From Candidatus Latescibacterota bacterium (lineage in GTDB: Bacteria; Latescibacterota; UBA2968), in the NCBI GenBank assembly GCA_022821275.1, contig JAJEDY010000049.1:1-64000 (forward strand): a DNA stretch of 64,000 nt, given 5' to 3'. Position 1 is the first letter of the stretch. Every line of letters begins with the position of its first letter. Both the position numbers and the translations under genes were made by a program. Below, in pieces: positions 1 through 64,000 of the stretch. Below the pieces are notes generated by a model. The model saw only the letters and a program-made list of their open reading frames with translations. It ran no database searches and was not told the DNA's origin.

Positions 1-128
1 TTACATTTGTCGGATATTGTCTTGGCGTATTCATCGCATGTCCTTTCTTTTTAAGGTTTTTGGATACCCTAAATTTGGACTGATGAATACGCTTTTTCAA
101 CTCTTTTTTCAGATCCCTATAATTTTAA

Positions 129-1100
129 AACAGCTTCTTAGCAAACCTAAACAAAAAATTTTCTAATCGCTTTTGGGGTCTGGTCTATCAAAAAAAGAAT
201 TTTAGTGGCGTTGGGACAGAGGATTTTATTAAGCAACTCGAACCCGTTGGTCTGAAAGCGTACCATGAGAATTTTTTGCGTCGCCAAAAGAGATTGGTTG
301 TCGTGATCGGCGATGTGGATATGGACCATGTTCTGACCAAATTGGACGAAGTCTATGGTAGTGAGCAAATATCGAACGAATCACCTTCTACGCAATTTCC
401 CAATCCTGAAATACTCGGAAAAAAAGTAAAAGACACATCAAAAAATCTCCGTATTGCCAAATTCTGGAAAAGTTGGCAAACCCCCCATTTAGGCCATCGC
501 GACTATGCAACCTTGCTCATTCTTGCTCGCGTTATGACCAAAACTTCAAATTCCCTGCGAGCTACTGTGATTGATGCTAAGCTTGTAAGACTTTTCAGAG
601 TGTCGTTTCACCACTATAAAGGATTTAGTTTGCTGAGTTGTACGGCAGACCTGTCGCCCGACACTTCCATAGATGCCATTGAGGCCACTATCCAGACAGA
701 ATTAGAGAAGATCAGGGCGCACGGCGTCTCCGAGGATGAATTTACTGCGGCTCAAAATTTGCATTTAAAGTCAATGTATTCCGACTTTTATGACCGCTCA
801 GACATGGCTCTTGAATTCGGGCGGGCATTTGCCCATGCCAACGATCCCTTGCTATATCCAAAATTAATAAAAGATCTCAAATCTGCCCGCAGAGACGACA
901 TCCCGCGCCTGGTAGATCAATACCTGACAAATGATAATTCGATAACGCTTTCCCTCACATTGCCAGCGCCGGAAAAACCAACTCAGAGAACCTCGCTATA
1001 CTATGGGATTATGGTATTGGTTTTGGCAGGTCTTGTATTGCTGGTGGGATGGGCTATAAGAAGATTAAGCTCTCCCGAAAGGCTATCCTCAAATGAATAG
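129..1100 (+). pseudogene. M16 (insulinase-family) peptidase, 5'-truncated remnant
   Basis: The open frame begins just after a TAA at 126-128 and reads directly into the end of a first M16 domain (GVGTEDF, then VVVIGDVD near 302-325), followed by a second M16-like domain and a C-terminal membrane helix (LYYGIMVLVLAGLVLLVGWA). The half that would carry the HxxEH zinc motif is missing, and no good start with a ribosome site is visible; a TTG at 276 is the first conventional start but lies inside the conserved domain. The frames upstream (1-128) do not look like M16. It overlaps the next M16 gene by 8 nt, the usual arrangement of paired catalytic and non-catalytic subunits. Most likely a decayed catalytic subunit, or a gene split by a frameshift near position 128. 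Confidence 0.6.
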
Positions 1101-2433
1101 ACTCCAGAGTGTAATCTTGGGCCTTGTGCTGTATTATCTGTGTAGTATCTCACCCACTTTTGCAGAAGTTACCAACCATCAAATTTTTTATCGCCAAGAC
1201 AAACGCGCCCCATTGACCAAAATTGATATTGTCTTTCTCGGAGCAGGCAAAAACCAGGAACCGTCTTCTCAAAATGGACTGGCAGAGATAGCTTCAAAGT
1301 TGATTTGGAAGGGCATAGAAAAGCGAGGGGACATAGATCCACTGGCAGTATTAGGCACTGAGCTATATGTCTTTGCCAACGCAACCTCCCTGACCATATC
1401 CGTTTCTACCCTGTCTGAGAATTGCGCTGAGTCTATAGAAAGAGTCCGCGATTTTATACACAACTTCGAGTTTTCTGTATCTGATCTGGAAGATGTGAAA
1501 AATCGAGAGGTGACTAATTATCGGAATGATCGGGAAAGATATACCACTAATCTTATGAGAAATTTTGCACTTGCACGAACAAAAGGCATAAAGAAACTCA
1601 GGTCCCTAAAAACGCTGAAGAACCTTTCTGCAAAGGACATCAGACAATATTATGACCGGCTTTTGAAAACAGAAGTGGTGTTTTTTAAGGTAATCTCAAA
1701 CCGAGATTCCACCGAGGTCGCGAAACTGCTTCGTCCAATTATAGAAGGACGAGAGACCCGACGACAGGCGGGCGGTTTTGTGCATTCATTAGCACCTTCA
1801 GAGGCCAATTATTATTTTGGTCCTTCGGCTTTTGTCTTTGAGAATTATTCAAACTTAAAGAACGTTTTCTGTTATTGGCTGATCCCCTATGGGAGTATAG
1901 GTGAAAGAAATTATATATCCCCAATGATATCCATGACGCTTGGGCGATATCTCTACAAATATTTCAGAGAAGAGTTGGGATTGGTCTATAGTACTGTTTG
2001 CAATTATCGATCATCAAGAAATATCAGGTTTCTCGAAATTTATGCAGATCCCCAGTTACAGAATAGCGAAGAACTGATCGCAAAAATGTCCGATTTCATC
2101 CGCGGACTTCCCGATAACCCCCGCTTTTGGGAGGGAATAAAAGAGTTGCGTGAGAATAGCAATGTCGTCTATGCTCATGTCCATGAACGATTGACACCAC
2201 AGCGAAGGCTGGACGATGAGGTAGATCGAGCCATCTATAATCCTGCAACCAGCAAAGGCGGTTATGATTCCGTCACCGATGCTGAGGTTCGAGCTTTTCT
2301 CGAAAAGTTCTTTGTGCCGGAGAATATGATCATGATCTTTGTCGGTCCGAAAGATAAGATTATAGACATCCTGAATAAACATTTGCCTGAAGTCGATATT
2401 CGCGTTCACGATACCAAAGAATTGATTGAGTAA
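1093..2433 (+). CDS. Non-catalytic M16 peptidase-like exported protein
   Basis: 446 residues with an N-terminal hydrophobic signal segment (about residues 5-24, ending TFAEV). The fold follows the M16 pattern: a first domain in which the zinc motif position reads GLAEIASKLIWKG (62-74), so neither HxxEH histidine nor glutamate is present, and a second domain with the YxxFREELGLVYS signature near residues 285-300. Paired M16 proteins often consist of an active and an inactive chain; this one is the inactive type and probably periplasmic or envelope-attached. It overlaps the truncated M16 gene upstream, so the pair may no longer make an active protease. Family assignment is confident; role is inferred. 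Confidence 0.75.
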   Translation: MNRLQSVILGLVLYYLCSISPTFAEVTNHQIFYRQDKRAPLTKIDIVFLGAGKNQEPSSQNGLAEIASKLIWKGIEKRGDIDPLAVLGTELYVFANATSLTISVSTLSENCAESIERVRDFIHNFEFSVSDLEDVKNREVTNYRNDRERYTTNLMRNFALARTKGIKKLRSLKTLKNLSAKDIRQYYDRLLKTEVVFFKVISNRDSTEVAKLLRPIIEGRETRRQAGGFVHSLAPSEANYYFGPSAFVFENYSNLKNVFCYWLIPYGSIGERNYISPMISMTLGRYLYKYFREELGLVYSTVCNYRSSRNIRFLEIYADPQLQNSEELIAKMSDFIRGLPDNPRFWEGIKELRENSNVVYAHVHERLTPQRRLDDEVDRAIYNPATSKGGYDSVTDAEVRAFLEKFFVPENMIMIFVGPKDKIIDILNKHLPEVDIRVHDTKELIE

Positions 2434-2442
2434 ACCGTCAGA

Positions 2443-2480
2443 ATCAGGATGGGCAGGATGTAAGGATGAGCAGGATGCAA
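2443..2480. repeat. Short tandem-like intergenic repeat (GGATGNGCAGGAT type)
   Basis: Two imperfect copies of GGATG(G/A)GCAGGATG(T/C)AA lie head to tail directly after the M16 gene stop. It is non-coding and has the look of a dispersed intergenic repeat. No terminator hairpin is evident here. Confidence 0.5.
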
Positions 2481-2530
2481 ACCCATAGGTCAGGGAACGT
2501 AGCAATAACCACCAGCAGGAGGAACCGACT

Positions 2531-3133
2531 GTGGAAGCGTTTATCATTTTATTCGTTCTCATTATCGTAGTTCTTGGGATTGCTGGCCGATGGGCAAAGA
2601 ATTTCTTTGGCTGTTGCTGCCACGAGTGTGGAACCAAAATGTAGCCATTTGAGAAACTGCCCGATGATGATAAGGCCGATATTCTGGAATACTTCAGGCA
2701 TTTTGAGGACCGCGAGCCACGCGAAGAGGGCATTTTCGCATGTGGAAATTGCCTGCTGGTGTACGATGACTTTTCGGGCGAAGAGTCATCAATGGATGGT
2801 GATGAAATGTCGTTCTGCAAGGTATGCCACTCTTATGGTGTATCGTACATAGGCCCCATGGTGGCTTCTGGCGAATTGGAGAAATTCCAGGAACGGAACA
2901 AAAACCTGATTGAACAAATCGAGTGTCTGCGATGTCAAAGAAAGCCTATGGGGGAGTATGACTGTGTGCCATGTGACACGGAGATCAAGATAACGGCTTG
3001 CCGGCGTTGCTATTCACTCTATGCTCAGATGTTTGTTAATGGCAGTCGATATAGATTTCAGGTCCTGCTTTCGGATAAGGGCGTAGTTAAAAAATCCCCC
3101 GACTCAAAATGGGGGCTATTTGAGGTTGGATAA
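2531..3133 (+). pseudogene. Membrane-anchored multi-zinc-ribbon protein with in-frame TAG
   Basis: A GTG at 2531 is preceded by AGGAGG with good spacing and opens a frame with one membrane helix (AFIILFVLIIVVLGIAG) and a first cysteine cluster (CCCHECG). Codon 38 is TAG (2642-2644). The same frame continues without another stop to 3133, with further CxxC pairs (CGNC, CKVC, CLRC, CVPC, CRRC) that clearly belong with the first. After the TAG there is no usual start until GTG 2759, which would lose one CxxC. So this is either a gene killed by one nonsense change, a TAG read-through gene, or a sequence error. Function unknown; zinc binding is inferred from the cysteine pairs. A strong terminator follows. 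Confidence 0.6.
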
Positions 3134-3152
3134 ACGCCCTGCAAAGCGGTCT

Positions 3153-3185
3153 AAAAAAGCCGACGCGCAAACGTCGGCTTTTTAT
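3153..3185 (+). terminator. Rho-independent terminator
   Basis: Stem AAAAAGCCGACG / CGTCGGCTTTTT with a six-base loop and a T-rich 3' side, 20 nt after the zinc-ribbon gene stop. Confidence 0.9.
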
Positions 3186-3234
3186 TTTTCCCAGTTTATC
3201 AGTTAAGCAGAACCGTAATGTATCAACGAAAAAA

Positions 3235-3387
3235 ATGGCACAATCTCAAATTGATTGTCACCTCAAAAAACTACAAGATTCGTTTTGTGTGCCTGCAATT
3301 GAGATTCTTTCACAGACAGGTCAACAGTGTCTTGTAGAAACTGTAATTCAATATTTTTCAAAGGATGATACATTAACTATCGCATAG
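3235..3387 (+). CDS. Possible 50-residue protein upstream of ACP
   Basis: ATG at 3235 to TAG at 3385-3387 gives 50 residues (starts MAQSQIDC, contains CVPAIEILSQTGQQC). It ends 8 nt before the acyl carrier protein start, and the ACP ribosome site AGGAGGGG overlaps its stop codon, an arrangement that would allow coupling. No clear Shine-Dalgarno precedes the ATG, only an A-rich stretch. I do not recognise it. It may be a chance frame in the leader of the ACP gene. Confidence 0.3.
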   Translation: MAQSQIDCHLKKLQDSFCVPAIEILSQTGQQCLVETVIQYFSKDDTLTIA

Positions 3388-3395
3388 GAGGGGTT

Positions 3396-3665
3396 ATGTC
3401 TATTGAACAGCGGGTCAAACAGGTGATCATTCGCACATTGTCTCTTGAAGTTGCTGCAGAAGAGATTGAAGATGAAGACGCGCTTTTTGGCGGTGGTCTG
3501 GGGCTTAATTCGATGGCGACGGTTGAGATCATTGTGGGTCTGGAAGAGGAATTTGGCATTGAAGTTCCAGATGAAGAGTTGCGCGTGGAACTGTTTGATA
3601 GCGTACAGACCATGGCCGGCTATGTTCGCACAGTGTTACAGAAAGTACCTGAGGTCGCCGGATAG
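3396..3665 (+). CDS. Acyl carrier protein
   Basis: 89 residues, acidic, PP-binding fold. The phosphopantetheine site is Ser39 in GLGLNSMATVEII, where most ACPs have DSL, so it is a divergent, probably dedicated carrier rather than the housekeeping AcpP. The downstream helix (EEEFGIEVPDEEL) is typical. A strong AGGAGGGG precedes the ATG. The next gene, 28 nt downstream, is a BtrH-like cysteine enzyme; in butirosin synthesis BtrH moves an acyl group from the carrier BtrI, so the pair probably forms an acyl transfer unit. No fatty-acid or polyketide synthase genes are adjacent. Confidence 0.85.
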   Translation: MSIEQRVKQVIIRTLSLEVAAEEIEDEDALFGGGLGLNSMATVEIIVGLEEEFGIEVPDEELRVELFDSVQTMAGYVRTVLQKVPEVAG

Positions 3666-3693
3666 ATAGAATAGATTTTTCGCTCGCACTTAG

Positions 3694-4737
3694 ATGATAC
3701 AGATTTTGAGACACGTCATGAAAAAATCGCTTCCCATACAGGTATCCCCACCCATCCACGGCTATCCCCGCCATGGCTATCGGCTTTCGATTATGTCACT
3801 TCACGATGCCTATATCCCCTGGTTCTTTTGCAATTACATCCAGCTATTCGCCGTTGACCTGTTGCATGAGAGCAAACATAACATCCGATTCAACTTCTAT
3901 TTTCAGGGACCGTATTCCCCGCCGTGGCTGTCTATATACACTGTTCCAAGGCGATCAATTGCTAAAGTATATCACCAGATTGTGCCGTATATTCGCGATC
4001 AGATTGATGAGGGCTTCTATGTCCAATTGATGGCCGATGAGTATTTCCTGCCACACACGCCATTTTATGAGAAAACCCATCATCCACATGCCATTCTCGT
4101 ATTCGGATATGATGACGATACAGAAATGCTTGAGACTCTGGGATTCAATCGAGCGAGGGATTATGCTGTTTCAGGGGTTGCGTATTCAGGTTTTGAAGCG
4201 GCGTTTCGCTGGATTGATCCCGCAAAAGGCGGATCGTATCGGGTGACTCTTTTTGAGTATAACGAGGACGGTGTCTATGAGTTTGACATTGACGCAGTCA
4301 GAGATCAGTTGCGAGCCTATATCTATTCTGAGAATCCATCTATCCACTATCGGATGTTGCGTAAGCCAGTTGAAGGCGTCTTTGGGATGGCGACGTATAA
4401 GCTCTTGCGAGAATACTTTACTCATTTGTTTGTTCATCCTCGGTTGTGGGATCGGCGGCATTTGTTCACGCTTTGGGAGCACAAGCGTTGTATGTTAGAC
4501 AGGTTTGCTTACCTGGAGGAGCATGGATATTTGCGTCCGTCAGATCAGTTTCATCAGGCGTACAAGGAGGTTGAACAGAAGGCGCATCAGATTCATCTGA
4601 TGATGCTTAAATTGCGAGCGTTAGGAGAAATCAAGAGAGCGTGGGATATAGATCGTATTCTGAAGATTATCACCTTGTTAGATGATATTTCTCAAAGGGA
4701 AGAGCGCATACTAAAAAATGTTTTGAAAGTGCTTTAA
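3694..4737 (+). CDS. BtrH-like / C39-like papain-fold acyltransferase candidate
   Basis: 347 residues from ATG 3694 (an in-frame ATG at 3718 is also possible). The N-terminal half shows the pattern of the BtrH/C39-like papain fold: Cys46 in WFFCNY, a VQLMADEYFLP strand, then His132 in HAILVFGYDDD with Asp140 nearby. These would be the Cys-His-Asp centre. The C-terminal half is helical and charged. In the BtrH family such enzymes transfer an acyl chain from an acyl carrier protein to an amine; the ACP gene immediately upstream supports that. Substrate unknown. It could also be a cysteine peptidase of the C39-like group. Followed by a bidirectional terminator at 4841. Confidence 0.6.
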   Translation: MIQILRHVMKKSLPIQVSPPIHGYPRHGYRLSIMSLHDAYIPWFFCNYIQLFAVDLLHESKHNIRFNFYFQGPYSPPWLSIYTVPRRSIAKVYHQIVPYIRDQIDEGFYVQLMADEYFLPHTPFYEKTHHPHAILVFGYDDDTEMLETLGFNRARDYAVSGVAYSGFEAAFRWIDPAKGGSYRVTLFEYNEDGVYEFDIDAVRDQLRAYIYSENPSIHYRMLRKPVEGVFGMATYKLLREYFTHLFVHPRLWDRRHLFTLWEHKRCMLDRFAYLEEHGYLRPSDQFHQAYKEVEQKAHQIHLMMLKLRALGEIKRAWDIDRILKIITLLDDISQREERILKNVLKVL

Positions 4738-4840
4738 AGCGGTATATTTTGAATAGGCTCACACTGGCACGGATATTGCAGATAATATAAGGACAGCGGG
4801 ATTGACTGTTCTAAAATATCGTAAATCACATAAGCCGAAA

Positions 4841-4880
4841 AAATCCCCCATCGCGTATTATTGCGATGGGGGATTGATTT
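4841..4880. terminator. Bidirectional rho-independent terminator
   Basis: Stem AATCCCCCATCGC / GCGATGGGGGATT, 8-nt loop, A-rich on the left and T-rich on the right. It lies between convergent genes ending at 4737 (+) and 4907 (-). The rest of 4738-4906 holds nothing else I can support. Confidence 0.85.
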
Positions 4881-4906
4881 TGGGGTTTAGCGGGCTGATC
4901 GCTTTC

Positions 4907-5683
4907 TCAAACTTTCCCTTGCTCGATCAATTTGAGGAAGGTCTCGTCTTCGCCCAGGTAGCGTTTGTTGCACAGGTCGCAATCGAGGCAGGAGCGTTCG
5001 TAGCAATTTTTGTGAATGCGAATGGGATATTGTTTTTGGAAGGCTTCGTTGCATCTGTTTGAACAGAAGACATAGCGCATCTGGGTGGTGCCGAAGGCCG
5101 CATAGACAATGATATTTTCATCACCATCATCGGCGAGTGCTTTTTCGCACCAGCTACATATTCCCGTTTCCTCTTTTGCGCGGGATTCGCGTTTGCGCTG
5201 GATTTCTTCGTCGGTCCAGGAAAATTCGATGTATTCGACATTTTCTTTTGGGACTTTGGCGCGTACAACGCCATTTGTGATGCCGAGTACAAAGTCGCCT
5301 TTGGTGTCGAATGTGGTGCCGCATTCGATGATACGTCCACTTTGCAAGTGGATGTGAGATTGGCCTTCTTCGGGCGAGATGAATGAAAACCAACCGCAAC
5401 TGGAACACACAGTTGTAAAGAGAAATTGCCGCAGGGTTTTGTGGCCACAGGATGGACAGTGGCCCTCTTGCATGAGTCTCAGGTCGCGCAGGGAGGCTCT
5501 GGCGGCTTCACGCACGGTTTCATTAACTTCATCAAGGGCTTCGTCGAGATCATCTTGATCCTCTTGTGCGAGGAGGTCCATGGCTTCCTGAACGTGCTCG
5601 TCTTGCCCTTCGATGTGGATTTGTCTTTCTTTGCTTGTACCATTGTCTGGTTCAGCATTTTTACTAAAGAAACGTCTCAGCAT
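4907..5683 (-). CDS. Zinc-ribbon protein of unknown function
   Basis: 258 residues from ATG 5683, which has GAGG six bases upstream; a GTG at 5695 is a weaker alternative. Order: acidic helical N-terminus (about 25-70, rich in D/E), a zinc ribbon CPSCG...CSSCGW, a beta-rich middle, then a treble-clef/TRASH-like cluster (CSWC, CSNRC) and a closing CLDCDLC. At least ten cysteines are in CxxC pairs. I do not recognise the family. It stands alone between two convergent/divergent boundaries; a TTGACA at 5756-5761 (minus strand) with a weak TACTTT 17 nt on could be its promoter. Confidence 0.7.
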   Translation of the reverse strand: MLRRFFSKNAEPDNGTSKERQIHIEGQDEHVQEAMDLLAQEDQDDLDEALDEVNETVREAARASLRDLRLMQEGHCPSCGHKTLRQFLFTTVCSSCGWFSFISPEEGQSHIHLQSGRIIECGTTFDTKGDFVLGITNGVVRAKVPKENVEYIEFSWTDEEIQRKRESRAKEETGICSWCEKALADDGDENIIVYAAFGTTQMRYVFCSNRCNEAFQKQYPIRIHKNCYERSCLDCDLCNKRYLGEDETFLKLIEQGKV

Positions 5684-5806
5684 TTGGGTCCTCACTTGAA
5701 AGCGTCGAATACGATCTTTTATACTTACTTATAAAGTAGGATATAAGACCGAATATGTCAACCTCGTACACAGGGAAAATAGAGGTAAATTTGGGGATAT
5801 GGACTA

Positions 5807-6574
5807 TCAGAGCCGGTGCATGTGGAATCCGCCATCAACCGGGATTGCCGCGCCGGTTGTGAAGTCGAAATAGCCGAGTCCAATGGCGGCTACAGCTTTG
5901 CCGATGTCTTCGGGTTGTCCCCACCTGCGGATGGGGGTCAGGCCCTCGGCGATCAGGTGGTCGTATTTTTCTTTTACGGGTCCCGTCATGTCGGTCTGGA
6001 TGATGCCCGGTTGGATTTCATTGACGGGGATGCCGTGTTCTGCGAGCCGGTCGGCAAATAGGCGCGTCATCATGCTCAGGCCGGCTTTTGAGACGCAGTA
6101 TTCGCCGCGCGCTGTCGAAGAGGTGTAGGCCGATATGGAGGTGATGACGACGATGCGCGGTGTTTGTATTTTTCCCTGTTCTTTAAGTGTTATCATGTGG
6201 TTCGCCGCGTATTGGGTTAAAAAGTAGGGTCCTTTGAGGTTGGTGTCCATGACGTCTTCATAGCTTTCTGGCGTGGCTTCGAGTATGTCGGCGCGCACGC
6301 GGGGGGCAATGCCGGCGTTGTTGACGAGCATGTCGAGGCGGCCAAAGGCGTCGAGTGTGGTATCGACGAGGCGTTTGCCGTCTTCTATGCGGGTTATGTC
6401 GCCCTGACAAATGTGGACGTTTTGCCCGCGTTCTCGAACGCCCGTTGCGGTTTCTTCTGCGGCTGCCTGGTTGCCGGCGTAGTTGACGAGGATGTCGTAG
6501 CCCGCGTCGGCAAGGCAGAACGCAATGCCTCTGCCGATGCCTCTGCTGGATCCGGTGACGAGTGCTGCTGGCAT
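5807..6574 (-). CDS. SDR-family NAD(P)-dependent oxidoreductase (FabG-like)
   Basis: 255 residues, the usual length for classical short-chain dehydrogenases. Nucleotide-binding GSSRGIG (8-14), NNAG (85-88), Asn112 and the catalytic triad Ser146, Tyr159, Lys163 are all present. C-terminal PVDGGF is typical. The inserted loop ITLKEQGKIQTPR near 128-140 is seen in 3-ketoacyl-ACP-reductase-like members that act on sugars. It reduces a carbonyl or oxidises an alcohol; the substrate cannot be read from the sequence. Start ATG 6574 has AGGAGG just upstream. Divergent from the metallo-hydrolase gene. Confidence 0.85.
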   Translation of the reverse strand: MPAALVTGSSRGIGRGIAFCLADAGYDILVNYAGNQAAAEETATGVRERGQNVHICQGDITRIEDGKRLVDTTLDAFGRLDMLVNNAGIAPRVRADILEATPESYEDVMDTNLKGPYFLTQYAANHMITLKEQGKIQTPRIVVITSISAYTSSTARGEYCVSKAGLSMMTRLFADRLAEHGIPVNEIQPGIIQTDMTGPVKEKYDHLIAEGLTPIRRWGQPEDIGKAVAAIGLGYFDFTTGAAIPVDGGFHMHRL

Positions 6575-6666
6575 GGTTCCTCCTGTTTTTTGTTGCGAAT
6601 ATTTTTTATGGAGATAAGATAAGGTATATGCGGGTAAGTGCGAAGTGCAAAGTTGGAGGTAAAAGA

Positions 6667-7530
6667 ATGGCGATTGTAGATTATAGACAAAGTGGTGGTT
6701 GCGATGTGTGGGTGTTATCTGCCGGGTATGTGAGGATGGATGGTGGCGCGATGTTTGGGGTTGTGCCCCGTCCGTTGTGGGAGAGGTGTTATGCGCCCGA
6801 TGAACGCAATCGCATTGGGTTGACGATGAATTGTTTGCTTGTGAGAGGGCAGGGGGAGGTCGTACTGATTGAGACCGGGTTTGGGGGCAAGGTGACGGAG
6901 AAGCTGCGGGAGATTTACGCGCTCGATGAGTCGGATGGGCTTTTGGCGTCTCTGGAGGTGCTGCATATTGCGCCCGAGGAGATTACGCGGGTTGTGTTGA
7001 CGCATTTGCATCAGGATCATGCCGGGGGGTGTACGGTGCAAGAGGGGGAGGAATATGTGCCCGCTTTTCCAAATGCGACTTATTATGTGCAAAAGGGGGA
7101 ATGGGAGGATGCAGAGAATGCCGATGGTCAGACTGTGAATGGGTACCGATACGAGGAGGTGATGAGGCCATTGTCACCTGTGCTCGCGCTGTTGGATGGG
7201 GATGAGCGTATTTGTTCTTTTGTTGAGGTGGTGGTTACGCCAGGGCATACGCGCAGGCATCAATCTGTGCTGGTGCATACGGGTGAGGATACGTTCTGTT
7301 TTGTGGGGGATTTGATTCCCACGACGCATCACGTAAAACCGATTTATGTGATGGCGTATGATCTGTATCCGCGGCAGACCTATCTGGTTAAGCAAGAGAT
7401 TATGGAGAGGGCAGTTGCAGAGAACTGGATTATGGTGTGGCCGCACGATCCGGATGTTGCATGGGGGCGATTGCGAAGAGGTGATGCGGGTGGTTATGAA
7501 GTGAGACGTGAAATCCACGAAGGACACTAA
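6667..7530 (+). CDS. Metallo-beta-lactamase-fold hydrolase
   Basis: 287 residues from ATG 6667, which is preceded by GGAGGT; the frame is open further upstream but the family start and ribosome site favour 6667. Zinc motif HLHQDHAGG (113-121), then a His in VVTPGHTRRH and Asp in FVGDLIPTTHH, consistent with a binuclear metal site of the lactonase/glyoxalase II type. The last residues EIHEGH are encoded by the start of a dispersed intergenic repeat (7508 on), so the gene's natural end may have been replaced. Substrate unknown; N-acyl-homoserine lactonase-like is one possibility among several. Confidence 0.8.
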   Translation: MAIVDYRQSGGCDVWVLSAGYVRMDGGAMFGVVPRPLWERCYAPDERNRIGLTMNCLLVRGQGEVVLIETGFGGKVTEKLREIYALDESDGLLASLEVLHIAPEEITRVVLTHLHQDHAGGCTVQEGEEYVPAFPNATYYVQKGEWEDAENADGQTVNGYRYEEVMRPLSPVLALLDGDERICSFVEVVVTPGHTRRHQSVLVHTGEDTFCFVGDLIPTTHHVKPIYVMAYDLYPRQTYLVKQEIMERAVAENWIMVWPHDPDVAWGRLRRGDAGGYEVRREIHEGH

Positions 7531-7643
7531 GGGACACGAAGATACCAGATGTAAGAGCACTCACACAAAGCCACAAAATGCACAAAAGACACAAAAGAGA
7601 GGTGTATGTAGGGACGCCCCTTGTGGTCGCCCGTTTTCGCCGA
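7508..7643. repeat. Dispersed intergenic repeat block
   Basis: Contains GAAATCCACGAAGGACAC, GGGACACGAAGA, repeated CACAAA(A/G) words, and GGGACGCCCCTTGTGGTCGCCC, which nearly folds on itself. Such words are typical of short repeats scattered between genes. The block begins inside the hydrolase gene and ends just before the promoter of the defence operon. Confidence 0.5.
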
Positions 7644-7648
7644 TTCGG

Positions 7649-7677
7649 TTGACAAACATGATTTCTGTGACTATACA
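7649..7677 (+). promoter_or_regulatory. Sigma-70-type promoter of the defence operon
   Basis: TTGACA (7649-7654), 17-nt spacer, TATACA (7672-7677). It lies 57 nt before the nuclease-methylase ATG at 7734. No clear Shine-Dalgarno precedes that ATG (AATAAAATCAAA). Confidence 0.65.
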
Positions 7678-7733
7678 TGTGCCCCATAGGGTATCAACTT
7701 CTATAAACACAGCATACGACGAATAAAATCAAA

Positions 7734-10700
7734 ATGCCAACACTTAACCTCAAACCTACCCACAAGCCCATCAGAGCCTACTATGAATCGCTCGGTCACT
7801 TTGATCGGCTCGGCGTCACGCATGAAACAGCCGTGCGCTCGGCGTTTCAGTCACTGCTCGAATCGTGTGGGAAGCAGTTTGAGTGGACGCTGGTTCCCGA
7901 GCATTCGATGGCTCTCAATCGAAATAAGCGGATTGTCGTTGATGGAGCGTTAATTGATGATTTCCGATTGACCCATGGCTATTGGGAGGCGAAGGATATA
8001 CACGATGACCTCCCAACCGAAGTTCAGCGAAAATTTGAGGCGGGTTATCCTACAGATAATATTCTGTTCCAGACGCCACAACGGGCAATCCTCTATCAGG
8101 ATGATCGTCGAGTGCTGGACGCCGACCTGACCGACCCGAAGCAACTCATTGAGACGCTCCAAACTTTCTTTGCCCATCGTCCGCAAGAGATCGCCGAATG
8201 GGAGAATGCAGTCACGCAGTTCAAAGATATAGTGCCTGAGATCGGACGAGGATTGGCGGAGTTGATTCAGAGGGAGCGCGAGACCAATAGCCGATTTACC
8301 ACCGCCTTTGCAGATTTTCTGGATAAATGTCGCTTGTCAATCAATCCAAACCTCGCTGAAGCTGCGGTTGAGGAGATGCTCATTCAACATCTTTTGACCG
8401 AGCGGATTTTCCGAACTGTTTTCGATAATCCCGATTTCACCCGCCGTAATGTAATCGCCAATGAGATTGAGAAAGTGATTGACGCGCTTACATCGCAGTC
8501 GTTTAGCCGTCAGGAATTTCTCCACAGTCTTGATCGCTTCTATGTGGCTATTGAACGGACAGCGGAAACGATCAATGATTTCTCGCAAAAACAGCATTTC
8601 CTCAACACCGTCTATGAACAGTTTTTTCAGGGCTTTTCCGTCAAGGTTGCCGATACACACGGTATCGTCTATACACCGCAACCCATCGTCGATTTTATGG
8701 TGAAAAGCGTTGAGCATATTTTACAGACTGAATTTGACCGTTCGCTTTCTGATGGCGGGGTTCATATTATTGATCCGTTTGTTGGCACCGGCAATTTCAT
8801 CGTGCGAATTATTCGGGAGATTCGCAAAACCGCGCTTGAGTATAAGTACAAGTCCAACCTTCACTGCAATGAAGTGATGCTCCTGCCTTACTATATCGCG
8901 TCAATGAATATTGAGCACGAGTTTTACGAGGCGACAGGGCATTATCTGCCATTTGAGGGAATATGTCTGGTCGATACTTTTGAGTTGGCAGAGCCGCAGC
9001 AGATGGTGTTGTTTACGGAGCAGAATGCGGAAAGAGTGGAACGGCAGAAGGAAACACCGATGTTTGTAATTATTGGGAATCCGCCGTACAATGTTGGGCA
9101 GGTGAATGAGAATGATAATAACAAAAATCGGAAGTACGCAACTATGGATGCACGGGTAAGGGAAACGTATTCGCAAGATTCAAAGGCGACGAATAAAAAC
9201 AAGCTCTCCGATTCCTATGTGAAGGCGATTCGGTGGGCATCGGATCGGGTTGGCGATGAAGGCGTTGTTGCCTTTGTGACGAATAACGGATTTCTCGATG
9301 GGGTAGCTTTTGATGGGATGAGAAAACATCTCGCAGACGATTTCGATGCGATTTACATTCTGGACCTGGGCGGGAATGCACGTAAGGGTTTGAAGGTCTC
9401 GGATGCCAATGTGTTTGGGATTCGGGTTGGCGTGAGCATCAATCTGTTTGTAAAGACAAAGCGGCATCAGTCAGAGACAACCCGCCTCTTTTACTACCGA
9501 ACAGACGACCTGTGGAACAAAGAGCAAAAATTTGATTTTCTGAATGAACATGAAAATGTAGGCTCTATTGAATGGCAAACGATTCAACCAGACCGTCGAT
9601 ATACATGGCTCACAGAAGGACTTCACGAGGAATTTGAGACCTTTATCCCGATGGGCACCAGAGAAGCAAAAGCGGTTAAGGGTGAGGTGGATGATGTGAT
9701 TTTTAAGACTTACAGTTTGGGCGTAACGACGAACCGCGATGCGTGGGCTTGCAACTTCAATCGAAACACACTTATAGAGAACATGGGACAGATGATAAAA
9801 ACTTACAACGCAGAGGTTGATAGGTGGAAACGGCAGGAAAACCAGAAGGCAAGCGTTGATAATTTTGTGGTTTCTGAGGATAAAAAAATCAAGTGGAGCG
9901 AAACACTTAAGCGGAACTTGCGAAGAGGGAAAACCACTGATTTTTCACAGGAAAAGGTGAGGCCATTCCTCTATCGTTTATTTACCAAATCGAACCTCTA
10001 CTTTGACAGAATGATGAATGAGAGAGTGCGAGAGTTCCCATCTATCTTCCCCAAACCTGAGACAGAGACGGAAAATCGAGTGATAATCGTCAACGATCAT
10101 GGTTTCCGCTCAGGTTTTAATACTCTGATGGCAAACCTGATTCCCGAACTTCATACACTCGCGGCAAGTGACGGCTTTCAATGCTTCCCTTTCTACACCT
10201 ACGATGAGGATGGAACAAATCGCCGTGAGAATATTACCGATTGGGCGTTGATACAATTGCGTGGGCATTATGAAGATGACACAATCACCAAATGGGATAT
10301 TTTTCATTATGTTTATGGCTTGCTCCACCACCCGAATTATAGGGAGCGGTATCAAGCGAATCTCAAGCGGGAATTGCCGCGCATTCCGTTCACACCGAAA
10401 TTTTGGAGATTTGCCAAAGCGGGGCAACGGCTATCGAAAATCCACGTAGGCTACGAGGACATGCCCGAATATCCGCTCACTTTCATCGAAACACCGGACA
10501 TGCCTCTCAACTGGCGCGTGGAAAAGATGAGGTTCTCCAAAGACAAAACGCAGATTATGTACAACGATTTCTTGACTCTTGACGGAATCCCTCCGAAAGC
10601 ACTGGCCTATCGGCTTGGTAATCGCTCGGCATTGGAATGGATCGTTGATCAATACCGCATTAAAGAGGACAAACGAAGTGGTATCATCAATGATCCAAAT

Positions 10701-10823
10701 CGCGAAGATGATCCGCAATACATCGTCAAGCTGATTCAAAAGGTCATAACGGTGAGCTTGGAGTCTGTGGAGATTGTTGAGAGCTTGCCAGCGGTGGGGG
10801 ACAAGATAGAAGAAGGAGACTAA
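7734..10823 (+). CDS. Restriction-modification fusion: PD-(D/E)xK nuclease + N6-adenine methylase (type IIG/ISP-like)
   Basis: 1029 residues. The N-terminus carries a likely nuclease centre, Asp70 in IVVDGAL and Glu85-x-Lys87 in YWEAKD. A helical linker follows, then a SAM motif DPFVGTGNF (347-355) and the amino-methylase motif NPPY (449-452). The remaining ~560 residues resemble the target-recognition region of type ISP enzymes; the helicase/translocase that true type ISP enzymes carry is absent. It should both methylate adenines and cleave unmodified DNA, so no separate methylase is needed. First gene of a coupled operon; its TAA overlaps the next ATG by one base. The specificity sequence cannot be read. 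Confidence 0.85.
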   Translation: MPTLNLKPTHKPIRAYYESLGHFDRLGVTHETAVRSAFQSLLESCGKQFEWTLVPEHSMALNRNKRIVVDGALIDDFRLTHGYWEAKDIHDDLPTEVQRKFEAGYPTDNILFQTPQRAILYQDDRRVLDADLTDPKQLIETLQTFFAHRPQEIAEWENAVTQFKDIVPEIGRGLAELIQRERETNSRFTTAFADFLDKCRLSINPNLAEAAVEEMLIQHLLTERIFRTVFDNPDFTRRNVIANEIEKVIDALTSQSFSRQEFLHSLDRFYVAIERTAETINDFSQKQHFLNTVYEQFFQGFSVKVADTHGIVYTPQPIVDFMVKSVEHILQTEFDRSLSDGGVHIIDPFVGTGNFIVRIIREIRKTALEYKYKSNLHCNEVMLLPYYIASMNIEHEFYEATGHYLPFEGICLVDTFELAEPQQMVLFTEQNAERVERQKETPMFVIIGNPPYNVGQVNENDNNKNRKYATMDARVRETYSQDSKATNKNKLSDSYVKAIRWASDRVGDEGVVAFVTNNGFLDGVAFDGMRKHLADDFDAIYILDLGGNARKGLKVSDANVFGIRVGVSINLFVKTKRHQSETTRLFYYRTDDLWNKEQKFDFLNEHENVGSIEWQTIQPDRRYTWLTEGLHEEFETFIPMGTREAKAVKGEVDDVIFKTYSLGVTTNRDAWACNFNRNTLIENMGQMIKTYNAEVDRWKRQENQKASVDNFVVSEDKKIKWSETLKRNLRRGKTTDFSQEKVRPFLYRLFTKSNLYFDRMMNERVREFPSIFPKPETETENRVIIVNDHGFRSGFNTLMANLIPELHTLAASDGFQCFPFYTYDEDGTNRRENITDWALIQLRGHYEDDTITKWDIFHYVYGLLHHPNYRERYQANLKRELPRIPFTPKFWRFAKAGQRLSKIHVGYEDMPEYPLTFIETPDMPLNWRVEKMRFSKDKTQIMYNDFLTLDGIPPKALAYRLGNRSALEWIVDQYRIKEDKRSGIINDPNREDDPQYIVKLIQKVITVSLESVEIVESLPAVGDKIEEGD

Positions 10824-12604
10824 TGATGAGCATTGTTTCAGATCAAAAACGTCTATCGCAAGCTGAGATGCTGGCGTGGTTGGGACGCGATCTAAAAATG
10901 ACCGAGATGGTCACTGTGTATCTATCTGACCACCAAGAGTCCCACGATTACGGCATTTATTGTGCTTTGATTCCTGTTGATCAGATTGAACAGGTACTTT
11001 CTTTTTCGAGTTGGGATCTTCGTTGGGGCGATGGTATGCCAGATGCTTCTATGTCTTATGAAGGTGGAGAAAAGCGAGTTCAATACCTGCGGTACGGTGT
11101 TACAGATAGGGTTGAACCTTTGGTTTTGGGGCGCGAATTCTCTGATTTATATGATGCCTATATGGAAATATCTGAGGAGTTCCGCCTTTTCCACAAGCTC
11201 TATCACGACAGAAAGAAGGATAAATACATCAAGATTGATGAAGCGGGAAATGAAGACTTAGTGGCTATTGTCGAGGCAAACCGCGTCCAGATACGGCTTA
11301 AGGAGATTCGTCAGTTCTTAGCGATTAAGGAGATGTATTTATCAATTCAATTCGATTGTCGAGAACATTCGAAATATGCTCTGCAAGAACTCGGACTTGA
11401 GGAAGGCGAAAGTAAGCATCGGGACGGTCTTGTGTGTTGGGCGCGTACCCACGTTGACTCCAGTTTAGGAAATTGTCGCTCATTTAGTACACTCTCAGGC
11501 AAACGACTGGTTAGACCTCTGGCGAAATCCAAAAGCGGTTTATGGGGATTTGCTGAGGAACAGAAAGAATATGCGGAATTTATCATTGATGTTGATGAGA
11601 ATGGAGATGAAATTATCCACACATCCGACCCGGATGCACTGGCAAATAATTTCGGCGCAAATCCCGATGCGCCCCATTTTCTAACCCCTGTGCATTTTGA
11701 CAAACAGGTTTTAGACAAATACTACCAACAGCCCAGTAAGTACAACGTAGATGCTTGGAGTCTGCGCTGTGGTAGCCTATGGCACATGTGGATTGACAAA
11801 GACCATGATGACAAAGTTTGTGCGTGGTTAGGACATCTTGGAGAAAGATTGCCTTACAAAGAGCAACTACACTGGCGGACGCATAATATCCCTCCCAAAG
11901 GCGGTGTGAGTAAGGCTTTTTTTGATTGTGGAATCAAAGGAAAAGCGGCGAAATCAGACCGGCCAGAGCACTTGTTTAAGGAACGTTATCAGGATTTACA
12001 AGATGCCTGTAAAGAATATCTGGGGTGGCAGTTGTTGTTGCCACTGGATACGGCTGACGAGTACCATTTCAAAAATTTGAGAGTTCCGACCACTGATGAG
12101 CAACGCGATTTTGATGAGTTAGTTTTGAGTCTCACAAAGATACTCATTGATTCCCTAAATGAGAGGCGTCTAAACACGCTCATTTCTAAAGATCAAAAAG
12201 CAAAACTTAAAGGTAGCATTGCACGTCTGGAAGCTGTGCTTAGTGCCCATGATGTTGAAGGTGCTGCCGAGCGTATCGCCTTTCTGCGGAAGCTTCAGAG
12301 CCTGCGTTCGAGCAGTGCAGCACATCGCAAGGGGCGTAACTATCGAAAAATTGCGAAGGACTTCGGCGTTGAGAGTCAGCATTTGCGCGATGTATTTACC
12401 GGGATTATCTGGCAAGCGTTAGATGTTCTGGACTATTTCATCTTTCTTGTGCGAAGTGGCCCTATTAATCCTGAAATCATTGAAAAAAATAAAATAGAAG
12501 AAGGATACGCGATTCTCGATGAGATGGTTGGATTTGCAAAATCTGACCGAACCGATGGATCTGTCAATCATGATGAGGTTATCTATGGAGAGCGTTCAAA
12601 ATAA
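10823..12604 (+). CDS. Unrecognised 593-residue protein of the restriction operon, possible HEPN domain
   Basis: The ATG overlaps the stop of the restriction-modification gene by 1 nt and its own stop overlaps the PIN toxin ATG by 1 nt, so it is translationally embedded in the defence operon. I do not recognise the full length. Residues 1-200 are mixed and charged; 300-410 hold several Trp and His; the C-terminus (430-545) is helical and contains LRSSSAAHRKGRNY, giving R495-x5-H501, which fits the R-x4-6-H motif of HEPN ribonucleases. A HEPN assignment is inference only. It could instead be a specificity or regulatory partner of the upstream enzyme. Confidence 0.6.
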   Translation: MMSIVSDQKRLSQAEMLAWLGRDLKMTEMVTVYLSDHQESHDYGIYCALIPVDQIEQVLSFSSWDLRWGDGMPDASMSYEGGEKRVQYLRYGVTDRVEPLVLGREFSDLYDAYMEISEEFRLFHKLYHDRKKDKYIKIDEAGNEDLVAIVEANRVQIRLKEIRQFLAIKEMYLSIQFDCREHSKYALQELGLEEGESKHRDGLVCWARTHVDSSLGNCRSFSTLSGKRLVRPLAKSKSGLWGFAEEQKEYAEFIIDVDENGDEIIHTSDPDALANNFGANPDAPHFLTPVHFDKQVLDKYYQQPSKYNVDAWSLRCGSLWHMWIDKDHDDKVCAWLGHLGERLPYKEQLHWRTHNIPPKGGVSKAFFDCGIKGKAAKSDRPEHLFKERYQDLQDACKEYLGWQLLLPLDTADEYHFKNLRVPTTDEQRDFDELVLSLTKILIDSLNERRLNTLISKDQKAKLKGSIARLEAVLSAHDVEGAAERIAFLRKLQSLRSSSAAHRKGRNYRKIAKDFGVESQHLRDVFTGIIWQALDVLDYFIFLVRSGPINPEIIEKNKIEEGYAILDEMVGFAKSDRTDGSVNHDEVIYGERSK

Positions 12605-13026
12605 TGATTTTTGTCGATAGCGGTGCCTGGATTGCCCTTACCAATCAAAGAGATCAGAATCACACTGACGCTGTGACGATTTACACGGATTTAAAACGGC
12701 AAAAAGTACGATTTTTAACGACGGATTATGTGCTTGATGAAACCATAACGCGACTTCGATATGACGTGCGCCACTCAGTAGCGGTGCAGTTTCTCGACTT
12801 TATTGAACGCGCTCAAAAAATAGATGGTTTAACCGTCACAGAAATCGATAAAACCCTGTTTCAAGAAGCCAAACGGCTTTTTCGTCAATACGACTCTGCA
12901 AAGTTATCATTTACAGATTGCACCAGCTTCGCGGTTTGTCAAAAGCATAACATTTCTGAGACTTATGCTTTTGACGAGCATTTTGCGATGATGGGGATAA
13001 CTGTGCTCAAAACGGTTGAACGATGA
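12604..13026 (+). CDS. PIN-domain ribonuclease toxin (VapC-like)
   Basis: 140 residues. The PIN acidic site is intact: Asp5 in MIFVDSGAW, Glu46 in LDETITRL, Asp105 in SFTDCTS and Asp124 in AFDEHF. The family cleaves RNA (often tRNA or rRNA) and is held in check by a small DNA-binding antitoxin. Its ATG overlaps the stop of the 593-residue gene; its own stop region overlaps the antitoxin ATG by 4 nt. Unusually, the toxin precedes the antitoxin. Confidence 0.85.
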   Translation: MIFVDSGAWIALTNQRDQNHTDAVTIYTDLKRQKVRFLTTDYVLDETITRLRYDVRHSVAVQFLDFIERAQKIDGLTVTEIDKTLFQEAKRLFRQYDSAKLSFTDCTSFAVCQKHNISETYAFDEHFAMMGITVLKTVER

Positions 13027-13229
13027 TGCTCAATATCAAACCAAAATATGTCGTGGATGAAAAGGGGCGGAGGACCGCAGTTGTGCTATCTATCAAAGAT
13101 TATCGCGTTTTGATGCAACGGCTTGAGAATTTGGAAGACGCTTTAGACCTGGATCATGCCGTTGAAACGGCAATGGGTTTTCGGGAATATTCTGAAATAC
13201 GAGCAGAATTACAGGTAGATTCTGATTGA
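13023..13229 (+). CDS. Phd/YefM-like antitoxin
   Basis: 68 residues, ATGA-type overlap with the PIN toxin. The N-terminal part (KYVVDEKGRRTAVVLSIKDY) matches the Phd/YefM beta-strand/helix pattern (self-repressing DNA-binding domain), and the acidic helical C-terminus would wrap the toxin. Pairing is by position. Last gene of the defence operon; the next gene begins 13 nt later with its own ribosome site (AAAGG). Confidence 0.7.
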   Translation: MMLNIKPKYVVDEKGRRTAVVLSIKDYRVLMQRLENLEDALDLDHAVETAMGFREYSEIRAELQVDSD

Positions 13230-13242
13230 GAAAGGAAAACAG

Positions 13243-13980
13243 ATGCCTCGTGGGCGGTGTCATTTTGCGCTGGTGCTCGGGTTGCAGGAGCAGCTTGAGC
13301 GCGATTTGCCTGAAGTAGGTGCATTGAGCGGGCGGTATTTACCGGAGCTTGTGGCGGGTTCTATGGCGCCGGATGCGATGCGTTTGCTGGGGAAGATGGG
13401 CAAGTACAGATCGCATTTTTATGAAGAGGATCGGCGCGAGACGTGGGGCAAGTCCGTTTCGGGTATGTTTGAAGCGCATCCCAATCTGGCGGATTATCAG
13501 AATCTGGACCCGCGAGATCGCGTTTTGTTGATGGGGTATATCGCGCATTTGACGACGGATGAAGCGTTTCGGGATGAGGTGACAATTCACGTCCACGGTG
13601 TTGAAGACTGGCGGCCCATTATTTACGGGTTGTGGTCCTATGTCGATGAATTGCCTATTAATTATCCAGGCGTCGCGGGGGTGCTGGATCGGTTTGAAGG
13701 GCACGGAGAGGTGGGGTTTATCGATCGCGAAATAGTGTCTCGATTTGTGATGCGCGCGCGTGGTTGGGCCGAGAATGCAGACCCCGTTGTTCTCGAGCGT
13801 ATATTTCTCAAGATGATTGGTCGTCCCCCGTCCGATGATTTTGAAAAGCGTCTTGCTGAAAACAGGGGGCGTGCCGATGCGTTTTTTGATGAGCATATAA
13901 AAGCGCGTTTTGTCGGTGAAGCGATTGCGCGGGGACGAGATGAGATTGGGAAGTTTGTCAGTGGGGCATATAGCAGGTGA
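13243..13980 (+). CDS. Zinc-dependent phospholipase C-like protein
   Basis: 245 residues. His7, Asp44 in GSMAPDAMR, His58 in SHFYEED, and GYIAHLTTDEAF (His102, Asp106) follow the metal-ligand order of the Zn-dependent phospholipase C / S1-P1 nuclease-like fold. There is no signal peptide, so it appears cytoplasmic, unlike secreted bacterial PLCs. Substrate unknown. Position just after the antitoxin gene may be coincidence. Confidence 0.65.
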   Translation: MPRGRCHFALVLGLQEQLERDLPEVGALSGRYLPELVAGSMAPDAMRLLGKMGKYRSHFYEEDRRETWGKSVSGMFEAHPNLADYQNLDPRDRVLLMGYIAHLTTDEAFRDEVTIHVHGVEDWRPIIYGLWSYVDELPINYPGVAGVLDRFEGHGEVGFIDREIVSRFVMRARGWAENADPVVLERIFLKMIGRPPSDDFEKRLAENRGRADAFFDEHIKARFVGEAIARGRDEIGKFVSGAYSR

Positions 13981-14096
13981 GGGTATCCGCAGATGAACGC
14001 AGATAAACGCAGATAAATACAGATGAGAGGGAATAATTTGCATTTAATCTGTGAAATCCCTGAATCCGCGAAAATCCGCGATTCAGACAGTTAGAG
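13981..14096. repeat. Dispersed repeat (ACGCAGATAA family)
   Basis: Contains GTATCCGCAGATGAACGCAG, further GCAGATAAA and CAGATGA copies, then AATCCGCGAAAATCCGCG. The core GTATCCGCAGATGA.CGCAG recurs at 48913. Non-coding spacer ahead of the transporter operon. Confidence 0.65.
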
Positions 14097-14106
14097 ATGG
14101 TTCGTT

Positions 14107-16200
14107 ATGGGAATTAAAGTGTGGATCGCACTTATCGGTGTTTTTGCCAGTTTTGTGCTTCTGGTGCAGGGGATGGGGTATGTCGCGTTTTACCTTTCGC
14201 CGCGCGATCCGGATGCGATACAACGGGCATCGGAATTTGAGGCTGCGATGGGCAGTCTGGTGCGCGCGTCCGAGGATGGCGTTGTGCCTGTGGTGCAGGC
14301 AGATGGGACGCGCGATCTCGAAGCTGTGATGGCGGATGTTGAGATCCCCAATCGCCATCCCGAGGCAACGGGGGCGGTGCATCGGGTGATGGAATGGTCG
14401 GGGGGACGATTTGGAGAAGCGCCTATGCTCGCTCAACGGGTGCGGGACGGGATTCTGCCGCCCGTGTTGGAACGCCTGCCGGAAAATCCTCTGGTTATTG
14501 TACCGCCACAACAGCATGGGCCTTATGGGGGGACGTGGACGCGGTTTGCCACTGGTCCCCGCGATGTGGGGATTGTCGAAGCTCGATTTGCGTATGAGGG
14601 GCTGGTGCGGTGGGATGCGATGGCGCAGAAGGTGATCCCCAATCTGGCTGTCCGGTGGGAGATTGCCGATGGTGGGCGCAGTTTTACATTTTATTTGCGG
14701 CGAGGAGTCAGGTGGTCAGATGGGCATCCGTTTACGGTTGATGATCTGATTTTCTGGTATGAGGATGTGTTGCAAAATGAGGAGATAACGCCTGTTGTTC
14801 CGCGCGATTTTAAGCGGGGGGGACAGGTGATGGGATTGGAGAAGGTCGATAATTATACGGTGCGGTTCACGTTTTTGGAACCCAATGGATTGTTTATAAA
14901 GAAGTTGGCGTCGGGGCGCGGTTATGAGATGTTGCGCTATCCTGCCCATTATATGAAGCAATTTCACCCGAAGTACACGTCTTTGGAAAAGCTCGAGGCG
15001 ATGAGTGAGGCTGCGGGATTTGATTTGTGGAAGCAGCTTTTTGAAGATATGCGCGATTGGCGCAATCCGGATATCCCGCGTTTGTGGCCGTGGATTGTGG
15101 TTGCGCCGCCGCCTGCGCGTCCGGCAGTGCTGGAGCGCAATCCCTTTTATTGGAAGGTCGATCCCGATGGGAATCAACTGCCGTACATCGACCGCATGAC
15201 GTTTGAGATTTTTGATCCTGAGACCATCAATCTCAAGGCGATCAACGGGGAAATAGGCATGCAGGGGCGACATCTGCAGTTCCAGAATTATCCGCTTTTT
15301 ATGGAGGGGAGAAAGAAGGGCGATTATCGGGTTGTGCATTGGATCAATGGGTCGGCGGGATCAAATATCCTGGCATTGAATTTGAATCACCGCGATCCGG
15401 AAATGAAGCGGATTATCGGGGATCATCGCTTTCGAAAAGCCCTATCGCTCGCGCTGAAACGCGATGAATTAAACGAGGCGGATTATTTTGGGATTGGGAA
15501 GCCGAGGCAGGTTTGTCCGCCGCCATCGTCGCCGTTTTACGATGCGGAGTACGAGCGCGCCTATATCGAATACGATCCCGACCGCGCAAACGCATTGCTC
15601 GATGAGATGGGTTTGAAACGCGGAAGAAATGGCATGCGATTGCGGGCTGATGGTGTACCGATTAAGCTCTATATTGAGACGACATCTCTGAATAATCGCA
15701 TTCTGGAACTGGTGGCGAGTTATTGGACTGCGGTGGGGGTACATTCAGAAGTGAAGGAAGAAGCGCGGCAGTTGTTTTACGAGCGCAAAAAGGGTTTGTT
15801 GCACGATGTTGGCGTGTGGGGCGGTTCCGATGAGCAGATCGCCGTTCTGGATCCGCGCTGGCTCGTTCCCTTTAGCGATGAGTCTGTACACGCGGTGGAT
15901 TATGCACGCTGGTATCGTACGGAGAAAAAGCGCGGGGAGGTACCTCCCAGAGATATTCAGCGGTGTATTGAACTGTTTTGGGAGATTGAAAAGACAATTG
16001 ACGAAGATGAACAGATCAGGCTTATGAAAGAAATTATCGATTTGAATCGAAAGAATCTGTGGGTTATCGGCACGGTGGGGGCATTGCCCTCGTTTTATCT
16101 GGTCAAAAATTCATTTCGCAATGTGCCCGAGGTCGCGATGTCCGGCTGGGCATTTCGCACGCCTGGAAATACGGCGGTTGAGTGTTATGCGATTGAATAA
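14107..16200 (+). CDS. ABC transporter substrate-binding protein, family 5 (peptide type)
   Basis: 697 residues, longer than the usual 500-600. One N-terminal membrane segment (about 5-28) and no lipobox, so it is likely membrane-anchored or slowly cleaved. An N-terminal extension of about 120 residues precedes the SBP_bac_5 fold, which begins near GTWTRFATGP and contains the family pattern LRRGVRWSDGHPFTVDDLIF. Family members bind oligopeptides, nickel or glycosides outside the membrane and feed an OppBC channel. The matching permeases start 480 nt downstream, beyond an inserted cassette. Confidence 0.85.
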   Translation: MGIKVWIALIGVFASFVLLVQGMGYVAFYLSPRDPDAIQRASEFEAAMGSLVRASEDGVVPVVQADGTRDLEAVMADVEIPNRHPEATGAVHRVMEWSGGRFGEAPMLAQRVRDGILPPVLERLPENPLVIVPPQQHGPYGGTWTRFATGPRDVGIVEARFAYEGLVRWDAMAQKVIPNLAVRWEIADGGRSFTFYLRRGVRWSDGHPFTVDDLIFWYEDVLQNEEITPVVPRDFKRGGQVMGLEKVDNYTVRFTFLEPNGLFIKKLASGRGYEMLRYPAHYMKQFHPKYTSLEKLEAMSEAAGFDLWKQLFEDMRDWRNPDIPRLWPWIVVAPPPARPAVLERNPFYWKVDPDGNQLPYIDRMTFEIFDPETINLKAINGEIGMQGRHLQFQNYPLFMEGRKKGDYRVVHWINGSAGSNILALNLNHRDPEMKRIIGDHRFRKALSLALKRDELNEADYFGIGKPRQVCPPPSSPFYDAEYERAYIEYDPDRANALLDEMGLKRGRNGMRLRADGVPIKLYIETTSLNNRILELVASYWTAVGVHSEVKEEARQLFYERKKGLLHDVGVWGGSDEQIAVLDPRWLVPFSDESVHAVDYARWYRTEKKRGEVPPRDIQRCIELFWEIEKTIDEDEQIRLMKEIIDLNRKNLWVIGTVGALPSFYLVKNSFRNVPEVAMSGWAFRTPGNTAVECYAIE

Positions 16201-16213
16201 AGGGGCTGAGGGT

Positions 16214-16663
16214 TAGGGGCTCGGGGCTGGTTGGTGGTTGGAAGTGGGGAGGTGGTGTATGACGGGCATTAGGAGTTATCGCGATCTTGAAGTTTGGAAA
16301 CAGGGCATTGTATTGGCCAAAGGCCTTTATCGTGCAACGGAAAAGTTTCCAGAGCATGAAAAGTTTGGTTTGACCAGTCAGATGCGGCGTGCAAGTGTTT
16401 CTATTTCATCGAATATAGCAGAAGGTCACGCAAGAGGCACGCCAGGAGAATTTCAGCGTTTTATATCTATAGCAATGGGATCGGTTGCAGAGTTAGAGAC
16501 GCAAATTATCATCAGTTTAGAAATTGGGTATTTTGCAGAAGGGACATCCCAAAGGTTATTAGAACAGCTCGACAGAATTGGAAAAATGCTCAGAGGTCTC
16601 CATCTATCATTAGGTAAGAGAATACCGCGCAAGCCTTAACCAGTCTCCAGCCCCCAGTCCCTA
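16214..16663 (+). mobile_element. Four-helix-bundle (S23/IVS-type) cassette with G-rich inverted repeats
   Basis: Left end TAGGGGCTCGGGGCTGG (16214-16230) and right end CCAGCCCCCAGTCCCTA (16647-16663) are inverted repeats of 17 bp with two mismatches. They enclose one small gene (16259-16639) of the four-helix-bundle family related to proteins encoded in 23S rRNA intervening sequences. The unit sits between the binding-protein and first permease genes of the ABC operon, which are normally adjacent. No target duplication is obvious. It has no transposase, so any mobility would depend on another agent. Confidence 0.55.
16259..16639 (+). CDS. Four-helix bundle protein (S23 / IVS-protein family)
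   Basis: 126 residues from ATG 16259 (AGGTGG nearby upstream). The sequence YRDLEVWKQGIVLAKGLY, then LTSQMRRASVSISSNIAEG and GSVAELETQI are hallmarks of the family found in 23S rRNA intervening sequences, related in fold to Avd of diversity-generating retroelements. Known members form pentameric bundles that may bind nucleic acid. No reverse transcriptase is nearby. It is an intruder in a transporter operon; see the enclosing cassette. Confidence 0.9.
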   Translation: MTGIRSYRDLEVWKQGIVLAKGLYRATEKFPEHEKFGLTSQMRRASVSISSNIAEGHARGTPGEFQRFISIAMGSVAELETQIIISLEIGYFAEGTSQRLLEQLDRIGKMLRGLHLSLGKRIPRKP

Positions 16664-16681
16664 TACCAAGGAAGTTTTTAT

Positions 16682-17677
16682 ATGCTCGTCCTCATCATTA
16701 AACGCTTACTTTGGATGATACCCACCATGGTCATCATCTCCTTCATCTCCTTCTCGATTATCCAGCTTCCGCCGGGGGATTATCTCACGTCGTATATTGC
16801 CGCGCTGGGGGAAACGGGGGAGACGGTGGATGAGGCGCAGGCTGCGGCATTGCGGGCGCGGTACAATCTCGATCAGCCTTTTATGGTGCAATACTGGCGG
16901 TGGTTGGCCGGGATGGTGCAGGGCGATTTGGGGATGTCGTTTGAGTGGAACCGGCCCGTGACAGAGCTGATTGGCGAACGCATTTTGTTGACGTCTATTA
17001 TTTCGATTGTGACGCTGCTCGTGACGTGGGCACTGGCGATTCCGGTTGGGATTTATTCGGCTGTGAAGCAGTATTCACTGCCGGATTATTGTTTTACGTT
17101 TTTGGGCTTTATCGGGCTTGCGACACCGAATTTTTTGCTCGCGCTCGTTTTTATGTACATCGGGTATTCCGTGTTTGGGGTGAGTGCGGGGGGGTTGTTT
17201 TCACCGGAATACCAGAGTGCGGCGTGGTCTTTTGGCAAATTTCTCGATTTGCTCGGGCATTTGTGGATTCCGGTGATTGTGATTGGCACGTCGGGTACGG
17301 CGGGGTTGATACGGGTGATGCGGGGCAATTTGCTGGATGAATTGCGGAAGCAATACGTGATGACTGCCCGCGCCAAAGGCGTGCGCTACTGGGTGTTGCT
17401 GATGCGGTATCCGGTGCGCGTTGCGCTCAATCCGCTCGTCAGTACTGTGGGATGGGTTTTACCGGGCATTGTGTCTGGGGCGACCATTACGTCGGTGGTG
17501 TTGGGCTTGCCGACGACGGGACCGCTGTTGTTGCGCGCGCTGATGAATCAGGATATGTATTTGGCGGGCAGTATGGTGATGATGTTGAGCCTGTTGACAC
17601 TTGTCGGCACGCTCATTTCAGACATTTTGTTGTTGTGGCTCGATCCGCGCATTCGCTATGAAGAGGGGGAGCATTAG
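16682..17677 (+). CDS. ABC transporter permease, OppB/DppB type
   Basis: 331 residues, about six membrane segments beginning at residues 8-28. The cytoplasmic loop that contacts the ATPase reads YVMTARAKGVRYWVLL, the expected EAA-type loop. N-terminal MLVLIIKRLLWMIPTMVII is typical. AAGGAAG precedes the ATG. Forms a channel with the OppC-type protein that starts on the base after its stop. Confidence 0.95.
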   Translation: MLVLIIKRLLWMIPTMVIISFISFSIIQLPPGDYLTSYIAALGETGETVDEAQAAALRARYNLDQPFMVQYWRWLAGMVQGDLGMSFEWNRPVTELIGERILLTSIISIVTLLVTWALAIPVGIYSAVKQYSLPDYCFTFLGFIGLATPNFLLALVFMYIGYSVFGVSAGGLFSPEYQSAAWSFGKFLDLLGHLWIPVIVIGTSGTAGLIRVMRGNLLDELRKQYVMTARAKGVRYWVLLMRYPVRVALNPLVSTVGWVLPGIVSGATITSVVLGLPTTGPLLLRALMNQDMYLAGSMVMMLSLLTLVGTLISDILLLWLDPRIRYEEGEH

Positions 17678-18814
17678 ATGGCTGTGCCCAGACGAGAAGA
17701 GGCGGTCGAGCAAGATGTTCAGACCGGGGAAACGGAGGCTTATGCTGCGTCTCAGTGGCAGTTGATGTGGTGGAAGTTTCGCAAGCACCACCTGGCAATG
17801 GCTGCGGGTATGGTTATTGTCGCGCTTTATGTGGTGGCCGTATTTTGCGAGTTTTTGGCGCCTTATACGCTCAATCATCGGCAGGTTGCCTACGCGTTTG
17901 CCCCGCCTCAGCGTTTGCAATTTGTGTCGGACGAGGGCGTGCATTTCTGGCCGTTTGTGTATGGGATCAAGGGCGTGCGGCACCCGGAAACGCTTCGGAA
18001 GTTCTACATAGAAGATCGAGAGCAGCGCTATGCCGTGCGCCTGTTTGTGCGGGGTGCGCCCTATCGGTTCTGGGGTCTGTTTGAGACGGATGTCCATCTC
18101 TTTGGTGTTGATGATGGGGGCACGCTTTTTTTGTTGGGGACGGATCATCTCGGGCGGGATTTGCTTTCGAGGATTATTTACGGTTCGCGCATTTCGCTGA
18201 CAATAGGGCTGGTGGGGGTGACACTGAGTTTTGTGTTTGGTCTGGTGATTGGTGTGGTGTCCGGGTACTACGGGGGATGGATCGACAATCTCATTCAGCG
18301 CGGGATTGAGATTCTCAGGTCGTTTCCGTCTATTCCGCTGTGGATGGCTCTGGCTGCGGCACTGCCTTCGTCGTGGTCGCCCTTGCAGATCTATATGGGC
18401 ATTACGGTTGTTTTGTCCTTTATTGGGTGGACGGGTTTGGCGCGGCAGGTGCGCGGGAAAATTTTGTCGTTGCGCGAAGAGGATTTTGCAACGGCTGCGC
18501 TGCTTGTCGGTGCGAGTCGCTGGCGGATTATGACGCGGCATTTGTTGCCTTCGTTTATGAGCCATATTATCGTGAGTTTGACGCTCGCTGTGCCGGGCAT
18601 GATATTGGGCGAGACGTCGCTGAGTTTTCTCGGTCTTGGGCTGCGTCCGCCAGTGACGAGTTGGGGCGTGCTGTTGAAAGAGGCGCAAAATGTTCAGGCG
18701 GTGGCTTTTCAGCCGTGGCTTTTGACGCCTGTGATTTTTGTAATTATTACGGTACTCGCATTTAATTTTATCGGCGACGGTCTGCGCGACGCCGCCGATC
18801 CTTATTCACGTTAG
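17678..18814 (+). CDS. ABC transporter permease, OppC/DppC type
   Basis: 378 residues, longer than the usual ~300 because of a ~90-residue external insert after the first membrane helix (about 75-160). The ATPase-contact loop EDFATAALLVGASRWRIM is present. Abuts OppB with no gap. Confidence 0.95.
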   Translation: MAVPRREEAVEQDVQTGETEAYAASQWQLMWWKFRKHHLAMAAGMVIVALYVVAVFCEFLAPYTLNHRQVAYAFAPPQRLQFVSDEGVHFWPFVYGIKGVRHPETLRKFYIEDREQRYAVRLFVRGAPYRFWGLFETDVHLFGVDDGGTLFLLGTDHLGRDLLSRIIYGSRISLTIGLVGVTLSFVFGLVIGVVSGYYGGWIDNLIQRGIEILRSFPSIPLWMALAAALPSSWSPLQIYMGITVVLSFIGWTGLARQVRGKILSLREEDFATAALLVGASRWRIMTRHLLPSFMSHIIVSLTLAVPGMILGETSLSFLGLGLRPPVTSWGVLLKEAQNVQAVAFQPWLLTPVIFVIITVLAFNFIGDGLRDAADPYSR

Positions 18815-18826
18815 GGGATTAGACTT

Positions 18827-19579
18827 ATGGAACTTCGACAGAATCGCGTAAAGCACAAGTTGCGACGCGGCGAACAGGTGTATGTCGCCAGTGGATTTAC
18901 GCACGCTGATGATATCGACGCATTTGGGCCTGCGGGTTTTGATGGGATATGGATTGAGGGGGAGCACGGTCCTATGGTTTTTGACGAGTTGGGCAATCTC
19001 ACGCGCGCCTGTGATTTGTGGGGCATGACGTCGATTGTGCGCGTGAATCGCAATGATCAGACGCTTATTTATCGCACGCTGGACAGGGGGGCGCAGGGTA
19101 TTGTGGTGCCGCATGTGAATACGCGCGAAGAAGCGGAAAACGTCGTGGTGGGTGGGCGGTTTGCACCCATTGGACAACGCGGTATGTTCACGAGCCGACA
19201 GGGATATGGGGTCGCGGATTATTTTGCAAAGGCGAATGACGAGGTGTTGCTCACCATTTTGATTGAAGACATCGTCGCGGTGGAGAATTTGGATGAAATT
19301 CTGACTGTGGATCAGATCGATGTGTTTTTTGTCGCGCCTTCAGATCTGGGGGCGTCGATGGGGTATATTGGCGATTTGGAAAATAAAGTGGTGCAAAAGA
19401 CGATTGACGACGCGCTTGCAAAGATCATCGCATCGGGGTGCGTAGCGGGTACGATGACTTCTCCGGACAATGTTGGAAAATTTTCCGCTGCCGGGGTGCA
19501 GATGATGCTGGTGAATAGCACCGGGTGGTTACAAGAGGGTGCAAAGGCGTTTATGGCGCGGGCAAAAGAGGCTGTGTGA
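18827..19579 (+). CDS. HpcH/HpaI-family class II aldolase
   Basis: 250 residues. Family marks: DGIWIEGEHGPM, the arginine in IVRVNRN, VVPHVNT, an acidic metal site LIEDIVAVENL, and DVFFVAPSDLGASMG. These enzymes use a divalent metal to split 2-keto-3-deoxy acids to pyruvate (or 2-ketobutyrate) plus an aldehyde. It lies inside the transporter operon, between the permease and ATPase genes, so the imported compound or a product of it may be its substrate. Confidence 0.9.
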   Translation: MELRQNRVKHKLRRGEQVYVASGFTHADDIDAFGPAGFDGIWIEGEHGPMVFDELGNLTRACDLWGMTSIVRVNRNDQTLIYRTLDRGAQGIVVPHVNTREEAENVVVGGRFAPIGQRGMFTSRQGYGVADYFAKANDEVLLTILIEDIVAVENLDEILTVDQIDVFFVAPSDLGASMGYIGDLENKVVQKTIDDALAKIIASGCVAGTMTSPDNVGKFSAAGVQMMLVNSTGWLQEGAKAFMARAKEAV

Positions 19580-19580
19580 T

Positions 19581-20588
19581 TTGGATAAGGTGTTGACCAT
19601 AAATAATTTGAAGACGCACTTTTTTCTCGATGAGGGAACGGTGCGCGCTGTGGATGGCGTGACAATGGATATTCCCCGGGGAAAGACGGTGGGGATTGTG
19701 GGCGAGAGTGGGTGCGGGAAGAGCGTGACGGCTTTTTCGGCATTGCGCCTGGTGTCATCGCCCGGGCGGATTGTGGCGGGGGAGATTGTTTTGCACCGTC
19801 CAGACCGCGAGATCTATTTGACGGACCTGGACGAGGAGGGCGAGGATATTCGCGCGATCCGCGGGCACGAAATTGCGATGATTTTTCAGGAGCCGATGAC
19901 GTCGCTGAGTCCGGTGCATACGGTGGGGTTTCAAATTGTTGAGGCGATTCGGTTACACCTCAATTTGCGGGGCGAAGAAGCGCGGTTAATCGCTGTAAAT
20001 ATGCTGGATCGGGTTGGGATTCCAGATGCTGAGCGGCGGTTTGCACAATATCCGCACGAGATGAGCGGCGGGATGCGACAGCGCGTGATGATTGCCATGG
20101 CGCTTTCGTGCCGTCCGGCACTGTTGATTGCCGATGAACCCACGACGGCATTAGATGTCACTATTCAAGCGCAGATACTGGACTTGATGCGCGATTTGCA
20201 AGATGAATTTCAGATGTCGATTATGCTGATTACACACGATTTGGGTGTGGTTGCAGAGATGTCAGATGAGGTTGCTGTGATGTATATGGGGCGCATTGTG
20301 GAGCACGCGGCGACGGAAGAGATTTTTGAAAATCCCAAACACCCCTATACACAGGCACTGATGCAATCTATCCCGGGTATGAGTCGGACGAGAAAGACGC
20401 GGTTGCAAACGATCAGGGGATCCGTACCCGATCCCTATACGCAGTTACAGGGGTGTCCTTTTCATCCGCGATGCGAATCGGCACAGGATGGGGTGTGCAA
20501 TACGGGCGATAGGCCAGAGTTGCTATCTGTTGGGGATGGGCATGGGGCTGCGTGTGTGCTGTATGAAGAGGATATGCGCGATGCGTGA
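19581..20588 (+). CDS. ABC transporter ATPase, OppD/DppD type
   Basis: 335 residues from TTG 19581 (two bases after the aldolase stop); GTG 19590 is an alternative. Walker A GESGCGKS, signature MSGGMRQR, Walker [14 protein letters not shown], and the C-terminal oligopeptide-transporter region with CPFHPRC, which in this family can bind a 4Fe-4S cluster. [20 protein letters not shown]-type insert follows Walker A. Pairs with the OppF-type ATPase, which overlaps it by 8 nt. Confidence 0.95.
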
Positions 20589-21594
20589 ACAGAACACCTT
20601 GCTGCGGGTGCGCGATCTGAGAAAGCATTTTCCCATTACGCGCGGCTTTTTCAATACGGTTGTCGGGCAGGTCAAAGCCGTAGATGGCGTGAGTTTTGAT
20701 TTGTTTGAGGGCGAGTGTCTGGGGCTGGTTGGGGAAAGCGGATCGGGCAAAACAACGGTTGGACGCACGATTTTGCGGGCGATAGCTCCCACGGATGGCG
20801 AGGTGTGGTTTCGCAAGGATAGCGAGGAGGTCGATGTTGCACGGGCGCCCCACGATGTGCTCAAGTCGCTGCGCCGGGATATGCAGATGATTTTTCAAGA
20901 TCCCTACGCTTCTTTGAATCCGCGTATGACAGTGCTCGATATTATTGGTGAACCGCTGCTGGTCAATGGGGTCTCAGATCGTCTGGAACGAGAGACGCGC
21001 GTGCGAGAATTGCTCGTTCAGGTGGGGTTGAATCCCCATTTTTTGCGTCGGTATCCACATGCTTTTAGCGGGGGGCAGCGGCAGCGCATTGGCATTGCGA
21101 GGGCACTGGCATTGCAGCCCAGGTTGATCGTGGCAGATGAGCCTGTTTCTGCGCTGGATGTTTCTGTGCAGGCGCAGGTGCTCAATTTGCTCCAGGAGTT
21201 GCAAGAAAAGTTCGGGTTGACTTATTTGTTTGTCGCGCACGATTTGAGTGTGGTGCGCCATATTTCCGATCGCGTGGCGGTGATGTATGTGGGTAAGGTT
21301 GTGGAATTGGCACCGGTTGATCAGCTTTTTCAAAGTCCGGCGCATCCCTATACCGAGGCACTTTTATCGGCGGTGCCCAATCCAGATCCCAAACGAAAGA
21401 AGAAGCGCGTTTTGCTGTCTGGCGAGGTGGCGGATCCCGGGGATACGCCTTCGGGATGCGCGTTTCATCCGCGCTGTCCTTATGCTGAGGATCGATGTAA
21501 GGAGGAAGTTCCCGAATTGCGCGAGATTGCGCCAGGGCATGCGGTGCGCTGTCATTTGAGCGATGTATTGCAGTTGGAAGGCATGACGGGGTAG
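20581..21594 (+). CDS. ABC transporter ATPase, OppF/DppF type
   Basis: 337 residues from ATG 20581, overlapping the OppD stop. Walker [10 protein letters not shown], signature [15 protein letters not shown], Walker [16 protein letters not shown]-terminal [14 protein letters not shown]. Completes a full SBP-B-C-D-F importer. Confidence 0.95.
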
Positions 21595-21616
21595 GGGCAG
21601 ACCCGTGAATCTGCCC
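21595..21616. repeat. Small hairpin repeat GGGCAGA-N8-TCTGCCC
   Basis: A perfect 7-bp inverted repeat right after the oppF-type stop (21594). Its context AGGGGCAGACCCGTGAATCTGCCC is similar in style to the GGGACGCCCC...GGTCGCCC word at 7613, suggesting a dispersed mini-repeat. It has no T tract, so termination is doubtful. Confidence 0.45.
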
Positions 21617-21640
21617 ATCATTAGTAATAAGGAGAAAGAG

Positions 21641-22027
21641 ATGAAGATTGAACACATTGCTTTTGTGGTTGATGATCCCGATGAGGTTGCAAAGTGGTAT
21701 TGCGATAACCTGGGCATGCGCGTTGTGCGCCAGGGACCACCGCCTATTAAGATGACGTTTGTGGCGGATTCGGAGGGTGAGACGATGTACGAGCTTTATC
21801 ATCAGCCAGAAGTGGAGACGCCGGATTATGCTTCGATGCACCATCTGGCACTGCATTTTGCCTATTCGACCGAGGATATTGAGGCCGATTTTGCGCGTTT
21901 GAAAGCCGCGGGTGCAACGGTTGTGCAGGAACCCGAACCCACGGATGCGGGCGATACGCTGGCGATGCTGCGCGATCCCTGGGGCGTTTGCGTGCAACTG
22001 GTGCATCGCAAAGAGAAGATGCTTTGA
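21641..22027 (+). CDS. VOC-superfamily (glyoxalase/dioxygenase-fold) protein
   Basis: 128 residues from ATG 21641 with AAGGAGAAAG upstream. His5 in MKIEHIAFVV, Glu in TMYELYHQ, and His/Glu near the C-terminus (RDPWGVCVQLVHR) give the vicinal oxygen chelate pattern of paired beta-alpha-beta-beta-beta modules. It could be a methylmalonyl-CoA epimerase-like or lyase-type enzyme; the exact reaction is not readable. Confidence 0.8.
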   Translation: MKIEHIAFVVDDPDEVAKWYCDNLGMRVVRQGPPPIKMTFVADSEGETMYELYHQPEVETPDYASMHHLALHFAYSTEDIEADFARLKAAGATVVQEPEPTDAGDTLAMLRDPWGVCVQLVHRKEKML

Positions 22028-22112
22028 GGGGTGAGAAGTTAGACTCAATTATTGACCATTATGCCCGTTAATGGTAGATTATGGCCCGATTCTGATCTGG
22101 TGAGGAGGATGT

Positions 22113-23183
22113 ATGCCTGTTTTGGATGTTGAAAGGCTTGAAGATGCCTGTACACAGGTGTTTGAAGGTGCGGGTCTGGGCGCGGAAGAGGCGCGTCAGA
22201 TCGCGCATTCGCTGGTGTTGTCCAATTTGATGGGGCACGATTCCCACGGCGTGATTCGCCTGGTGCAGTACGTTCAGGCACTTGAGGAGGGGCGCGTGCA
22301 CGCCGGGCAGGAGATCGCGGTTGTGCGCGAGGCAGATGCTTCGGCGGTTGTCGATGGTGGTTGGGGGTTTGGACAAACCGTTTGCCATCAGGCTATGGCC
22401 CTGGCAATGGAGAAGGCAAAACAGCGGTCGGTTGCCGTGGTTGAGCTTTTCAATAGCGGGCATATTGGGCGTTTGGGTGAATATGTGGAGGTCGCTGCCG
22501 AGGCTGAGATGATCGGTATTGTGATGTGCAATAATCACGGTGGGGGATTGCTTCAGCATCCGTTTGGCGGCATTGACGCGCGCATGTCGCCCAATCCCAT
22601 TGCCGTGGGTATTCCCACGGGAGGCGATTTTCCGATTGTCGTGGATTTGACCACGAGTGTTGTCGCGGAGGGGAAGATTCGGGTGAAGCGCAATTTGGGG
22701 GAGTCGTTACCCGAAGGCTGGGTTATTGATGCAGAGGGCGATTCGACGACGGATCCGGCAAAGTTTTACGGTCCGCCCAGAGGGGCTATTTTGCCTTTTG
22801 GCGGGATTTCAGCGCATAAGGGCTACGCGCTTTCTGTGGTGGTCGATGTTTTGTCTGGCGCACTCGGTGGCGGTGGTTGTAGTCGCGAGGGCGGGCTTTC
22901 TGGCGGCAATGGGGTGTTTATCATGGCGCTGGATATTGGGGCTTTTGTCGGACGCGATCAATTTAGCGATGAGATGCAATCCTTTGTACAATTTTTGAAG
23001 AGTTCTCGGCTCGCGCCCGGGTTTGATGAAATTTTGATGCCGGGTGAGATGGAAGCGCGCATGCGGCGTGAGAAAGAAGCCCATGGTGTAGATATAGATG
23101 ATGAGACCTGGCGACAGATTTGCGAAACAGGACAGGCAGTTGGTATAACTTTAGCACAAGGAGGGTGGTTTGCCGAAGGATGA
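22113..23183 (+). CDS. Malate/L-lactate dehydrogenase family oxidoreductase (Ldh2 type)
   Basis: 356 residues, full length for the family. MGHDSHGVIRL and SGHIGRLGEY carry the catalytic His and NAD(P)-binding residues. Members oxidise or reduce 2-hydroxy acids such as malate, lactate, ureidoglycolate or 2,3-diketogulonate. GAGGAGG lies 5 nt before the ATG. The next gene overlaps it by 14 nt, so it is made with a ferredoxin-NADP reductase-like protein. Confidence 0.9.
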   Translation: MPVLDVERLEDACTQVFEGAGLGAEEARQIAHSLVLSNLMGHDSHGVIRLVQYVQALEEGRVHAGQEIAVVREADASAVVDGGWGFGQTVCHQAMALAMEKAKQRSVAVVELFNSGHIGRLGEYVEVAAEAEMIGIVMCNNHGGGLLQHPFGGIDARMSPNPIAVGIPTGGDFPIVVDLTTSVVAEGKIRVKRNLGESLPEGWVIDAEGDSTTDPAKFYGPPRGAILPFGGISAHKGYALSVVVDVLSGALGGGGCSREGGLSGGNGVFIMALDIGAFVGRDQFSDEMQSFVQFLKSSRLAPGFDEILMPGEMEARMRREKEAHGVDIDDETWRQICETGQAVGITLAQGGWFAEG

Positions 23184-23988
23184 ACTCAATGCCGTTGTGA
23201 CACAGCGCCTCGAAGTGACTCCCGATTTGATTATTCTTCGCGTTGTGCCCGACGGCTGGGAATTGCCAGCTTTTGAGGCTGGGCAATTTGGCGTGATCGG
23301 ATTGCCTCCCGAAGCGCCCCGCACCGAGTATTCAGATCCTACCGAAGATTACGAGAAGCCGCAGAGAGGCTTGATCCGGCGGGCGTATTCGATTGCATCT
23401 TCTTCGGTGGCAACAGAGTACCTCGAGTTTTATATCACCCTGGTGAGATCGGGCGCGTTGACGCCCAGGTTATTTGCGCTCGAAATCGGTGACCGTCTCT
23501 GGTTGGGGCCAAAAATTACGGGCATGTTTACGCTGCAAGATGTTCCGCCAAATAAAAATGTCGTGATGGTGGCGACGGGTACGGGATTGGCGCCTTATAT
23601 GAGTATGCTTCGGACTTATTTGAAAGAAAATACAGAGCGGCGATTTGTGGTGTTGCACGGGGCGCGACATTCATGGGATTTGGGATATCGATCTGAATTG
23701 GAAGTGATGCAAGATTTATGCGATAATTTTATTTATATCCCCCAGATTAGCCGTCCGGCAAATGAGCATGTGGAATGGAGCGGATATACGGGCTATGTGC
23801 AAAATTTGTGGACAGATGGCCCGCTCGATGAGGTCTGGGGGGGACATCCAACGCCGGAAGATACGCATGTGTTTGTATGTGGTAATCCCTATATGTGCGA
23901 TGATGTGACAGAAATTTTGATTTCAGAGGGTTTTAAGGAGCACAAGCGGAGAGATCCCGGGCAGATACATATAGAACGCTACTGGTGA
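23170..23988 (+). CDS. Ferredoxin-NADP+ reductase-like flavoprotein
   Basis: 272 residues from TTG 23170, supported by AGGAGG at 23158-23163. FAD-binding RRAYSIASS, NAD(P)-binding GTGLAPYMSMLR and HGARHSWDLGYRSEL, and CGNPYMCDD near the end are the Fpr-type pattern. It would pass electrons between NADPH and a ferredoxin or flavodoxin. It lies between two other redox genes and probably supplies or accepts their electrons. Confidence 0.85.
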   Translation: MPKDELNAVVTQRLEVTPDLIILRVVPDGWELPAFEAGQFGVIGLPPEAPRTEYSDPTEDYEKPQRGLIRRAYSIASSSVATEYLEFYITLVRSGALTPRLFALEIGDRLWLGPKITGMFTLQDVPPNKNVVMVATGTGLAPYMSMLRTYLKENTERRFVVLHGARHSWDLGYRSELEVMQDLCDNFIYIPQISRPANEHVEWSGYTGYVQNLWTDGPLDEVWGGHPTPEDTHVFVCGNPYMCDDVTEILISEGFKEHKRRDPGQIHIERYW

Positions 23989-23993
23989 TCGCT

Positions 23994-25601
23994 ATGGGAG
24001 AGGATAAAAGCTTTGATGCAATTGTGCTGGGTGCCGGGCACAATGGCCTCATTTTGCAGGCGTATTTGTGTCGCGCAGGACTCAATGTGGTTTGCCTGGA
24101 GCGATCGGATAAACCCGGAGGCGGGCTGGCGACTGTTGAAGACCCCCGTTATCCGGGTTTTTTGCACAATACGCATTCTTTTTTTCATCGCGCCATCACG
24201 CAAATGCCGTGGTTTGGCGATTTGCACCTGGAACGGTATGGCGCGCGCTATATTGAGCCCGAACTAAATGTGGCTCTTGTGCTGAGAAATGGCGATGTGC
24301 TGAAATGGTACACGGATTTTGAACGCACGGAAGATAGTTTTGCGCGGTTTAGCAAGCGGGATGCACAGACACTTCGGCGATGGCGCGATGCGTTTGATCC
24401 CGTTGTACGAAATATTCTGTCTGTAGAGGCGCAGGCACCGCCTTTGCCGCAGGCGTTGAGGCAAGAGATTTTGTCGCAGACCCGAGAGGGGAAGATGTTG
24501 CTCGAGGTCAGCGCGCTTTCTCCGCTCGAGTTTGTGAATCGGGAATTTGAACACCCGGTCATTCGAGCCGGGTTGTTGTTTTTCAATGGGCTGCGCGAAG
24601 TGGATTTGCGCGCCAGGGGGTTTGGGCACCATATACCGGCTTTGCTGGCGAGCAAGGGGAAAGCGCAGATGTGTGTGGGCGGTTCAGCGGGGCTGGCGCG
24701 CGCGCTGGTTGCTGCGATTTCTGACAGGGGTGGCGAGATCTGGTTGCAAACCGAACCCGAGCGCATTGTGGTGGAGGATAATCGCGTTAGAGGTGTTGAG
24801 ACGGTGGATGGCAAGTATATCAAAGCGCCTGTGGTTGTGTCGAGTCTGAATCCCCATCAGACGTTTCTCGATTTGATTGACCCCGAGGTTTTGCCCGGGG
24901 CGTGGCAAAACCAGGTCGAGAAATTTCAGTACAATGTGCTGGCGCCGCTGTTCGCGCTCCATTTGAATTTGAGTGAACCGCCGCGTTATCGCGCTGTGGA
25001 AAAACATCCGGAAGTCGCGGATGCGCTGATGGTCATTTTGGGGCTGGAGCACGCGGATCAATATGGGGATATTGTTGCCCACCACGAAAAGGGGACGATT
25101 CCGCCTACTGTGATGTGGGGCGCGTGTCCGACACATTTTGACGCAACGCAGGCTCCTTTGGAAAAACACACGGCGTTTATGTGGCAGAAGTTGCCGTTTC
25201 ACCTGTATGGGGATTCTACAAACTGGGATCGCCAGCGAGATGCGGTTGGTCGCGATATGCTGGATATGTGGTCTGAATACGCGCCGAATTTGAGGGATTG
25301 TATGATCGATTCTTTTGTTCGCAGTCCGCTGGATGTCGAGCGCGCATTGCCCAATATGCGGGATGGGGATTTGCTCGTTGGTGCATTTACAAATGGGCAG
25401 ACGGGTTATAACCGTCCCTTTCCCGGTGCGGGGCATTATCGGGGGTGTTTTGAGGGGCTGTATCTTTGCGGGTCCTGCTGTCATCCCGGCGGCAATGTGA
25501 CTGGTTTGCCGGGGTATAATGCGGCGCAGGTTATTCACAGGGATCTGGGCATTACCGCTTCCTGGATACCTGAGCCTGTGGATGTACGATTGGGGAGATA
25601 G
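23994..25601 (+). CDS. FAD-dependent oxidoreductase, phytoene-desaturase/PYROXD2-like
   Basis: 535 residues from ATG 23994; an overlapping GTG at 23985 is possible and would couple it to the reductase gene. FAD dinucleotide fold GAGHNGLILQAYLCRAG then E and RSDKPGGG at the N-terminus; C-terminal FLCG-type end YLCGSCCHPGGNVTGLPGYNA. This branch of the CrtI-like family often is not carotenoid related, and no carotenoid genes are near. Substrate unknown. Confidence 0.8.
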   Translation: MGEDKSFDAIVLGAGHNGLILQAYLCRAGLNVVCLERSDKPGGGLATVEDPRYPGFLHNTHSFFHRAITQMPWFGDLHLERYGARYIEPELNVALVLRNGDVLKWYTDFERTEDSFARFSKRDAQTLRRWRDAFDPVVRNILSVEAQAPPLPQALRQEILSQTREGKMLLEVSALSPLEFVNREFEHPVIRAGLLFFNGLREVDLRARGFGHHIPALLASKGKAQMCVGGSAGLARALVAAISDRGGEIWLQTEPERIVVEDNRVRGVETVDGKYIKAPVVVSSLNPHQTFLDLIDPEVLPGAWQNQVEKFQYNVLAPLFALHLNLSEPPRYRAVEKHPEVADALMVILGLEHADQYGDIVAHHEKGTIPPTVMWGACPTHFDATQAPLEKHTAFMWQKLPFHLYGDSTNWDRQRDAVGRDMLDMWSEYAPNLRDCMIDSFVRSPLDVERALPNMRDGDLLVGAFTNGQTGYNRPFPGAGHYRGCFEGLYLCGSCCHPGGNVTGLPGYNAAQVIHRDLGITASWIPEPVDVRLGR

Positions 25602-25613
25602 GGTAGGTTTGCG

Positions 25614-26438
25614 TCAGGACAGGAGGAGTGGGAAGTATTCTAAAATTGAGAGGACAAAGCCGAGGACGGTGAGGAGGAGACAGAGCAGGGCTATGATAAT
25701 GGTGATGCGTCCTTCGCGGTATTCTGCACTTGAAACGAGGATTTGTGCTGCGATCCAGCCGCCGATAAAACCGCCCAGATGCGCCCAGTTGTTGACGCCG
25801 CTCATGAGAAAGCCCATGACAAATAGTAAGATGGCCCATTGCCACATCTGTCGCGTCATGAGTGACATCATGTGCGTTTTGTGGTTGCGGCCGTACACAA
25901 TAATGGCGGCAAAAAGTCCAAAAATAGCTCCTGAAGCGCCTACGGTTGGGTAGCCTGAGATCAGATTGGAGAGGATAAAGCCGATAGCCCCTGCGACGGT
26001 GTAGATGATAAAATAGCGCGCCGGGCCAAAGAAATGTCCGACTTCGGGACCGAGTTGCCGGATCCACAAGACGTTGAACAGGATGTGGAGGAGGCTGCCG
26101 TGGAGATATGTCGCGGTGAGTACAGTCCACCAGGGTGCTTCGCCGTGGGTCATGCCGAGGACGATCAGCGGGATATTGCCGGGGCTTAGCATGCCAAAAA
26201 GCCCGCCGCCCATCGACAGCGCGGCGCCGAGGTCGAGTAATAGACTGACCGCGTAAAGGGCAATACACGCGGTGGGTATCAGGGTGAGGACATCGATGCG
26301 ACCGCCAAAAAGTCGGTTCAGCGCGGGACCGATACCCCAGAGATTGGGATTATAAGCACCACAATGAGGGCACCGCTTCTCGTCGGTATTGATGAGGGTG
26401 CCGCAGCCTGGGCAGATCATGGATGTGGGAGGTGGCAT
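25614..26438 (-). CDS. Rhomboid intramembrane serine protease with N-terminal zinc ribbon
   Basis: 274 residues from ATG 26438. A zinc ribbon (Cys9, 12, 23, 26) precedes at least six membrane helices. HGSLLHILFN, the catalytic serine in GASGAIFGLF and the catalytic His in NWAHLGGFIGGW are all intact, so it should cut membrane proteins in the bilayer. It starts 4 nt after the stop of the aminotransferase gene and is probably co-transcribed. Longer upstream frames run into that gene and are not used. Confidence 0.9.
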   Translation of the reverse strand: MPPPTSMICPGCGTLINTDEKRCPHCGAYNPNLWGIGPALNRLFGGRIDVLTLIPTACIALYAVSLLLDLGAALSMGGGLFGMLSPGNIPLIVLGMTHGEAPWWTVLTATYLHGSLLHILFNVLWIRQLGPEVGHFFGPARYFIIYTVAGAIGFILSNLISGYPTVGASGAIFGLFAAIIVYGRNHKTHMMSLMTRQMWQWAILLFVMGFLMSGVNNWAHLGGFIGGWIAAQILVSSAEYREGRITIIIALLCLLLTVLGFVLSILEYFPLLLS

Positions 26439-26442
26439 GGGA

Positions 26443-27582
26443 TTACTCGAGTTTTGACCAGTTGTTGAGGATGAGTGAGAGGCCCTTGAGTACGCGTTGC
26501 ATATCGCGTTCTGACGTGTGGCCCATAGCTGCAATGCGGAAGGCTTTGTCTCTGGTGTCGCCATAGCCTGGGGCGAGTTGTACATTGAGCAATTTTTTTG
26601 CGCGATCGACGAAATCGGAACCCGAAATGTGGTCCGGTAAGAGGATGGCACTTACGGTCAGGCTCTCATATCCCGGTTTGGCCATGAGGCTCAGACTGTG
26701 TTTTTTTGCCCATTCGCGTTGCATGTGGACGAGGCTCTGGTGGCGTTTGAAGCGCTGGTCGCCTTCTCGTTTCATTTCTTCGAGACGCGCATTCAGGCAT
26801 TGTAAGGTCAGGTCGGCTACGGTCATCGGGGTTTGGGCTGTTTCTGCGCGCGTTCTCCATTCGATCAAGTCGAGGACATAACCGCGGTTTGGTACGGTTG
26901 CTGCAATGTCAAATGCGCGGTCTGATACGATCATGACAGAGCCGATGGTGGGGCACGCAAAGTCTTTTTGCAGGCTCCAGAGATAGTAGTCGGGGCGCAG
27001 GGTCTCTATCGGCGTGTCCGATGCGCCTGCAATGCTGACTGCGTCGATGGCAATCAGGGTTTTGGGGGATGTGTTGCGGACGGTGTCACACATTTCCTGT
27101 ACGGGCAGCATAACGCCAGTGGATGTTTCGTTGTGGGTCAAAAGGGCAAGGTCGTAGTTTTTGGCAATGGCATTAGACCATGTCCGAGCGCAGATGCCGT
27201 CGCCCCAGTCGGCTTTTAAGATGTCGATGCTGCGCCCGTGACTTGTAAAGACCTGTGCCCATTTTTTTGAAAAAGCACCGATGTCCATGCCCAGTGTCGC
27301 ACTATTGCTGGGCGTATTGGTGACGATCATTTCCCAGTTGTAGCTGCCGGTGTGGCCGAAGATGAGCGGGGTAAATCCGCGCGGAATTTGAAAGACCTCG
27401 CGTAGCAAATCCACGGTTTTTTGATAGCAGGCTTGGAATGCAGCGGATCGGTGAGAATAGGTCGCTTGATAGGTTTGCAAAACTCGGCGAACTGCTGGGG
27501 TGAGCCTGTGCGGGCCTGGTACCCAGAGGGCAAGCTCTGGCAGGCGCAGATTGGCTATTTCTCGGGCAAGGACTGACGACAA
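26443..27582 (-). CDS. Class V aminotransferase (alanine-glyoxylate/serine-pyruvate type)
   Basis: 379 residues from TTG 27582, which has GGAG eight bases upstream. The frame stays open into the tRNA gene, but that extension is only translated tRNA. LWVPGPHRLTP at the N-terminus, LLTHNETSTGVMLPV, and the PLP lysine in WSLQKDFACP fit the family. It likely exchanges amino groups between glycine/serine/alanine and glyoxylate or pyruvate. Confidence 0.85.
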   Translation of the reverse strand: MSSVLAREIANLRLPELALWVPGPHRLTPAVRRVLQTYQATYSHRSAAFQACYQKTVDLLREVFQIPRGFTPLIFGHTGSYNWEMIVTNTPSNSATLGMDIGAFSKKWAQVFTSHGRSIDILKADWGDGICARTWSNAIAKNYDLALLTHNETSTGVMLPVQEMCDTVRNTSPKTLIAIDAVSIAGASDTPIETLRPDYYLWSLQKDFACPTIGSVMIVSDRAFDIAATVPNRGYVLDLIEWRTRAETAQTPMTVADLTLQCLNARLEEMKREGDQRFKRHQSLVHMQREWAKKHSLSLMAKPGYESLTVSAILLPDHISGSDFVDRAKKLLNVQLAPGYGDTRDKAFRIAAMGHTSERDMQRVLKGLSLILNNWSKLE

Positions 27583-27597
27583 GCGGTTTGCTCCACA

Positions 27598-27622
27598 AAA
27601 AAAACCCGTTAATTTAACGGGT
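27598..27622 (-). terminator. Terminator of the tRNA-Gly transcript
   Basis: AACCCGTTAA / TTAACGGGTT hairpin, followed on the minus strand by a run of eight T. It separates the tRNA from the aminotransferase TTG start. Confidence 0.8.
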
Positions 27623-27630
27623 TGGATTAA

Positions 27631-27707
27631 TGGAGCGGGAAACGGGATTCGAACCCGCGACCTTCTGCATGGCAAGCAGATGCTCTAGCCAGCTGAGCTA
27701 TTCCCGC
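27631..27707 (-). tRNA. tRNA-Gly (anticodon GCC)
   Basis: Cloverleaf: acceptor GCGGGAA / TTCCCGC, D arm GCTC / GAGC, anticodon stem TCTGC / GCAGA around TTGCCAT, T loop TTCGAAT. CCA is encoded (27631-27633). Confidence 0.95.
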
Positions 27708-27724
27708 TCATTATGAGGAACCAA

Positions 27725-27753
27725 AAATTACAAAAAGGATCATGGCTTGTCAA
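27725..27753 (-). promoter_or_regulatory. Promoter of tRNA-Gly
   Basis: On the minus strand TTGACA (27753-27748), 17-nt spacer, TAATTT (27730-27725), 18 nt before the tRNA 5' end. Confidence 0.6.
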
Positions 27754-27830
27754 GGTCAATTTTGCCTTTGTTGGTAAAGGGGCTGTTCTTTATTTTTACG
27801 CGAAACAAATAAATGCAAAGGAGTATGGTG

Positions 27831-29909
27831 GTGAGTGAGGAGGCATACACGCTTGCAATAGATATCGGCGGTACGTTTACAGATGTTGTGTTGAGAGAAC
27901 TCGCTTCGGGTGTTTTATCTGTGGCGAAGGTGTTGACGCAGTCTCCAGATCCTTCGGTCAGTGTGCTGGAAGGCGTGAAAGAGGTGCTCGATGGGGTGTC
28001 GCCCGGCGCGATTTCCCGGGCGGTTCACGGCACGACGCTGGTGACGAATGCTCTGATTGAGCGCAGGGGGGCTAAGACCGGGCTGATTGCGACAGCGGGG
28101 TTTCGAGATGCGCTGGAAATTGGGCGGGAGGGGCGTTACGATATCTACGATTTATTTTTGAAATTGCCCGAACCGCTCGTTGAGAGGCGGTTGCGCGTTG
28201 AGGTGCGGGAGCGGCTGTACGCGCGTGGCGAGGTGATGACGCCATTAAATGAGGATGATGTGGTTAAAGCCTGCGAGGTGTTGCGCGAAAGCGAGGTGGA
28301 TGCAGTCGCCATTGCATTTTTGCACGCTTATGTCAATCCCGATCACGAACGCCGGGCTGAGGAAATTGTGCGTTCTCTTATGCCCGATGTAGGCATTTCG
28401 GTTTCGCACAGAGTTGCCGCCGAACTTCGAGAATTTGAGCGCACTTCCACGACTGTGGCAAATGCTTATGTGCAGCCTATGGTGGAAAAATATCTCGCGC
28501 GTTTGGAGGATGGATTGAAGGCACTGGGGATTTTGGCACCGCTGCATATTATGCTGTCAAACGGTGGATCGTGTTCTGCACAGACCGCGGTGCGTTTTCC
28601 CGTGCGTCTCGTGGAATCCGGTCCATGCGGCGGTGCGCTTGCCGCGGCGCATTATGGCAATCGGTCGGGGTATCGGCAAATTCTCGCGTTTGATATGGGG
28701 GGCACGACGGCAAAGGCCATTTTGAGTGAAAATGGATCGTTTCCAATTACGACCGAATCAGAGGTCGCACGGGTTTATCGCTTCAAGCGCGGCAGCGGGT
28801 TGCCCTTGCTCGTGCCCGTGCTCGATATGATCGAGATAGGAGCAGGTGGAGGCAGTATCGCGCATGCGAGTGAATTGGGTTTGCCCACGGTGGGACCGCA
28901 AAGTGCGGGGGCAGATCCCGGTCCGGCCTGTTATGCGCGCGGTGGACAGTTGCCTACGGTGACGGATGCCGATCTCTTGTTGGGCTATTTGAATGCCGGG
29001 TATTTTTTGGGCGGACAGATGGATCTGGATGTAGATCGCGCTGCGGATGCAGTTGATGAATTTGCGCGATTTACCGGGCTGGATCGCGTGCGTGCCGCAC
29101 AGGGGATTCACGATTTGGTGAATGAAAATATGGCCAATGCCGCGCGGGTTCACGCTGCGGAGCGCGGGATCGATTTGAATGGGTACGCACTTGTCGCAAC
29201 GGGTGGGGCTGGGCCTGTACACGCATGCGGGGTTGCGATGCGATTGGGGATTGATCGGGTGATTGTGCCGCCGGCTGCAGGTGTTGGGTCTGCTTTTGGT
29301 TTGATGCTCGCGCCCATTGCTTTTGATTATGTGCGGAGTTTTGTGTCGCGGATTGCCGCGCTGGACCGCGAGGTTGTCAATAAGCTCTATGGTGAGATGG
29401 AAGACGAGGGCCGCGCACTCGTGCGCGAGGCAGGGATCGATGATTCTGAGATTCGCGTGGTGCGCACGGCAGATATGCGATATGTGGGGCAGGGGCACGA
29501 GATAAGCGTTCCAGTGCCTTTGGGAGAATTTACTGAAAGTTCCGATGGCGCGCTCCAAGCGGCTTTTGATGCGTCGTACAAAAAATTATACGGACGTCTG
29601 TGCGATGGGGTTCCCGTTGAGGCCATTCATTGGCGCGTGACGGTTTCGGGACCAGAGCCGGAGATTTGCGATGTTGGAACCATTGTGGGGGACGCTGGCG
29701 ATCAGGTGTCTGAGGGACAACGCGATGTTCTCTTTGAAGAAGGGAAATACGGGACTGAGGTTTACCGGCGAGATAAACTCGGAAGAGGGGTTGTTTTGAA
29801 AGGCCCCGCTATTGTCGAGGAAGTTGAATCCACGACGGTATTGCCGCCCGGATGGGTGTTGCATGTCGATGATACGGATAATCTGATTCTCATCAAGGAG
29901 GATGCATGA
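27831..29909 (+). CDS. hyuA: Hydantoinase/oxoprolinase subunit A (HyuA-like)
   Basis: 692 residues from GTG 27831, 7 nt after AAAGGAG; GTG 27828, ATG 27825 and ATG 27813 are in frame but badly spaced. N-terminal TLAIDIGGTFTDVV is the phosphate-binding ASKHA motif; AFDMGGTTAKA and ATGGAGPVHA are the other signature segments. With HyuB it opens hydantoin-like or 5-oxoproline rings with ATP. The downstream subunit B overlaps by 4 nt. Confidence 0.92.
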   Translation: MSEEAYTLAIDIGGTFTDVVLRELASGVLSVAKVLTQSPDPSVSVLEGVKEVLDGVSPGAISRAVHGTTLVTNALIERRGAKTGLIATAGFRDALEIGREGRYDIYDLFLKLPEPLVERRLRVEVRERLYARGEVMTPLNEDDVVKACEVLRESEVDAVAIAFLHAYVNPDHERRAEEIVRSLMPDVGISVSHRVAAELREFERTSTTVANAYVQPMVEKYLARLEDGLKALGILAPLHIMLSNGGSCSAQTAVRFPVRLVESGPCGGALAAAHYGNRSGYRQILAFDMGGTTAKAILSENGSFPITTESEVARVYRFKRGSGLPLLVPVLDMIEIGAGGGSIAHASELGLPTVGPQSAGADPGPACYARGGQLPTVTDADLLLGYLNAGYFLGGQMDLDVDRAADAVDEFARFTGLDRVRAAQGIHDLVNENMANAARVHAAERGIDLNGYALVATGGAGPVHACGVAMRLGIDRVIVPPAAGVGSAFGLMLAPIAFDYVRSFVSRIAALDREVVNKLYGEMEDEGRALVREAGIDDSEIRVVRTADMRYVGQGHEISVPVPLGEFTESSDGALQAAFDASYKKLYGRLCDGVPVEAIHWRVTVSGPEPEICDVGTIVGDAGDQVSEGQRDVLFEEGKYGTEVYRRDKLGRGVVLKGPAIVEEVESTTVLPPGWVLHVDDTDNLILIKEDA

Positions 29910-31600
29910 AGGCTCGCACAATTGATGCTGTGGAATTAGAAGTTTTGTGGAATCGCCTTATTTCTATTGTGAATGAGCAAGCGGCGGCATTGATGCACGC
30001 TTCTTTTACAACGGTGGTGCGCGAAGCTGGCGATCTGTCTGCGGGGGTGTTTGACCGCGCGGGCAATATGCTGGCGCAAGCCGTGACGGGGACGCCGGGG
30101 CATATCAATACGATGGCGAATTGCGTGCGGCATTTTGTGAAGGCGTATCCGATTGACACGCTGAAACCCGGCGATAGTTTGCTCACCAACGATCCGTGGC
30201 TGGGATCGGGGCATTTGCACGATATTACGGTTGTTACGCCCGTTTTTTATCGGGACCGGGGGGTGGGGTGGTTTGCCAATACCTGCCATGCAATGGATAT
30301 TGGCGGTCGCACGCTGGGAGCCGGTGCGCGTCAGGTGTATGAAGAGGGCCTGAATATCCCGATTATGAAATTGTTTAGCGACGGGGAGATCAATCGCGAT
30401 TTGATCGCTATTGTACGGGCAAATGTGCGCGAGCCTGATCAGGTCGTCGGCGATTTGTACGCGCAGCAGGCGGGGAATGATGTGGGAGCTGTCAAGTTGC
30501 TTCAGGCGCTGGAACATTACGATCTTGCGGATATCGAAGGATTATCGACGATGATTTTGGACCGGTCAGAAGCGGCGACCCGAGAGGCGATTTCGGAGAT
30601 TGCAAATGGCGCTTATGAGGATGAGGTAAAACTCGATGGATACGACAAGCCGCTGGTTATTCGCGCGAAAGTTATTGTCGAAGATCGCAGTTTGATTGTC
30701 GATTATACGGGCACGTCGCCACAGGTGGATCGCGGGATCAATGTGGTGTATAATTACACGCATGCCTATACGACTTATCCCCTGAAATGCGCCATTAGTC
30801 CGCATATTCCCAATAATGAAGGGAGTTTTCGTCCCATTACAGTTACGGCACCCGAGGGATGTATCTTAAACGCGCAATTCCCATGTGCTGTGGGCGCGCG
30901 GCACCTGGTTGGGCATTTTCTTTCGCAACCGCTGTTTGGGGCGCTTTCTCAGGCGATTCCCGATCGCGTGATTGCCGATGGATCAGCTGGGCTTTGGAAT
31001 ACGCAGTTAGAGGGGATAGGTCGCACGGGTGAACGCTTTGCGTATATCTTTTTTTCCGCGGGTGGTATGGGCGCGCGTCCCGGCGATGATGGGATTTCGG
31101 CGACGGCTTTTCCCAGTGGGATTAAGGGCGTGCCCGCCGAAGCGATTGAGTCCGTGTCGCCGGTGATTATGCACAGGCGCGCGTTGATTCCCGATTCTGG
31201 CGGTGCGGGTACTTTTCGAGGTGGCCTGGGGCAGGAGATGGTGTTGTCTGTTGACTCTGATTATCCCGCGCTGCATTCGTGTATGTACGATCGCACGCGC
31301 TATGCACCGCGCGGTTTTTTGGGGGGGCGCGATGGCAGGTGCGGCGAACTTTTTTTGTCGGATGGTACTGTTCTGCCGCCAAAGGGGCGCTATGATCTCC
31401 AACCCGGGCAGTCGGTGACATTGCGTATTCCGGGCGGAGGAGGCTATGGGGCGCCTTTTGAACGCGATCCCCAAAGGGTGCTGGAAGATGTCGTACAGGA
31501 ACGGCTATCGATAGAGGCTGCGCGAGATTCGTATGGCGTGGTGATCACGGCTGGGCTCGAGGTAGATGTTGAGGAGACCGCTGTTTTGAGGGGAAAATGA
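29906..31600 (+). CDS. hyuB: Hydantoinase/oxoprolinase subunit B (HyuB-like)
   Basis: 564 residues with ATGA overlap to subunit A. LEVLWNRLISIVNEQ, TNDPWLGSGHLHDITVV and the metal-site histidines (CHAMDIGG) are diagnostic, as is the glycine-rich end RIPGGGGYGAPFERDP. Works with HyuA in ATP-dependent ring opening. The ABC exporter gene begins on the next base. Confidence 0.92.
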   Translation: MKARTIDAVELEVLWNRLISIVNEQAAALMHASFTTVVREAGDLSAGVFDRAGNMLAQAVTGTPGHINTMANCVRHFVKAYPIDTLKPGDSLLTNDPWLGSGHLHDITVVTPVFYRDRGVGWFANTCHAMDIGGRTLGAGARQVYEEGLNIPIMKLFSDGEINRDLIAIVRANVREPDQVVGDLYAQQAGNDVGAVKLLQALEHYDLADIEGLSTMILDRSEAATREAISEIANGAYEDEVKLDGYDKPLVIRAKVIVEDRSLIVDYTGTSPQVDRGINVVYNYTHAYTTYPLKCAISPHIPNNEGSFRPITVTAPEGCILNAQFPCAVGARHLVGHFLSQPLFGALSQAIPDRVIADGSAGLWNTQLEGIGRTGERFAYIFFSAGGMGARPGDDGISATAFPSGIKGVPAEAIESVSPVIMHRRALIPDSGGAGTFRGGLGQEMVLSVDSDYPALHSCMYDRTRYAPRGFLGGRDGRCGELFLSDGTVLPPKGRYDLQPGQSVTLRIPGGGGYGAPFERDPQRVLEDVVQERLSIEAARDSYGVVITAGLEVDVEETAVLRGK

Positions 31601-33391
31601 ATGGATAAAAAAAATAACCAGACATATTCTCCCGTGGCATTGTGGCTGGCGTGGAAGCGCATTTTTGCTTTTGCCCGGCCATACCTGTTTCGGCTCGTTC
31701 TGGGGCTGGTATTTACCGCATTTTCCACAGGTGTGTGGTTGCTGATTCCACTGGGCTTGCGGTCGCTATTGGATTCTGTGTTTGAGCAGGGGGATAGACA
31801 CCAGTTGGATTTGCTGGCGCTTGGCATGCTGGTGCTTTTTGCGCTTCAGGCACTTTTGCATGTGGGCAGCCATTACTGGATTTCCTGGGTGGGTGAGCGC
31901 GTGGTGACGGACCTGCGCAAGAAGGTTTACGCGCATTTGCACCTTTTGGGGCTTCGCTTTTATACCGATCACAGGTTGGGCGAACTCATGTCGCGGTTGA
32001 CCAATGATGTGGGGGCTATTAGAAATGCCGCGACGGGTGCTGTTTCACAGATTTTGATGACGGGGATTATGACTGTTGGCTCTGTGGGGGCTATGGTTGT
32101 GCTCAATTGGCGATTGAGTCTGGTGGTGTTTGCCGCTGTGCCGATTGCCGCTGTTGGAGCGCGCTATTTTGGACAGCGCATCCGCGAGTTGTCTCGCACG
32201 GTGCAGGATCGGTTGGGCGATACGACTGCGATTGCCGAAGAAGCGCTGTCGGCTGTGCGGGTTGTCAAGGCGTTCGCACGCGAAGTTTTTGAGGTGAATC
32301 GGTTTGGCGAGGCAAACGAAGATTTGTTTCGCACGTCGCGCTATCGCGTGATTATGGAAGCGGTTTTTTCGGCTTGTATCGCATTTCTTTTTATGCTGGC
32401 GCTGGTGGTGATTTTCTGGTACGGAGGTACAGAGGTGCTGGCCGGGCGCTTGTCGGCGGGCGATCTGGTGGCGTTTATTTTTTACGCGATGAATATTGCC
32501 CGATCTGTGATGGGGATTTCGCGTCTTTATGCATCCTTAAATTCTGCTGTGGGCGCGTCAGAACACATTTTTGAGTTGCTGGAGACGCGACCGGAGATTG
32601 CCGATGGCGAGGGCGCATTTCCGATTGCGGATGTTCACGGTGCCGTGGCATTTGAAAATGTGTGGTTTGGATACCAGTCTGACCGCCCGGTGGTCAAAGG
32701 GATTTCGTTTGAAATCCTGCCCGGGCAGACGATAGCACTTGTGGGGGCGAGCGGCGCGGGCAAGACGACGCTGATGAATCTGATTCCGAGGTTTTACGAT
32801 GCGACCTCTGGCGTTGTGCGCGTGGATGGTGTGGATGTGCGCGATGTGCAGATTGTATCGCTGCGCGAACAGATCGCGCTGGTATCACAGGATGTGGATT
32901 TGTTCGGTACTTCCATTGGCGAAAATATCCGATACGGGCGATTGGATGCGACGGATGATGAGGTCGAACAGGCAGCCCGAGATGCGAATGCCCACGATTT
33001 TATTGTGGAATTGCCGGATGGGTACGGCGCGCTGGTTGGGGAAAAGGGCGTGAAATTGAGCGGGGGACAGCGGCAGAGGGTTGCGATTGCGCGTGCCCTG
33101 TTGAGAGACGCGCGCATTTTGTTGCTGGATGAGGCCACTTCATCGCTGGATTCGGCTTCTGAGGTACAGGTGCAACAGGCTTTGGAAAGGTTGATGGCGG
33201 GACGCACGACGTTTATTATTGCGCATCGGTTGTCAACAGTGCAACATGCGGATTGCATTCTGGTGCTGGACCAGGGTGAGATCGCGCAGCGCGGGACACA
33301 TGAGGCGTTGTTTGCCAGAGGCGGACTTTATCGCGAGTTGTGCGATTTGCAATTTCGGAATATGGAAAGTAAAAAGAACGAGGTTATTTGA
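31601..33391 (+). CDS. ABC exporter, fused membrane and ATPase domains (MsbA-like)
   Basis: 596 residues: six-helix domain (about 30-320) with TDHRLGELMSRLTNDV, then an ATPase with Walker A GASGAGKTT, signature LSGGQRQR, Walker B ILLLDEATSSLD and H-loop IIAHRLSTV. It works as a homodimer or with another half. Family members export lipids, peptides or drugs. It directly follows hyuB with no gap, so it is part of that operon, which is uncommon. Its 3' end overlaps the convergent kinase gene by 8 nt. Confidence 0.9.
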   Translation: MDKKNNQTYSPVALWLAWKRIFAFARPYLFRLVLGLVFTAFSTGVWLLIPLGLRSLLDSVFEQGDRHQLDLLALGMLVLFALQALLHVGSHYWISWVGERVVTDLRKKVYAHLHLLGLRFYTDHRLGELMSRLTNDVGAIRNAATGAVSQILMTGIMTVGSVGAMVVLNWRLSLVVFAAVPIAAVGARYFGQRIRELSRTVQDRLGDTTAIAEEALSAVRVVKAFAREVFEVNRFGEANEDLFRTSRYRVIMEAVFSACIAFLFMLALVVIFWYGGTEVLAGRLSAGDLVAFIFYAMNIARSVMGISRLYASLNSAVGASEHIFELLETRPEIADGEGAFPIADVHGAVAFENVWFGYQSDRPVVKGISFEILPGQTIALVGASGAGKTTLMNLIPRFYDATSGVVRVDGVDVRDVQIVSLREQIALVSQDVDLFGTSIGENIRYGRLDATDDEVEQAARDANAHDFIVELPDGYGALVGEKGVKLSGGQRQRVAIARALLRDARILLLDEATSSLDSASEVQVQQALERLMAGRTTFIIAHRLSTVQHADCILVLDQGEIAQRGTHEALFARGGLYRELCDLQFRNMESKKNEVI

Positions 33392-34931
33392 CCGTTGTCA
33401 TCTGGATCTGGTCAATCTGCTGGTGGAGGTCTTGCACTGCCGGATAAATTTGTTTGTGTACGCGGTTGTAAATCGTGTTGTAGTGCGCGACCTGATCGGG
33501 TATGGGGTGAATGGTCTGCATGGGGATGTCGAGCGTGTTCAGGGCATCGGCGACATCTGTGTAAATACCTGTGCCCAATCCCGCAAGTACTGCCGCGCCC
33601 AGAGCCGTTGCTTCATCCATTTCGGCCAGGACGATGGGCTGGTCGAGAACGGTGGCTTTGATTTGCATGAGGAGTCGATTGCGTATGCCGCCGCCGATTG
33701 CGACAACATTTTTTGTTTTGGGCACGCCGGGATGCGTTTTGGACGCGTCGATAATATGGCGCATTTCCAGAGATAGACCTTCGAGGATTGCGCGAAAGAG
33801 CGTGCCGCGATTGACATCGGGTGTCAGGCCAATAAATGTCCCACGCGCTATGGCTTCTGCATGGGGTGGGTTGGTAAAGCGCAGTTGCGGGAGAAAGCCA
33901 ACGCCCAGGCTACCGGGGGGCGATTCGCTCGCTTCGGAAATTAAGGTGGTATAGTCCGCGCCTTCGCCAAATAAGCTGCGGAACCACTCGATGCTCGCAC
34001 CGCTTGTGAATAATCCGCCGAGGAAGTAATATTGGTCGGGCGCAACATGTGCGCCTATGGTGAAGTTCTGGCGACCTATTTGCGGGTCTGTAAGCGGCTG
34101 AGAAATGGGCAGGCACATGGCTTCTGCGGTGCCCAGAGAATTGAGCATTGTTCCCGGTTCTGTAACGCCAACGGCAAGTGCGCCGCAAATATGGTCGTGT
34201 CCCCCAGCGCATATTCGCGTGTGCAAGGGCAGGCCGGTTTCGCGTGCGATGTCGGGAAGGATGGGACCCAGGTTTGTTCCAGCAGTGCAAAGTGGCGCGA
34301 AGAGATTTGGAGAAAGATGGAGTTCACTGAGGAGATCGTTTGCCCATTGCCGCCTGTGGAGGTCAAAGGCAAGGGTACGCGAGGCGAGGGAATAGTCGGT
34401 GGCGGGTATGCCCGATAGTCGGAAAGCAATATAATCGGCAGTATTGAGCCAGATGGCGGTTCGCGCAAAGGCTTCGGGATGATGTTCGCGTATCCAGAGG
34501 ATTTTGCACAGGCCAGAAATGGGTTGCAGTGGAAGCCCGGTAAGCGAGAAAAGTTCGTCGCGGTCAAAGGATTTTTGCAGTTGTTCGCATTGCGGGCGGG
34601 TGCGCTGGTCAAACCAGGCAATTGCATGGCCGGTTGGGTTTCCTCGTTTGTCGATTGGGACGCCTGTTTCTCCAATGCTCGCGGTGGCTATGCCGGTGAT
34701 GTTGGCGGGGGTGTCGATTTGTGCGACAGCCTTTTTTAAGACGCTACACACGGTTTCCCAGAGTTCTTCTGGTTTGTAATACGCCCATTCTATCTGTGGA
34801 TGGTGTGTGGGCGTTTTTGTCTGGGCGCGGGCGATTTCGCGACCTCGAGGGTCGAAGATCAGGGCTTTGATGTTGGTGGTTCCAACATCGATGCCGATGA
34901 GTAAAGGGTCGGAGGATGTTTTTGTGTTCAT
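33384..34931 (-). CDS. FGGY-family carbohydrate kinase
   Basis: 515 residues. IGIDVGTTNIKALIFD, the catalytic aspartate in AIAWFDQRT, CAGGHDHICGAL and AIGGGIRNRLLMQI mark the xylulokinase/gluconokinase-like fold. It phosphorylates a sugar or sugar acid; which one is unclear. Divergent from a GarR-like reductase gene; the shared region holds a promoter with a perfect palindrome (34978-34993), so it is probably repressed or activated by a sugar-responsive regulator. No regulator gene is adjacent. Confidence 0.9.
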   Translation of the reverse strand: MNTKTSSDPLLIGIDVGTTNIKALIFDPRGREIARAQTKTPTHHPQIEWAYYKPEELWETVCSVLKKAVAQIDTPANITGIATASIGETGVPIDKRGNPTGHAIAWFDQRTRPQCEQLQKSFDRDELFSLTGLPLQPISGLCKILWIREHHPEAFARTAIWLNTADYIAFRLSGIPATDYSLASRTLAFDLHRRQWANDLLSELHLSPNLFAPLCTAGTNLGPILPDIARETGLPLHTRICAGGHDHICGALAVGVTEPGTMLNSLGTAEAMCLPISQPLTDPQIGRQNFTIGAHVAPDQYYFLGGLFTSGASIEWFRSLFGEGADYTTLISEASESPPGSLGVGFLPQLRFTNPPHAEAIARGTFIGLTPDVNRGTLFRAILEGLSLEMRHIIDASKTHPGVPKTKNVVAIGGGIRNRLLMQIKATVLDQPIVLAEMDEATALGAAVLAGLGTGIYTDVADALNTLDIPMQTIHPIPDQVAHYNTIYNRVHKQIYPAVQDLHQQIDQIQMTTVK

Positions 34932-34972
34932 GGTTGGCTCTTTTTTCTATTGATAGGGTGAGTTGACGTTAT

Positions 34973-34999
34973 ATTATACTGAAGCATTTCAGTTGTCAA
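34973..34999 (-). promoter_or_regulatory. Promoter with operator-like palindrome, FGGY kinase
   Basis: Minus strand: TTGACA (34999-34994), 15-nt spacer, TATAAT (34978-34973). The spacer is filled by ACTGAA-GCAT-TTCAGT (34978-34993), a perfect 6-4-6 inverted repeat. A protein bound there would block polymerase. The short spacer suggests a regulated promoter. The divergent reductase ATG is at 35037. Confidence 0.65.
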
Positions 35000-35036
35000 A
35001 GACAAATAGATGGTTTACCAGAGGAGGAGTGGTGAG

Positions 35037-35936
35037 ATGGACAAAATTGGATTTGTCGGTTTGGGGATTATGGGCAAGCCTATGTGCCACAATCTATTGA
35101 AGGCCGGTTTTGATGTGGTATTTTATGCGCGGCGAGATGAGGTTGTGGCAGAGATGGAGGGGGCAGGGGCGACTTTTGTGCCTTCGTCACAGGCGGTGGG
35201 CGAGGCAGCGGATATTATTATTACGATTGTGACGGCTGATCCCGAGGTGCGCGAGGTCATTTTGGGCGATGAGGGCGTTTTGGCCGGGGCATCCGAAGGC
35301 GACCTCATTGTGGATATGAGCACGATTTCGCCGTTGACGATTCAAGATGTGGCAGAACAGGCATTGCAAAAAGGGGTTCGCGTGATGGATGCGCCGGTGA
35401 GTGGCGGCGATATTGGGGCGATTAACGGCACGCTGACCATTATTGCGGGCGGGGCAAAGGCCGATTTTGATCGCTGTGAGGGGATTTTTGACGCGATGGG
35501 CAATAGCGAGAATGTTTTTCATGTGGGTGATGTTGGCGTGGGGCAAACGGTTAAAATTGTCAATCAGTTGCTCGGCGGTATTACGATGGCTGCGATTGCA
35601 GAGGGTCTTACCCTCGGCGTTAAAGCGGGTGCTGATCCCGAGGTGATGCGGCAGGTGATTAGCGTGAGTTCGGGCGATTCATCGGCTTTTCAGGCGCGCG
35701 TTGCGGATTTTGTGTTTAAGGACGAGTACGCGCCGGGTTTTATGCTCGATTTGATGAAGAAGGATATCGGTATTGGCGTGGAGATGGCGCGCGCGATGAA
35801 TGTGCCCGTGCCTCTGGGAGCGGTGGCTTATCAAATGTATGCTGCCGCCAGCAGTCTGGGTGCTGGCGCACTCGATTTTTCAGCCGTGACAAAGACTATT
35901 GAGACCCTGTCTGGTATCAAGATCAGCGATGCGTAA
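35037..35936 (+). CDS. 2-hydroxy-3-oxopropionate reductase-like (beta-hydroxyacid dehydrogenase family)
   Basis: 299 residues from ATG 35037 with GAGGAGGAG upstream. IGFVGLGIMGKPM is the NAD(P) site, DAPVSGG the substrate loop, and the lysine in VGQTVKIVNQ the catalytic residue. The family reduces tartronate semialdehyde or oxidises 3-hydroxyisobutyrate. Paired divergently with an FGGY kinase, it fits a sugar-acid route ending in glycerate. Confidence 0.9.
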   Translation: MDKIGFVGLGIMGKPMCHNLLKAGFDVVFYARRDEVVAEMEGAGATFVPSSQAVGEAADIIITIVTADPEVREVILGDEGVLAGASEGDLIVDMSTISPLTIQDVAEQALQKGVRVMDAPVSGGDIGAINGTLTIIAGGAKADFDRCEGIFDAMGNSENVFHVGDVGVGQTVKIVNQLLGGITMAAIAEGLTLGVKAGADPEVMRQVISVSSGDSSAFQARVADFVFKDEYAPGFMLDLMKKDIGIGVEMARAMNVPVPLGAVAYQMYAAASSLGAGALDFSAVTKTIETLSGIKISDA

Positions 35937-36017
35937 TTAAAGACTGGACAGGGGGCGCGGTCTGCATTATTTTTTTAGATGATCAGGGTTACAATTTTAT
36001 TATTACAGGAGGAATAA

Positions 36018-38318
36018 ATGGCGATTCCACAGGAAGATTATTTGGGTATTACGGATTATAAGGTCGTGGGGACGCGGCCTGTGCGGCACGATGGTGCAGA
36101 TAAGGTGACGGGCAGGGCGATTTACGGTACGGACCTCAATTTGCCCGATATGTTGCATGCCAGAGTTTTGCGAAGTCCGCACGCGCACGCGCGGATTAAG
36201 TCGATTGATACGAGTAAGGCCGAAGCGCTTGAAGGCGTGCGCGCGGTTGTTACGGGGCAGGATTTGGCGCTTAATGCCGAGGAACAGTTGGCCGATTTAG
36301 GCGAAGAGGTGGTGCGGGTTAAGGATATGTGTGCGGCAGTGCTGGCACGCGAAAAGGTGCTCTATCAGGGGTATCCCGTGGCGGCGGTGGCGGCGACTAA
36401 TGTCCATATTGCCGAAGAAGCACTAGATTTGATTGAGGTCGAATACGAGGTGTTGCCCCATGTGCTGGATGTGCGGGAGGCGATGAAGGATGATGCGCCT
36501 CTGGTACACGAAGATCAGAGAACCAATTCGATGGGCGAGAGGAGCGAGAATTTCAGCAATGTGGCGTCGCATTTTCGCACAGAATTGGGCGATATCGAAC
36601 AGGGATTTGCCGAATCGGATGTGGTTGTCGAGCGCGAGTTTCTCACGGATATGGTGCATCAGGGCTATATCGAACCGCAAAATGCCACGGTGTTGTGGAA
36701 TGCCGATGACGTGGTGACGGTCTGGTGCAGCAATCAGGGTGCGTTTGGCGTGCGGGATCAGACCGCGAGGATTTTGGGTATTCCCGTGTCGCAAATTAAG
36801 GTTGTGCCTCTGGAGATTGGCGGGGGATTTGGCGGGAAGATCAAAGCGTATTTGGAACCGATTGCCGCGCTGTTGTCGAGAAAAACCGGGCATCCGGTGA
36901 AAATGATTATGAGCCGCACCGAGGTCTTGCAGGCGACTGGCCCGACGTCGGGTTCGTGGATTCGGGTGAAGATGGGGGCGACCAATGACGGCAAGCTCGT
37001 GGCTGCTGAGAGTGAATTGGTCTATGAGGCGGGGGCTTTTTCCGGCAGTCCCGTGGGAGCAGGGGCGCGCAATATGCTGGCGCCTTATGTGATCCCGCAT
37101 GTTCTGGTGGATGGTTATGATGTGGTGAACAACAAGCCTTCCTCTTCAGCTTATCGCGCGCCGGGCACGACAAATGCGGCTTTTGCCGTTGAAACCGTGG
37201 TGGATGAACTCGCCGAGAAATTGGGGGTCGATCCACTGGAATTTCGGTTGAACAATTCTGCAAAAGAAGGTACGCGCCGCGCAGATGGTCCTGTGAACAA
37301 GCGCATTGGACACGAGGAATGCGTTCGCGCTGCGGCCTCTTCTGACCACTATCAGACAGCGCTAAATGGAAAATATCGCGGTCGCGGTGTGGCGTCTGGT
37401 TTTTGGGGTAATGGAGGCGGTGTTTCGAGTGCTGCTGCGAGTGTGAATGACGATGGCACGATCAATCTGGTGGAAGGTTCGACGGATATTGGGGGTACGC
37501 GCACGTCGGTTGCAATGCAGATGGCCGAGGTGTTGGGTATTTCAGAACAGCAGATTCGCCCGCAGGTGGGCGATACGGATTCGATTGGTTATACGGGCGT
37601 GACGGGCGGTTCGCGCACGACATTTGCGACGGGTTGGGCGGCTTATAAGTGCGCGCAGGATATCAAAGAGCAGATGATGGCGCGTGCGGCGATTCTGTGG
37701 GAGATTTCCGAGGATGATGTCGAGTTCGATCAGGCTGTGTTTCGCTCGAAGTCCGATCCATCGAAGTCGATTACGTTTAAGGATTTGGCGGCGAAGCTCG
37801 ATTCAACGGGCGGTCCAGTGATGGGGCGCGCCACGGCAAAACCCACAGGTGTTGGGGGTGCTTATGCGGTGGCGATTGTAGATGTGGAGGTCGATCCCGA
37901 TACGGGTAAGGTCGATATTTTGCGCGCGTCGATTTTCCAGGATGCGGGGAAAGCGATTTATCCGCCTTATGTGGAGGGGCAGATGCAGGGCGGTGTGGCG
38001 CAGGCGATTGGTTGGGCGCTCAACGAAGAGTATGTGTACGACGAAGATGGCATTTTGCGGAATAGCAGCTTGCTGGATTATCGCATGCCGACGTGTTTGG
38101 ATTTGCCGATGATTGATGCGCATATTGTCGAGGTTCCCAATCCGGGGCATCCCTATGGCGTGCGCGGGGTGGGGGAGGTGCCGATTGTGCCGCCCACAGC
38201 AGCGGTTGCCAATGCGATTTACGATGCTATTGGCCTGCGTCTGACCGAGTTGCCCATGTCGCCTCCGCGGGTATTGGAAGCCTGGTGGGATAAAAACGGT
38301 GGGAACGGCTCGGCCTGA
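36018..38318 (+). CDS. Xanthine dehydrogenase/aldehyde oxidase family, molybdopterin-binding large subunit
   Basis: 766 residues with ACAGGAGGAATAA before the ATG. The N-terminal hammerhead domain (GADKVTGRAIYGTDL, VLRSPHAHARI) and the cofactor loop GGGFGGK (268-274) are present, and the catalytic glutamate is expected in GVRGVGEVP near residue 728. It hydroxylates an aldehyde or heterocycle using a molybdenum cofactor. The FAD and 2Fe-2S subunits normally beside it are absent from the window. A MoaD-like gene follows at once. Confidence 0.9.
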   Translation: MAIPQEDYLGITDYKVVGTRPVRHDGADKVTGRAIYGTDLNLPDMLHARVLRSPHAHARIKSIDTSKAEALEGVRAVVTGQDLALNAEEQLADLGEEVVRVKDMCAAVLAREKVLYQGYPVAAVAATNVHIAEEALDLIEVEYEVLPHVLDVREAMKDDAPLVHEDQRTNSMGERSENFSNVASHFRTELGDIEQGFAESDVVVEREFLTDMVHQGYIEPQNATVLWNADDVVTVWCSNQGAFGVRDQTARILGIPVSQIKVVPLEIGGGFGGKIKAYLEPIAALLSRKTGHPVKMIMSRTEVLQATGPTSGSWIRVKMGATNDGKLVAAESELVYEAGAFSGSPVGAGARNMLAPYVIPHVLVDGYDVVNNKPSSSAYRAPGTTNAAFAVETVVDELAEKLGVDPLEFRLNNSAKEGTRRADGPVNKRIGHEECVRAAASSDHYQTALNGKYRGRGVASGFWGNGGGVSSAAASVNDDGTINLVEGSTDIGGTRTSVAMQMAEVLGISEQQIRPQVGDTDSIGYTGVTGGSRTTFATGWAAYKCAQDIKEQMMARAAILWEISEDDVEFDQAVFRSKSDPSKSITFKDLAAKLDSTGGPVMGRATAKPTGVGGAYAVAIVDVEVDPDTGKVDILRASIFQDAGKAIYPPYVEGQMQGGVAQAIGWALNEEYVYDEDGILRNSSLLDYRMPTCLDLPMIDAHIVEVPNPGHPYGVRGVGEVPIVPPTAAVANAIYDAIGLRLTELPMSPPRVLEAWWDKNGGNGSA

Positions 38319-38344
38319 GAGGACCAGAGAAATAGGAGTATGAA

Positions 38345-38611
38345 ATGCCTGAAGTGTGGATTCCTTCGCTGATGCGTAAATTGACCGATGGCCAGGAAAA
38401 AGTGGTTGTTGGGGGCAATACCTTGCGCGAGGTGATCGAAAATCTGGATGCACAATTTCCCGGTATCAAAGATCGGGTGGTGTACGAGGATTATCGAATT
38501 GCACCGGGACTGGCTGTTGCGATTGATGGCGTTGTCACCGAAGAAGGGTTGCGGACACAGATTCCCCCCGATAGCGAGGTTCATTTTGTGACTTCGATTG
38601 CGGGTGGGTAA
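38345..38611 (+). CDS. MoaD/ThiS-like sulfur carrier
   Basis: 88 residues, beta-grasp pattern ending in the required GG (TSIAGG). VWIPSLMRKLTDGQ at the start is typical of the archaeal/bacterial MoaD-like group. In molybdopterin synthesis the C-terminal glycine carries a thiocarboxylate. The position after a molybdenum hydroxylase gene suggests service to that enzyme, although a role in cysteine or thiamine synthesis cannot be excluded. AGGAG precedes it. Confidence 0.85.
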   Translation: MPEVWIPSLMRKLTDGQEKVVVGGNTLREVIENLDAQFPGIKDRVVYEDYRIAPGLAVAIDGVVTEEGLRTQIPPDSEVHFVTSIAGG

Positions 38612-38655
38612 TTGGGAGGAGATACACTACTACAATCTTGATTTGGAGAATCATA

Positions 38656-38919
38656 ATGCAGATTCCAACACCTGTTGATAGCAAGTTGGCGGAAATAGAC
38701 GCTCGGTTATCTCGCGTTGAGGGCATCACTGAACAAATGAATACGCGTTTGACCAGCTTGGAACAAGGTCAGCGTGATTTGTCGACTCGGGTTGATAGTA
38801 TGACGACTCGGATTGATGGCTTGTCAAATCGGATGCTCACATTTTTCTGTTGGCTTGTAGGGATTCAAGTCACAACATTGCTGACACTTGGAACGCTCAT
38901 TTTGTTCAAGTTGGAATAA
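38656..38919 (+). CDS. Small coiled-coil protein with C-terminal membrane helix
   Basis: 87 residues from ATG 38656 (GGAG upstream). Heptad-rich stretch (LAEIDARLSRVEG to RIDGLSNRM, about 10-58), then one membrane helix (MLTFFCWLVGIQVTTLLTLG). Similar layouts occur in many unrelated hypothetical proteins, including holin- and cytoskeleton-associated ones. Function unknown. A terminator follows. Confidence 0.7.
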   Translation: MQIPTPVDSKLAEIDARLSRVEGITEQMNTRLTSLEQGQRDLSTRVDSMTTRIDGLSNRMLTFFCWLVGIQVTTLLTLGTLILFKLE

Positions 38920-38944
38920 AAAACGCTTTTTCAGATAGGACATG

Positions 38945-38980
38945 AGAACAGCCCCATGATTGAAAGATCACGGGGCTATT
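38945..38980 (+). terminator. Rho-independent terminator
   Basis: AGCCCCATGAT / ATCACGGGGCT with one mismatch, 6-nt loop, then ATTTTAG. Ends the molybdenum hydroxylase transcript; the rest up to 39052 shows nothing else. Confidence 0.75.
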
Positions 38981-39052
38981 TTAGTATGGGGTGGTTTTGA
39001 AGTCATTCTTCAATTGAATACATGGGAATGCAGTCAAATTGCCGAGTCCTTG

Positions 39053-39613
39053 CTATTTTGGCTTGACCCACAACTTCAACTCGGCCAATGGCGGGAACTT
39101 CGTCGGCAGCAAACGCACATCAAACGGAGTGTTCACTTGAGTGAAATTATCGAGGTTGGTATCCATATGACCCTTCTCCTCACAATAACGGGCAACGATT
39201 TTGATATAACGTCGCAATAACAATATTGAAGGAAAAAATCCTTTTGACTTTGCCCAAACCAGCATATCTCGCCCATGCTTGGAGCTATTGCACGAGCGGC
39301 ACGCCCAGATCAGGTTATCCGCTTCGTCTGGACCTCCACGCACTATAGGAATGAGATGATCAACCGTCAGGTTGTCCCTGTGGCCGCAGTAGTAACATGC
39401 TTGAGGCATCGTCATCTTCAGGCGTTCATCGTCGTATAGAGAACGCATAGCTATCTTCCCAGACAGCAATCCATGGTACGTCCTGTTCCGAATGACGTGA
39501 TGGACCACCCTGTAGTTAGTGACCCCATGTTCGAGTGCCGCGTGAGCCCTTGCAAGGTTCGCGTATGACCATGCGATCTGTTCGCGAACCGTCGTCGGAT
39601 CTGGTATGGCCAT
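39053..39613 (-). CDS. HNH endonuclease domain protein
   Basis: 186 residues from ATG 39613 with GGAGAC upstream. The zinc pair CYYCG and CRSCN frame the HNH core: VDHLIPIVRGGPDEADNL then CNSSKHGRD. N-terminal helices come before the domain; no restriction or intron context is visible. It stands alone on the minus strand between two plus-strand/minus-strand units, which fits a solitary mobile-type HNH gene or a housekeeping nuclease. Confidence 0.85.
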   Translation of the reverse strand: MAIPDPTTVREQIAWSYANLARAHAALEHGVTNYRVVHHVIRNRTYHGLLSGKIAMRSLYDDERLKMTMPQACYYCGHRDNLTVDHLIPIVRGGPDEADNLIWACRSCNSSKHGRDMLVWAKSKGFFPSILLLRRYIKIVARYCEEKGHMDTNLDNFTQVNTPFDVRLLPTKFPPLAELKLWVKPK

Positions 39614-39705
39614 GTTTTTGTCTCCATTATAGTACAAAGTTATAATCGCTGTTTCTTGATGAATCCATATTTGCATCTCGGTTGGCACTGGCTGACTGCT
39701 GGTCG

Positions 39706-40818
39706 CTAACTACAAAACCGCCTCACCATTTCCGAAAAGGTATCTACAGCCTGGTGAAGTTGTTCGATTTCGATCCATTCGTCAATGGTGTGTGCCTGCT
39801 GGATATTGCCGGGACCGAGTACGACGAGTTCCATGGTTTTGCCGAAGATCATGCCGTCCGTGCCATAAGCTACGGTTTTGGGTTCGCTCTTGTTTGTGAC
39901 AGAGAGGGCTTCTTGCACGATGCGAGATTCCACTGGGGTGTGGAGTGGGGCGAGGCCGTCGTATATATCGACGTGTACCCCGCGTTCTTTAGCCAGTGTT
40001 CGAATTTTATCGAGCAGGGGTGCGAAATCCTGTCCCGGCATGGGGCGCATGTTGAGGGTTGCCCCGCTTTCTGGCGTGGTGATGTTCGATGCTTGTTCAC
40101 CCCCGTGTATGACTGTGTTGAGGGTGGCGTGCGGGGGCGTGAAGGCGTTGTTGAGATATTTCTCATTGGTTTGGAGTTCGCGATCTATATCGAGCATGTC
40201 GTTGAGGAAGGGGATGAGTTTGTGGTTGGCATTGATGCCTGTTCCCGTACTGCTGTGCGTGGCTTTACCCGTGGCTGTGACGCTGATTTTGACCGAGCCT
40301 TTGTGGGCGTGTACCACGTCGAGCAGGGTCGGTTCGCCAATAATGCCGTAGCGCACGTTGGATTCTTTTAATACTTTGGATTTTTTGGCGACGACATCGG
40401 CACCTCCGCAGTTGATTTCTTCATCTCCGGTGACGACCACGTAGATGGGATGCTTGAGTTCGTCGGTGGAGAAACGGCTTGCTGTGGCGATCATGCAGGC
40501 GACCGAACCTTTCATGTCGGCTACGCCGCGTCCGTAGATGCGGGATCCCTTTTCGATGACTTCATAGGGGTCCCACGCCCAACCTTCGGCGGGGACGACG
40601 TCGTTGTGTCCCATCAAGGCGAGTCCCCCGGTGCCATTTCCTTTTTTGCCGACGAGGTTTAGTTTGGAAACGCCGTTGGGATCTGTGTAGGGAATGCGTT
40701 CAACCGCGAGGCCGGCTTCGCTCATTCTCTCTGCCATGGCGTTTGAGCAATCGACGTTGCTCAAATAGCTGGTCGAGTTGAAGGATACAAATTCGCGCGT
40801 GAGTTGTACGGGGTCCAT
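39706..40818 (-). CDS. M20-family peptidase / ArgE-DapE-like deacylase
   Basis: 370 residues. Metal site: LMGHNDVVPA, YGRGVADMKG, GDEE and the late His in GNIQQAHTIDEWIE; the dimerisation domain starts at KATHSSTG. It removes an acyl group from an amino acid (acetylornithine, succinyl-diaminopimelate or similar). Solitary gene, so a catabolic role is as likely as arginine synthesis. Confidence 0.88.
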   Translation of the reverse strand: MDPVQLTREFVSFNSTSYLSNVDCSNAMAERMSEAGLAVERIPYTDPNGVSKLNLVGKKGNGTGGLALMGHNDVVPAEGWAWDPYEVIEKGSRIYGRGVADMKGSVACMIATASRFSTDELKHPIYVVVTGDEEINCGGADVVAKKSKVLKESNVRYGIIGEPTLLDVVHAHKGSVKISVTATGKATHSSTGTGINANHKLIPFLNDMLDIDRELQTNEKYLNNAFTPPHATLNTVIHGGEQASNITTPESGATLNMRPMPGQDFAPLLDKIRTLAKERGVHVDIYDGLAPLHTPVESRIVQEALSVTNKSEPKTVAYGTDGMIFGKTMELVVLGPGNIQQAHTIDEWIEIEQLHQAVDTFSEMVRRFCS

Positions 40819-40932
40819 AAGATCTCTTTCCAGATTTAATTCAAACTGTGGATGTATGTGATAGCGGATGGGGCAATATACGTTGGTGAAGGGAATGGAG
40901 CAATAGATTCTCCATTAGCTGTGACTCTACGG

Positions 40933-40961
40933 TTGCCAATTTTTTTTAGCGGACGTAGATT
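40933..40961 (+). promoter_or_regulatory. Possible promoter of the gamma-glutamyltransferase gene
   Basis: TTGCCA, 17-nt spacer, TAGATT; 60 nt before the ATG at 41021. A small inverted repeat AATGGAG / CTCCATT lies at about 40891-40914. The -10 match is modest. Confidence 0.3.
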
Positions 40962-41020
40962 ATACCGATCTTAATTCGGCCTATTTTAGTGTAAAAATCA
41001 AAATTCTCAGGAGCAGTTCT

Positions 41021-42646
41021 ATGGCTTTTCCAGCACATGGTGTGACACATAGACCAACGGTTACGGGTACGCGCGGTATAGTTGCGTGTGCACATCCGCA
41101 GGCTGCGCTATCTGGCGTGCGGATGTTGCTCGAAGGGGGCAATGCGTTTGATGCAGCGGTTGCTGTTGCTGCCGCGCTCAATGTTGTTGAACCCTATATG
41201 TCTGGTATTGCGGGGGTGGGGTATGCGATTGTGTATGATGCAAAAAACGACCACAGGCGCGTCCTGGATTATTGTGGGCGAACACCGCATCAAGCGCAGG
41301 CTGAGTTGTTTGATGGACCGGCGGATAAAGATGCTGGGCCGCGTTCGTGTTTGACGCCGGGTGCTTGTGGTGGCTGGTTGGAATTGTTGGAGCGCTATGG
41401 CACGATGACGCCAGCAGATGTATTTGCGCCTGCGATTGATCTGGCGGAGAACGGGTATGCCGTGACGGTGAGGAATAGTCAATCGATGACCAGTGGCGGG
41501 AAGATGAACGACAGGGCTGAAAGCGTTATTCTGTCGCGTGGGCGCGGACCTCTGCCGGGTGAAATTCTAATTCAAAAGGATTTGGCGCGAACATTTCGGC
41601 GGGTTGTTGAAGGGGGAGCAGAGGTTTTTTATCGCGGCGATCTCGCGCGCGAAATGGCGAGATATATTCAGGGGGAAGGGGGCTGGTTGTCCGAGCGCGA
41701 TCTGGCGGATTTTGAACCCGAATGGGTTGATCCGATAGCGACGACCTATCGCGGCTATGAGGTGTTTTGCCCACCGCCGCCGAGTGCGGGATTTCAGATT
41801 TTGGAAACGCTCAATATGCTGGAAGGGTACGATCTGGCGGAGATGGAACACCACTCGGAGCAGGCATTACACCTGTTCATCGAAGCCGTGAAGTTGGGCA
41901 ATGCAGATCGGATAGAATACGCGGCTGCTCCGCAGGCACCTGTTGAAGGATTGCTGGCGAAGGGCTATGCGGCAGAACGCCGAAAGCTGATTGGAAATCG
42001 CGCGGGGGTGCATCGGGGCGAGTGGTATCCGACGACGAAGTTGCCGGGAGAGATTGAACCGGGCGATCCAGCGGCATGGCGCAATGAATGCACGACGCAT
42101 TTCGATGTGGTCGATGGCGATGGCAATGCCGTGGCTATAACTCAGAGTTTGGGGTCGGGGTTTGGGTCGGGGGTGATGATGGGCGATACGGGTATGTTTT
42201 TGAACAATTTTATTCGGTGGGGCGATCTGGTGCCCGATAGTCCAAATTGTATTGCGCCTCACAAAAAGGTGGATATGTGTCTGTCGCCTATGCTGGTATT
42301 TAGAGATGGCGCACTTTTTTCTGCGCTGGGTACGCCGGGAAGTTGGGGGATTCAACAAACGTCGGTGCAATTTTTGACCAATGTGCTGGATTACGACATG
42401 AATATACAGGCAGCGATTGAAGCACCCCGGTTCCGCATTGAGACTGCGGGTACACAGGTGTCTATTGAAAGGCGGATGTCGAAGTCTGTTCGGCGCGCAC
42501 TGAAAGCACGTGGACACGATGTGAAGGTGTTGCCCGATTATTCCCCCGTTTGCGGGGGCGCGCAGGGTATTGTGGTGGATGCAGAATCCGGCGCGCTGAT
42601 GGGCGGCGCAGATCCGAGGCGCGATGGATATGCGATAGGGGTTTAG
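41021..42646 (+). CDS. Gamma-glutamyltransferase family protein
   Basis: 541 residues. The autocleavage/nucleophile threonine is at position 358 in ECTTHFDVVDGDGN. GNAFDAAVAVAAALNVVEP near the N-terminus and GSGFGSGVMM after the active site are family marks. No signal peptide is seen, so it is probably cytoplasmic, as in many acylase-like members of this superfamily. AGGAG eight bases before the ATG. Followed at 26 nt by a propeller protein. Confidence 0.9.
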   Translation: MAFPAHGVTHRPTVTGTRGIVACAHPQAALSGVRMLLEGGNAFDAAVAVAAALNVVEPYMSGIAGVGYAIVYDAKNDHRRVLDYCGRTPHQAQAELFDGPADKDAGPRSCLTPGACGGWLELLERYGTMTPADVFAPAIDLAENGYAVTVRNSQSMTSGGKMNDRAESVILSRGRGPLPGEILIQKDLARTFRRVVEGGAEVFYRGDLAREMARYIQGEGGWLSERDLADFEPEWVDPIATTYRGYEVFCPPPPSAGFQILETLNMLEGYDLAEMEHHSEQALHLFIEAVKLGNADRIEYAAAPQAPVEGLLAKGYAAERRKLIGNRAGVHRGEWYPTTKLPGEIEPGDPAAWRNECTTHFDVVDGDGNAVAITQSLGSGFGSGVMMGDTGMFLNNFIRWGDLVPDSPNCIAPHKKVDMCLSPMLVFRDGALFSALGTPGSWGIQQTSVQFLTNVLDYDMNIQAAIEAPRFRIETAGTQVSIERRMSKSVRRALKARGHDVKVLPDYSPVCGGAQGIVVDAESGALMGGADPRRDGYAIGV

Positions 42647-42672
42647 TCCGTAAAATTCACGAGGAGAATAAA

Positions 42673-43851
42673 TTGGCAGATTCTTTTGAGCTTGAAGTTG
42701 ATCAGATCACGTATGGTCCCAAACATCACTTTTTTGGGTATATCGGTCAATCGCAGACCATTCCCTGGAATCAGAGCGGTCGTTATATCGTCGCATTGCG
42801 GAATGATTTCCAGGATCATATGCCTGGACCTGGCGAGGTGGCAGATGTGATTTTGATCGATACTGAGAATGGTCAGGCGATCCAGGTGGTTGACCAGTCG
42901 CAGGGATGGAATCCGCAGCAGGGCACGATGTTTTATTGGAATCCCGAATCGCCGGAGACGCAGTTTTTCTTTAATGATCGCGATCCGGAGACGCAGAAGG
43001 TTTTCACGGTTTTGTTCGATATTTCCAGGGGGAAAAGGATCCGCGAATATCGCTATGAAGATACGTCGTTTGGCAACAGCGGTGTGGCGCAAAATGGCGG
43101 CTATTTTTTGGGATTAAATTACGCACGTATGGCGCGTCTGCGATTGGTGACTGGGTATCTCGACGCGGCGGATTGGACCGAAGGGGTTGCACATCCCGAG
43201 GACGATGGGATTTTTCAGGTTGATGTGAATACGGGTCAAAAAGAGCTGATTGTATCTTTTGCCCAATTGGGAGATGCGTTGCGGGATTACCATCCGGGCG
43301 TTGAGAGCAAGGAGATGTTTATCAATCATACGCTGTGGAACCGGGATGATGATCGGATTTATTTTTATGCGCGGGGCAAGTTCAATAAGCGCGAAGCACG
43401 GCTCAATGTGCCTTTTACCGTAAATCCCGATGGGAGTGATCTGACCATCCAGAAGGTTTTTATTGGTGGGCATCCCGAGTGGTTGGAAGGACATGAGATT
43501 CTCGGTCACAATGCAGATAATCTGGTGGTGTACGATACCGATGCACAAAAAATTGTACGGACTCTGGGGGATCAGTCCGTTTTTCCAGAACCTGGTGGAG
43601 ATAATGCATTTTCTCCAGATGGGAAGTGGATCATCAATGGTTCGGGACCAAAGCGCGGTACGGTTTATGTGATGTATCGCATGGCTGACGGGGCCTGGGC
43701 GCGAACTGAGCGATACGATCAAGGGAAGTGGATATCGGGTGATTTGAGGAGCGATCCCGCGCCCTGCTGGAATCGCACGAGTGATCAGGTGCTTTTTCCA
43801 TCGATTTCCAGAGATGGGACGCGCCAGTTGTTTGTGATTAGACGAAGATAG
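42673..43851 (+). CDS. TolB/WD40-like beta-propeller protein (oligogalacturonate-lyase-like fold)
   Basis: 392 residues from TTG 42673, supported by GAGGAG six to seven bases upstream; longer starts lie inside the previous gene. Repeated strand patterns and late blades FSPDGKWIINGSG and FPSISRDGTRQLFVI are TolB-like. HHFFGYIGQSQTIPWN near the N-terminus resembles proteins of the oligogalacturonate-lyase fold. No signal peptide. Enzyme activity not established. Confidence 0.65.
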   Translation: MADSFELEVDQITYGPKHHFFGYIGQSQTIPWNQSGRYIVALRNDFQDHMPGPGEVADVILIDTENGQAIQVVDQSQGWNPQQGTMFYWNPESPETQFFFNDRDPETQKVFTVLFDISRGKRIREYRYEDTSFGNSGVAQNGGYFLGLNYARMARLRLVTGYLDAADWTEGVAHPEDDGIFQVDVNTGQKELIVSFAQLGDALRDYHPGVESKEMFINHTLWNRDDDRIYFYARGKFNKREARLNVPFTVNPDGSDLTIQKVFIGGHPEWLEGHEILGHNADNLVVYDTDAQKIVRTLGDQSVFPEPGGDNAFSPDGKWIINGSGPKRGTVYVMYRMADGAWARTERYDQGKWISGDLRSDPAPCWNRTSDQVLFPSISRDGTRQLFVIRRR

Positions 43852-43861
43852 GAATGGGGTT

Positions 43862-44884
43862 ATGAGAGAAGGCGATACGCGCTGTTTTGCGGGGTTGGAC
43901 ATCGGTGGGACGAGTGTGAAGTCTATTCTCGTCGATGCTTCAGGCAATTTATTGGGCGATATGGTGGAGGTGCCCAGTCGCGTTAAAGATGGGTATGAGG
44001 CGACGTTTGGACAGCTCGAGGAAGCGTTGATGTTATTGACGAATCGCGCAGGGAGAAGGCAATCGGATATTGCGGGCATTGGGCTGGACGTGCCCGCGCC
44101 GAGTAGTAGTGGCGTGATTCGGGTGCAGGCCAATCTGGGGGCGGATTGGGTGGGGACGAATATTCGCGAGGCGTTTTCTGCGCGTGCGGGTGTGCCCATA
44201 TATATGACAAATGACGGCAATGCAGCGGCAGCGGGAGAATACGCGGCGCGGCCGGATTCCGATGCAGGCCTTCTGCTTGTCGCACCGGGAACGGGTCTGG
44301 GCGGCGGATTGGTTTTGCCGGGTGGGCAGATTTACGAGGGGGCAAATGGTCTCGCGCTGGAAGTGGGGCATGCTTCGGTTCCGTTTCGGGAGGTGGATGG
44401 GGAGTTGCCAGACTGCTCGTGTGGGCTGACGGGTTGTGCGGAGGCCTGGGTATCGCTTATGGCATTGAGACGTAGGCTTGGGATTGAATTGGCAGGAGAT
44501 AAATGGAAGAATCACGCGCTGAATGCTTCTGATGCGTCGATTGAAGAGAAGGCGTATCAACTCCGCGATTACGCGGAAAATGGCGATCCGCTCGCGGTGG
44601 CGCTTTTTAAGGAGCAGGCATTTATTCTGGGTTATGCGATAGCGAATTGGGTGCGGTTATTCGATCCGGGGCTTGTGGTGATCGGTGGGGGGCTTTCAGA
44701 AGCATCTTTTCGCGATCAGTATATGGCATGGGTGATTGAAGGATTTGAGGATGGGTCGTGGCCGATTTATCTCGAAAATCCCTTTGATACGCAGGCTGTC
44801 TCAACGCAGTTTGAATGGGCATGTGGGGGCGATTCTGCCGCTGCACTGGGTATGGCTTTTGTCGCGAGTGATGTGTTTGGGTAG
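43862..44884 (+). CDS. ROK-family sugar kinase
   Basis: 340 residues. GLDIGGTSVKSILVD (phosphate loop), a catalytic Asp in MTNDGNAAAAGEY, and the ROK zinc motif EVGH...CSCGLTGCAEAW. No DNA-binding domain, so it is a kinase (glucose or related sugar) rather than a repressor. Begins 10 nt after the propeller gene stop. Confidence 0.9.
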   Translation: MREGDTRCFAGLDIGGTSVKSILVDASGNLLGDMVEVPSRVKDGYEATFGQLEEALMLLTNRAGRRQSDIAGIGLDVPAPSSSGVIRVQANLGADWVGTNIREAFSARAGVPIYMTNDGNAAAAGEYAARPDSDAGLLLVAPGTGLGGGLVLPGGQIYEGANGLALEVGHASVPFREVDGELPDCSCGLTGCAEAWVSLMALRRRLGIELAGDKWKNHALNASDASIEEKAYQLRDYAENGDPLAVALFKEQAFILGYAIANWVRLFDPGLVVIGGGLSEASFRDQYMAWVIEGFEDGSWPIYLENPFDTQAVSTQFEWACGGDSAAALGMAFVASDVFG

Positions 44885-44927
44885 GTGTAAAGAAGATAGT
44901 TGTACACCACATTAGAAAGGGCATTAT

Positions 44928-47594
44928 ATGTCTTTCAGACGTTTTAGGTATAATAAATATATGTTGATTTGCCACTTGCTGGCTATCGCTGTCGGTTTGG
45001 CAATGGGGAAAGGTGGCGCACAAGCCGCTAAAAATGCTGAGCAAGAGTTGGGAAGCGATGAACAAACGCTCTATGAACAACTTCACAACAGGCAGTTCCA
45101 CCCTATGGTCAACAGTCTTCAGAACGATGTTTCAGATTCCTACAACCTGACCGCCCGCTTTCGCTCAAAAGGCGTTCACCTTTCTGCCACTGATGGCTCT
45201 ATTGATCCGTTTGTGCAACAAGCCAAACTGACGGATTTGGACGGCGTAGTGACCCGATTGTCCGATACTCTGGGGTATTCAGTATCCGTAGATGGAAATA
45301 TTGCTGTCGTGGGTGCTGATGGAGATGAGAACAACAGAGGCTCGGTGTATGTGTTCACGTATGATGGGAATGTGTGGACGGAAACGGCCAAGTTGGTCCC
45401 CACTGATGGCAAAGCCAATAACTTTTTCGGGCATACTGTGGATGTAGATGGAAACACCATCGTTGTGGGTAGCATCTACCAGGCGTATGTGTTCACGCAT
45501 GATGGTGGGACCTGGACAGAAACAGCCAGACTGTCCCTTGATATCAAACCAGATACCAATATTTGGACTGGTTTGGCATCTGTGTCAGTTTCAGATAGCA
45601 CCATTGTTGTGAGTACTTTTGGGGAGGACGATGATAGAGGCTCGGTGTATGTGTTTGCTTATGATGGTGAGACGTGGATAGAAACGGTCGAGTTGGTCGC
45701 TTTCGATGGCGACGCCCATGACCTCTTTGGTTATTCTGTCTCTGTGGATGGTCGCACCATTGTCGTGGGTGCTCAAGGGGATGATAGGCGCAGAGGCTCG
45801 GTGTATGTGTTTACTTATGATGGTGAGAGGTGGGCAGAAACGGTCAAACTGGTCGCTGCCGATGGCGAAGCCTATGATCTCTTCGGGCAGTCTGTGTCCA
45901 TTTCAGATGGCACCATTGTCGTGGGTGCTCCAAGGGATGGCGATAAAGGCAGGGCCTCTGGCTCGGTATATGTGTTCACGTATGATGGCGGGATGTGGAC
46001 AGAAACGACCAAATTGACTCCTAATGATGGTGAAGCCTATGATTATTTCGGGCATTCTATATCTGTGGATGGTCGCACCATTGCCGTGGGTACTGATAGG
46101 GACAGTGACAGTGGCAGGCTTTCAGGCTCTGCGTATGTATTCACGTATGATGGTAGGGTGTGGGCAGAAACGATTAAGCTGACCGCTTCCGATGGCGAGG
46201 CCTATGACTTTTTGGGGCATTCTATATCTGTTTCAGAGGGTACCATTATTGTAGGTGCTTTTGGGGATGAGAATTATAGAGGCTCTGCGTATGTCTTTAC
46301 GCATGATGGTCAGATGTGGGGAGAAAAGGCCAAGTTGGTCGCTGCTGATGGTAATGGTTATTTTAGTAATGACTTCGGACATTCTTTATTTGTAGATGGT
46401 CGCACTATTGTCGTGGGTGCCGATAAAGATAACGAAGGGAGAGGCTCTGCGTATGTGTTCACGTATGATGGTGAGATGTGGGCAGAAACGGGCGCGCTGA
46501 CCGCTTCCGATGGGGAAGCCCGTGACAATTTCGGACATTCTATGTCTGTGGATGGTCGCACTATGATAGTGAGTGCTCCAAGGGATGACGATGATAGAGG
46601 CTCGGTGTATGTGTTTACGTATGATGGCGAGATGTGGGCAGAAACGGCCAAGTTGGTCGCTTCCGATGGCGAAGCCAATGACCATTTCGGGCGGTCTGTA
46701 TCTATTTCAGGGAGTACTATTATCGCGGGTGCTCAAGGGGATGATAGGCGGCGAGGCTCGGTGTATGTGTTCACGTATGATGGTGAGATGTGGACAGAAA
46801 CGACCAAGCTGACCGCTTCCGACGGCGAAGCCCGTGACACCTTCGGGCGGTCTGTATCTATTTCAGGGAGTACTATTGTCGCAGGTGCTCAAGGGGATGA
46901 TAGGCGGCGAGGCTCGGTGTATGTGTTCACGTATGATGGAGGGATGTGGAAAGAAACGGCCAAGCTGATCGCATCTGATGGCGAAATCTATGATTATTTT
47001 GGGCATTCTGTATCTGTGGATGGACGCACTGTTGTCGTGGGTACTGATAGGGACGCTGGCGTTGTCAGATTCTCTGGCTCTGCGTATGTGTTCACGTATG
47101 ATGGAGGGATGTGGAAAGAAACGGCCAAGTTGATCGCATCTGATGGCGAAGACCATGACCTTTTCGGGCATTCTGTGGATGTGTCTGGCCGCACCATTGT
47201 CATAGGTGCTTTTGGGGACTCCGACAATGGCGGGTTTTCTGGCTCTGCGTATGTGTTTACGTATGATGGTGAGAAGTGGACAGAAACGACCAAGCTAACC
47301 GCCGCCGATGGGATTGCCAATGACTTCTTCGGAGAGGCTGTGTCCGTGGATAGAGGCGTCGTCGTGGTTGGGGCACCCGGAGGCGACAACCGCATAGGCT
47401 CCGCGTATGTGTATCGAGTGCCACTGGTCGAGCGTGCCGATGTCGATGGCGATGGGGTTATTGGTATGTCAGATTTCCGTGCATTTGCCGAGGCTTATGG
47501 AACGACTGATCTTCGGTTTGATTTTGATGAAGACGGAACAGTTGGTTTCTCCGATTTTCTGATCTTTGTCAGTCTCTACAGTGAGTCTGCCTGA
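44928..47594 (+). CDS. Secreted FG-GAP-like repeat protein (14 blades) with dockerin-like C-terminus
   Basis: 888 residues. An N-terminal hydrophobic segment (about 12-28) suggests export. From about residue 85 to 830 there are 14 copies of a ~50-residue unit with the pattern FGHSVSVDGRTIVVGA then GSVYVFTYDG and W.ET.KL; 14 blades would make two seven-bladed propellers. The C-terminus has two EF-type calcium loops, DVDGDGVIGMSDF and DFDEDGTVGFSDF, as in dockerins. Several units are nearly identical at DNA level (46716-46800 against 46851-46935), implying recent duplication. Likely a cell-surface adhesin or matrix protein; no cohesin partner is in the window. Confidence 0.85.
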   Translation: MSFRRFRYNKYMLICHLLAIAVGLAMGKGGAQAAKNAEQELGSDEQTLYEQLHNRQFHPMVNSLQNDVSDSYNLTARFRSKGVHLSATDGSIDPFVQQAKLTDLDGVVTRLSDTLGYSVSVDGNIAVVGADGDENNRGSVYVFTYDGNVWTETAKLVPTDGKANNFFGHTVDVDGNTIVVGSIYQAYVFTHDGGTWTETARLSLDIKPDTNIWTGLASVSVSDSTIVVSTFGEDDDRGSVYVFAYDGETWIETVELVAFDGDAHDLFGYSVSVDGRTIVVGAQGDDRRRGSVYVFTYDGERWAETVKLVAADGEAYDLFGQSVSISDGTIVVGAPRDGDKGRASGSVYVFTYDGGMWTETTKLTPNDGEAYDYFGHSISVDGRTIAVGTDRDSDSGRLSGSAYVFTYDGRVWAETIKLTASDGEAYDFLGHSISVSEGTIIVGAFGDENYRGSAYVFTHDGQMWGEKAKLVAADGNGYFSNDFGHSLFVDGRTIVVGADKDNEGRGSAYVFTYDGEMWAETGALTASDGEARDNFGHSMSVDGRTMIVSAPRDDDDRGSVYVFTYDGEMWAETAKLVASDGEANDHFGRSVSISGSTIIAGAQGDDRRRGSVYVFTYDGEMWTETTKLTASDGEARDTFGRSVSISGSTIVAGAQGDDRRRGSVYVFTYDGGMWKETAKLIASDGEIYDYFGHSVSVDGRTVVVGTDRDAGVVRFSGSAYVFTYDGGMWKETAKLIASDGEDHDLFGHSVDVSGRTIVIGAFGDSDNGGFSGSAYVFTYDGEKWTETTKLTAADGIANDFFGEAVSVDRGVVVVGAPGGDNRIGSAYVYRVPLVERADVDGDGVIGMSDFRAFAEAYGTTDLRFDFDEDGTVGFSDFLIFVSLYSESA

Positions 47595-47620
47595 CGCAGG
47601 TGGTTTCGTGTTAGTTACTT

Positions 47621-47655
47621 AACAAGCCTCGTTGGTCAAGCAACGAGGCTTGTTT
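47621..47655 (+). terminator. Strong rho-independent terminator
   Basis: Perfect 14-bp stem AACAAGCCTCGTTG / CAACGAGGCTTGTT with a 6-nt loop and TTTTATT after it. Ends the repeat-protein transcript and lies between convergent genes. Confidence 0.9.
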
Positions 47656-47681
47656 TATTGTAGTGTCTGTGAACTGATCAC

Positions 47682-48227
47682 TCAAAAGAAGAATTTGAGG
47701 CCCGCATAGATCCGGTCCATGTCGGTGATGCTGTTGTCAGTAAAGATGAAGTCGTGTTTGTAGTCGAGTCCGATACGCACCCTTTTGTGGAGGACGATGT
47801 CTATGCCAGCGCCGGGTGCCAGACCAAAGTTGCGACTGCCTTCATTGGGCGCGTAGAGTCCGGCGTTGAGTGAGACGTGGTACACAAAGGGGTCAAAGGC
47901 GTAGGCGAAACGCGAGCCGAGGCTGAAGATGGACATGTCGCGGTCGGAAAGATAATTATAGCCTGCCTGAATGCCGAGCCACTGGTCCATTTCGACGCCG
48001 AGTTCAATCCCGTAGAGAAAACCCGTGCGCGTTTTGTTGACGTCCGTCAGGTCAAAAAAGCCGGAGCCAAAGGCAGTGTTGAGATAGACGCGATGGTTCG
48101 GGCCACCAAAAGGGTATCCCCCTTTGCCGAATTCGCTTTCTTCCGATCCATCAGTTCGGCCCGTTTGCGCGCTGGCACTGCTTCCCAAAAGCAGAGCGAT
48201 TGCGAGTGTGAATAGCAGGTGTTTCAT
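47682..48227 (-). CDS. Outer-membrane beta-barrel protein
   Basis: 181 residues with a clear signal peptide (cleavage after SSASA). Alternating hydrophobic strands, GYNYLSDRDMSIFSLG and a terminal aromatic IYAGLKFFF are the pattern of small OmpA/OmpW-like eight-stranded barrels. Last gene of the LpoB operon, 69 nt after it. Function unknown. Confidence 0.75.
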   Translation of the reverse strand: MKHLLFTLAIALLLGSSASAQTGRTDGSEESEFGKGGYPFGGPNHRVYLNTAFGSGFFDLTDVNKTRTGFLYGIELGVEMDQWLGIQAGYNYLSDRDMSIFSLGSRFAYAFDPFVYHVSLNAGLYAPNEGSRNFGLAPGAGIDIVLHKRVRIGLDYKHDFIFTDNSITDMDRIYAGLKFFF

Positions 48228-48296
48228 GGTTTTGCTCCTTTCTCAATCAAGGTTATCCGTAATCCCCAACCTAATAATCTCAGGCCTTCAGCGCAA

Positions 48297-48884
48297 TTAC
48301 AATCCTATGCTGCGCTTTTTGTAGGCTTTGCGGATTTCTTTTTCGTCTGTCCATATAATTTCAGATGTGGTCAGGTCAGTCAGTTGGAATGTGGCTTTGT
48401 AGTAGATGAGTTTGTCTTTGCCCACTTCCTGTACATTCGCGCTGAGTGTGCCCGTGAGGATCAGGTCTGATCCGGTCTGTTTACCCGGTGCTTTGGCCTG
48501 TGTGGGATCGACGTAGCCCGATTGTTGGTATTCGTATTCTGTGGCGATGTCTTTGCGGTTGGTGACATCGACAAAGCGCACTTTGCCGCTCTGGATCAAT
48601 GCGGTTTTGATTTTGTCAGAGAGAGCCACCATGTCGATGTGTTCGGTGGTGCGATTGCGCATTTTGCCGAGCATGATGGCGGGTTCGGGCCTGTTCAACG
48701 GTGCTTCGAGGATTGAGTTGACGACTTTTTTGGCGATGAGTTGCATGTCGTTTTCGTTAAAGCGGTCGTCGAGCAAGGCGATGGTTTTGGGATCTTCATA
48801 CGTCCCTTTTGTAAAGGCTCTGGGACCAGCGCATCCGGTTGTGAGGCCGATCAGGGCGATTGCTGCATAGGTGATGAGTTTCAT
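48297..48884 (-). CDS. lpoB: LpoB-like penicillin-binding-protein activator lipoprotein
   Basis: 195 residues; lipobox LTTGC with Cys18. The body (VVNSILEAPLNRPEPAIMLG, NRTTEHIDMVALSDKIKTAL, SGKVRFVDVTNR, DLILTGTLSANVQEVG) is the LpoB/FlgT-related fold. In enterobacteria LpoB is an outer-membrane lipoprotein that activates PBP1b; that partner is not in the window. Confidence 0.85.
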   Translation of the reverse strand: MKLITYAAIALIGLTTGCAGPRAFTKGTYEDPKTIALLDDRFNENDMQLIAKKVVNSILEAPLNRPEPAIMLGKMRNRTTEHIDMVALSDKIKTALIQSGKVRFVDVTNRKDIATEYEYQQSGYVDPTQAKAPGKQTGSDLILTGTLSANVQEVGKDKLIYYKATFQLTDLTTSEIIWTDEKEIRKAYKKRSIGL

Positions 48885-48910
48885 GGCTTAGCTCCTTAGT
48901 TGAGAGGTGA

Positions 48911-48975
48911 AAGTATCCGCAGATGACGCAGAAAAAACGCGAGTAATTTGAGCGTTTTACACAGATGAAAGGTGT
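48911..48975. repeat. Dispersed repeat, second copy of the ACGCAGATAA family
   Basis: AAGTATCCGCAGATGACGCAGAAAA...ACACAGATGAAAGG shares GTATCCGCAGATGA and CGCAGA words with 13981-14026. It fills the gap between the secreted protein and lpoB genes without an obvious terminator. Confidence 0.6.
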
Positions 48976-48978
48976 GTC

Positions 48979-49791
48979 TTATCGCCATTCGCATTCCATC
49001 CGCGTATCTATCATGTGCCATTTATCTGGCAAAACTACATCCTGTTTGTAGCGAATGTAGGCGCGGCAGTCTTGAATGGGTGAGCTGACCGGATATTCCA
49101 TTTGATATGTTTGAACCCGTGAGAGGTCTATCGCCGGTATCTCGTCGATTTGATGGATGCCCGGGCGCGAGGATGTGAATATCCGAACGGTTTTGCTGCC
49201 GTGTGTTTTGAGCGGGATCGTTCCCGAGAAGGTGACGCGCCTGATTTTTCGCGGGAGCAACGGGTCTGTGGCATCGATCAGGGTATCTCTTTTCCACTGT
49301 CCGGCGAGCACGGTGTTTAAGTCCGCGGTGAAGACGCGCTGGATCTCTCCGTCGGGAATGATGACGTAGAGAAAGCGATGACGCGCTGTTTTGGAAACGC
49401 CGTCAAAGGTCAGGTAAATGGTGAGGTTGAGCGATTGGTTGGGCGCGAGCGCGTGTTTGGAGATGGCCTGTATCACGACGGACTCGATACCGTCTTTCTT
49501 CAGTGCGATCAGCCCTTCGGCAGATGCATCGCCCGCATAGCGTCGTTCAGAAACCATCTGTGCGATTTGATCGGGTTTGAAGTCGCTTTGTACCAATTGC
49601 AACAGGTCCTCACGGGTGAAGGGGAGTTGATCTGTGCGTTCATAAACCGCGGGTAGTTCTCCGCCGTCCCATTCGACGAGGTTGACGACAATGCCCCGCG
49701 TGGGCGGCAGGTCTGGTTTCGCCGCATTTGCCGTTGAAACGAACAGGCTGAGAACGATGATGAACAGAAGGCTTCGGTGTGAAAGTTTCAT
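48979..49791 (-). CDS. Secreted protein of unknown function, LpoB operon
   Basis: 270 residues with a signal peptide (cleavage after TANA). Residues 55-110 are helical (TREDLLQLVQSDFKPDQIAQMV); 115-260 look like beta strands. I do not recognise it. It lies between a COG3014-like lipoprotein and LpoB genes, so a periplasmic role near peptidoglycan synthesis is the best guess. Confidence 0.7.
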   Translation of the reverse strand: MKLSHRSLLFIIVLSLFVSTANAAKPDLPPTRGIVVNLVEWDGGELPAVYERTDQLPFTREDLLQLVQSDFKPDQIAQMVSERRYAGDASAEGLIALKKDGIESVVIQAISKHALAPNQSLNLTIYLTFDGVSKTARHRFLYVIIPDGEIQRVFTADLNTVLAGQWKRDTLIDATDPLLPRKIRRVTFSGTIPLKTHGSKTVRIFTSSRPGIHQIDEIPAIDLSRVQTYQMEYPVSSPIQDCRAYIRYKQDVVLPDKWHMIDTRMECEWR

Positions 49792-49810
49792 TGTGTTCCT
49801 CCTTGTGGAA

Positions 49811-51169
49811 TTATTGATAAACTCTGTGATTCAAGAACGTGCGTTGACCGGGTTTGATTTTGATGTTGGTAAATGTTTCGGTTTCGATAATGCGGCCGTT
49901 GGCGTCGAGTGCTTCGAGTGTGATGGTGTGGGTGCCTGGTGGCAGTTCGAGGCGGCCGATTTGAATATTGTGGGGCAAGGAGACCCAACTGCGCGTGTCG
50001 GCGATTTCGGTTGAGATGTTGAACAGGTTGACGAAGAAACCGAGGATTTCATTTTCGTCTTTGGCCTCTCGGTGGGCTATGTATTTCACAAGCCCGCGTG
50101 CAATTGTTCTGATCATAATCCTCGGGTAGTGATCCTGGAGCGATGTTTTTGCTATCGCGGCGTAATTTTGGGCGATCTGTGTTTGAATGGTGCGGTTTCC
50201 TGTACGGATACGAATGCGCTTTGTGCGTGGGGCAACGGCTTCGTATTTGGGAAGGACGACGCGCAACCAGTATTCGACGTCGCGAATGGGATATACGCGG
50301 TGGCGGCGGTGTGAGATTTCGGTGGCGATGGAAGATACTTTGTCGCCCTTACTGCGCTTTATGTCTTCTTCGTAAATGGGCAGATATATTTCCTCTTGTA
50401 CTTTGCGGGGGATAAAACCGATTTCAGAAAAGATCACGAGTTCGCCATTGCCCACAGGCGGTACAAAGGGCAGGATGTCGAGCGAGGCAAAGCGCATGTC
50501 GGTGCCCTCACCGTTGAGAATGTCATCTACCTGTTTGAGGTCTTTGGCGATGGTTTGAGGTGGGGCAGTGTGGAACTTTTTTTCGTAGTATGAATAGGCG
50601 TCTTGGGCGTGTCGATAGGAGACGCGGGCGTCGTTGAATTCGCCGGTGGCTTCGTAGAACAGGCCGGTGATGTAGTGAATGAAGGCGTCGTTTTTGTAAC
50701 TCGTCTGTCCATTGTGAATGGCGTATTGGTCGAGTTTCAAATTGGCTTTTCGACATTCGACAAGGGCGTCTTCAGGGAGGCCCAGATACCAGTAGTTCAA
50801 CGCGCGATAGTAGTGGACGGCAACCATTTCAAAGCTATCGCCCCGGTAGTTGCGTATGGCGTCGTTGGTCAAAAATGCGGCGGCTTCTCGGGAAACCGAG
50901 CGGGTATAGAGTCGATCTGATAGCCGCTCGGCTTCGGCAAAATAGCGATTGGATGTTTCGTAGTGGCCCTGATAGTGGGTGAGGAGACCATTTTCAAGGA
51001 GATAGAGCAATTGGTTGCCTCTTTTTTTTGACTTTTTGATTTTTGCACGGGCGTCTTCGTAATTGCGCGCACGCAAGCTCGTGCGAAAGTCACCCGAAAA
51101 GTGAGAATAGGTGGCACAGCCGTGTAGCGAGATCGCTATCAGAAGCACTATGTAGTAAATTGGTTTCAC
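49811..51169 (-). CDS. COG3014-like lipoprotein with TPR-type repeats
   Basis: 452 residues from GTG 51169 (GGAG nine bases upstream). Lipobox SLHGC with Cys18. TPR-like helical pairs fill 25-210 (LENGLLTHYQGHYETSNRYF, ALNYWYLGLPEDALVECRKA, YITGLFYEATGEFNDARVSY); the C-terminus is beta-rich. Genes of this family are often next to lpoB, as here. First gene of the operon, 45 nt downstream of a sigma-54 site. Confidence 0.8.
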   Translation of the reverse strand: MKPIYYIVLLIAISLHGCATYSHFSGDFRTSLRARNYEDARAKIKKSKKRGNQLLYLLENGLLTHYQGHYETSNRYFAEAERLSDRLYTRSVSREAAAFLTNDAIRNYRGDSFEMVAVHYYRALNYWYLGLPEDALVECRKANLKLDQYAIHNGQTSYKNDAFIHYITGLFYEATGEFNDARVSYRHAQDAYSYYEKKFHTAPPQTIAKDLKQVDDILNGEGTDMRFASLDILPFVPPVGNGELVIFSEIGFIPRKVQEEIYLPIYEEDIKRSKGDKVSSIATEISHRRHRVYPIRDVEYWLRVVLPKYEAVAPRTKRIRIRTGNRTIQTQIAQNYAAIAKTSLQDHYPRIMIRTIARGLVKYIAHREAKDENEILGFFVNLFNISTEIADTRSWVSLPHNIQIGRLELPPGTHTITLEALDANGRIIETETFTNIKIKPGQRTFLNHRVYQ

Positions 51170-51213
51170 CGCACTTTTCTCCGTTGAGGTTTTTGCGTGC
51201 GGTAAAAGTGTTA

Positions 51214-51230
51214 TGCAAATGGCGTGCCAA
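51214..51230 (-). promoter_or_regulatory. Consensus sigma-54 (-24/-12) promoter
   Basis: Minus strand TTGGCACG-CCAT-TTGCA matches YTGGCACG-N4-TTGCW at every fixed base. It lies 45 nt before the GTG of the COG3014-like gene, in an AT-rich gap (51170-51366) with no other gene. An enhancer-binding activator would be needed; none is encoded nearby. Confidence 0.7.
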
Positions 51231-51366
51231 TCGGAATGAATTATTTTAAGTTATTTAATTACAATAAGATATGGGAATTATAAAAAGGAGAGATATGTAG
51301 CGCAATGGCACAGGTGTGAATTTTTACAACAGTTTGAGTGGTGAGATGAGAGAGGGGTAGGGCGTC

Positions 51367-53502
51367 TTACCTTTTATCTGCTTTTTCTATTTTTAGTTGC
51401 TTGACTGTTGTTTCCACAGGTAAGAGATGGTCTGATGTATTGTGGAGATTTTCTATTTGGACTGAAACGCGCTGGTTTTTTTCGAGCGGAAAAAAGGCGT
51501 CCATTTGAGCGAAGTTCTTTGGGGGGATGAATATTTGTTGTGTTAAGAGTGTCTGGTTCGCAAAGATCGAAACTCTGATACTCGCCTGTTCGCGGAATGC
51601 ACTCAGGCGTTTTACTGTGATGCTTGTTTCGTATTCTCCAAAAATAAAGCTCTGGGAGCGTTCTGGTGTCGCAGGTTTTTTTGCTTGAAATGTGAACAGG
51701 TATTTTCCGGGGGCTAAGTCATAAGACGGGGTTGTTATGACGCCATCGCGGAGTGTTGCGGTATTGCGGATGTTGATTTGTACGCCTGTGGGAGATAGCT
51801 TGCAGGTGTCAAATGCAATAGTGCCGGGGTGCAACGGTTCGTGCGGTATCTGATTTGCGATGATCAGCGAGGGACTCGTAGAAAATACATCGAGCATGGT
51901 TGCGGCATTTTGTTTGATGTAATCTTTTCCAATATTTTTCCCGATGTAATTGTTCTCGATGTATTGCAGAATATGCGCGTCGGGGAGTTTATCGATGATT
52001 GCTTGTTTGGTCTGTATTTCCCGATGGTGATAAGTGTAAATCTGAGAGACTTCGACTGGCAAGATATAGTGTGTGCCCTTCTCATTTTGTTCCGCGCTTA
52101 TTAGTTCTATGGGGTGTATCGAATAGTCGTATTTTAATCTGTTGAGGTCTCGTTCGTGAACCCGTAGTTCTCTGGCAAAGACGATTTTTTGCACATCTTC
52201 CATCGCGTTGAGCGTATCTATGACCGCGCTTCTGGTATCTCTGGTGCTGTGCAATACCCAGCCCGTTTGATAGGCGTCATAGGCGCGCGGTAGTAAAATG
52301 AGCGCGGCTGCGAGACATATAATCGGAATTGATTTTTCGAGCTTTGGATAAAAGTGCTCCAATGCCACCTGCAGATTGTAAAAAGCAATGCCTGCAAAAA
52401 CGGCGATAAATGGGTAAACCTGTATAAAATTTCTGTGAAAGTTGACGGTCATACCACTCATAAATAAAAGATAGCTCGCGGGGAATAATAAGATCAGAAG
52501 CAATGCGGGCCGGGAAATTGTCCCCGCCAGACCGATTGCAAACAGGATGGCGCCCGTCAGTCCGATGTTCTGGTAAAATTCTCGTATCTGAAACGAAAAA
52601 TAATCCCATCCAGGGGTGATTGTTGCGCCGGGATGTCCCGTGGTTTTGTAGTAATTAATCTGGTGTAAGACATCCTTAATAAAAGTTGGGAAATCGAGAA
52701 TTGCGTAGGGCATGATGAAAAGAAAAGTCATCGCTGGCAGGCAGGGGAGCGCGAGCCAGTAAAATTTTTGGTGTGAGAGTTCATCTCGATAAGATATCCA
52801 GATCAGCGATGCAATGGGCAGCAAAATTGTCAGGCCCGAATTGTATTTTGTCGCTGTGGCAAAGCCGACACATATCAAACTCAATATGAAATAAATGATT
52901 TTTTTTTGGTCAATGAACAAAATGGAGAATAGGACGACAAGCGAGACAAACAGGGCGACTGGTGCATCCATTGTTACAAAGCCCGAATGAATAATGTGGA
53001 TCGGGAGAACGGATAAAAAAAAGGCCGATATGATGCCCGTCCATTTGTTGCATATCGACCTGCTGACTAAATAGGTGACAAATACTGTTGCCGTGCCCAT
53101 TGTGGCGGTCAAAAAACGGTTCCAAAAATAAAAGTTCGGGTGAGATATCGTCCAGTGCCAACCGGTGTCGGCTTCAATGCGTATATTTTTTACGCTTGCC
53201 AAATCGCCTGTGAGTGAGAGATAAATACGGTACAATTGATCGATCAGCAGGTTCAAATAAATCATCAGAGAACCGTACTTAAAAAAATGGGGGTTATAAT
53301 CCCCCGTTTTCATCATTTGAAGCGCGTTGCTGGCTGTGAGTGGTTCATCCCAGAAATACAAATAGGGTAAACCGATGTTTAATTGGAAATATCGAAGGAT
53401 AAATGCAAAGAAAATGATCAGAATGATGATAGAAGAGTGTTTCACTATCGCATGGTGGATAACGGGAAAATTGGCTTTAACAGACGCGACGAGATTACTC
53501 AT
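51367..53502 (-). CDS. GT39/ArnT-PMT-like membrane glycosyltransferase
   Basis: 711 residues from ATG 53502, overlapping the previous gene by 8 nt. About ten membrane helices from residue 25 to ~450, with YLYFWDEPLTASNA in the first outer loop; the Asp-Glu is the catalytic acidic site of the PMT/ArnT superfamily. The C-terminal third is a soluble beta-rich domain. It moves a sugar from a polyprenyl-phosphate donor outside the inner membrane. Last gene of the polysaccharide operon. Confidence 0.85.
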   Translation of the reverse strand: MSNLVASVKANFPVIHHAIVKHSSIIILIIFFAFILRYFQLNIGLPYLYFWDEPLTASNALQMMKTGDYNPHFFKYGSLMIYLNLLIDQLYRIYLSLTGDLASVKNIRIEADTGWHWTISHPNFYFWNRFLTATMGTATVFVTYLVSRSICNKWTGIISAFFLSVLPIHIIHSGFVTMDAPVALFVSLVVLFSILFIDQKKIIYFILSLICVGFATATKYNSGLTILLPIASLIWISYRDELSHQKFYWLALPCLPAMTFLFIMPYAILDFPTFIKDVLHQINYYKTTGHPGATITPGWDYFSFQIREFYQNIGLTGAILFAIGLAGTISRPALLLILLFPASYLLFMSGMTVNFHRNFIQVYPFIAVFAGIAFYNLQVALEHFYPKLEKSIPIICLAAALILLPRAYDAYQTGWVLHSTRDTRSAVIDTLNAMEDVQKIVFARELRVHERDLNRLKYDYSIHPIELISAEQNEKGTHYILPVEVSQIYTYHHREIQTKQAIIDKLPDAHILQYIENNYIGKNIGKDYIKQNAATMLDVFSTSPSLIIANQIPHEPLHPGTIAFDTCKLSPTGVQINIRNTATLRDGVITTPSYDLAPGKYLFTFQAKKPATPERSQSFIFGEYETSITVKRLSAFREQASIRVSIFANQTLLTQQIFIPPKNFAQMDAFFPLEKNQRVSVQIENLHNTSDHLLPVETTVKQLKIEKADKR

Positions 53503-55099
53503 GGGATAAATCCTCTGCGCGCTTTTGTGCGATGAGTAGAAAATTCCACGCCTCGCTCTCCACGCGGTGCAAGCGATCAAAAAATAGAGCACCGAGTTGG
53601 ATGACAAAAAATCCAATGCGCGCAAAGGGGATTAGAGGACCGCGTTCAAAACGCGCCAAATAATAACAGAATCGCGTCCCGGCTGTGACCCAAAATCCAG
53701 CAAGCGCGCGCGTTGTATGGACGGTTAGCCCCGATTTTTCAGCGAGATGGCGCAAGCCATAAGGCGTAAAGCGAAAATAATCGTGGGGGACTTCGTGCAA
53801 ACCCCAAATATGGGGTGCAGTGAGAATTAAATAGCCCCCTGGTCGCAATACGCGCGCCATTTCGTCAATCGCTGCCTGGGGCTGCGGCACGTGTTCTAAG
53901 ACCTGATTGCACAATACGGTATCGCAGGTTTGATCGCGAAAGGGGAGGGCAAGCACATCGCCCCACACGTCGGCGCGTTCATATCGCGTGCGTCCTTTTT
54001 CCAGGCCGATGTATTGTTGTACGCGCGCGCCAAAAATACTGGCATAAGGCTTATTGCCACATCCCGCATCCAGCAATTTTCCGTTCACCATCTCTTTTAC
54101 TTCGTCCATGGTCTGGCGCATCGCGCGGTGAATCAACCAGTTTTTGCCAAATAAGCCAACCGGGCGTCCATCGCATCCATCGCCTTCCATATCTACGCGC
54201 GATAAGCCCTTCCACACACCGATGGCGAGACACGCAACGCCAACGAAACTGATCCAGTATCCCAACGCGAATGTAAAGCCAAGTACGCCCAGAACGGCAC
54301 CTGTCAGCCACATCAGAGCAACTGCTGCACGCACTGGTAGGCCCCATTGTGCCAATCTCTGCGCGACGTGGTCTCGGCTGGCTCGGACAATGGATCGGCC
54401 TTTGGCAAATCGAATCGCGCTGATAAATACCGCTTCAAATATGGGGAGACCCAGAGCGATCAAAGGCGCGATGGCACCTGTGAGACCGCCAATATGATTT
54501 GAGACAATAACAGCCATACTACTCAGCAAAAAGCCAATTAACAGGCTTCCGGCATCGCCCATCAGGATGCGGGCGGGATGAAGATTGTGTAGCAAATACC
54601 CCAGGAGTGCGCCTGCTGTTACGAGTGCCCAATCCCCTGCGGTCATTACCCACAAGCTCAGCGAGGCAATGATTCCACTACCAGCCGAAAGGCCGTCTTC
54701 CATGTCCAGAACATTGAATGCATGGCACATCCACACCATCCATAGCGCGGTCAGTGCGGCGTCTATCCAGTAAATATTTGTGAGATGGAAGCGCGGGCCG
54801 AGGCCTGCAGCGATGCCAGCAACTGCGAGGGTCAGAGCAAATTTATGCAGTGGCACAAAGGGGTTCCAATCGTCTAAGATTCCGATGAATGCCATCCCTA
54901 TGGCACCGATGATGAGACCCAAAGGGAGCGATTGTGGCAAAAAATAGAAGCCAAAAAAAAGAGCGGTCAGCAAAGCTGTACCGCCCAGAGTTGAAACAGG
55001 CGCATCGGGCGTACCAAAACAACGTGCCATTAGACGCGCAACCGCTGTGAATAAAGCCGATAGAATCGCGGTAATACCAAATAAGATAACAGGCGTCAA
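53495..55099 (-). CDS. Fusion: MraY/WecA-like phosphosugar transferase + SAM methyltransferase
   Basis: 534 residues. The first ~320 form a polyprenyl-phosphate sugar-1-phosphate transferase with membrane helices and the motifs GILDDWNP, NVLDMEDGLSAG and LMGDAGS; FAKGRSIVRASRDHVAQRL is the cytoplasmic His-containing loop. Residues ~335-534 are a class I methyltransferase (KLLDAGCGNKPY, NQVLEHVPQP, RVLRPGGYLIL). WecA-like enzymes start lipid-linked glycan synthesis; the fused methylase may cap or modify the glycan. Confidence 0.85.
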   Translation of the reverse strand: MTPVILFGITAILSALFTAVARLMARCFGTPDAPVSTLGGTALLTALFFGFYFLPQSLPLGLIIGAIGMAFIGILDDWNPFVPLHKFALTLAVAGIAAGLGPRFHLTNIYWIDAALTALWMVWMCHAFNVLDMEDGLSAGSGIIASLSLWVMTAGDWALVTAGALLGYLLHNLHPARILMGDAGSLLIGFLLSSMAVIVSNHIGGLTGAIAPLIALGLPIFEAVFISAIRFAKGRSIVRASRDHVAQRLAQWGLPVRAAVALMWLTGAVLGVLGFTFALGYWISFVGVACLAIGVWKGLSRVDMEGDGCDGRPVGLFGKNWLIHRAMRQTMDEVKEMVNGKLLDAGCGNKPYASIFGARVQQYIGLEKGRTRYERADVWGDVLALPFRDQTCDTVLCNQVLEHVPQPQAAIDEMARVLRPGGYLILTAPHIWGLHEVPHDYFRFTPYGLRHLAEKSGLTVHTTRALAGFWVTAGTRFCYYLARFERGPLIPFARIGFFVIQLGALFFDRLHRVESEAWNFLLIAQKRAEDLSHE

Positions 55100-55107
55100 A
55101 ACATACC

Positions 55108-56214
55108 TTAGGGTTGAAAGTCACATACGGCTGTGATGACTCGTCCAATTTCGCTTTCGGTCATGCTTGGAAAGAGGGGCAGTGTGACCAGATCGCGCCA
55201 CACGGCATCGGTGATGGGCAAGTCTGTGCGATACGGTTTGTACACGTCAAATAAATGGCAGGGCTTGTAGTGTACGCCCGCGTCGATATCGCGTTGTCCC
55301 AGATGATCGATCAATTCATCGCGCTGGGGCACGCGCGCCACATAAGCGTGCATTGCACTGCGAACATGAGGTTTTTCTACGGGTGTCTGCATCCAGTCGA
55401 GGGCGGCAAATGCACGTCTATACTGCAAAAAGATTTCTCGGCGTTGTGCATTGGCAGACTCCAATTTGCCCAATTGTACCAGCCCAATTGCCGCGTTGAG
55501 ATCGTTCATATAGCATTTATAGCCGAGTTCGCCCACTTCGTATTCCCATCGGCGCTCAGCACCATTTTTTCGAAACCGATCATAAGTTCCGCGCGAAATG
55601 CCCATCCAGCGCAATTTTCTCGCTCGCTCGGCAAGGTCTGAATTGTTGGTGGTCAGCATCCCCCCATCACATGTTGACAAATTTTTGCGCGCATCAAAAC
55701 TAAAACACGTCACTGTGCCCACCCCACCGATCATTCGGCCTTTATAACGCGCGCCGCTGGCGTGCGCGGCGTCTTCTATGACGGGAATTCCATTTGCAAT
55801 GGATAGAATCTCATCCATGTCGCAAGGGTGCCCGGCAAAATGCACCACCATTATCGCCCGGGTGCGCGGCGTGATTTTGGAGGCGATTGCTTTTGGATCG
55901 ATATTGAGTGTTTCGGGATCTATATCGCAAAAAACCGGTGTGGCTCCATTTTGCAAAATTGCGTGATTGGTCGATACAAAGGTCAGCGGTGTGGTAATGA
56001 CCTCGCCCCCCTCTACATCCAGTATTTTCAAAGCCAACAGAAGGGCGGCAGAGCACGAGTTGACAGATACTGCGTGTTGTGCCCCTACATAATGTGCAAA
56101 TCGCGCTTCGAGTTCTTCGACCTTTTCCCCGGGACCGACCCAACCGGACATCAGTACTTCGCGCACAGCTTCGACTTCTGCGTTGTCAAACCAGGGACGA
56201 AAAATGGGAATCAT
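55108..56214 (-). CDS. DegT/DnrJ/EryC1-family PLP sugar aminotransferase
   Basis: 368 residues from ATG 56214 (longer starts run into the GT2 gene). IPFRP-like start IPIFRPWFDNAEVEAV, VIEDAAHASGARYKG, and the PLP lysine in FSFDARKNLSTCDGGML. It makes a 3- or 4-amino sugar on a nucleotide carrier for the polymer; the keto-sugar dehydratase is not in the window. ATGA-type overlap with the upstream GT2. Confidence 0.9.
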   Translation of the reverse strand: MIPIFRPWFDNAEVEAVREVLMSGWVGPGEKVEELEARFAHYVGAQHAVSVNSCSAALLLALKILDVEGGEVITTPLTFVSTNHAILQNGATPVFCDIDPETLNIDPKAIASKITPRTRAIMVVHFAGHPCDMDEILSIANGIPVIEDAAHASGARYKGRMIGGVGTVTCFSFDARKNLSTCDGGMLTTNNSDLAERARKLRWMGISRGTYDRFRKNGAERRWEYEVGELGYKCYMNDLNAAIGLVQLGKLESANAQRREIFLQYRRAFAALDWMQTPVEKPHVRSAMHAYVARVPQRDELIDHLGQRDIDAGVHYKPCHLFDVYKPYRTDLPITDAVWRDLVTLPLFPSMTESEIGRVITAVCDFQP

Positions 56215-57134
56215 GGACCTTCCTCCACTGCACCGTGAGTTAAAATAAACCAGTAAGCCCGCAAACGCGCTCGCGCCTCTGTGCGGCGGCTGTGGGCGAG
56301 TAAAAATACACTTCCCCAGAGCAATGCGCGCAATGACATTTCGATGGGGCGAAGGAGCCTGAGCAAGCGCGCGGCCCATTGGCCCAGGTGTTTGGCAATA
56401 AAATAGGCATAAGACGCCTCGCTGGCCACGAGCATCCGCGTCAATGCCTGTTTGGAACTTTCGCCACCGATGTGTATGCCTTCGGCGTGGGGCAAATACA
56501 TGACCTGCCAGCCCGCACGGTTGATGCACAGACCGAGATCGACATCTTCATAATACATAAAGATGGCCTCGTCCAATCCATTTACAGCATCCAGAACGCG
56601 GCGCCGAACCGCGAAACACGCTCCGGTTACCCAGGCTACTGCTTTGGGTTTGGAGGGCTTCTGTCGCCGAAATTTAAGCAATGGAAATATTAGATGCAAT
56701 AGGAATTTACGACAGATTTCGTCTCTGAGTCTGGGCGCTTCACCGCACGAGGCGAGCACCTGTCCATCCGCGTCTTTTAGCTTCGGCCCCACCATGCCCA
56801 CATTTACATGTGTGTTCAAAAATTCGACCATCGCATTCACCGAATCTGGTCGCAACACGACATCGGGATTAAGGGCTACGACAATCGCGCTTTGTGAAAC
56901 AGCAACACCGCGGTTCACCGCGCGTCCAAAGCCCAGATTTTTTCCGGTCTGGATTATGCGCACGCGGTCGCCATACGTTTCCAATGCCCCCAGGCTGTTG
57001 TCCGATGATGCGTTATCGACCACGACCACATCGAGATCAATTTCTCGTTGGCTGAACAATGCGGCAATGCACTGCGCCAGATTTTCTCCGGCATTCCAGT
57101 TGACCACTATTGCTGTCACGCGCTCAGGCATCAT
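56211..57134 (-). CDS. Family 2 glycosyltransferase (rhamnosyltransferase-like)
   Basis: 307 residues. GT-A fold: VTAIVVNWNAGENLAQCIAAL, VVVDNASSDNSL, NLGFGRAVNRG, the DxD-equivalent in ALNPDVVLRPD and YYEDVDLGLCINRAGW. Adds one sugar in the cytoplasm. Overlaps genes on both sides (11 and 4 nt). Confidence 0.9.
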   Translation of the reverse strand: MMPERVTAIVVNWNAGENLAQCIAALFSQREIDLDVVVVDNASSDNSLGALETYGDRVRIIQTGKNLGFGRAVNRGVAVSQSAIVVALNPDVVLRPDSVNAMVEFLNTHVNVGMVGPKLKDADGQVLASCGEAPRLRDEICRKFLLHLIFPLLKFRRQKPSKPKAVAWVTGACFAVRRRVLDAVNGLDEAIFMYYEDVDLGLCINRAGWQVMYLPHAEGIHIGGESSKQALTRMLVASEASYAYFIAKHLGQWAARLLRLLRPIEMSLRALLWGSVFLLAHSRRTEARARLRAYWFILTHGAVEEGP

Positions 57135-58518
57135 TTTTCCCTTCTGCTACCAGCCGCGCAAGAAGTCCCAAAAATGTCGCATGAATAAAGATCAAACGAT
57201 TGGCAAAAAGGGTTGCATCTGCCATGCCATAGACGAGGAGTGCAGCGTAGATGGCAATAAATGCCGCGCAAAACAGACGCACGCGGGTATCGGGACTCTG
57301 TTGGAACAATAGATATGCACGCCACAGGGCAAATCCGAAGACCCACAAAAATGCTGCGACGCCTACCAGTCCCATCCGCATCCCAATCGTCAAATAAACA
57401 TTGTCAACTGCGCCTACTGTCAATATCTGAGGCGGTGGTGGAAATGTCACCAAAGACGTTACGGTTTCGCCGTGTCCGCCGCCGAGCAGAGGCCGTTGAC
57501 GAATTTTTTCCAGTGCATTGCCATAAGATATCAACCGCCCACTTACGGCTTCGACGCTACGCGTCACGCGGTCCAATGCTATGTCGCTCACGGCAGCGCG
57601 GGTTTGTTGCTGAAAAACATAACCCATCGCCAGCAGCAGCAGGGGCACCAGTGCCACGATAATAAGACGCGACAAGCGTCGAGGCGCAGCCTGCTTATCC
57701 AGGACGGTCAATGTGGCCAGGCTGCCCAGCCCGACGAATAGCGAAATCCACATGCCCCGGCCCATTGTCAAAACCAGGGCCAATCCGATGGGCAATATTG
57801 CACTCCACGCCCAGGCGCGCCTGTACGCCCGCGCTTCAAATAACAAAATGGCGACAATAATGAGCATGCCCATCGGCAACACAATGCCTTCGAGCCGTGC
57901 GACCCGAACAAAACCGCCCGCAATGTCCGTATCCACCTGCAAAAGAAATTCAAACAAATACTCGATGCCGACAATTGTGGCGATGAGGAGGAATAAATGC
58001 AAGAAGGTTGAGAATCGCCGCACATTAAAAAACCACGTTATCACAAAAAATAGTGTGTAGTACAATGGATAGCGCACGTCGCGCAACATTTGCGAGAGCG
58101 ATTGTCCGTAGATCAACCCCAACAAGCAGGAAAGTACGACCAGCCCCAGCAATACGCACATCGGTCGATCCAAAAACGTATGCCGTCGCCAATTCCATCG
58201 GCCTTCCAACAAGTAGTTGAGATAGGCAATGCCCATTACCACGATGAGAAGTCCTTCATAGAATTTAAGACCGAGAGGCAAGAGCAGATAGTCTTCATAA
58301 ATCCAGGAAGGCACAACCGCAGCGGTGAAACACAAATAGAGAACTGACAGCGTGAGAGAGCCAAAAAGCGCGATTGCCGACAACAAGATCAGAACGAGAA
58401 TCGCCGCAAGCGCGTCATGTACCAAAAATGGCAGCGCAATTAACAATATCTGTACCGAACACACCAGGAGCAACAGATGATGTTTTGCAGGATCAAAAAA
58501 ATCTGTTCGAAGTGTCAT
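57124..58518 (-). CDS. O-antigen ligase / Wzy-type polymerase
   Basis: 464 residues with about eleven to twelve membrane helices and a large outer loop near 305-375 (GRLISYGNALEKIRQRPLLG-type motif with GGGHGET) that matches the Wzy_C/WaaL pattern. It joins or polymerises lipid-linked repeats in the periplasm. ATG start follows the broken glycosyltransferase by 30 nt. Confidence 0.85.
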   Translation of the reverse strand: MTLRTDFFDPAKHHLLLLVCSVQILLIALPFLVHDALAAILVLILLSAIALFGSLTLSVLYLCFTAAVVPSWIYEDYLLLPLGLKFYEGLLIVVMGIAYLNYLLEGRWNWRRHTFLDRPMCVLLGLVVLSCLLGLIYGQSLSQMLRDVRYPLYYTLFFVITWFFNVRRFSTFLHLFLLIATIVGIEYLFEFLLQVDTDIAGGFVRVARLEGIVLPMGMLIIVAILLFEARAYRRAWAWSAILPIGLALVLTMGRGMWISLFVGLGSLATLTVLDKQAAPRRLSRLIIVALVPLLLLAMGYVFQQQTRAAVSDIALDRVTRSVEAVSGRLISYGNALEKIRQRPLLGGGHGETVTSLVTFPPPPQILTVGAVDNVYLTIGMRMGLVGVAAFLWVFGFALWRAYLLFQQSPDTRVRLFCAAFIAIYAALLVYGMADATLFANRLIFIHATFLGLLARLVAEGKNDA

Positions 58519-58548
58519 GCGGAAAAACGATTTCCAATAATGGGTTCT

Positions 58549-59786
58549 TTATCGTCGAATGGGAACAAGATATAACAGAGCATCGAATAGCCAGTTGGGC
58601 AGTGATGCGAGAAATAGGTATATGAGTCCAGAAAAAACGATCCAATTGGCAATTTCATCCAGAATAAAAATGTACGATCCCAAAATACCCTGTATAAACA
58701 TTGACCAGCAGGAAAATAAAATACCGGCCAGGGTGATCCGAAGAATGCGAGAAATCCGGATATCTGCGATGGACAACCAGGCAAAGAGTTGAGGAATTGT
58801 AAAAATGAGAAAGATCATCCGGTAGTTCCAGTTACTGGCGAGCAAAAAGCTGCCGATGTAAATACACGCCCCTACTCGAAATGGGCTGATATGTACCCCC
58901 GTAACCGGGCGAGACGAGGCATTTTTGCCAAATAGCGCGTAAAGCGAAATCAAAAGAATCAGACCGGCGACGCCGTAAAAAAATACCGGTGCTGCCGCAA
59001 TTACCCGTGCCCATAACTCGGGAAAAACCGTCCACTTTAGCAGAGTTTTTTCAATCATCATAGGCAGAACATATACGCCATAAGCACCGCTGCGTCCCCG
59101 AGGCGTTACACTGTAAATTTGCCGAAAATCATCGAGCGATATCCAGCAGTAGATCAAAAATAGTGCGGCAAGTGGCATTAGAATTCGCCAGAAGTCGCGT
59201 TTATCTTCTGTCAAAAGCTGCGCCAATCCAAAAATTGGAAATACTTTCAGGATGGCTGCGAAGAACATCGCGATGGATCCCCAAAGTTTCGAGCGATCCC
59301 CCAACCTCAATGCCAGTGCTACGAAAAAAAAATAACGAGATCGTTGTTGCCTGATTGTAGTCCGAAAATAGCTGAAGGTGAAAACGTCACAGCCCCCAAA
59401 AAGAGAGCTGTTTGGGTATCAATTGTTTTCAAAAATAAAAAGATCCCCCAAAAAAATAGCAGGATAAAAGTCCCGGCCAAAAGCACCAGATGATCGCGGT
59501 TGATCGGTAGCCAAAATAGGCATTGCCAGATTCTTGGATAGTTCATCTCTCTATCATAAGGATCTGCGATATTTTCAAACATTGGGTCGTAGCCCAAAGC
59601 ATGCGACTCAGCACCGGTTATAAGGGTGTGTGCATCGGGAAAAATGAGTGGCGTTTGCGGCATATTCCAAAATTTTCTAAATGATGGAACCCCGAAAATA
59701 GCAACCCATAAAGACAAAAATAGAACGCCACAAACAATGATATATAGCAAAACCCGATTGCCGCGTATGTGCATTGACGAGCGCAT
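58549..59786 (-). pseudogene. GT87/DUF2029-like membrane glycosyltransferase split by homopolymer frameshift
   Basis: Two adjacent frames belong to one protein. The first (59786 to 59319) ends SGNNDLVIFFS at a stop; the second continues VALALRLGDRSKLWG, with the hydrophobic helix intact only if one T is added to a run of nine T (plus-strand A run 59324-59332). With ten T the product is 412 residues with about nine membrane helices and the acidic site ADPYDREMNYP/FPDAHT in the first loop. It is a decayed gene, a phase-variable gene or a sequence error. Confidence 0.8.
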
Positions 59787-59809
59787 TTACAATTGCCATC
59801 CCATTCGGT

Positions 59810-61429
59810 TCAATAGAAGTTCACATCCATTACCGCTATCCACTCATGCCCTGTTACCCTACTTTGCTGGGTTATTATGCGGTGGTGTTGATACTGCACC
59901 TGCAAAGTCCAATTTCTCACGGGTGTAAATTCCACGCGGCCACCTATTCTTTGGTATGTCTCCACATCGCCCGACATAAAGTCTCGCGTGGGTGCATCCT
60001 GTAGCCGACGTCCCAGTTGTGCGTTGCCCCCTACATTGACAACTGTTCCATCTGGATTTACTGGATTTTCCCCTTGCCTCTCTCTTTCAAAGGTCAAAGA
60101 TGCATTAAGACTCGGAGAAAAACGGTGTGTTATTTGTGCAAAATAGCGGTCTGCATTTGGTCCGGTCGGATAGCCCAACAGGGTGTCGTAGTGTTCATAC
60201 GTATTGATGTCAAAATTGTGCGCGTACACATAAGGCTCCACGCGCACGTATTCGGCGCGTACATCAGTATCTCGCAAGCCCATAGGATCAACCCAGAACG
60301 CGCCCACTTGAAAGGCGAATTGATTGGAAAATGCATCGGGATCAAATTTGACCATATCGTCAAAAAACCACGCGCCATAAAGTGTCAATCCCGTCCGGAT
60401 GTACGCCGATATATCGGCTCCAATTACGAGATTGTCGCGATTTTCCAGGTGATTTTGCGTTCCGGCAAATACGGCCACTGGCAAAACGTAGAGCAGCTCA
60501 AATCCCCGGTCGCCATATACCACGGCCTCCTGCAACCCAATTCGCACCTTTGAGAATGCAATTTCCAGTCTGTGCGCGGCCAGTCGTTTTTGCCGCAAAA
60601 AGATACGCACATGTCCATTGTCGATCCACCGCCGCGTTGTGTCGATTAAGCCCGGGCGCGCCCGCAGTGATGAAGCAATATGGGTATAGCGTAGTCGCCC
60701 ATGAGATGCCTGCAACCGAAATAGGCCATAAGATGGCGCGTTGTTGGAGAGCAATAAATTTCCCGTGCGCCCAGGTCCCCAATTCAGGCTTCCCTTGCCC
60801 GCATCTATACGCATCCAGGAATTTGCCCAGGCCAGTTGAAATGCACTTTCGCGGAAGTCCGCCTTTTTGCCCTTGAGTTGTACGTCTTCAATGGGGCGAG
60901 CCAGCACATCTTCTCGACGAAGGCGCGGTTGGTTGCTCCACTCGCGGGCTTCAAAGTGGCGTGCATAAAATCCCAATGTGTGGAATCGTCCACGCATTGA
61001 ACCACCAATATAGGTTTGAGATGCGGTCTCGTTCACAAATCCATTGCCCCTGCGCGCAATCACCTGTTGCCGCACCAATGGTTCGAGAGTGACGGATGCC
61101 GCCGAGTCGCGCCACGCCCACCGGGGTTCGCGTGCGAAGGCTGCGCGATTTTCCAATTCTGCAATATATCGGTTGATGAGGCCGCGCTCGGTTGCCGACA
61201 TAGATTGATTTGATACGGCGGAGAGTATCTGGGCAACTTGTATCCGGGACAAGGGCCGCGTATCGGGCACGGCAACCCAACCTCGTGCATTCAGGCGGTC
61301 TAACAGGGGATACACGGGATGATGCAGTGGGATATCCGGTGAGGCCTCTTCGCCTATCACTGGATTGGCGAAACAAAAAAATATCGGGATGCACGTGAGT
61401 AATCTGAGTAGCAAGTGTATATTTCTCAT
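59810..61429 (-). CDS. Wzi-like capsule assembly outer-membrane protein
   Basis: 539 residues from ATG 61429; an ATG at 61492 lies inside the promoter-region palindrome and adds 21 residues before the signal peptide. Signal segment LLLRLLTCIPIFFCFANPVIG. The N-terminal helical part (HPVYPLLDRLNARGW, ATERGLINRYIAEL) and the C-terminal barrel strands (GKGSLNWGPGRTGNLLLSNN) fit the capsule assembly Wzi family, which retains polymer on the cell surface. First gene of the polysaccharide operon. Confidence 0.8.
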   Translation of the reverse strand: MRNIHLLLRLLTCIPIFFCFANPVIGEEASPDIPLHHPVYPLLDRLNARGWVAVPDTRPLSRIQVAQILSAVSNQSMSATERGLINRYIAELENRAAFAREPRWAWRDSAASVTLEPLVRQQVIARRGNGFVNETASQTYIGGSMRGRFHTLGFYARHFEAREWSNQPRLRREDVLARPIEDVQLKGKKADFRESAFQLAWANSWMRIDAGKGSLNWGPGRTGNLLLSNNAPSYGLFRLQASHGRLRYTHIASSLRARPGLIDTTRRWIDNGHVRIFLRQKRLAAHRLEIAFSKVRIGLQEAVVYGDRGFELLYVLPVAVFAGTQNHLENRDNLVIGADISAYIRTGLTLYGAWFFDDMVKFDPDAFSNQFAFQVGAFWVDPMGLRDTDVRAEYVRVEPYVYAHNFDINTYEHYDTLLGYPTGPNADRYFAQITHRFSPSLNASLTFERERQGENPVNPDGTVVNVGGNAQLGRRLQDAPTRDFMSGDVETYQRIGGRVEFTPVRNWTLQVQYQHHRIITQQSRVTGHEWIAVMDVNFY

Positions 61430-61469
61430 GATGGTTAAGAAAATAAAGCGGTTTCTTTGAATTTGGTTC

Positions 61470-61500
61470 AAAGCGCGGTACTTGTCAAGCATCGCGCTTT
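61470..61500. promoter_or_regulatory. 31-bp palindrome between divergent operons
   Basis: AAAGCGCG, GTA, CTTGTCAAG, CAT, CGCGCTTT: 14 of 15 pairs including one G-T. Six T follow on the plus strand, so it could end leftward-read-through transcription, but no plus-strand gene precedes it; it may instead be an operator. On the minus strand its centre supplies a TTGACA (61489-61484), possibly the -35 of the Wzi-like gene. Confidence 0.5.
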
Positions 61501-61519
61501 TTTACAACGTGTTTAGCCC

Positions 61520-61548
61520 TTGACTTTACAGCGGTCATGGGCTATTTT
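61520..61548 (+). promoter_or_regulatory. Promoter of the microcompartment operon
   Basis: TTGACT (61520-61525), 17-nt spacer, TATTTT (61543-61548), 39 nt before ATG 61588. Confidence 0.5.
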
Positions 61549-61587
61549 TCGCCTTTTGTAAACAGCACCTGATACAAACTTTTGACA

Positions 61588-62289
61588 ATGCTTTCAATCC
61601 GAAAAAATGCCTCTGTATGCGATGACTGCGGTCTTTGTTCTTTCGGGCAAAATAACGGAGAAACTATTGACCGCATTACACGAGAAGTCGTGCGCCAGAT
61701 ACGGGGGGGGAATGGCGCAGAAATTCCCATTTCTGTAGGTGTATCTGCCCGGCATGCACATGTTGACGACGAAACCCTGGAGATCCTTTTTGGCGCAGGT
61801 CATACCTTAACGCCTTATCGCGAACTCTACCAGCCGGGCGCTTTTGCCGCCGAGGAAGTCATTTCTGTTGTTGGTCCCCGGTTGCGCGCGATTGAGCGCG
61901 TGCGGATTCTCGGTCCCAGCCGCGACTATAATCAGGTTGAACTCGCCCGAACAGATGCCATTTACATCGGCGTTGATCCACCTGTGCGCGATTCGGGAGA
62001 CCTGAGAGATGCGCCACCGGTCACATTCATAGGTCCCAGGGGATCGGTCACAGTGCATGCGGCTATTCGCGCGTCGCGTCACATTCATCTGCGGCCATCT
62101 GATGTCGTGGATTATGGCTTTCAGGGACGGGAAGCTGTCAGGGTGCGCGTGGGAGGTGAAAAAGGCGTTATATATGACAATGTGCGTCTCAAAATTGACG
62201 AAAGCTATTTGCCCGAACTCCATCTGGATACCGACGATGCCAACGCAGCTGATCTCGTATGTGGCGATACGGTGTTTATGATAAAATGA
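61588..62289 (+). CDS. pduL: Phosphate propanoyltransferase of microcompartments
   Basis: 233 residues from ATG 61588 (TTG 61582 also open). Two zinc-binding histidine motifs, VSARHAHVDDETL and ASRHIHLRPSD, identify the PTAC/PduL family, which interconverts acyl-CoA and acyl-phosphate inside the shell. ETIDRITREVVRQI before the domain fits an encapsulation helix. Unusually, the extreme N-terminus has Cys11-x2-Cys14-x2-Cys17 (CDDCGLC), a possible metal or Fe-S ligand set. Next gene overlaps by 4 nt. Confidence 0.9.
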   Translation: MLSIRKNASVCDDCGLCSFGQNNGETIDRITREVVRQIRGGNGAEIPISVGVSARHAHVDDETLEILFGAGHTLTPYRELYQPGAFAAEEVISVVGPRLRAIERVRILGPSRDYNQVELARTDAIYIGVDPPVRDSGDLRDAPPVTFIGPRGSVTVHAAIRASRHIHLRPSDVVDYGFQGREAVRVRVGGEKGVIYDNVRLKIDESYLPELHLDTDDANAADLVCGDTVFMIK

Positions 62290-62558
62290 ATGCACTCGGT
62301 ATGATTGAAACACTCGGCGTTATTGGTACAACAGAAGCTGCCGATGCGATGGTCAAGATGGCTTCCGTTACGATTGAAAAGTACGAAAAAATTGGCGCGG
62401 GATATACCACCACGCTCGTGCGTGGCGATGTGGGCGCGGTTCGCGCAGCTATTGAAGCGGGAACAGAAGCTGCCGAGCGCGTTGGGGATCTCGTTGCTGC
62501 TCACATCATTCCAAATCTCGATCCACAGGTAGAGGCAGTTATTTTTTACCAACAATGA
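62286..62558 (+). CDS. BMC-H microcompartment shell protein (1)
   Basis: 90 residues from ATG 62286. LGMIETLGVIGTTEAADAM, then GAGYTTTLVRGDVGAVRAAI and VAAHIIPNLDP are the hexameric BMC-domain signature. Forms shell tiles with a central pore. Confidence 0.95.
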   Translation: MNALGMIETLGVIGTTEAADAMVKMASVTIEKYEKIGAGYTTTLVRGDVGAVRAAIEAGTEAAERVGDLVAAHIIPNLDPQVEAVIFYQQ

Positions 62559-62582
62559 TCATTTTTCAGGAGGAATAGCAAC

Positions 62583-62867
62583 ATGGGTGAAGCCCTCGGC
62601 ATGATTGAGACCAAAGGTCTCGTAGCTATGATTGAAGCGGCAGATGCGATGGTCAAAGCCGCCAATGTCCAGTTTGTCAATTGGGAGCGCATTGGCGCGG
62701 GATATGTTACTGCTATGGTGCGCGGTGATGTAGCAGCCGTCAAAGCCGCAACGGAAGCCGGTGCGGCTGCCGCTGGCAAAGTTGGCGAACTCGTTTCCGT
62801 ACACGTCATTCCGCGACCACATGGTAGCCTCGAAAATATTCTGCCTATCGGCTCTTCAAACGACTAA
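62583..62867 (+). CDS. BMC-H microcompartment shell protein (2)
   Basis: 94 residues, AGGAGG before the [42 protein letters not shown] and [16 protein letters not shown]. Closely related to the first BMC-H, evidently a tandem duplication with different pore-loop residues. Confidence 0.95.
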
Positions 62868-62870
62868 ACT

Positions 62871-63161
62871 ATGACCCTTGGCAAGGTGGTGGGAACGGTT
62901 GTTGCCACCCAAAAAGACAGCGGCCTGGCGGGTTTCAAGCTCCAGATCGTTCAAACGCTCGATTTGCCCGCATTCGAACTTAGAGAAAGTTTTTTGGTCG
63001 CCGTAGATGCTGTTGGCGCAGGCGATGGCGAAGTCGTGCTCTGTTGTAGTGGGAGTTCCGCCCGCATGACGAGTGTAACTGAAGATCGTCCTGTCGATGC
63101 TGTGATTGTCGCTATTATCGACACGGCAGAAATCGAAGGTGAAGCGGTTTATCAGAAGTGA
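62871..63161 (+). CDS. BMC-P (EutN/CcmL) pentameric shell protein
   Basis: 96 residues, 3 nt after the BMC-H stop. LGKVVGTVVATQKDSGLAG, VDAVGAGDGEVVLCCSGSSAR and DAVIVAIID are the EutN/CcmL pattern. Pentamers close the shell vertices. Confidence 0.95.
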   Translation: MTLGKVVGTVVATQKDSGLAGFKLQIVQTLDLPAFELRESFLVAVDAVGAGDGEVVLCCSGSSARMTSVTEDRPVDAVIVAIIDTAEIEGEAVYQK

Positions 63162-63178
63162 GAAGTGTGAAGTGAGAT

Positions 63179-64000
63179 ATGAACTTAGACGAAATCCAGA
63201 TTCAATCGGTGGTTGAGCAGGTCGTGCGCCGCCTCGTGGCTGAGCGCGAAGCTCCTGCGGTTATTGCACCGCCCGCACGCTATGAAAACAAAGGCGACGA
63301 TGGTCTTTTTGACGATCTCGAAGAAGCTATTGCCGCGGCTTCAGAAGCCCAACGAGCACTCGAAGCCATGAGCCTGGAGCAACGCCGCGACCTGATTGCT
63401 GCCATTCGCCGCGAATCTATGGCGCATTCAAAGGGTATTGCACAAAAAACCGTTGAAGAAACTGGCATGGGCAAGGTGCCGCACAAAATTCGCAAACTCG
63501 AAGTTGTTGTACAACACACGCCTGGCGTTGAAGATTTGCAACCCACGGCATGGACGGGCGACAATGGTTTGACGGTTGTTGAAATGGCGCCTTTTGGCGT
63601 GATTGCAGCGGTCACGCCATCCACGCACCCGGTGCCCACTGTGGTGAACAATGCAATTAGCTTTATCGCTGCGGGCAATAGTGCGGTGTTTGCACCTCAT
63701 CCGAGCGCGAAAGATGTTTCGGCTTTGGGGCTTCAAATACTCAATCGCGCCATTGTCGGCGCGGGCGGTCCACCAAATTTGCTCGTCGCTGTGCGCGAAC
63801 CTTCCATAGAAACGGCGCAGAGCCTTTTTGTGCATCCCAGTATCGACCTCGTTCTCGTCACCGGCGGTGGCGGTGTTGTCAAGGCGGCCATGCAGGCACC
63901 CAAGCGCGTGATCGCAGCAGGGCCTGGCAATCCACCTGTGGTCGTAGATGAGACTGCCGATATCGAAAAGGCCGCCCACGGCATTATTGAAGGCGGCGGT
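63179..64000 (+). CDS. CoA-acylating aldehyde dehydrogenase, microcompartment type (partial)
   Basis: 274 residues visible; the gene runs off the window and the catalytic cysteine is beyond it. The N-terminal amphipathic helix IQSVVEQVVRRLVAE and a Pro/Ala linker form an encapsulation peptide as in PduP/EutE. ETGMGKVPHKIRK, TPSTHPVPTVVNNAI and VTGGGGVVKAAM fit the CoA-dependent family. It turns an aldehyde into acyl-CoA for PduL. The ATG follows GTGAG. Confidence 0.92.
   Translation, partial: MNLDEIQIQSVVEQVVRRLVAEREAPAVIAPPARYENKGDDGLFDDLEEAIAAASEAQRALEAMSLEQRRDLIAAIRRESMAHSKGIAQKTVEETGMGKVPHKIRKLEVVVQHTPGVEDLQPTAWTGDNGLTVVEMAPFGVIAAVTPSTHPVPTVVNNAISFIAAGNSAVFAPHPSAKDVSALGLQILNRAIVGAGGPPNLLVAVREPSIETAQSLFVHPSIDLVLVTGGGGVVKAAMQAPKRVIAAGPGNPPVVVDETADIEKAAHGIIEGGG

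Follow-up and report, generated by a model that had tools for sequence, protein, structure and literature searches.

S23 genes of the 23S rRNA intervening-sequence family lie between convergent arrays of element-specific heptamers, as in a transporter operon of a Latescibacterota bacterium

Genes of the S23 family, known from 23S rRNA intervening sequences, are as a rule bracketed by two convergent arrays of 7 bp units. One such gene was identified in Candidatus Latescibacterota bacterium (assembly GCA_022821275.1, contig JAJEDY010000049.1), in a stretch of 64,000 nucleotides that was analysed as a whole and is referred to here as the window. It sits between the substrate-binding protein gene and the permease gene of an ABC transporter (Table 1). 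The unit is probably a minimal mobile element of the intervening-sequence type, composed of an S23 gene between convergent arrays of a heptamer that is specific to the element. We know of no function for S23, or 'four helix bundle', genes.

Table 1. Features of the S23 unit and of the transporter genes on either side of it (window positions)
Feature	Position	Strand	Basis and remarks
Peptide/nickel-type ABC transporter substrate-binding protein gene	14107..16200	+	Upstream of the insert; TAA stop codon at 16198-16200; orthologues in genus-mates
Left heptamer array, AGGGGCT GAGGGTT AGGGGCT CGGGGCT GG	16201..16230	+	Sequence and pattern searches; absent in G002, G005 and G006
S23 / 23S rRNA-intervening-sequence protein gene, four-helix bundle, 126 aa	16259..16639	+	Profile matches
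Right heptamer array, AGGGACT GGGGGCT GGAGACT GG (minus strand)	16640..16662	-	Sequence; convergent with the left array
Whole S23 unit, ~460 bp	16201..16662	+	Predicted RNA fold, in which the paired arrays make one terminal stem round the gene
OppB-type permease gene	16682..17677	+	Downstream of the insert

The S23 protein of the window is a member of both families to which it was compared, with 127.2 bits to PF05635 23S_rRNA_IVP (E = 3.9e-37, curated cut-off 33.8) and 114.2 bits to TIGR02436 four helix bundle (E = 3.2e-33, cut-off 24). Among solved structures, 2GSC (the Xanthomonas protein XCC0516) is the closest (E = 4e-26). The first-pass annotation of this DNA had proposed that a single gene of the S23/IVS family separates the binding-protein gene from the permease gene, and the PF05635 match and the gene positions bear this out. 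It had also described 17 bp G-rich inverted ends. These are real, with 15 of the 17 bases in agreement, but the description is too short, since they belong to longer arrays of 7 bp units with the motif RGGGGYT. There are four units on the left (16201-16228) and three on the right (16640-16662), the left array starting immediately 3' of the stop codon of the binding-protein gene with its G-rich strand pointing inward. The sequences AGGGGCTCGGGGCTGG at 16215-16230 on the plus strand and AGGGACTGGGGGCTGG at 16647-16662 on the minus strand are the sole matches in the window to their joint pattern, which has zero matches in all of 100 shuffles, a descriptive result, since these two sites supplied the pattern. 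No transposase or recombinase was found in the unit, in which S23 is the only recognised gene and transposase families have zero matches. The unit lies between transporter genes and outside any rRNA gene, and an Rfam search of positions 15900-16900 returned no matches. PADLOC gave no defence annotation. Upstream of the transporter genes, a 1029 aa ORF with an NPPYN methyltransferase-like motif (7734-10823) and a PIN-domain-like ORF (12604-13026) were seen by eye.

The window's flank pair scores only 15 in generic local alignment, where about one control interval in four reaches 14, and the significance of this locus therefore rests on the recurrence of its motif in the same genome. The strict RGGGGYT pattern (RGGGGYTRGGGGYTRG) has 21 matches in the source genome against 0 for the reversed pattern, and is found at about 17 other places. 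These are mainly short solo intergenic arrays, with one inverted pair that has no cargo (L155). Further copies with the same ends, which had been anticipated, are thus present in the source genome as S23-less arrays of the same motif, but there is no second S23 gene, this genome having only one. Arrays of RGGGGYT are also found, in smaller number, in congeners that lack S23.

In three congeners whose binding protein is 96-98% identical (G002, G005 and G006), the same junction has about 15 bp from stop to start and neither array nor S23. Comparison with such empty sites had been suggested as a check on fixation, and it shows that the cassette is not universal among relatives. The earlier proposal of a transposase-less unit with inverted ends inside an operon therefore stands, with close relatives lacking the unit, and this presence/absence polymorphism suggests that the window unit is mobile. 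The junction has received inserts more than once, since in three other congeners (G001, G007 and G009) it holds a different insert of two ORFs, one of them nucleotidyltransferase-like. In G007 and G009 this insert is bracketed by inverted GCAGATGAAC-type repeats (L161 1-1127 in G007). In G008 the junction (L042 after 3549) has a piece of sequence that, to the eye, looks like part of an IS605-type TnpB gene.

S23 genes were present in 69 of 194 sampled genomes. A protein-coding operon had been considered an unusual site for such a gene, yet S23 genes are routine between protein genes, for example between nrdB and nrdA, between cas6 and cas4, and in a TraM-containing operon. Over two sets of loci, inverted similarity of the flanks was above threshold in 129 of 156 S23 loci (83%), against about 8% of mispaired loci. 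The second set was made up of 74 S23 genes from named genomes of many phyla and one archaeon (L279), was analysed with unchanged script settings, and has no identical S23 DNA in common with the first. A score of at least 16, a threshold chosen after the first set was known and with which other thresholds agree, was reached by 62 of 82 S23 genes in the first set and 67 of 74 in the second. In the first set, mispaired flanks reached this score in 5.6% of cases and control intervals of the same loci in 12%; in the second the figures are 10% and 18%. The control-interval rates are overestimates, because the strong matches among these intervals are mostly GC-rich coding sequence and not arrays. The associated p-values (MWU, 4e-31 against mispaired flanks and 1e-26 against control intervals in the first set; about 1e-34 in the second) are indicative only, because the loci are not phylogenetically independent. 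Genes for ParE toxins, used as a small mobile control family, reached the threshold in 2 of 27 cases, close to their own mispaired rate.

The similarity has a clear period. Identity within the flanks at lags of 7, 14 and 21 is 0.51, 0.47 and 0.44, respectively, against a background of about 0.27. Arrays of lag 7 are present in both flanks at 47% of the 156 S23 loci compared to 0.07% of 1505 control intervals; lag 8 is a minor class (12%), and lags 5, 6, 9 and 10 are almost nil. About 17% of S23 loci fall under the threshold, many of them with one-sided or degenerate arrays. Convergent heptamer arrays round the gene are the rule for S23 genes. The fixed 17 bp ends that the first-pass annotation supposed to be common to such units were not found; the ends are instead heptamer arrays with an element-specific motif.

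Two further observations were made in these surveys. In two distant genomes (L029 in G158 and L054 in G008) the S23 units seem to adjoin similar host genes, with flank alignment scores of 38 and 39, perhaps a sign of target preference. Inverted short tandem arrays also flank GxxExxY genes (TIGR04256; L283-L312), 25 of 28 scoring at least 16 against 19% when mispaired. These arrays are of another class, with units of about 8-10 nt that often begin with ACCAC, such as ACCACAGATTACGCAGATT. The source genome has three GxxExxY genes (C53:59181, C53:60685 and C24:38017).

The S23 elements have a median length of about 520 bp (519), and in 86 of 99 loci the inward strand is richer in G than in C. In 70 of the 99, the order of units is matched between the two arrays beyond what is seen with permuted units (p<=0.05), so the two behave as copies of each other and not as independent arrays with a common motif. 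Where one genome has several S23 loci, their motifs usually differ. Motif similarity is only weakly correlated with S23 identity (Mantel r = 0.10, p = 0.001, without control for GC content), and the S23 phylogeny was therefore rejected as what fixes the motif. Purifying selection on the S23 codons is seen in two diverged pairs, with dN/dS of 0.05 and 0.11; in a third pair the ratio is 0.31, from six changes, and the others are near-identical or saturated and so uninformative.

Copies without S23 are also present in Pseudoxanthomonas wuyuanensis, where the heptamer that brackets S23 has 100 exact 15-mer matches, with 0 for the reversed sequence and 0 in seven other genomes. Among the matches listed there are 8 close opposite-strand pairs; all 8 converge, and S23 lies inside one of them. 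Detected pairs account for 13 of the 20 places read, mostly as 4+4 units with an outer CGGGACC unit. The cores of the pairs are no more similar to each other than shuffled sequences are, and some pairs may enclose host DNA, since the core at L385 includes a host start codon. In two genomes, the heptamer of the resident S23 is also found in S23-less arrays elsewhere.

Heptamers are over-represented among bacterial simple repeats and have no agreed origin (PMC4692102, PMC4679880). Those described include GGGAATC in Xanthomonas and GGGGA(C/T)T in Nostoc (Rehm 2015, PMC4692102), and TAACTGA in Beggiatoaceae (MacGregor 2015, PMC4679880). In Xcc there are 186 arrays of GGGAATC, with 70 cases of convergent pairs and a preference for four units (PMC4692102), and the pattern in P. 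wuyuanensis is that reported for this repeat. The published repeats are like the S23 ends in their 7 bp units, four-unit preference, intergenic location near stop and start codons, and convergent pairs. In the text searched, the two papers do not mention S23 and leave the origin open. Unlike the published repeats, the genome-wide repeat in two genomes here is the end motif of a resident S23.

S23 units are like MITEs and REP sequences in being short and intergenic, with inverted ends and no transposase gene. They are unlike them in that their ends consist of tandem heptamers whose motif varies by element, the cores of the short pairs are mutually unrelated, and the full-length partner encodes S23 and not a transposase. 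On a rival reading, the unit is a passive, MITE-like cassette, in which an unrelated transposase acts on the heptamer ends and S23 is cargo of benefit to the host. To our knowledge S23 has no catalytic site or motif, it is under purifying selection, and in P. wuyuanensis the S23-less arrays outnumber the pair that encloses S23, all of which would suit a passive cassette. However, a single transposase is not expected to recognise ends that usually differ between elements within one genome, S23 is the recurrent content of period-7 ends across phyla, and GxxExxY, a different small gene, goes with a different array class. A passive cassette is therefore considered improbable, if not negligibly so.

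Sites with and without a unit were also compared in other genomes, and orthologous sites were found that lack both the gene and its arrays. There are four clean comparisons on cyanobacterial plasmids (Nostoc, Calothrix/Tolypothrix and Pseudanabaena), in which related records, about 90-97% identical across the matched parts, have neither gene nor arrays. The sites are a TraM/hypothetical gene pair, two junctions of hypothetical genes, and an integrase/hypothetical pair. The cas6/cas4 junction of Pseudanabaena is not a clean empty site, because the 88.6%-identical relative, which lacks the S23 unit, has a few ATTACGA heptamer-like units in its short intergenic stretch. As further comparisons, L061 was usable, whereas L063 and L067 were too rearranged or orthologously occupied. 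Pre-existing arrays as insertion targets were rejected, as the empty sites have no arrays and the arrays are inverted rather than direct.

Several of the inserts are placed at stop/start junctions. At most sites the edges are precise only to a few bases; a target-site duplication of 3-5 bp is possible at two (ATG; CTA/TTCTA), with none clear elsewhere. The filled TraM site lacks about 45 nt of host sequence relative to the empty site, and another filled site has about 37 nt extra past the right array. At the TraM site, a further relative (L357) has array-like remnants without S23, which suggests that S23 units decay into S23-less arrays. A tblastn search for S23 units in phages gave zero matches. 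Dispersed repeats of about 165-190 bp are abundant in four genomes (G015-G018), and inverted GAATTAA-type arrays bracket some of them; the repeats at L061 of G015 (3554-3720, 3756-3940 and 4174-4362) adjoin an S23 gene and S23 fragments.

Folding of the window unit (16196-16672) gave a minimum free energy of -151.7 kcal/mol (z = -3.4), and none of 100 shuffles was as stable. In the predicted fold of the transcript, the arrays are the arms of one long stem round the gene. Across S23 loci, the flanks pair in the predicted folds of 36 of 39 transcripts, against 13 of 38 shifted controls. The rRNA intervening sequences of Coxiella and Leptospira that have an S23 ORF are alike in protein family, in size (428-444 nt compared to ~460 bp) and in the stem made by their complementary ends. 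That of Coxiella has tandem GACAGAT heptamers and a 28 bp terminal stem, is cut by RNase III at the first repeat, and is excised from the transcript without religation (PMC4990558). The Coxiella study holds that S23 is not expressed there, cites the Xanthomonas S23 structure as a homopentamer of four-helix bundles, and regards the origin of rRNA intervening sequences as still unresolved (PMC4990558). The window unit differs from these in being in a protein-coding operon and not in rRNA. Family-wide heptamer arrays, an element-specific motif and S23-less copies are undescribed in the rRNA intervening sequence literature searched, and where that literature was searched for S23 together with tandem or inverted repeats, the only link that came up was the Coxiella heptamers.

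It could be argued from the folds that the arrays act in RNA only. S23 would then be inserted by some other means and persist only at places where the flanking sequences pair as a long RNA stem removable by RNase III; the arrays would be stem-forming adaptations and products of slippage rather than sites recognised in movement. The pairing of arms across the gene at 36 of 39 loci, the rRNA precedent with RNase III (PMC4990558) and the insertion of S23 inside operons all agree with this, but selection for pairing alone predicts neither a period of 7 nor the inward G-rich strand of 86 of the 99 loci. The existence of S23-less pairs and solo arrays, and the joint absence of arrays and gene in close relatives, also argue against it, and it is seen as somewhat less probable than a passive cassette.

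The S23 protein of the window is homologous to bAvd (E = 1.5e-4) and DivGenRetAVD (E = 1.7e-5), although its 25.1 bits against a cut-off of 80 place it outside the latter model. Avd, of the diversity-generating retroelements, belongs to a homologous four-helix-bundle family (PMC10053308); unlike an Avd system, the source genome has no match to the RVT_1 reverse transcriptase. Despite this homology and the truncated S23 pieces that adjoin arrays in G015-G017, mobilisation by a reverse transcriptase in trans, which would copy S23 RNA into targets and make the heptamers by repeated priming, is very unlikely and was rejected as a general mechanism, because RVT_1, a model whose reach does not extend to more diverged reverse transcriptases, has no match in G000 (the source genome) or in G124, G103, G122 and G164, which carry 4-12 S23 genes and of which G122 and G164 are single-contig genomes, and because S23 truncations are not consistently 5'.

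With the unit taken as a minimal mobile element, the arrays, of about four units each with the G-rich strand inward, would act as terminal inverted repeats. The S23 ring protein may bind its own heptamer array and act on the ends together with host enzymes, promoting movement, and it may also serve S23-less copies in trans, as suggested by the association of S23 with arrays and the matching of motifs. The match between the two ends might be maintained by copying of one end onto the other when the element moves or is repaired. The stem would let RNase III cut the unit from the operon mRNA and so reduce harm to the host operon, by analogy with rRNA intervening sequences, for which RNase III cleavage has been shown experimentally.

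The S23 protein family, the rRNA intervening sequences and the heptameric repeats are already known. No literature linking non-rRNA S23 genes to heptamer arrays was found in a search that lay outside preprints and most subscription journals. There is a substantial chance that the S23 unit class as a whole deserves separate status. More tentatively, S23 units could be minimal mobile elements of a class of their own, spread across bacterial phyla and at least some archaea, whose non-enzymatic ring protein reads its own heptamer code at the ends of the element. Heptameric simple repeats would be the ends and S23-less derivatives of such units, rRNA intervening sequences the special case of units that landed in rRNA, and GxxExxY with its 8-10 nt arrays a parallel class. 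One anatomical rule ties together S23 genes, heptameric repeats and rRNA intervening sequences, and makes each of them testable at the bench. S23 units may explain the scattered seven-letter repeats that have long been noticed in bacterial genomes.
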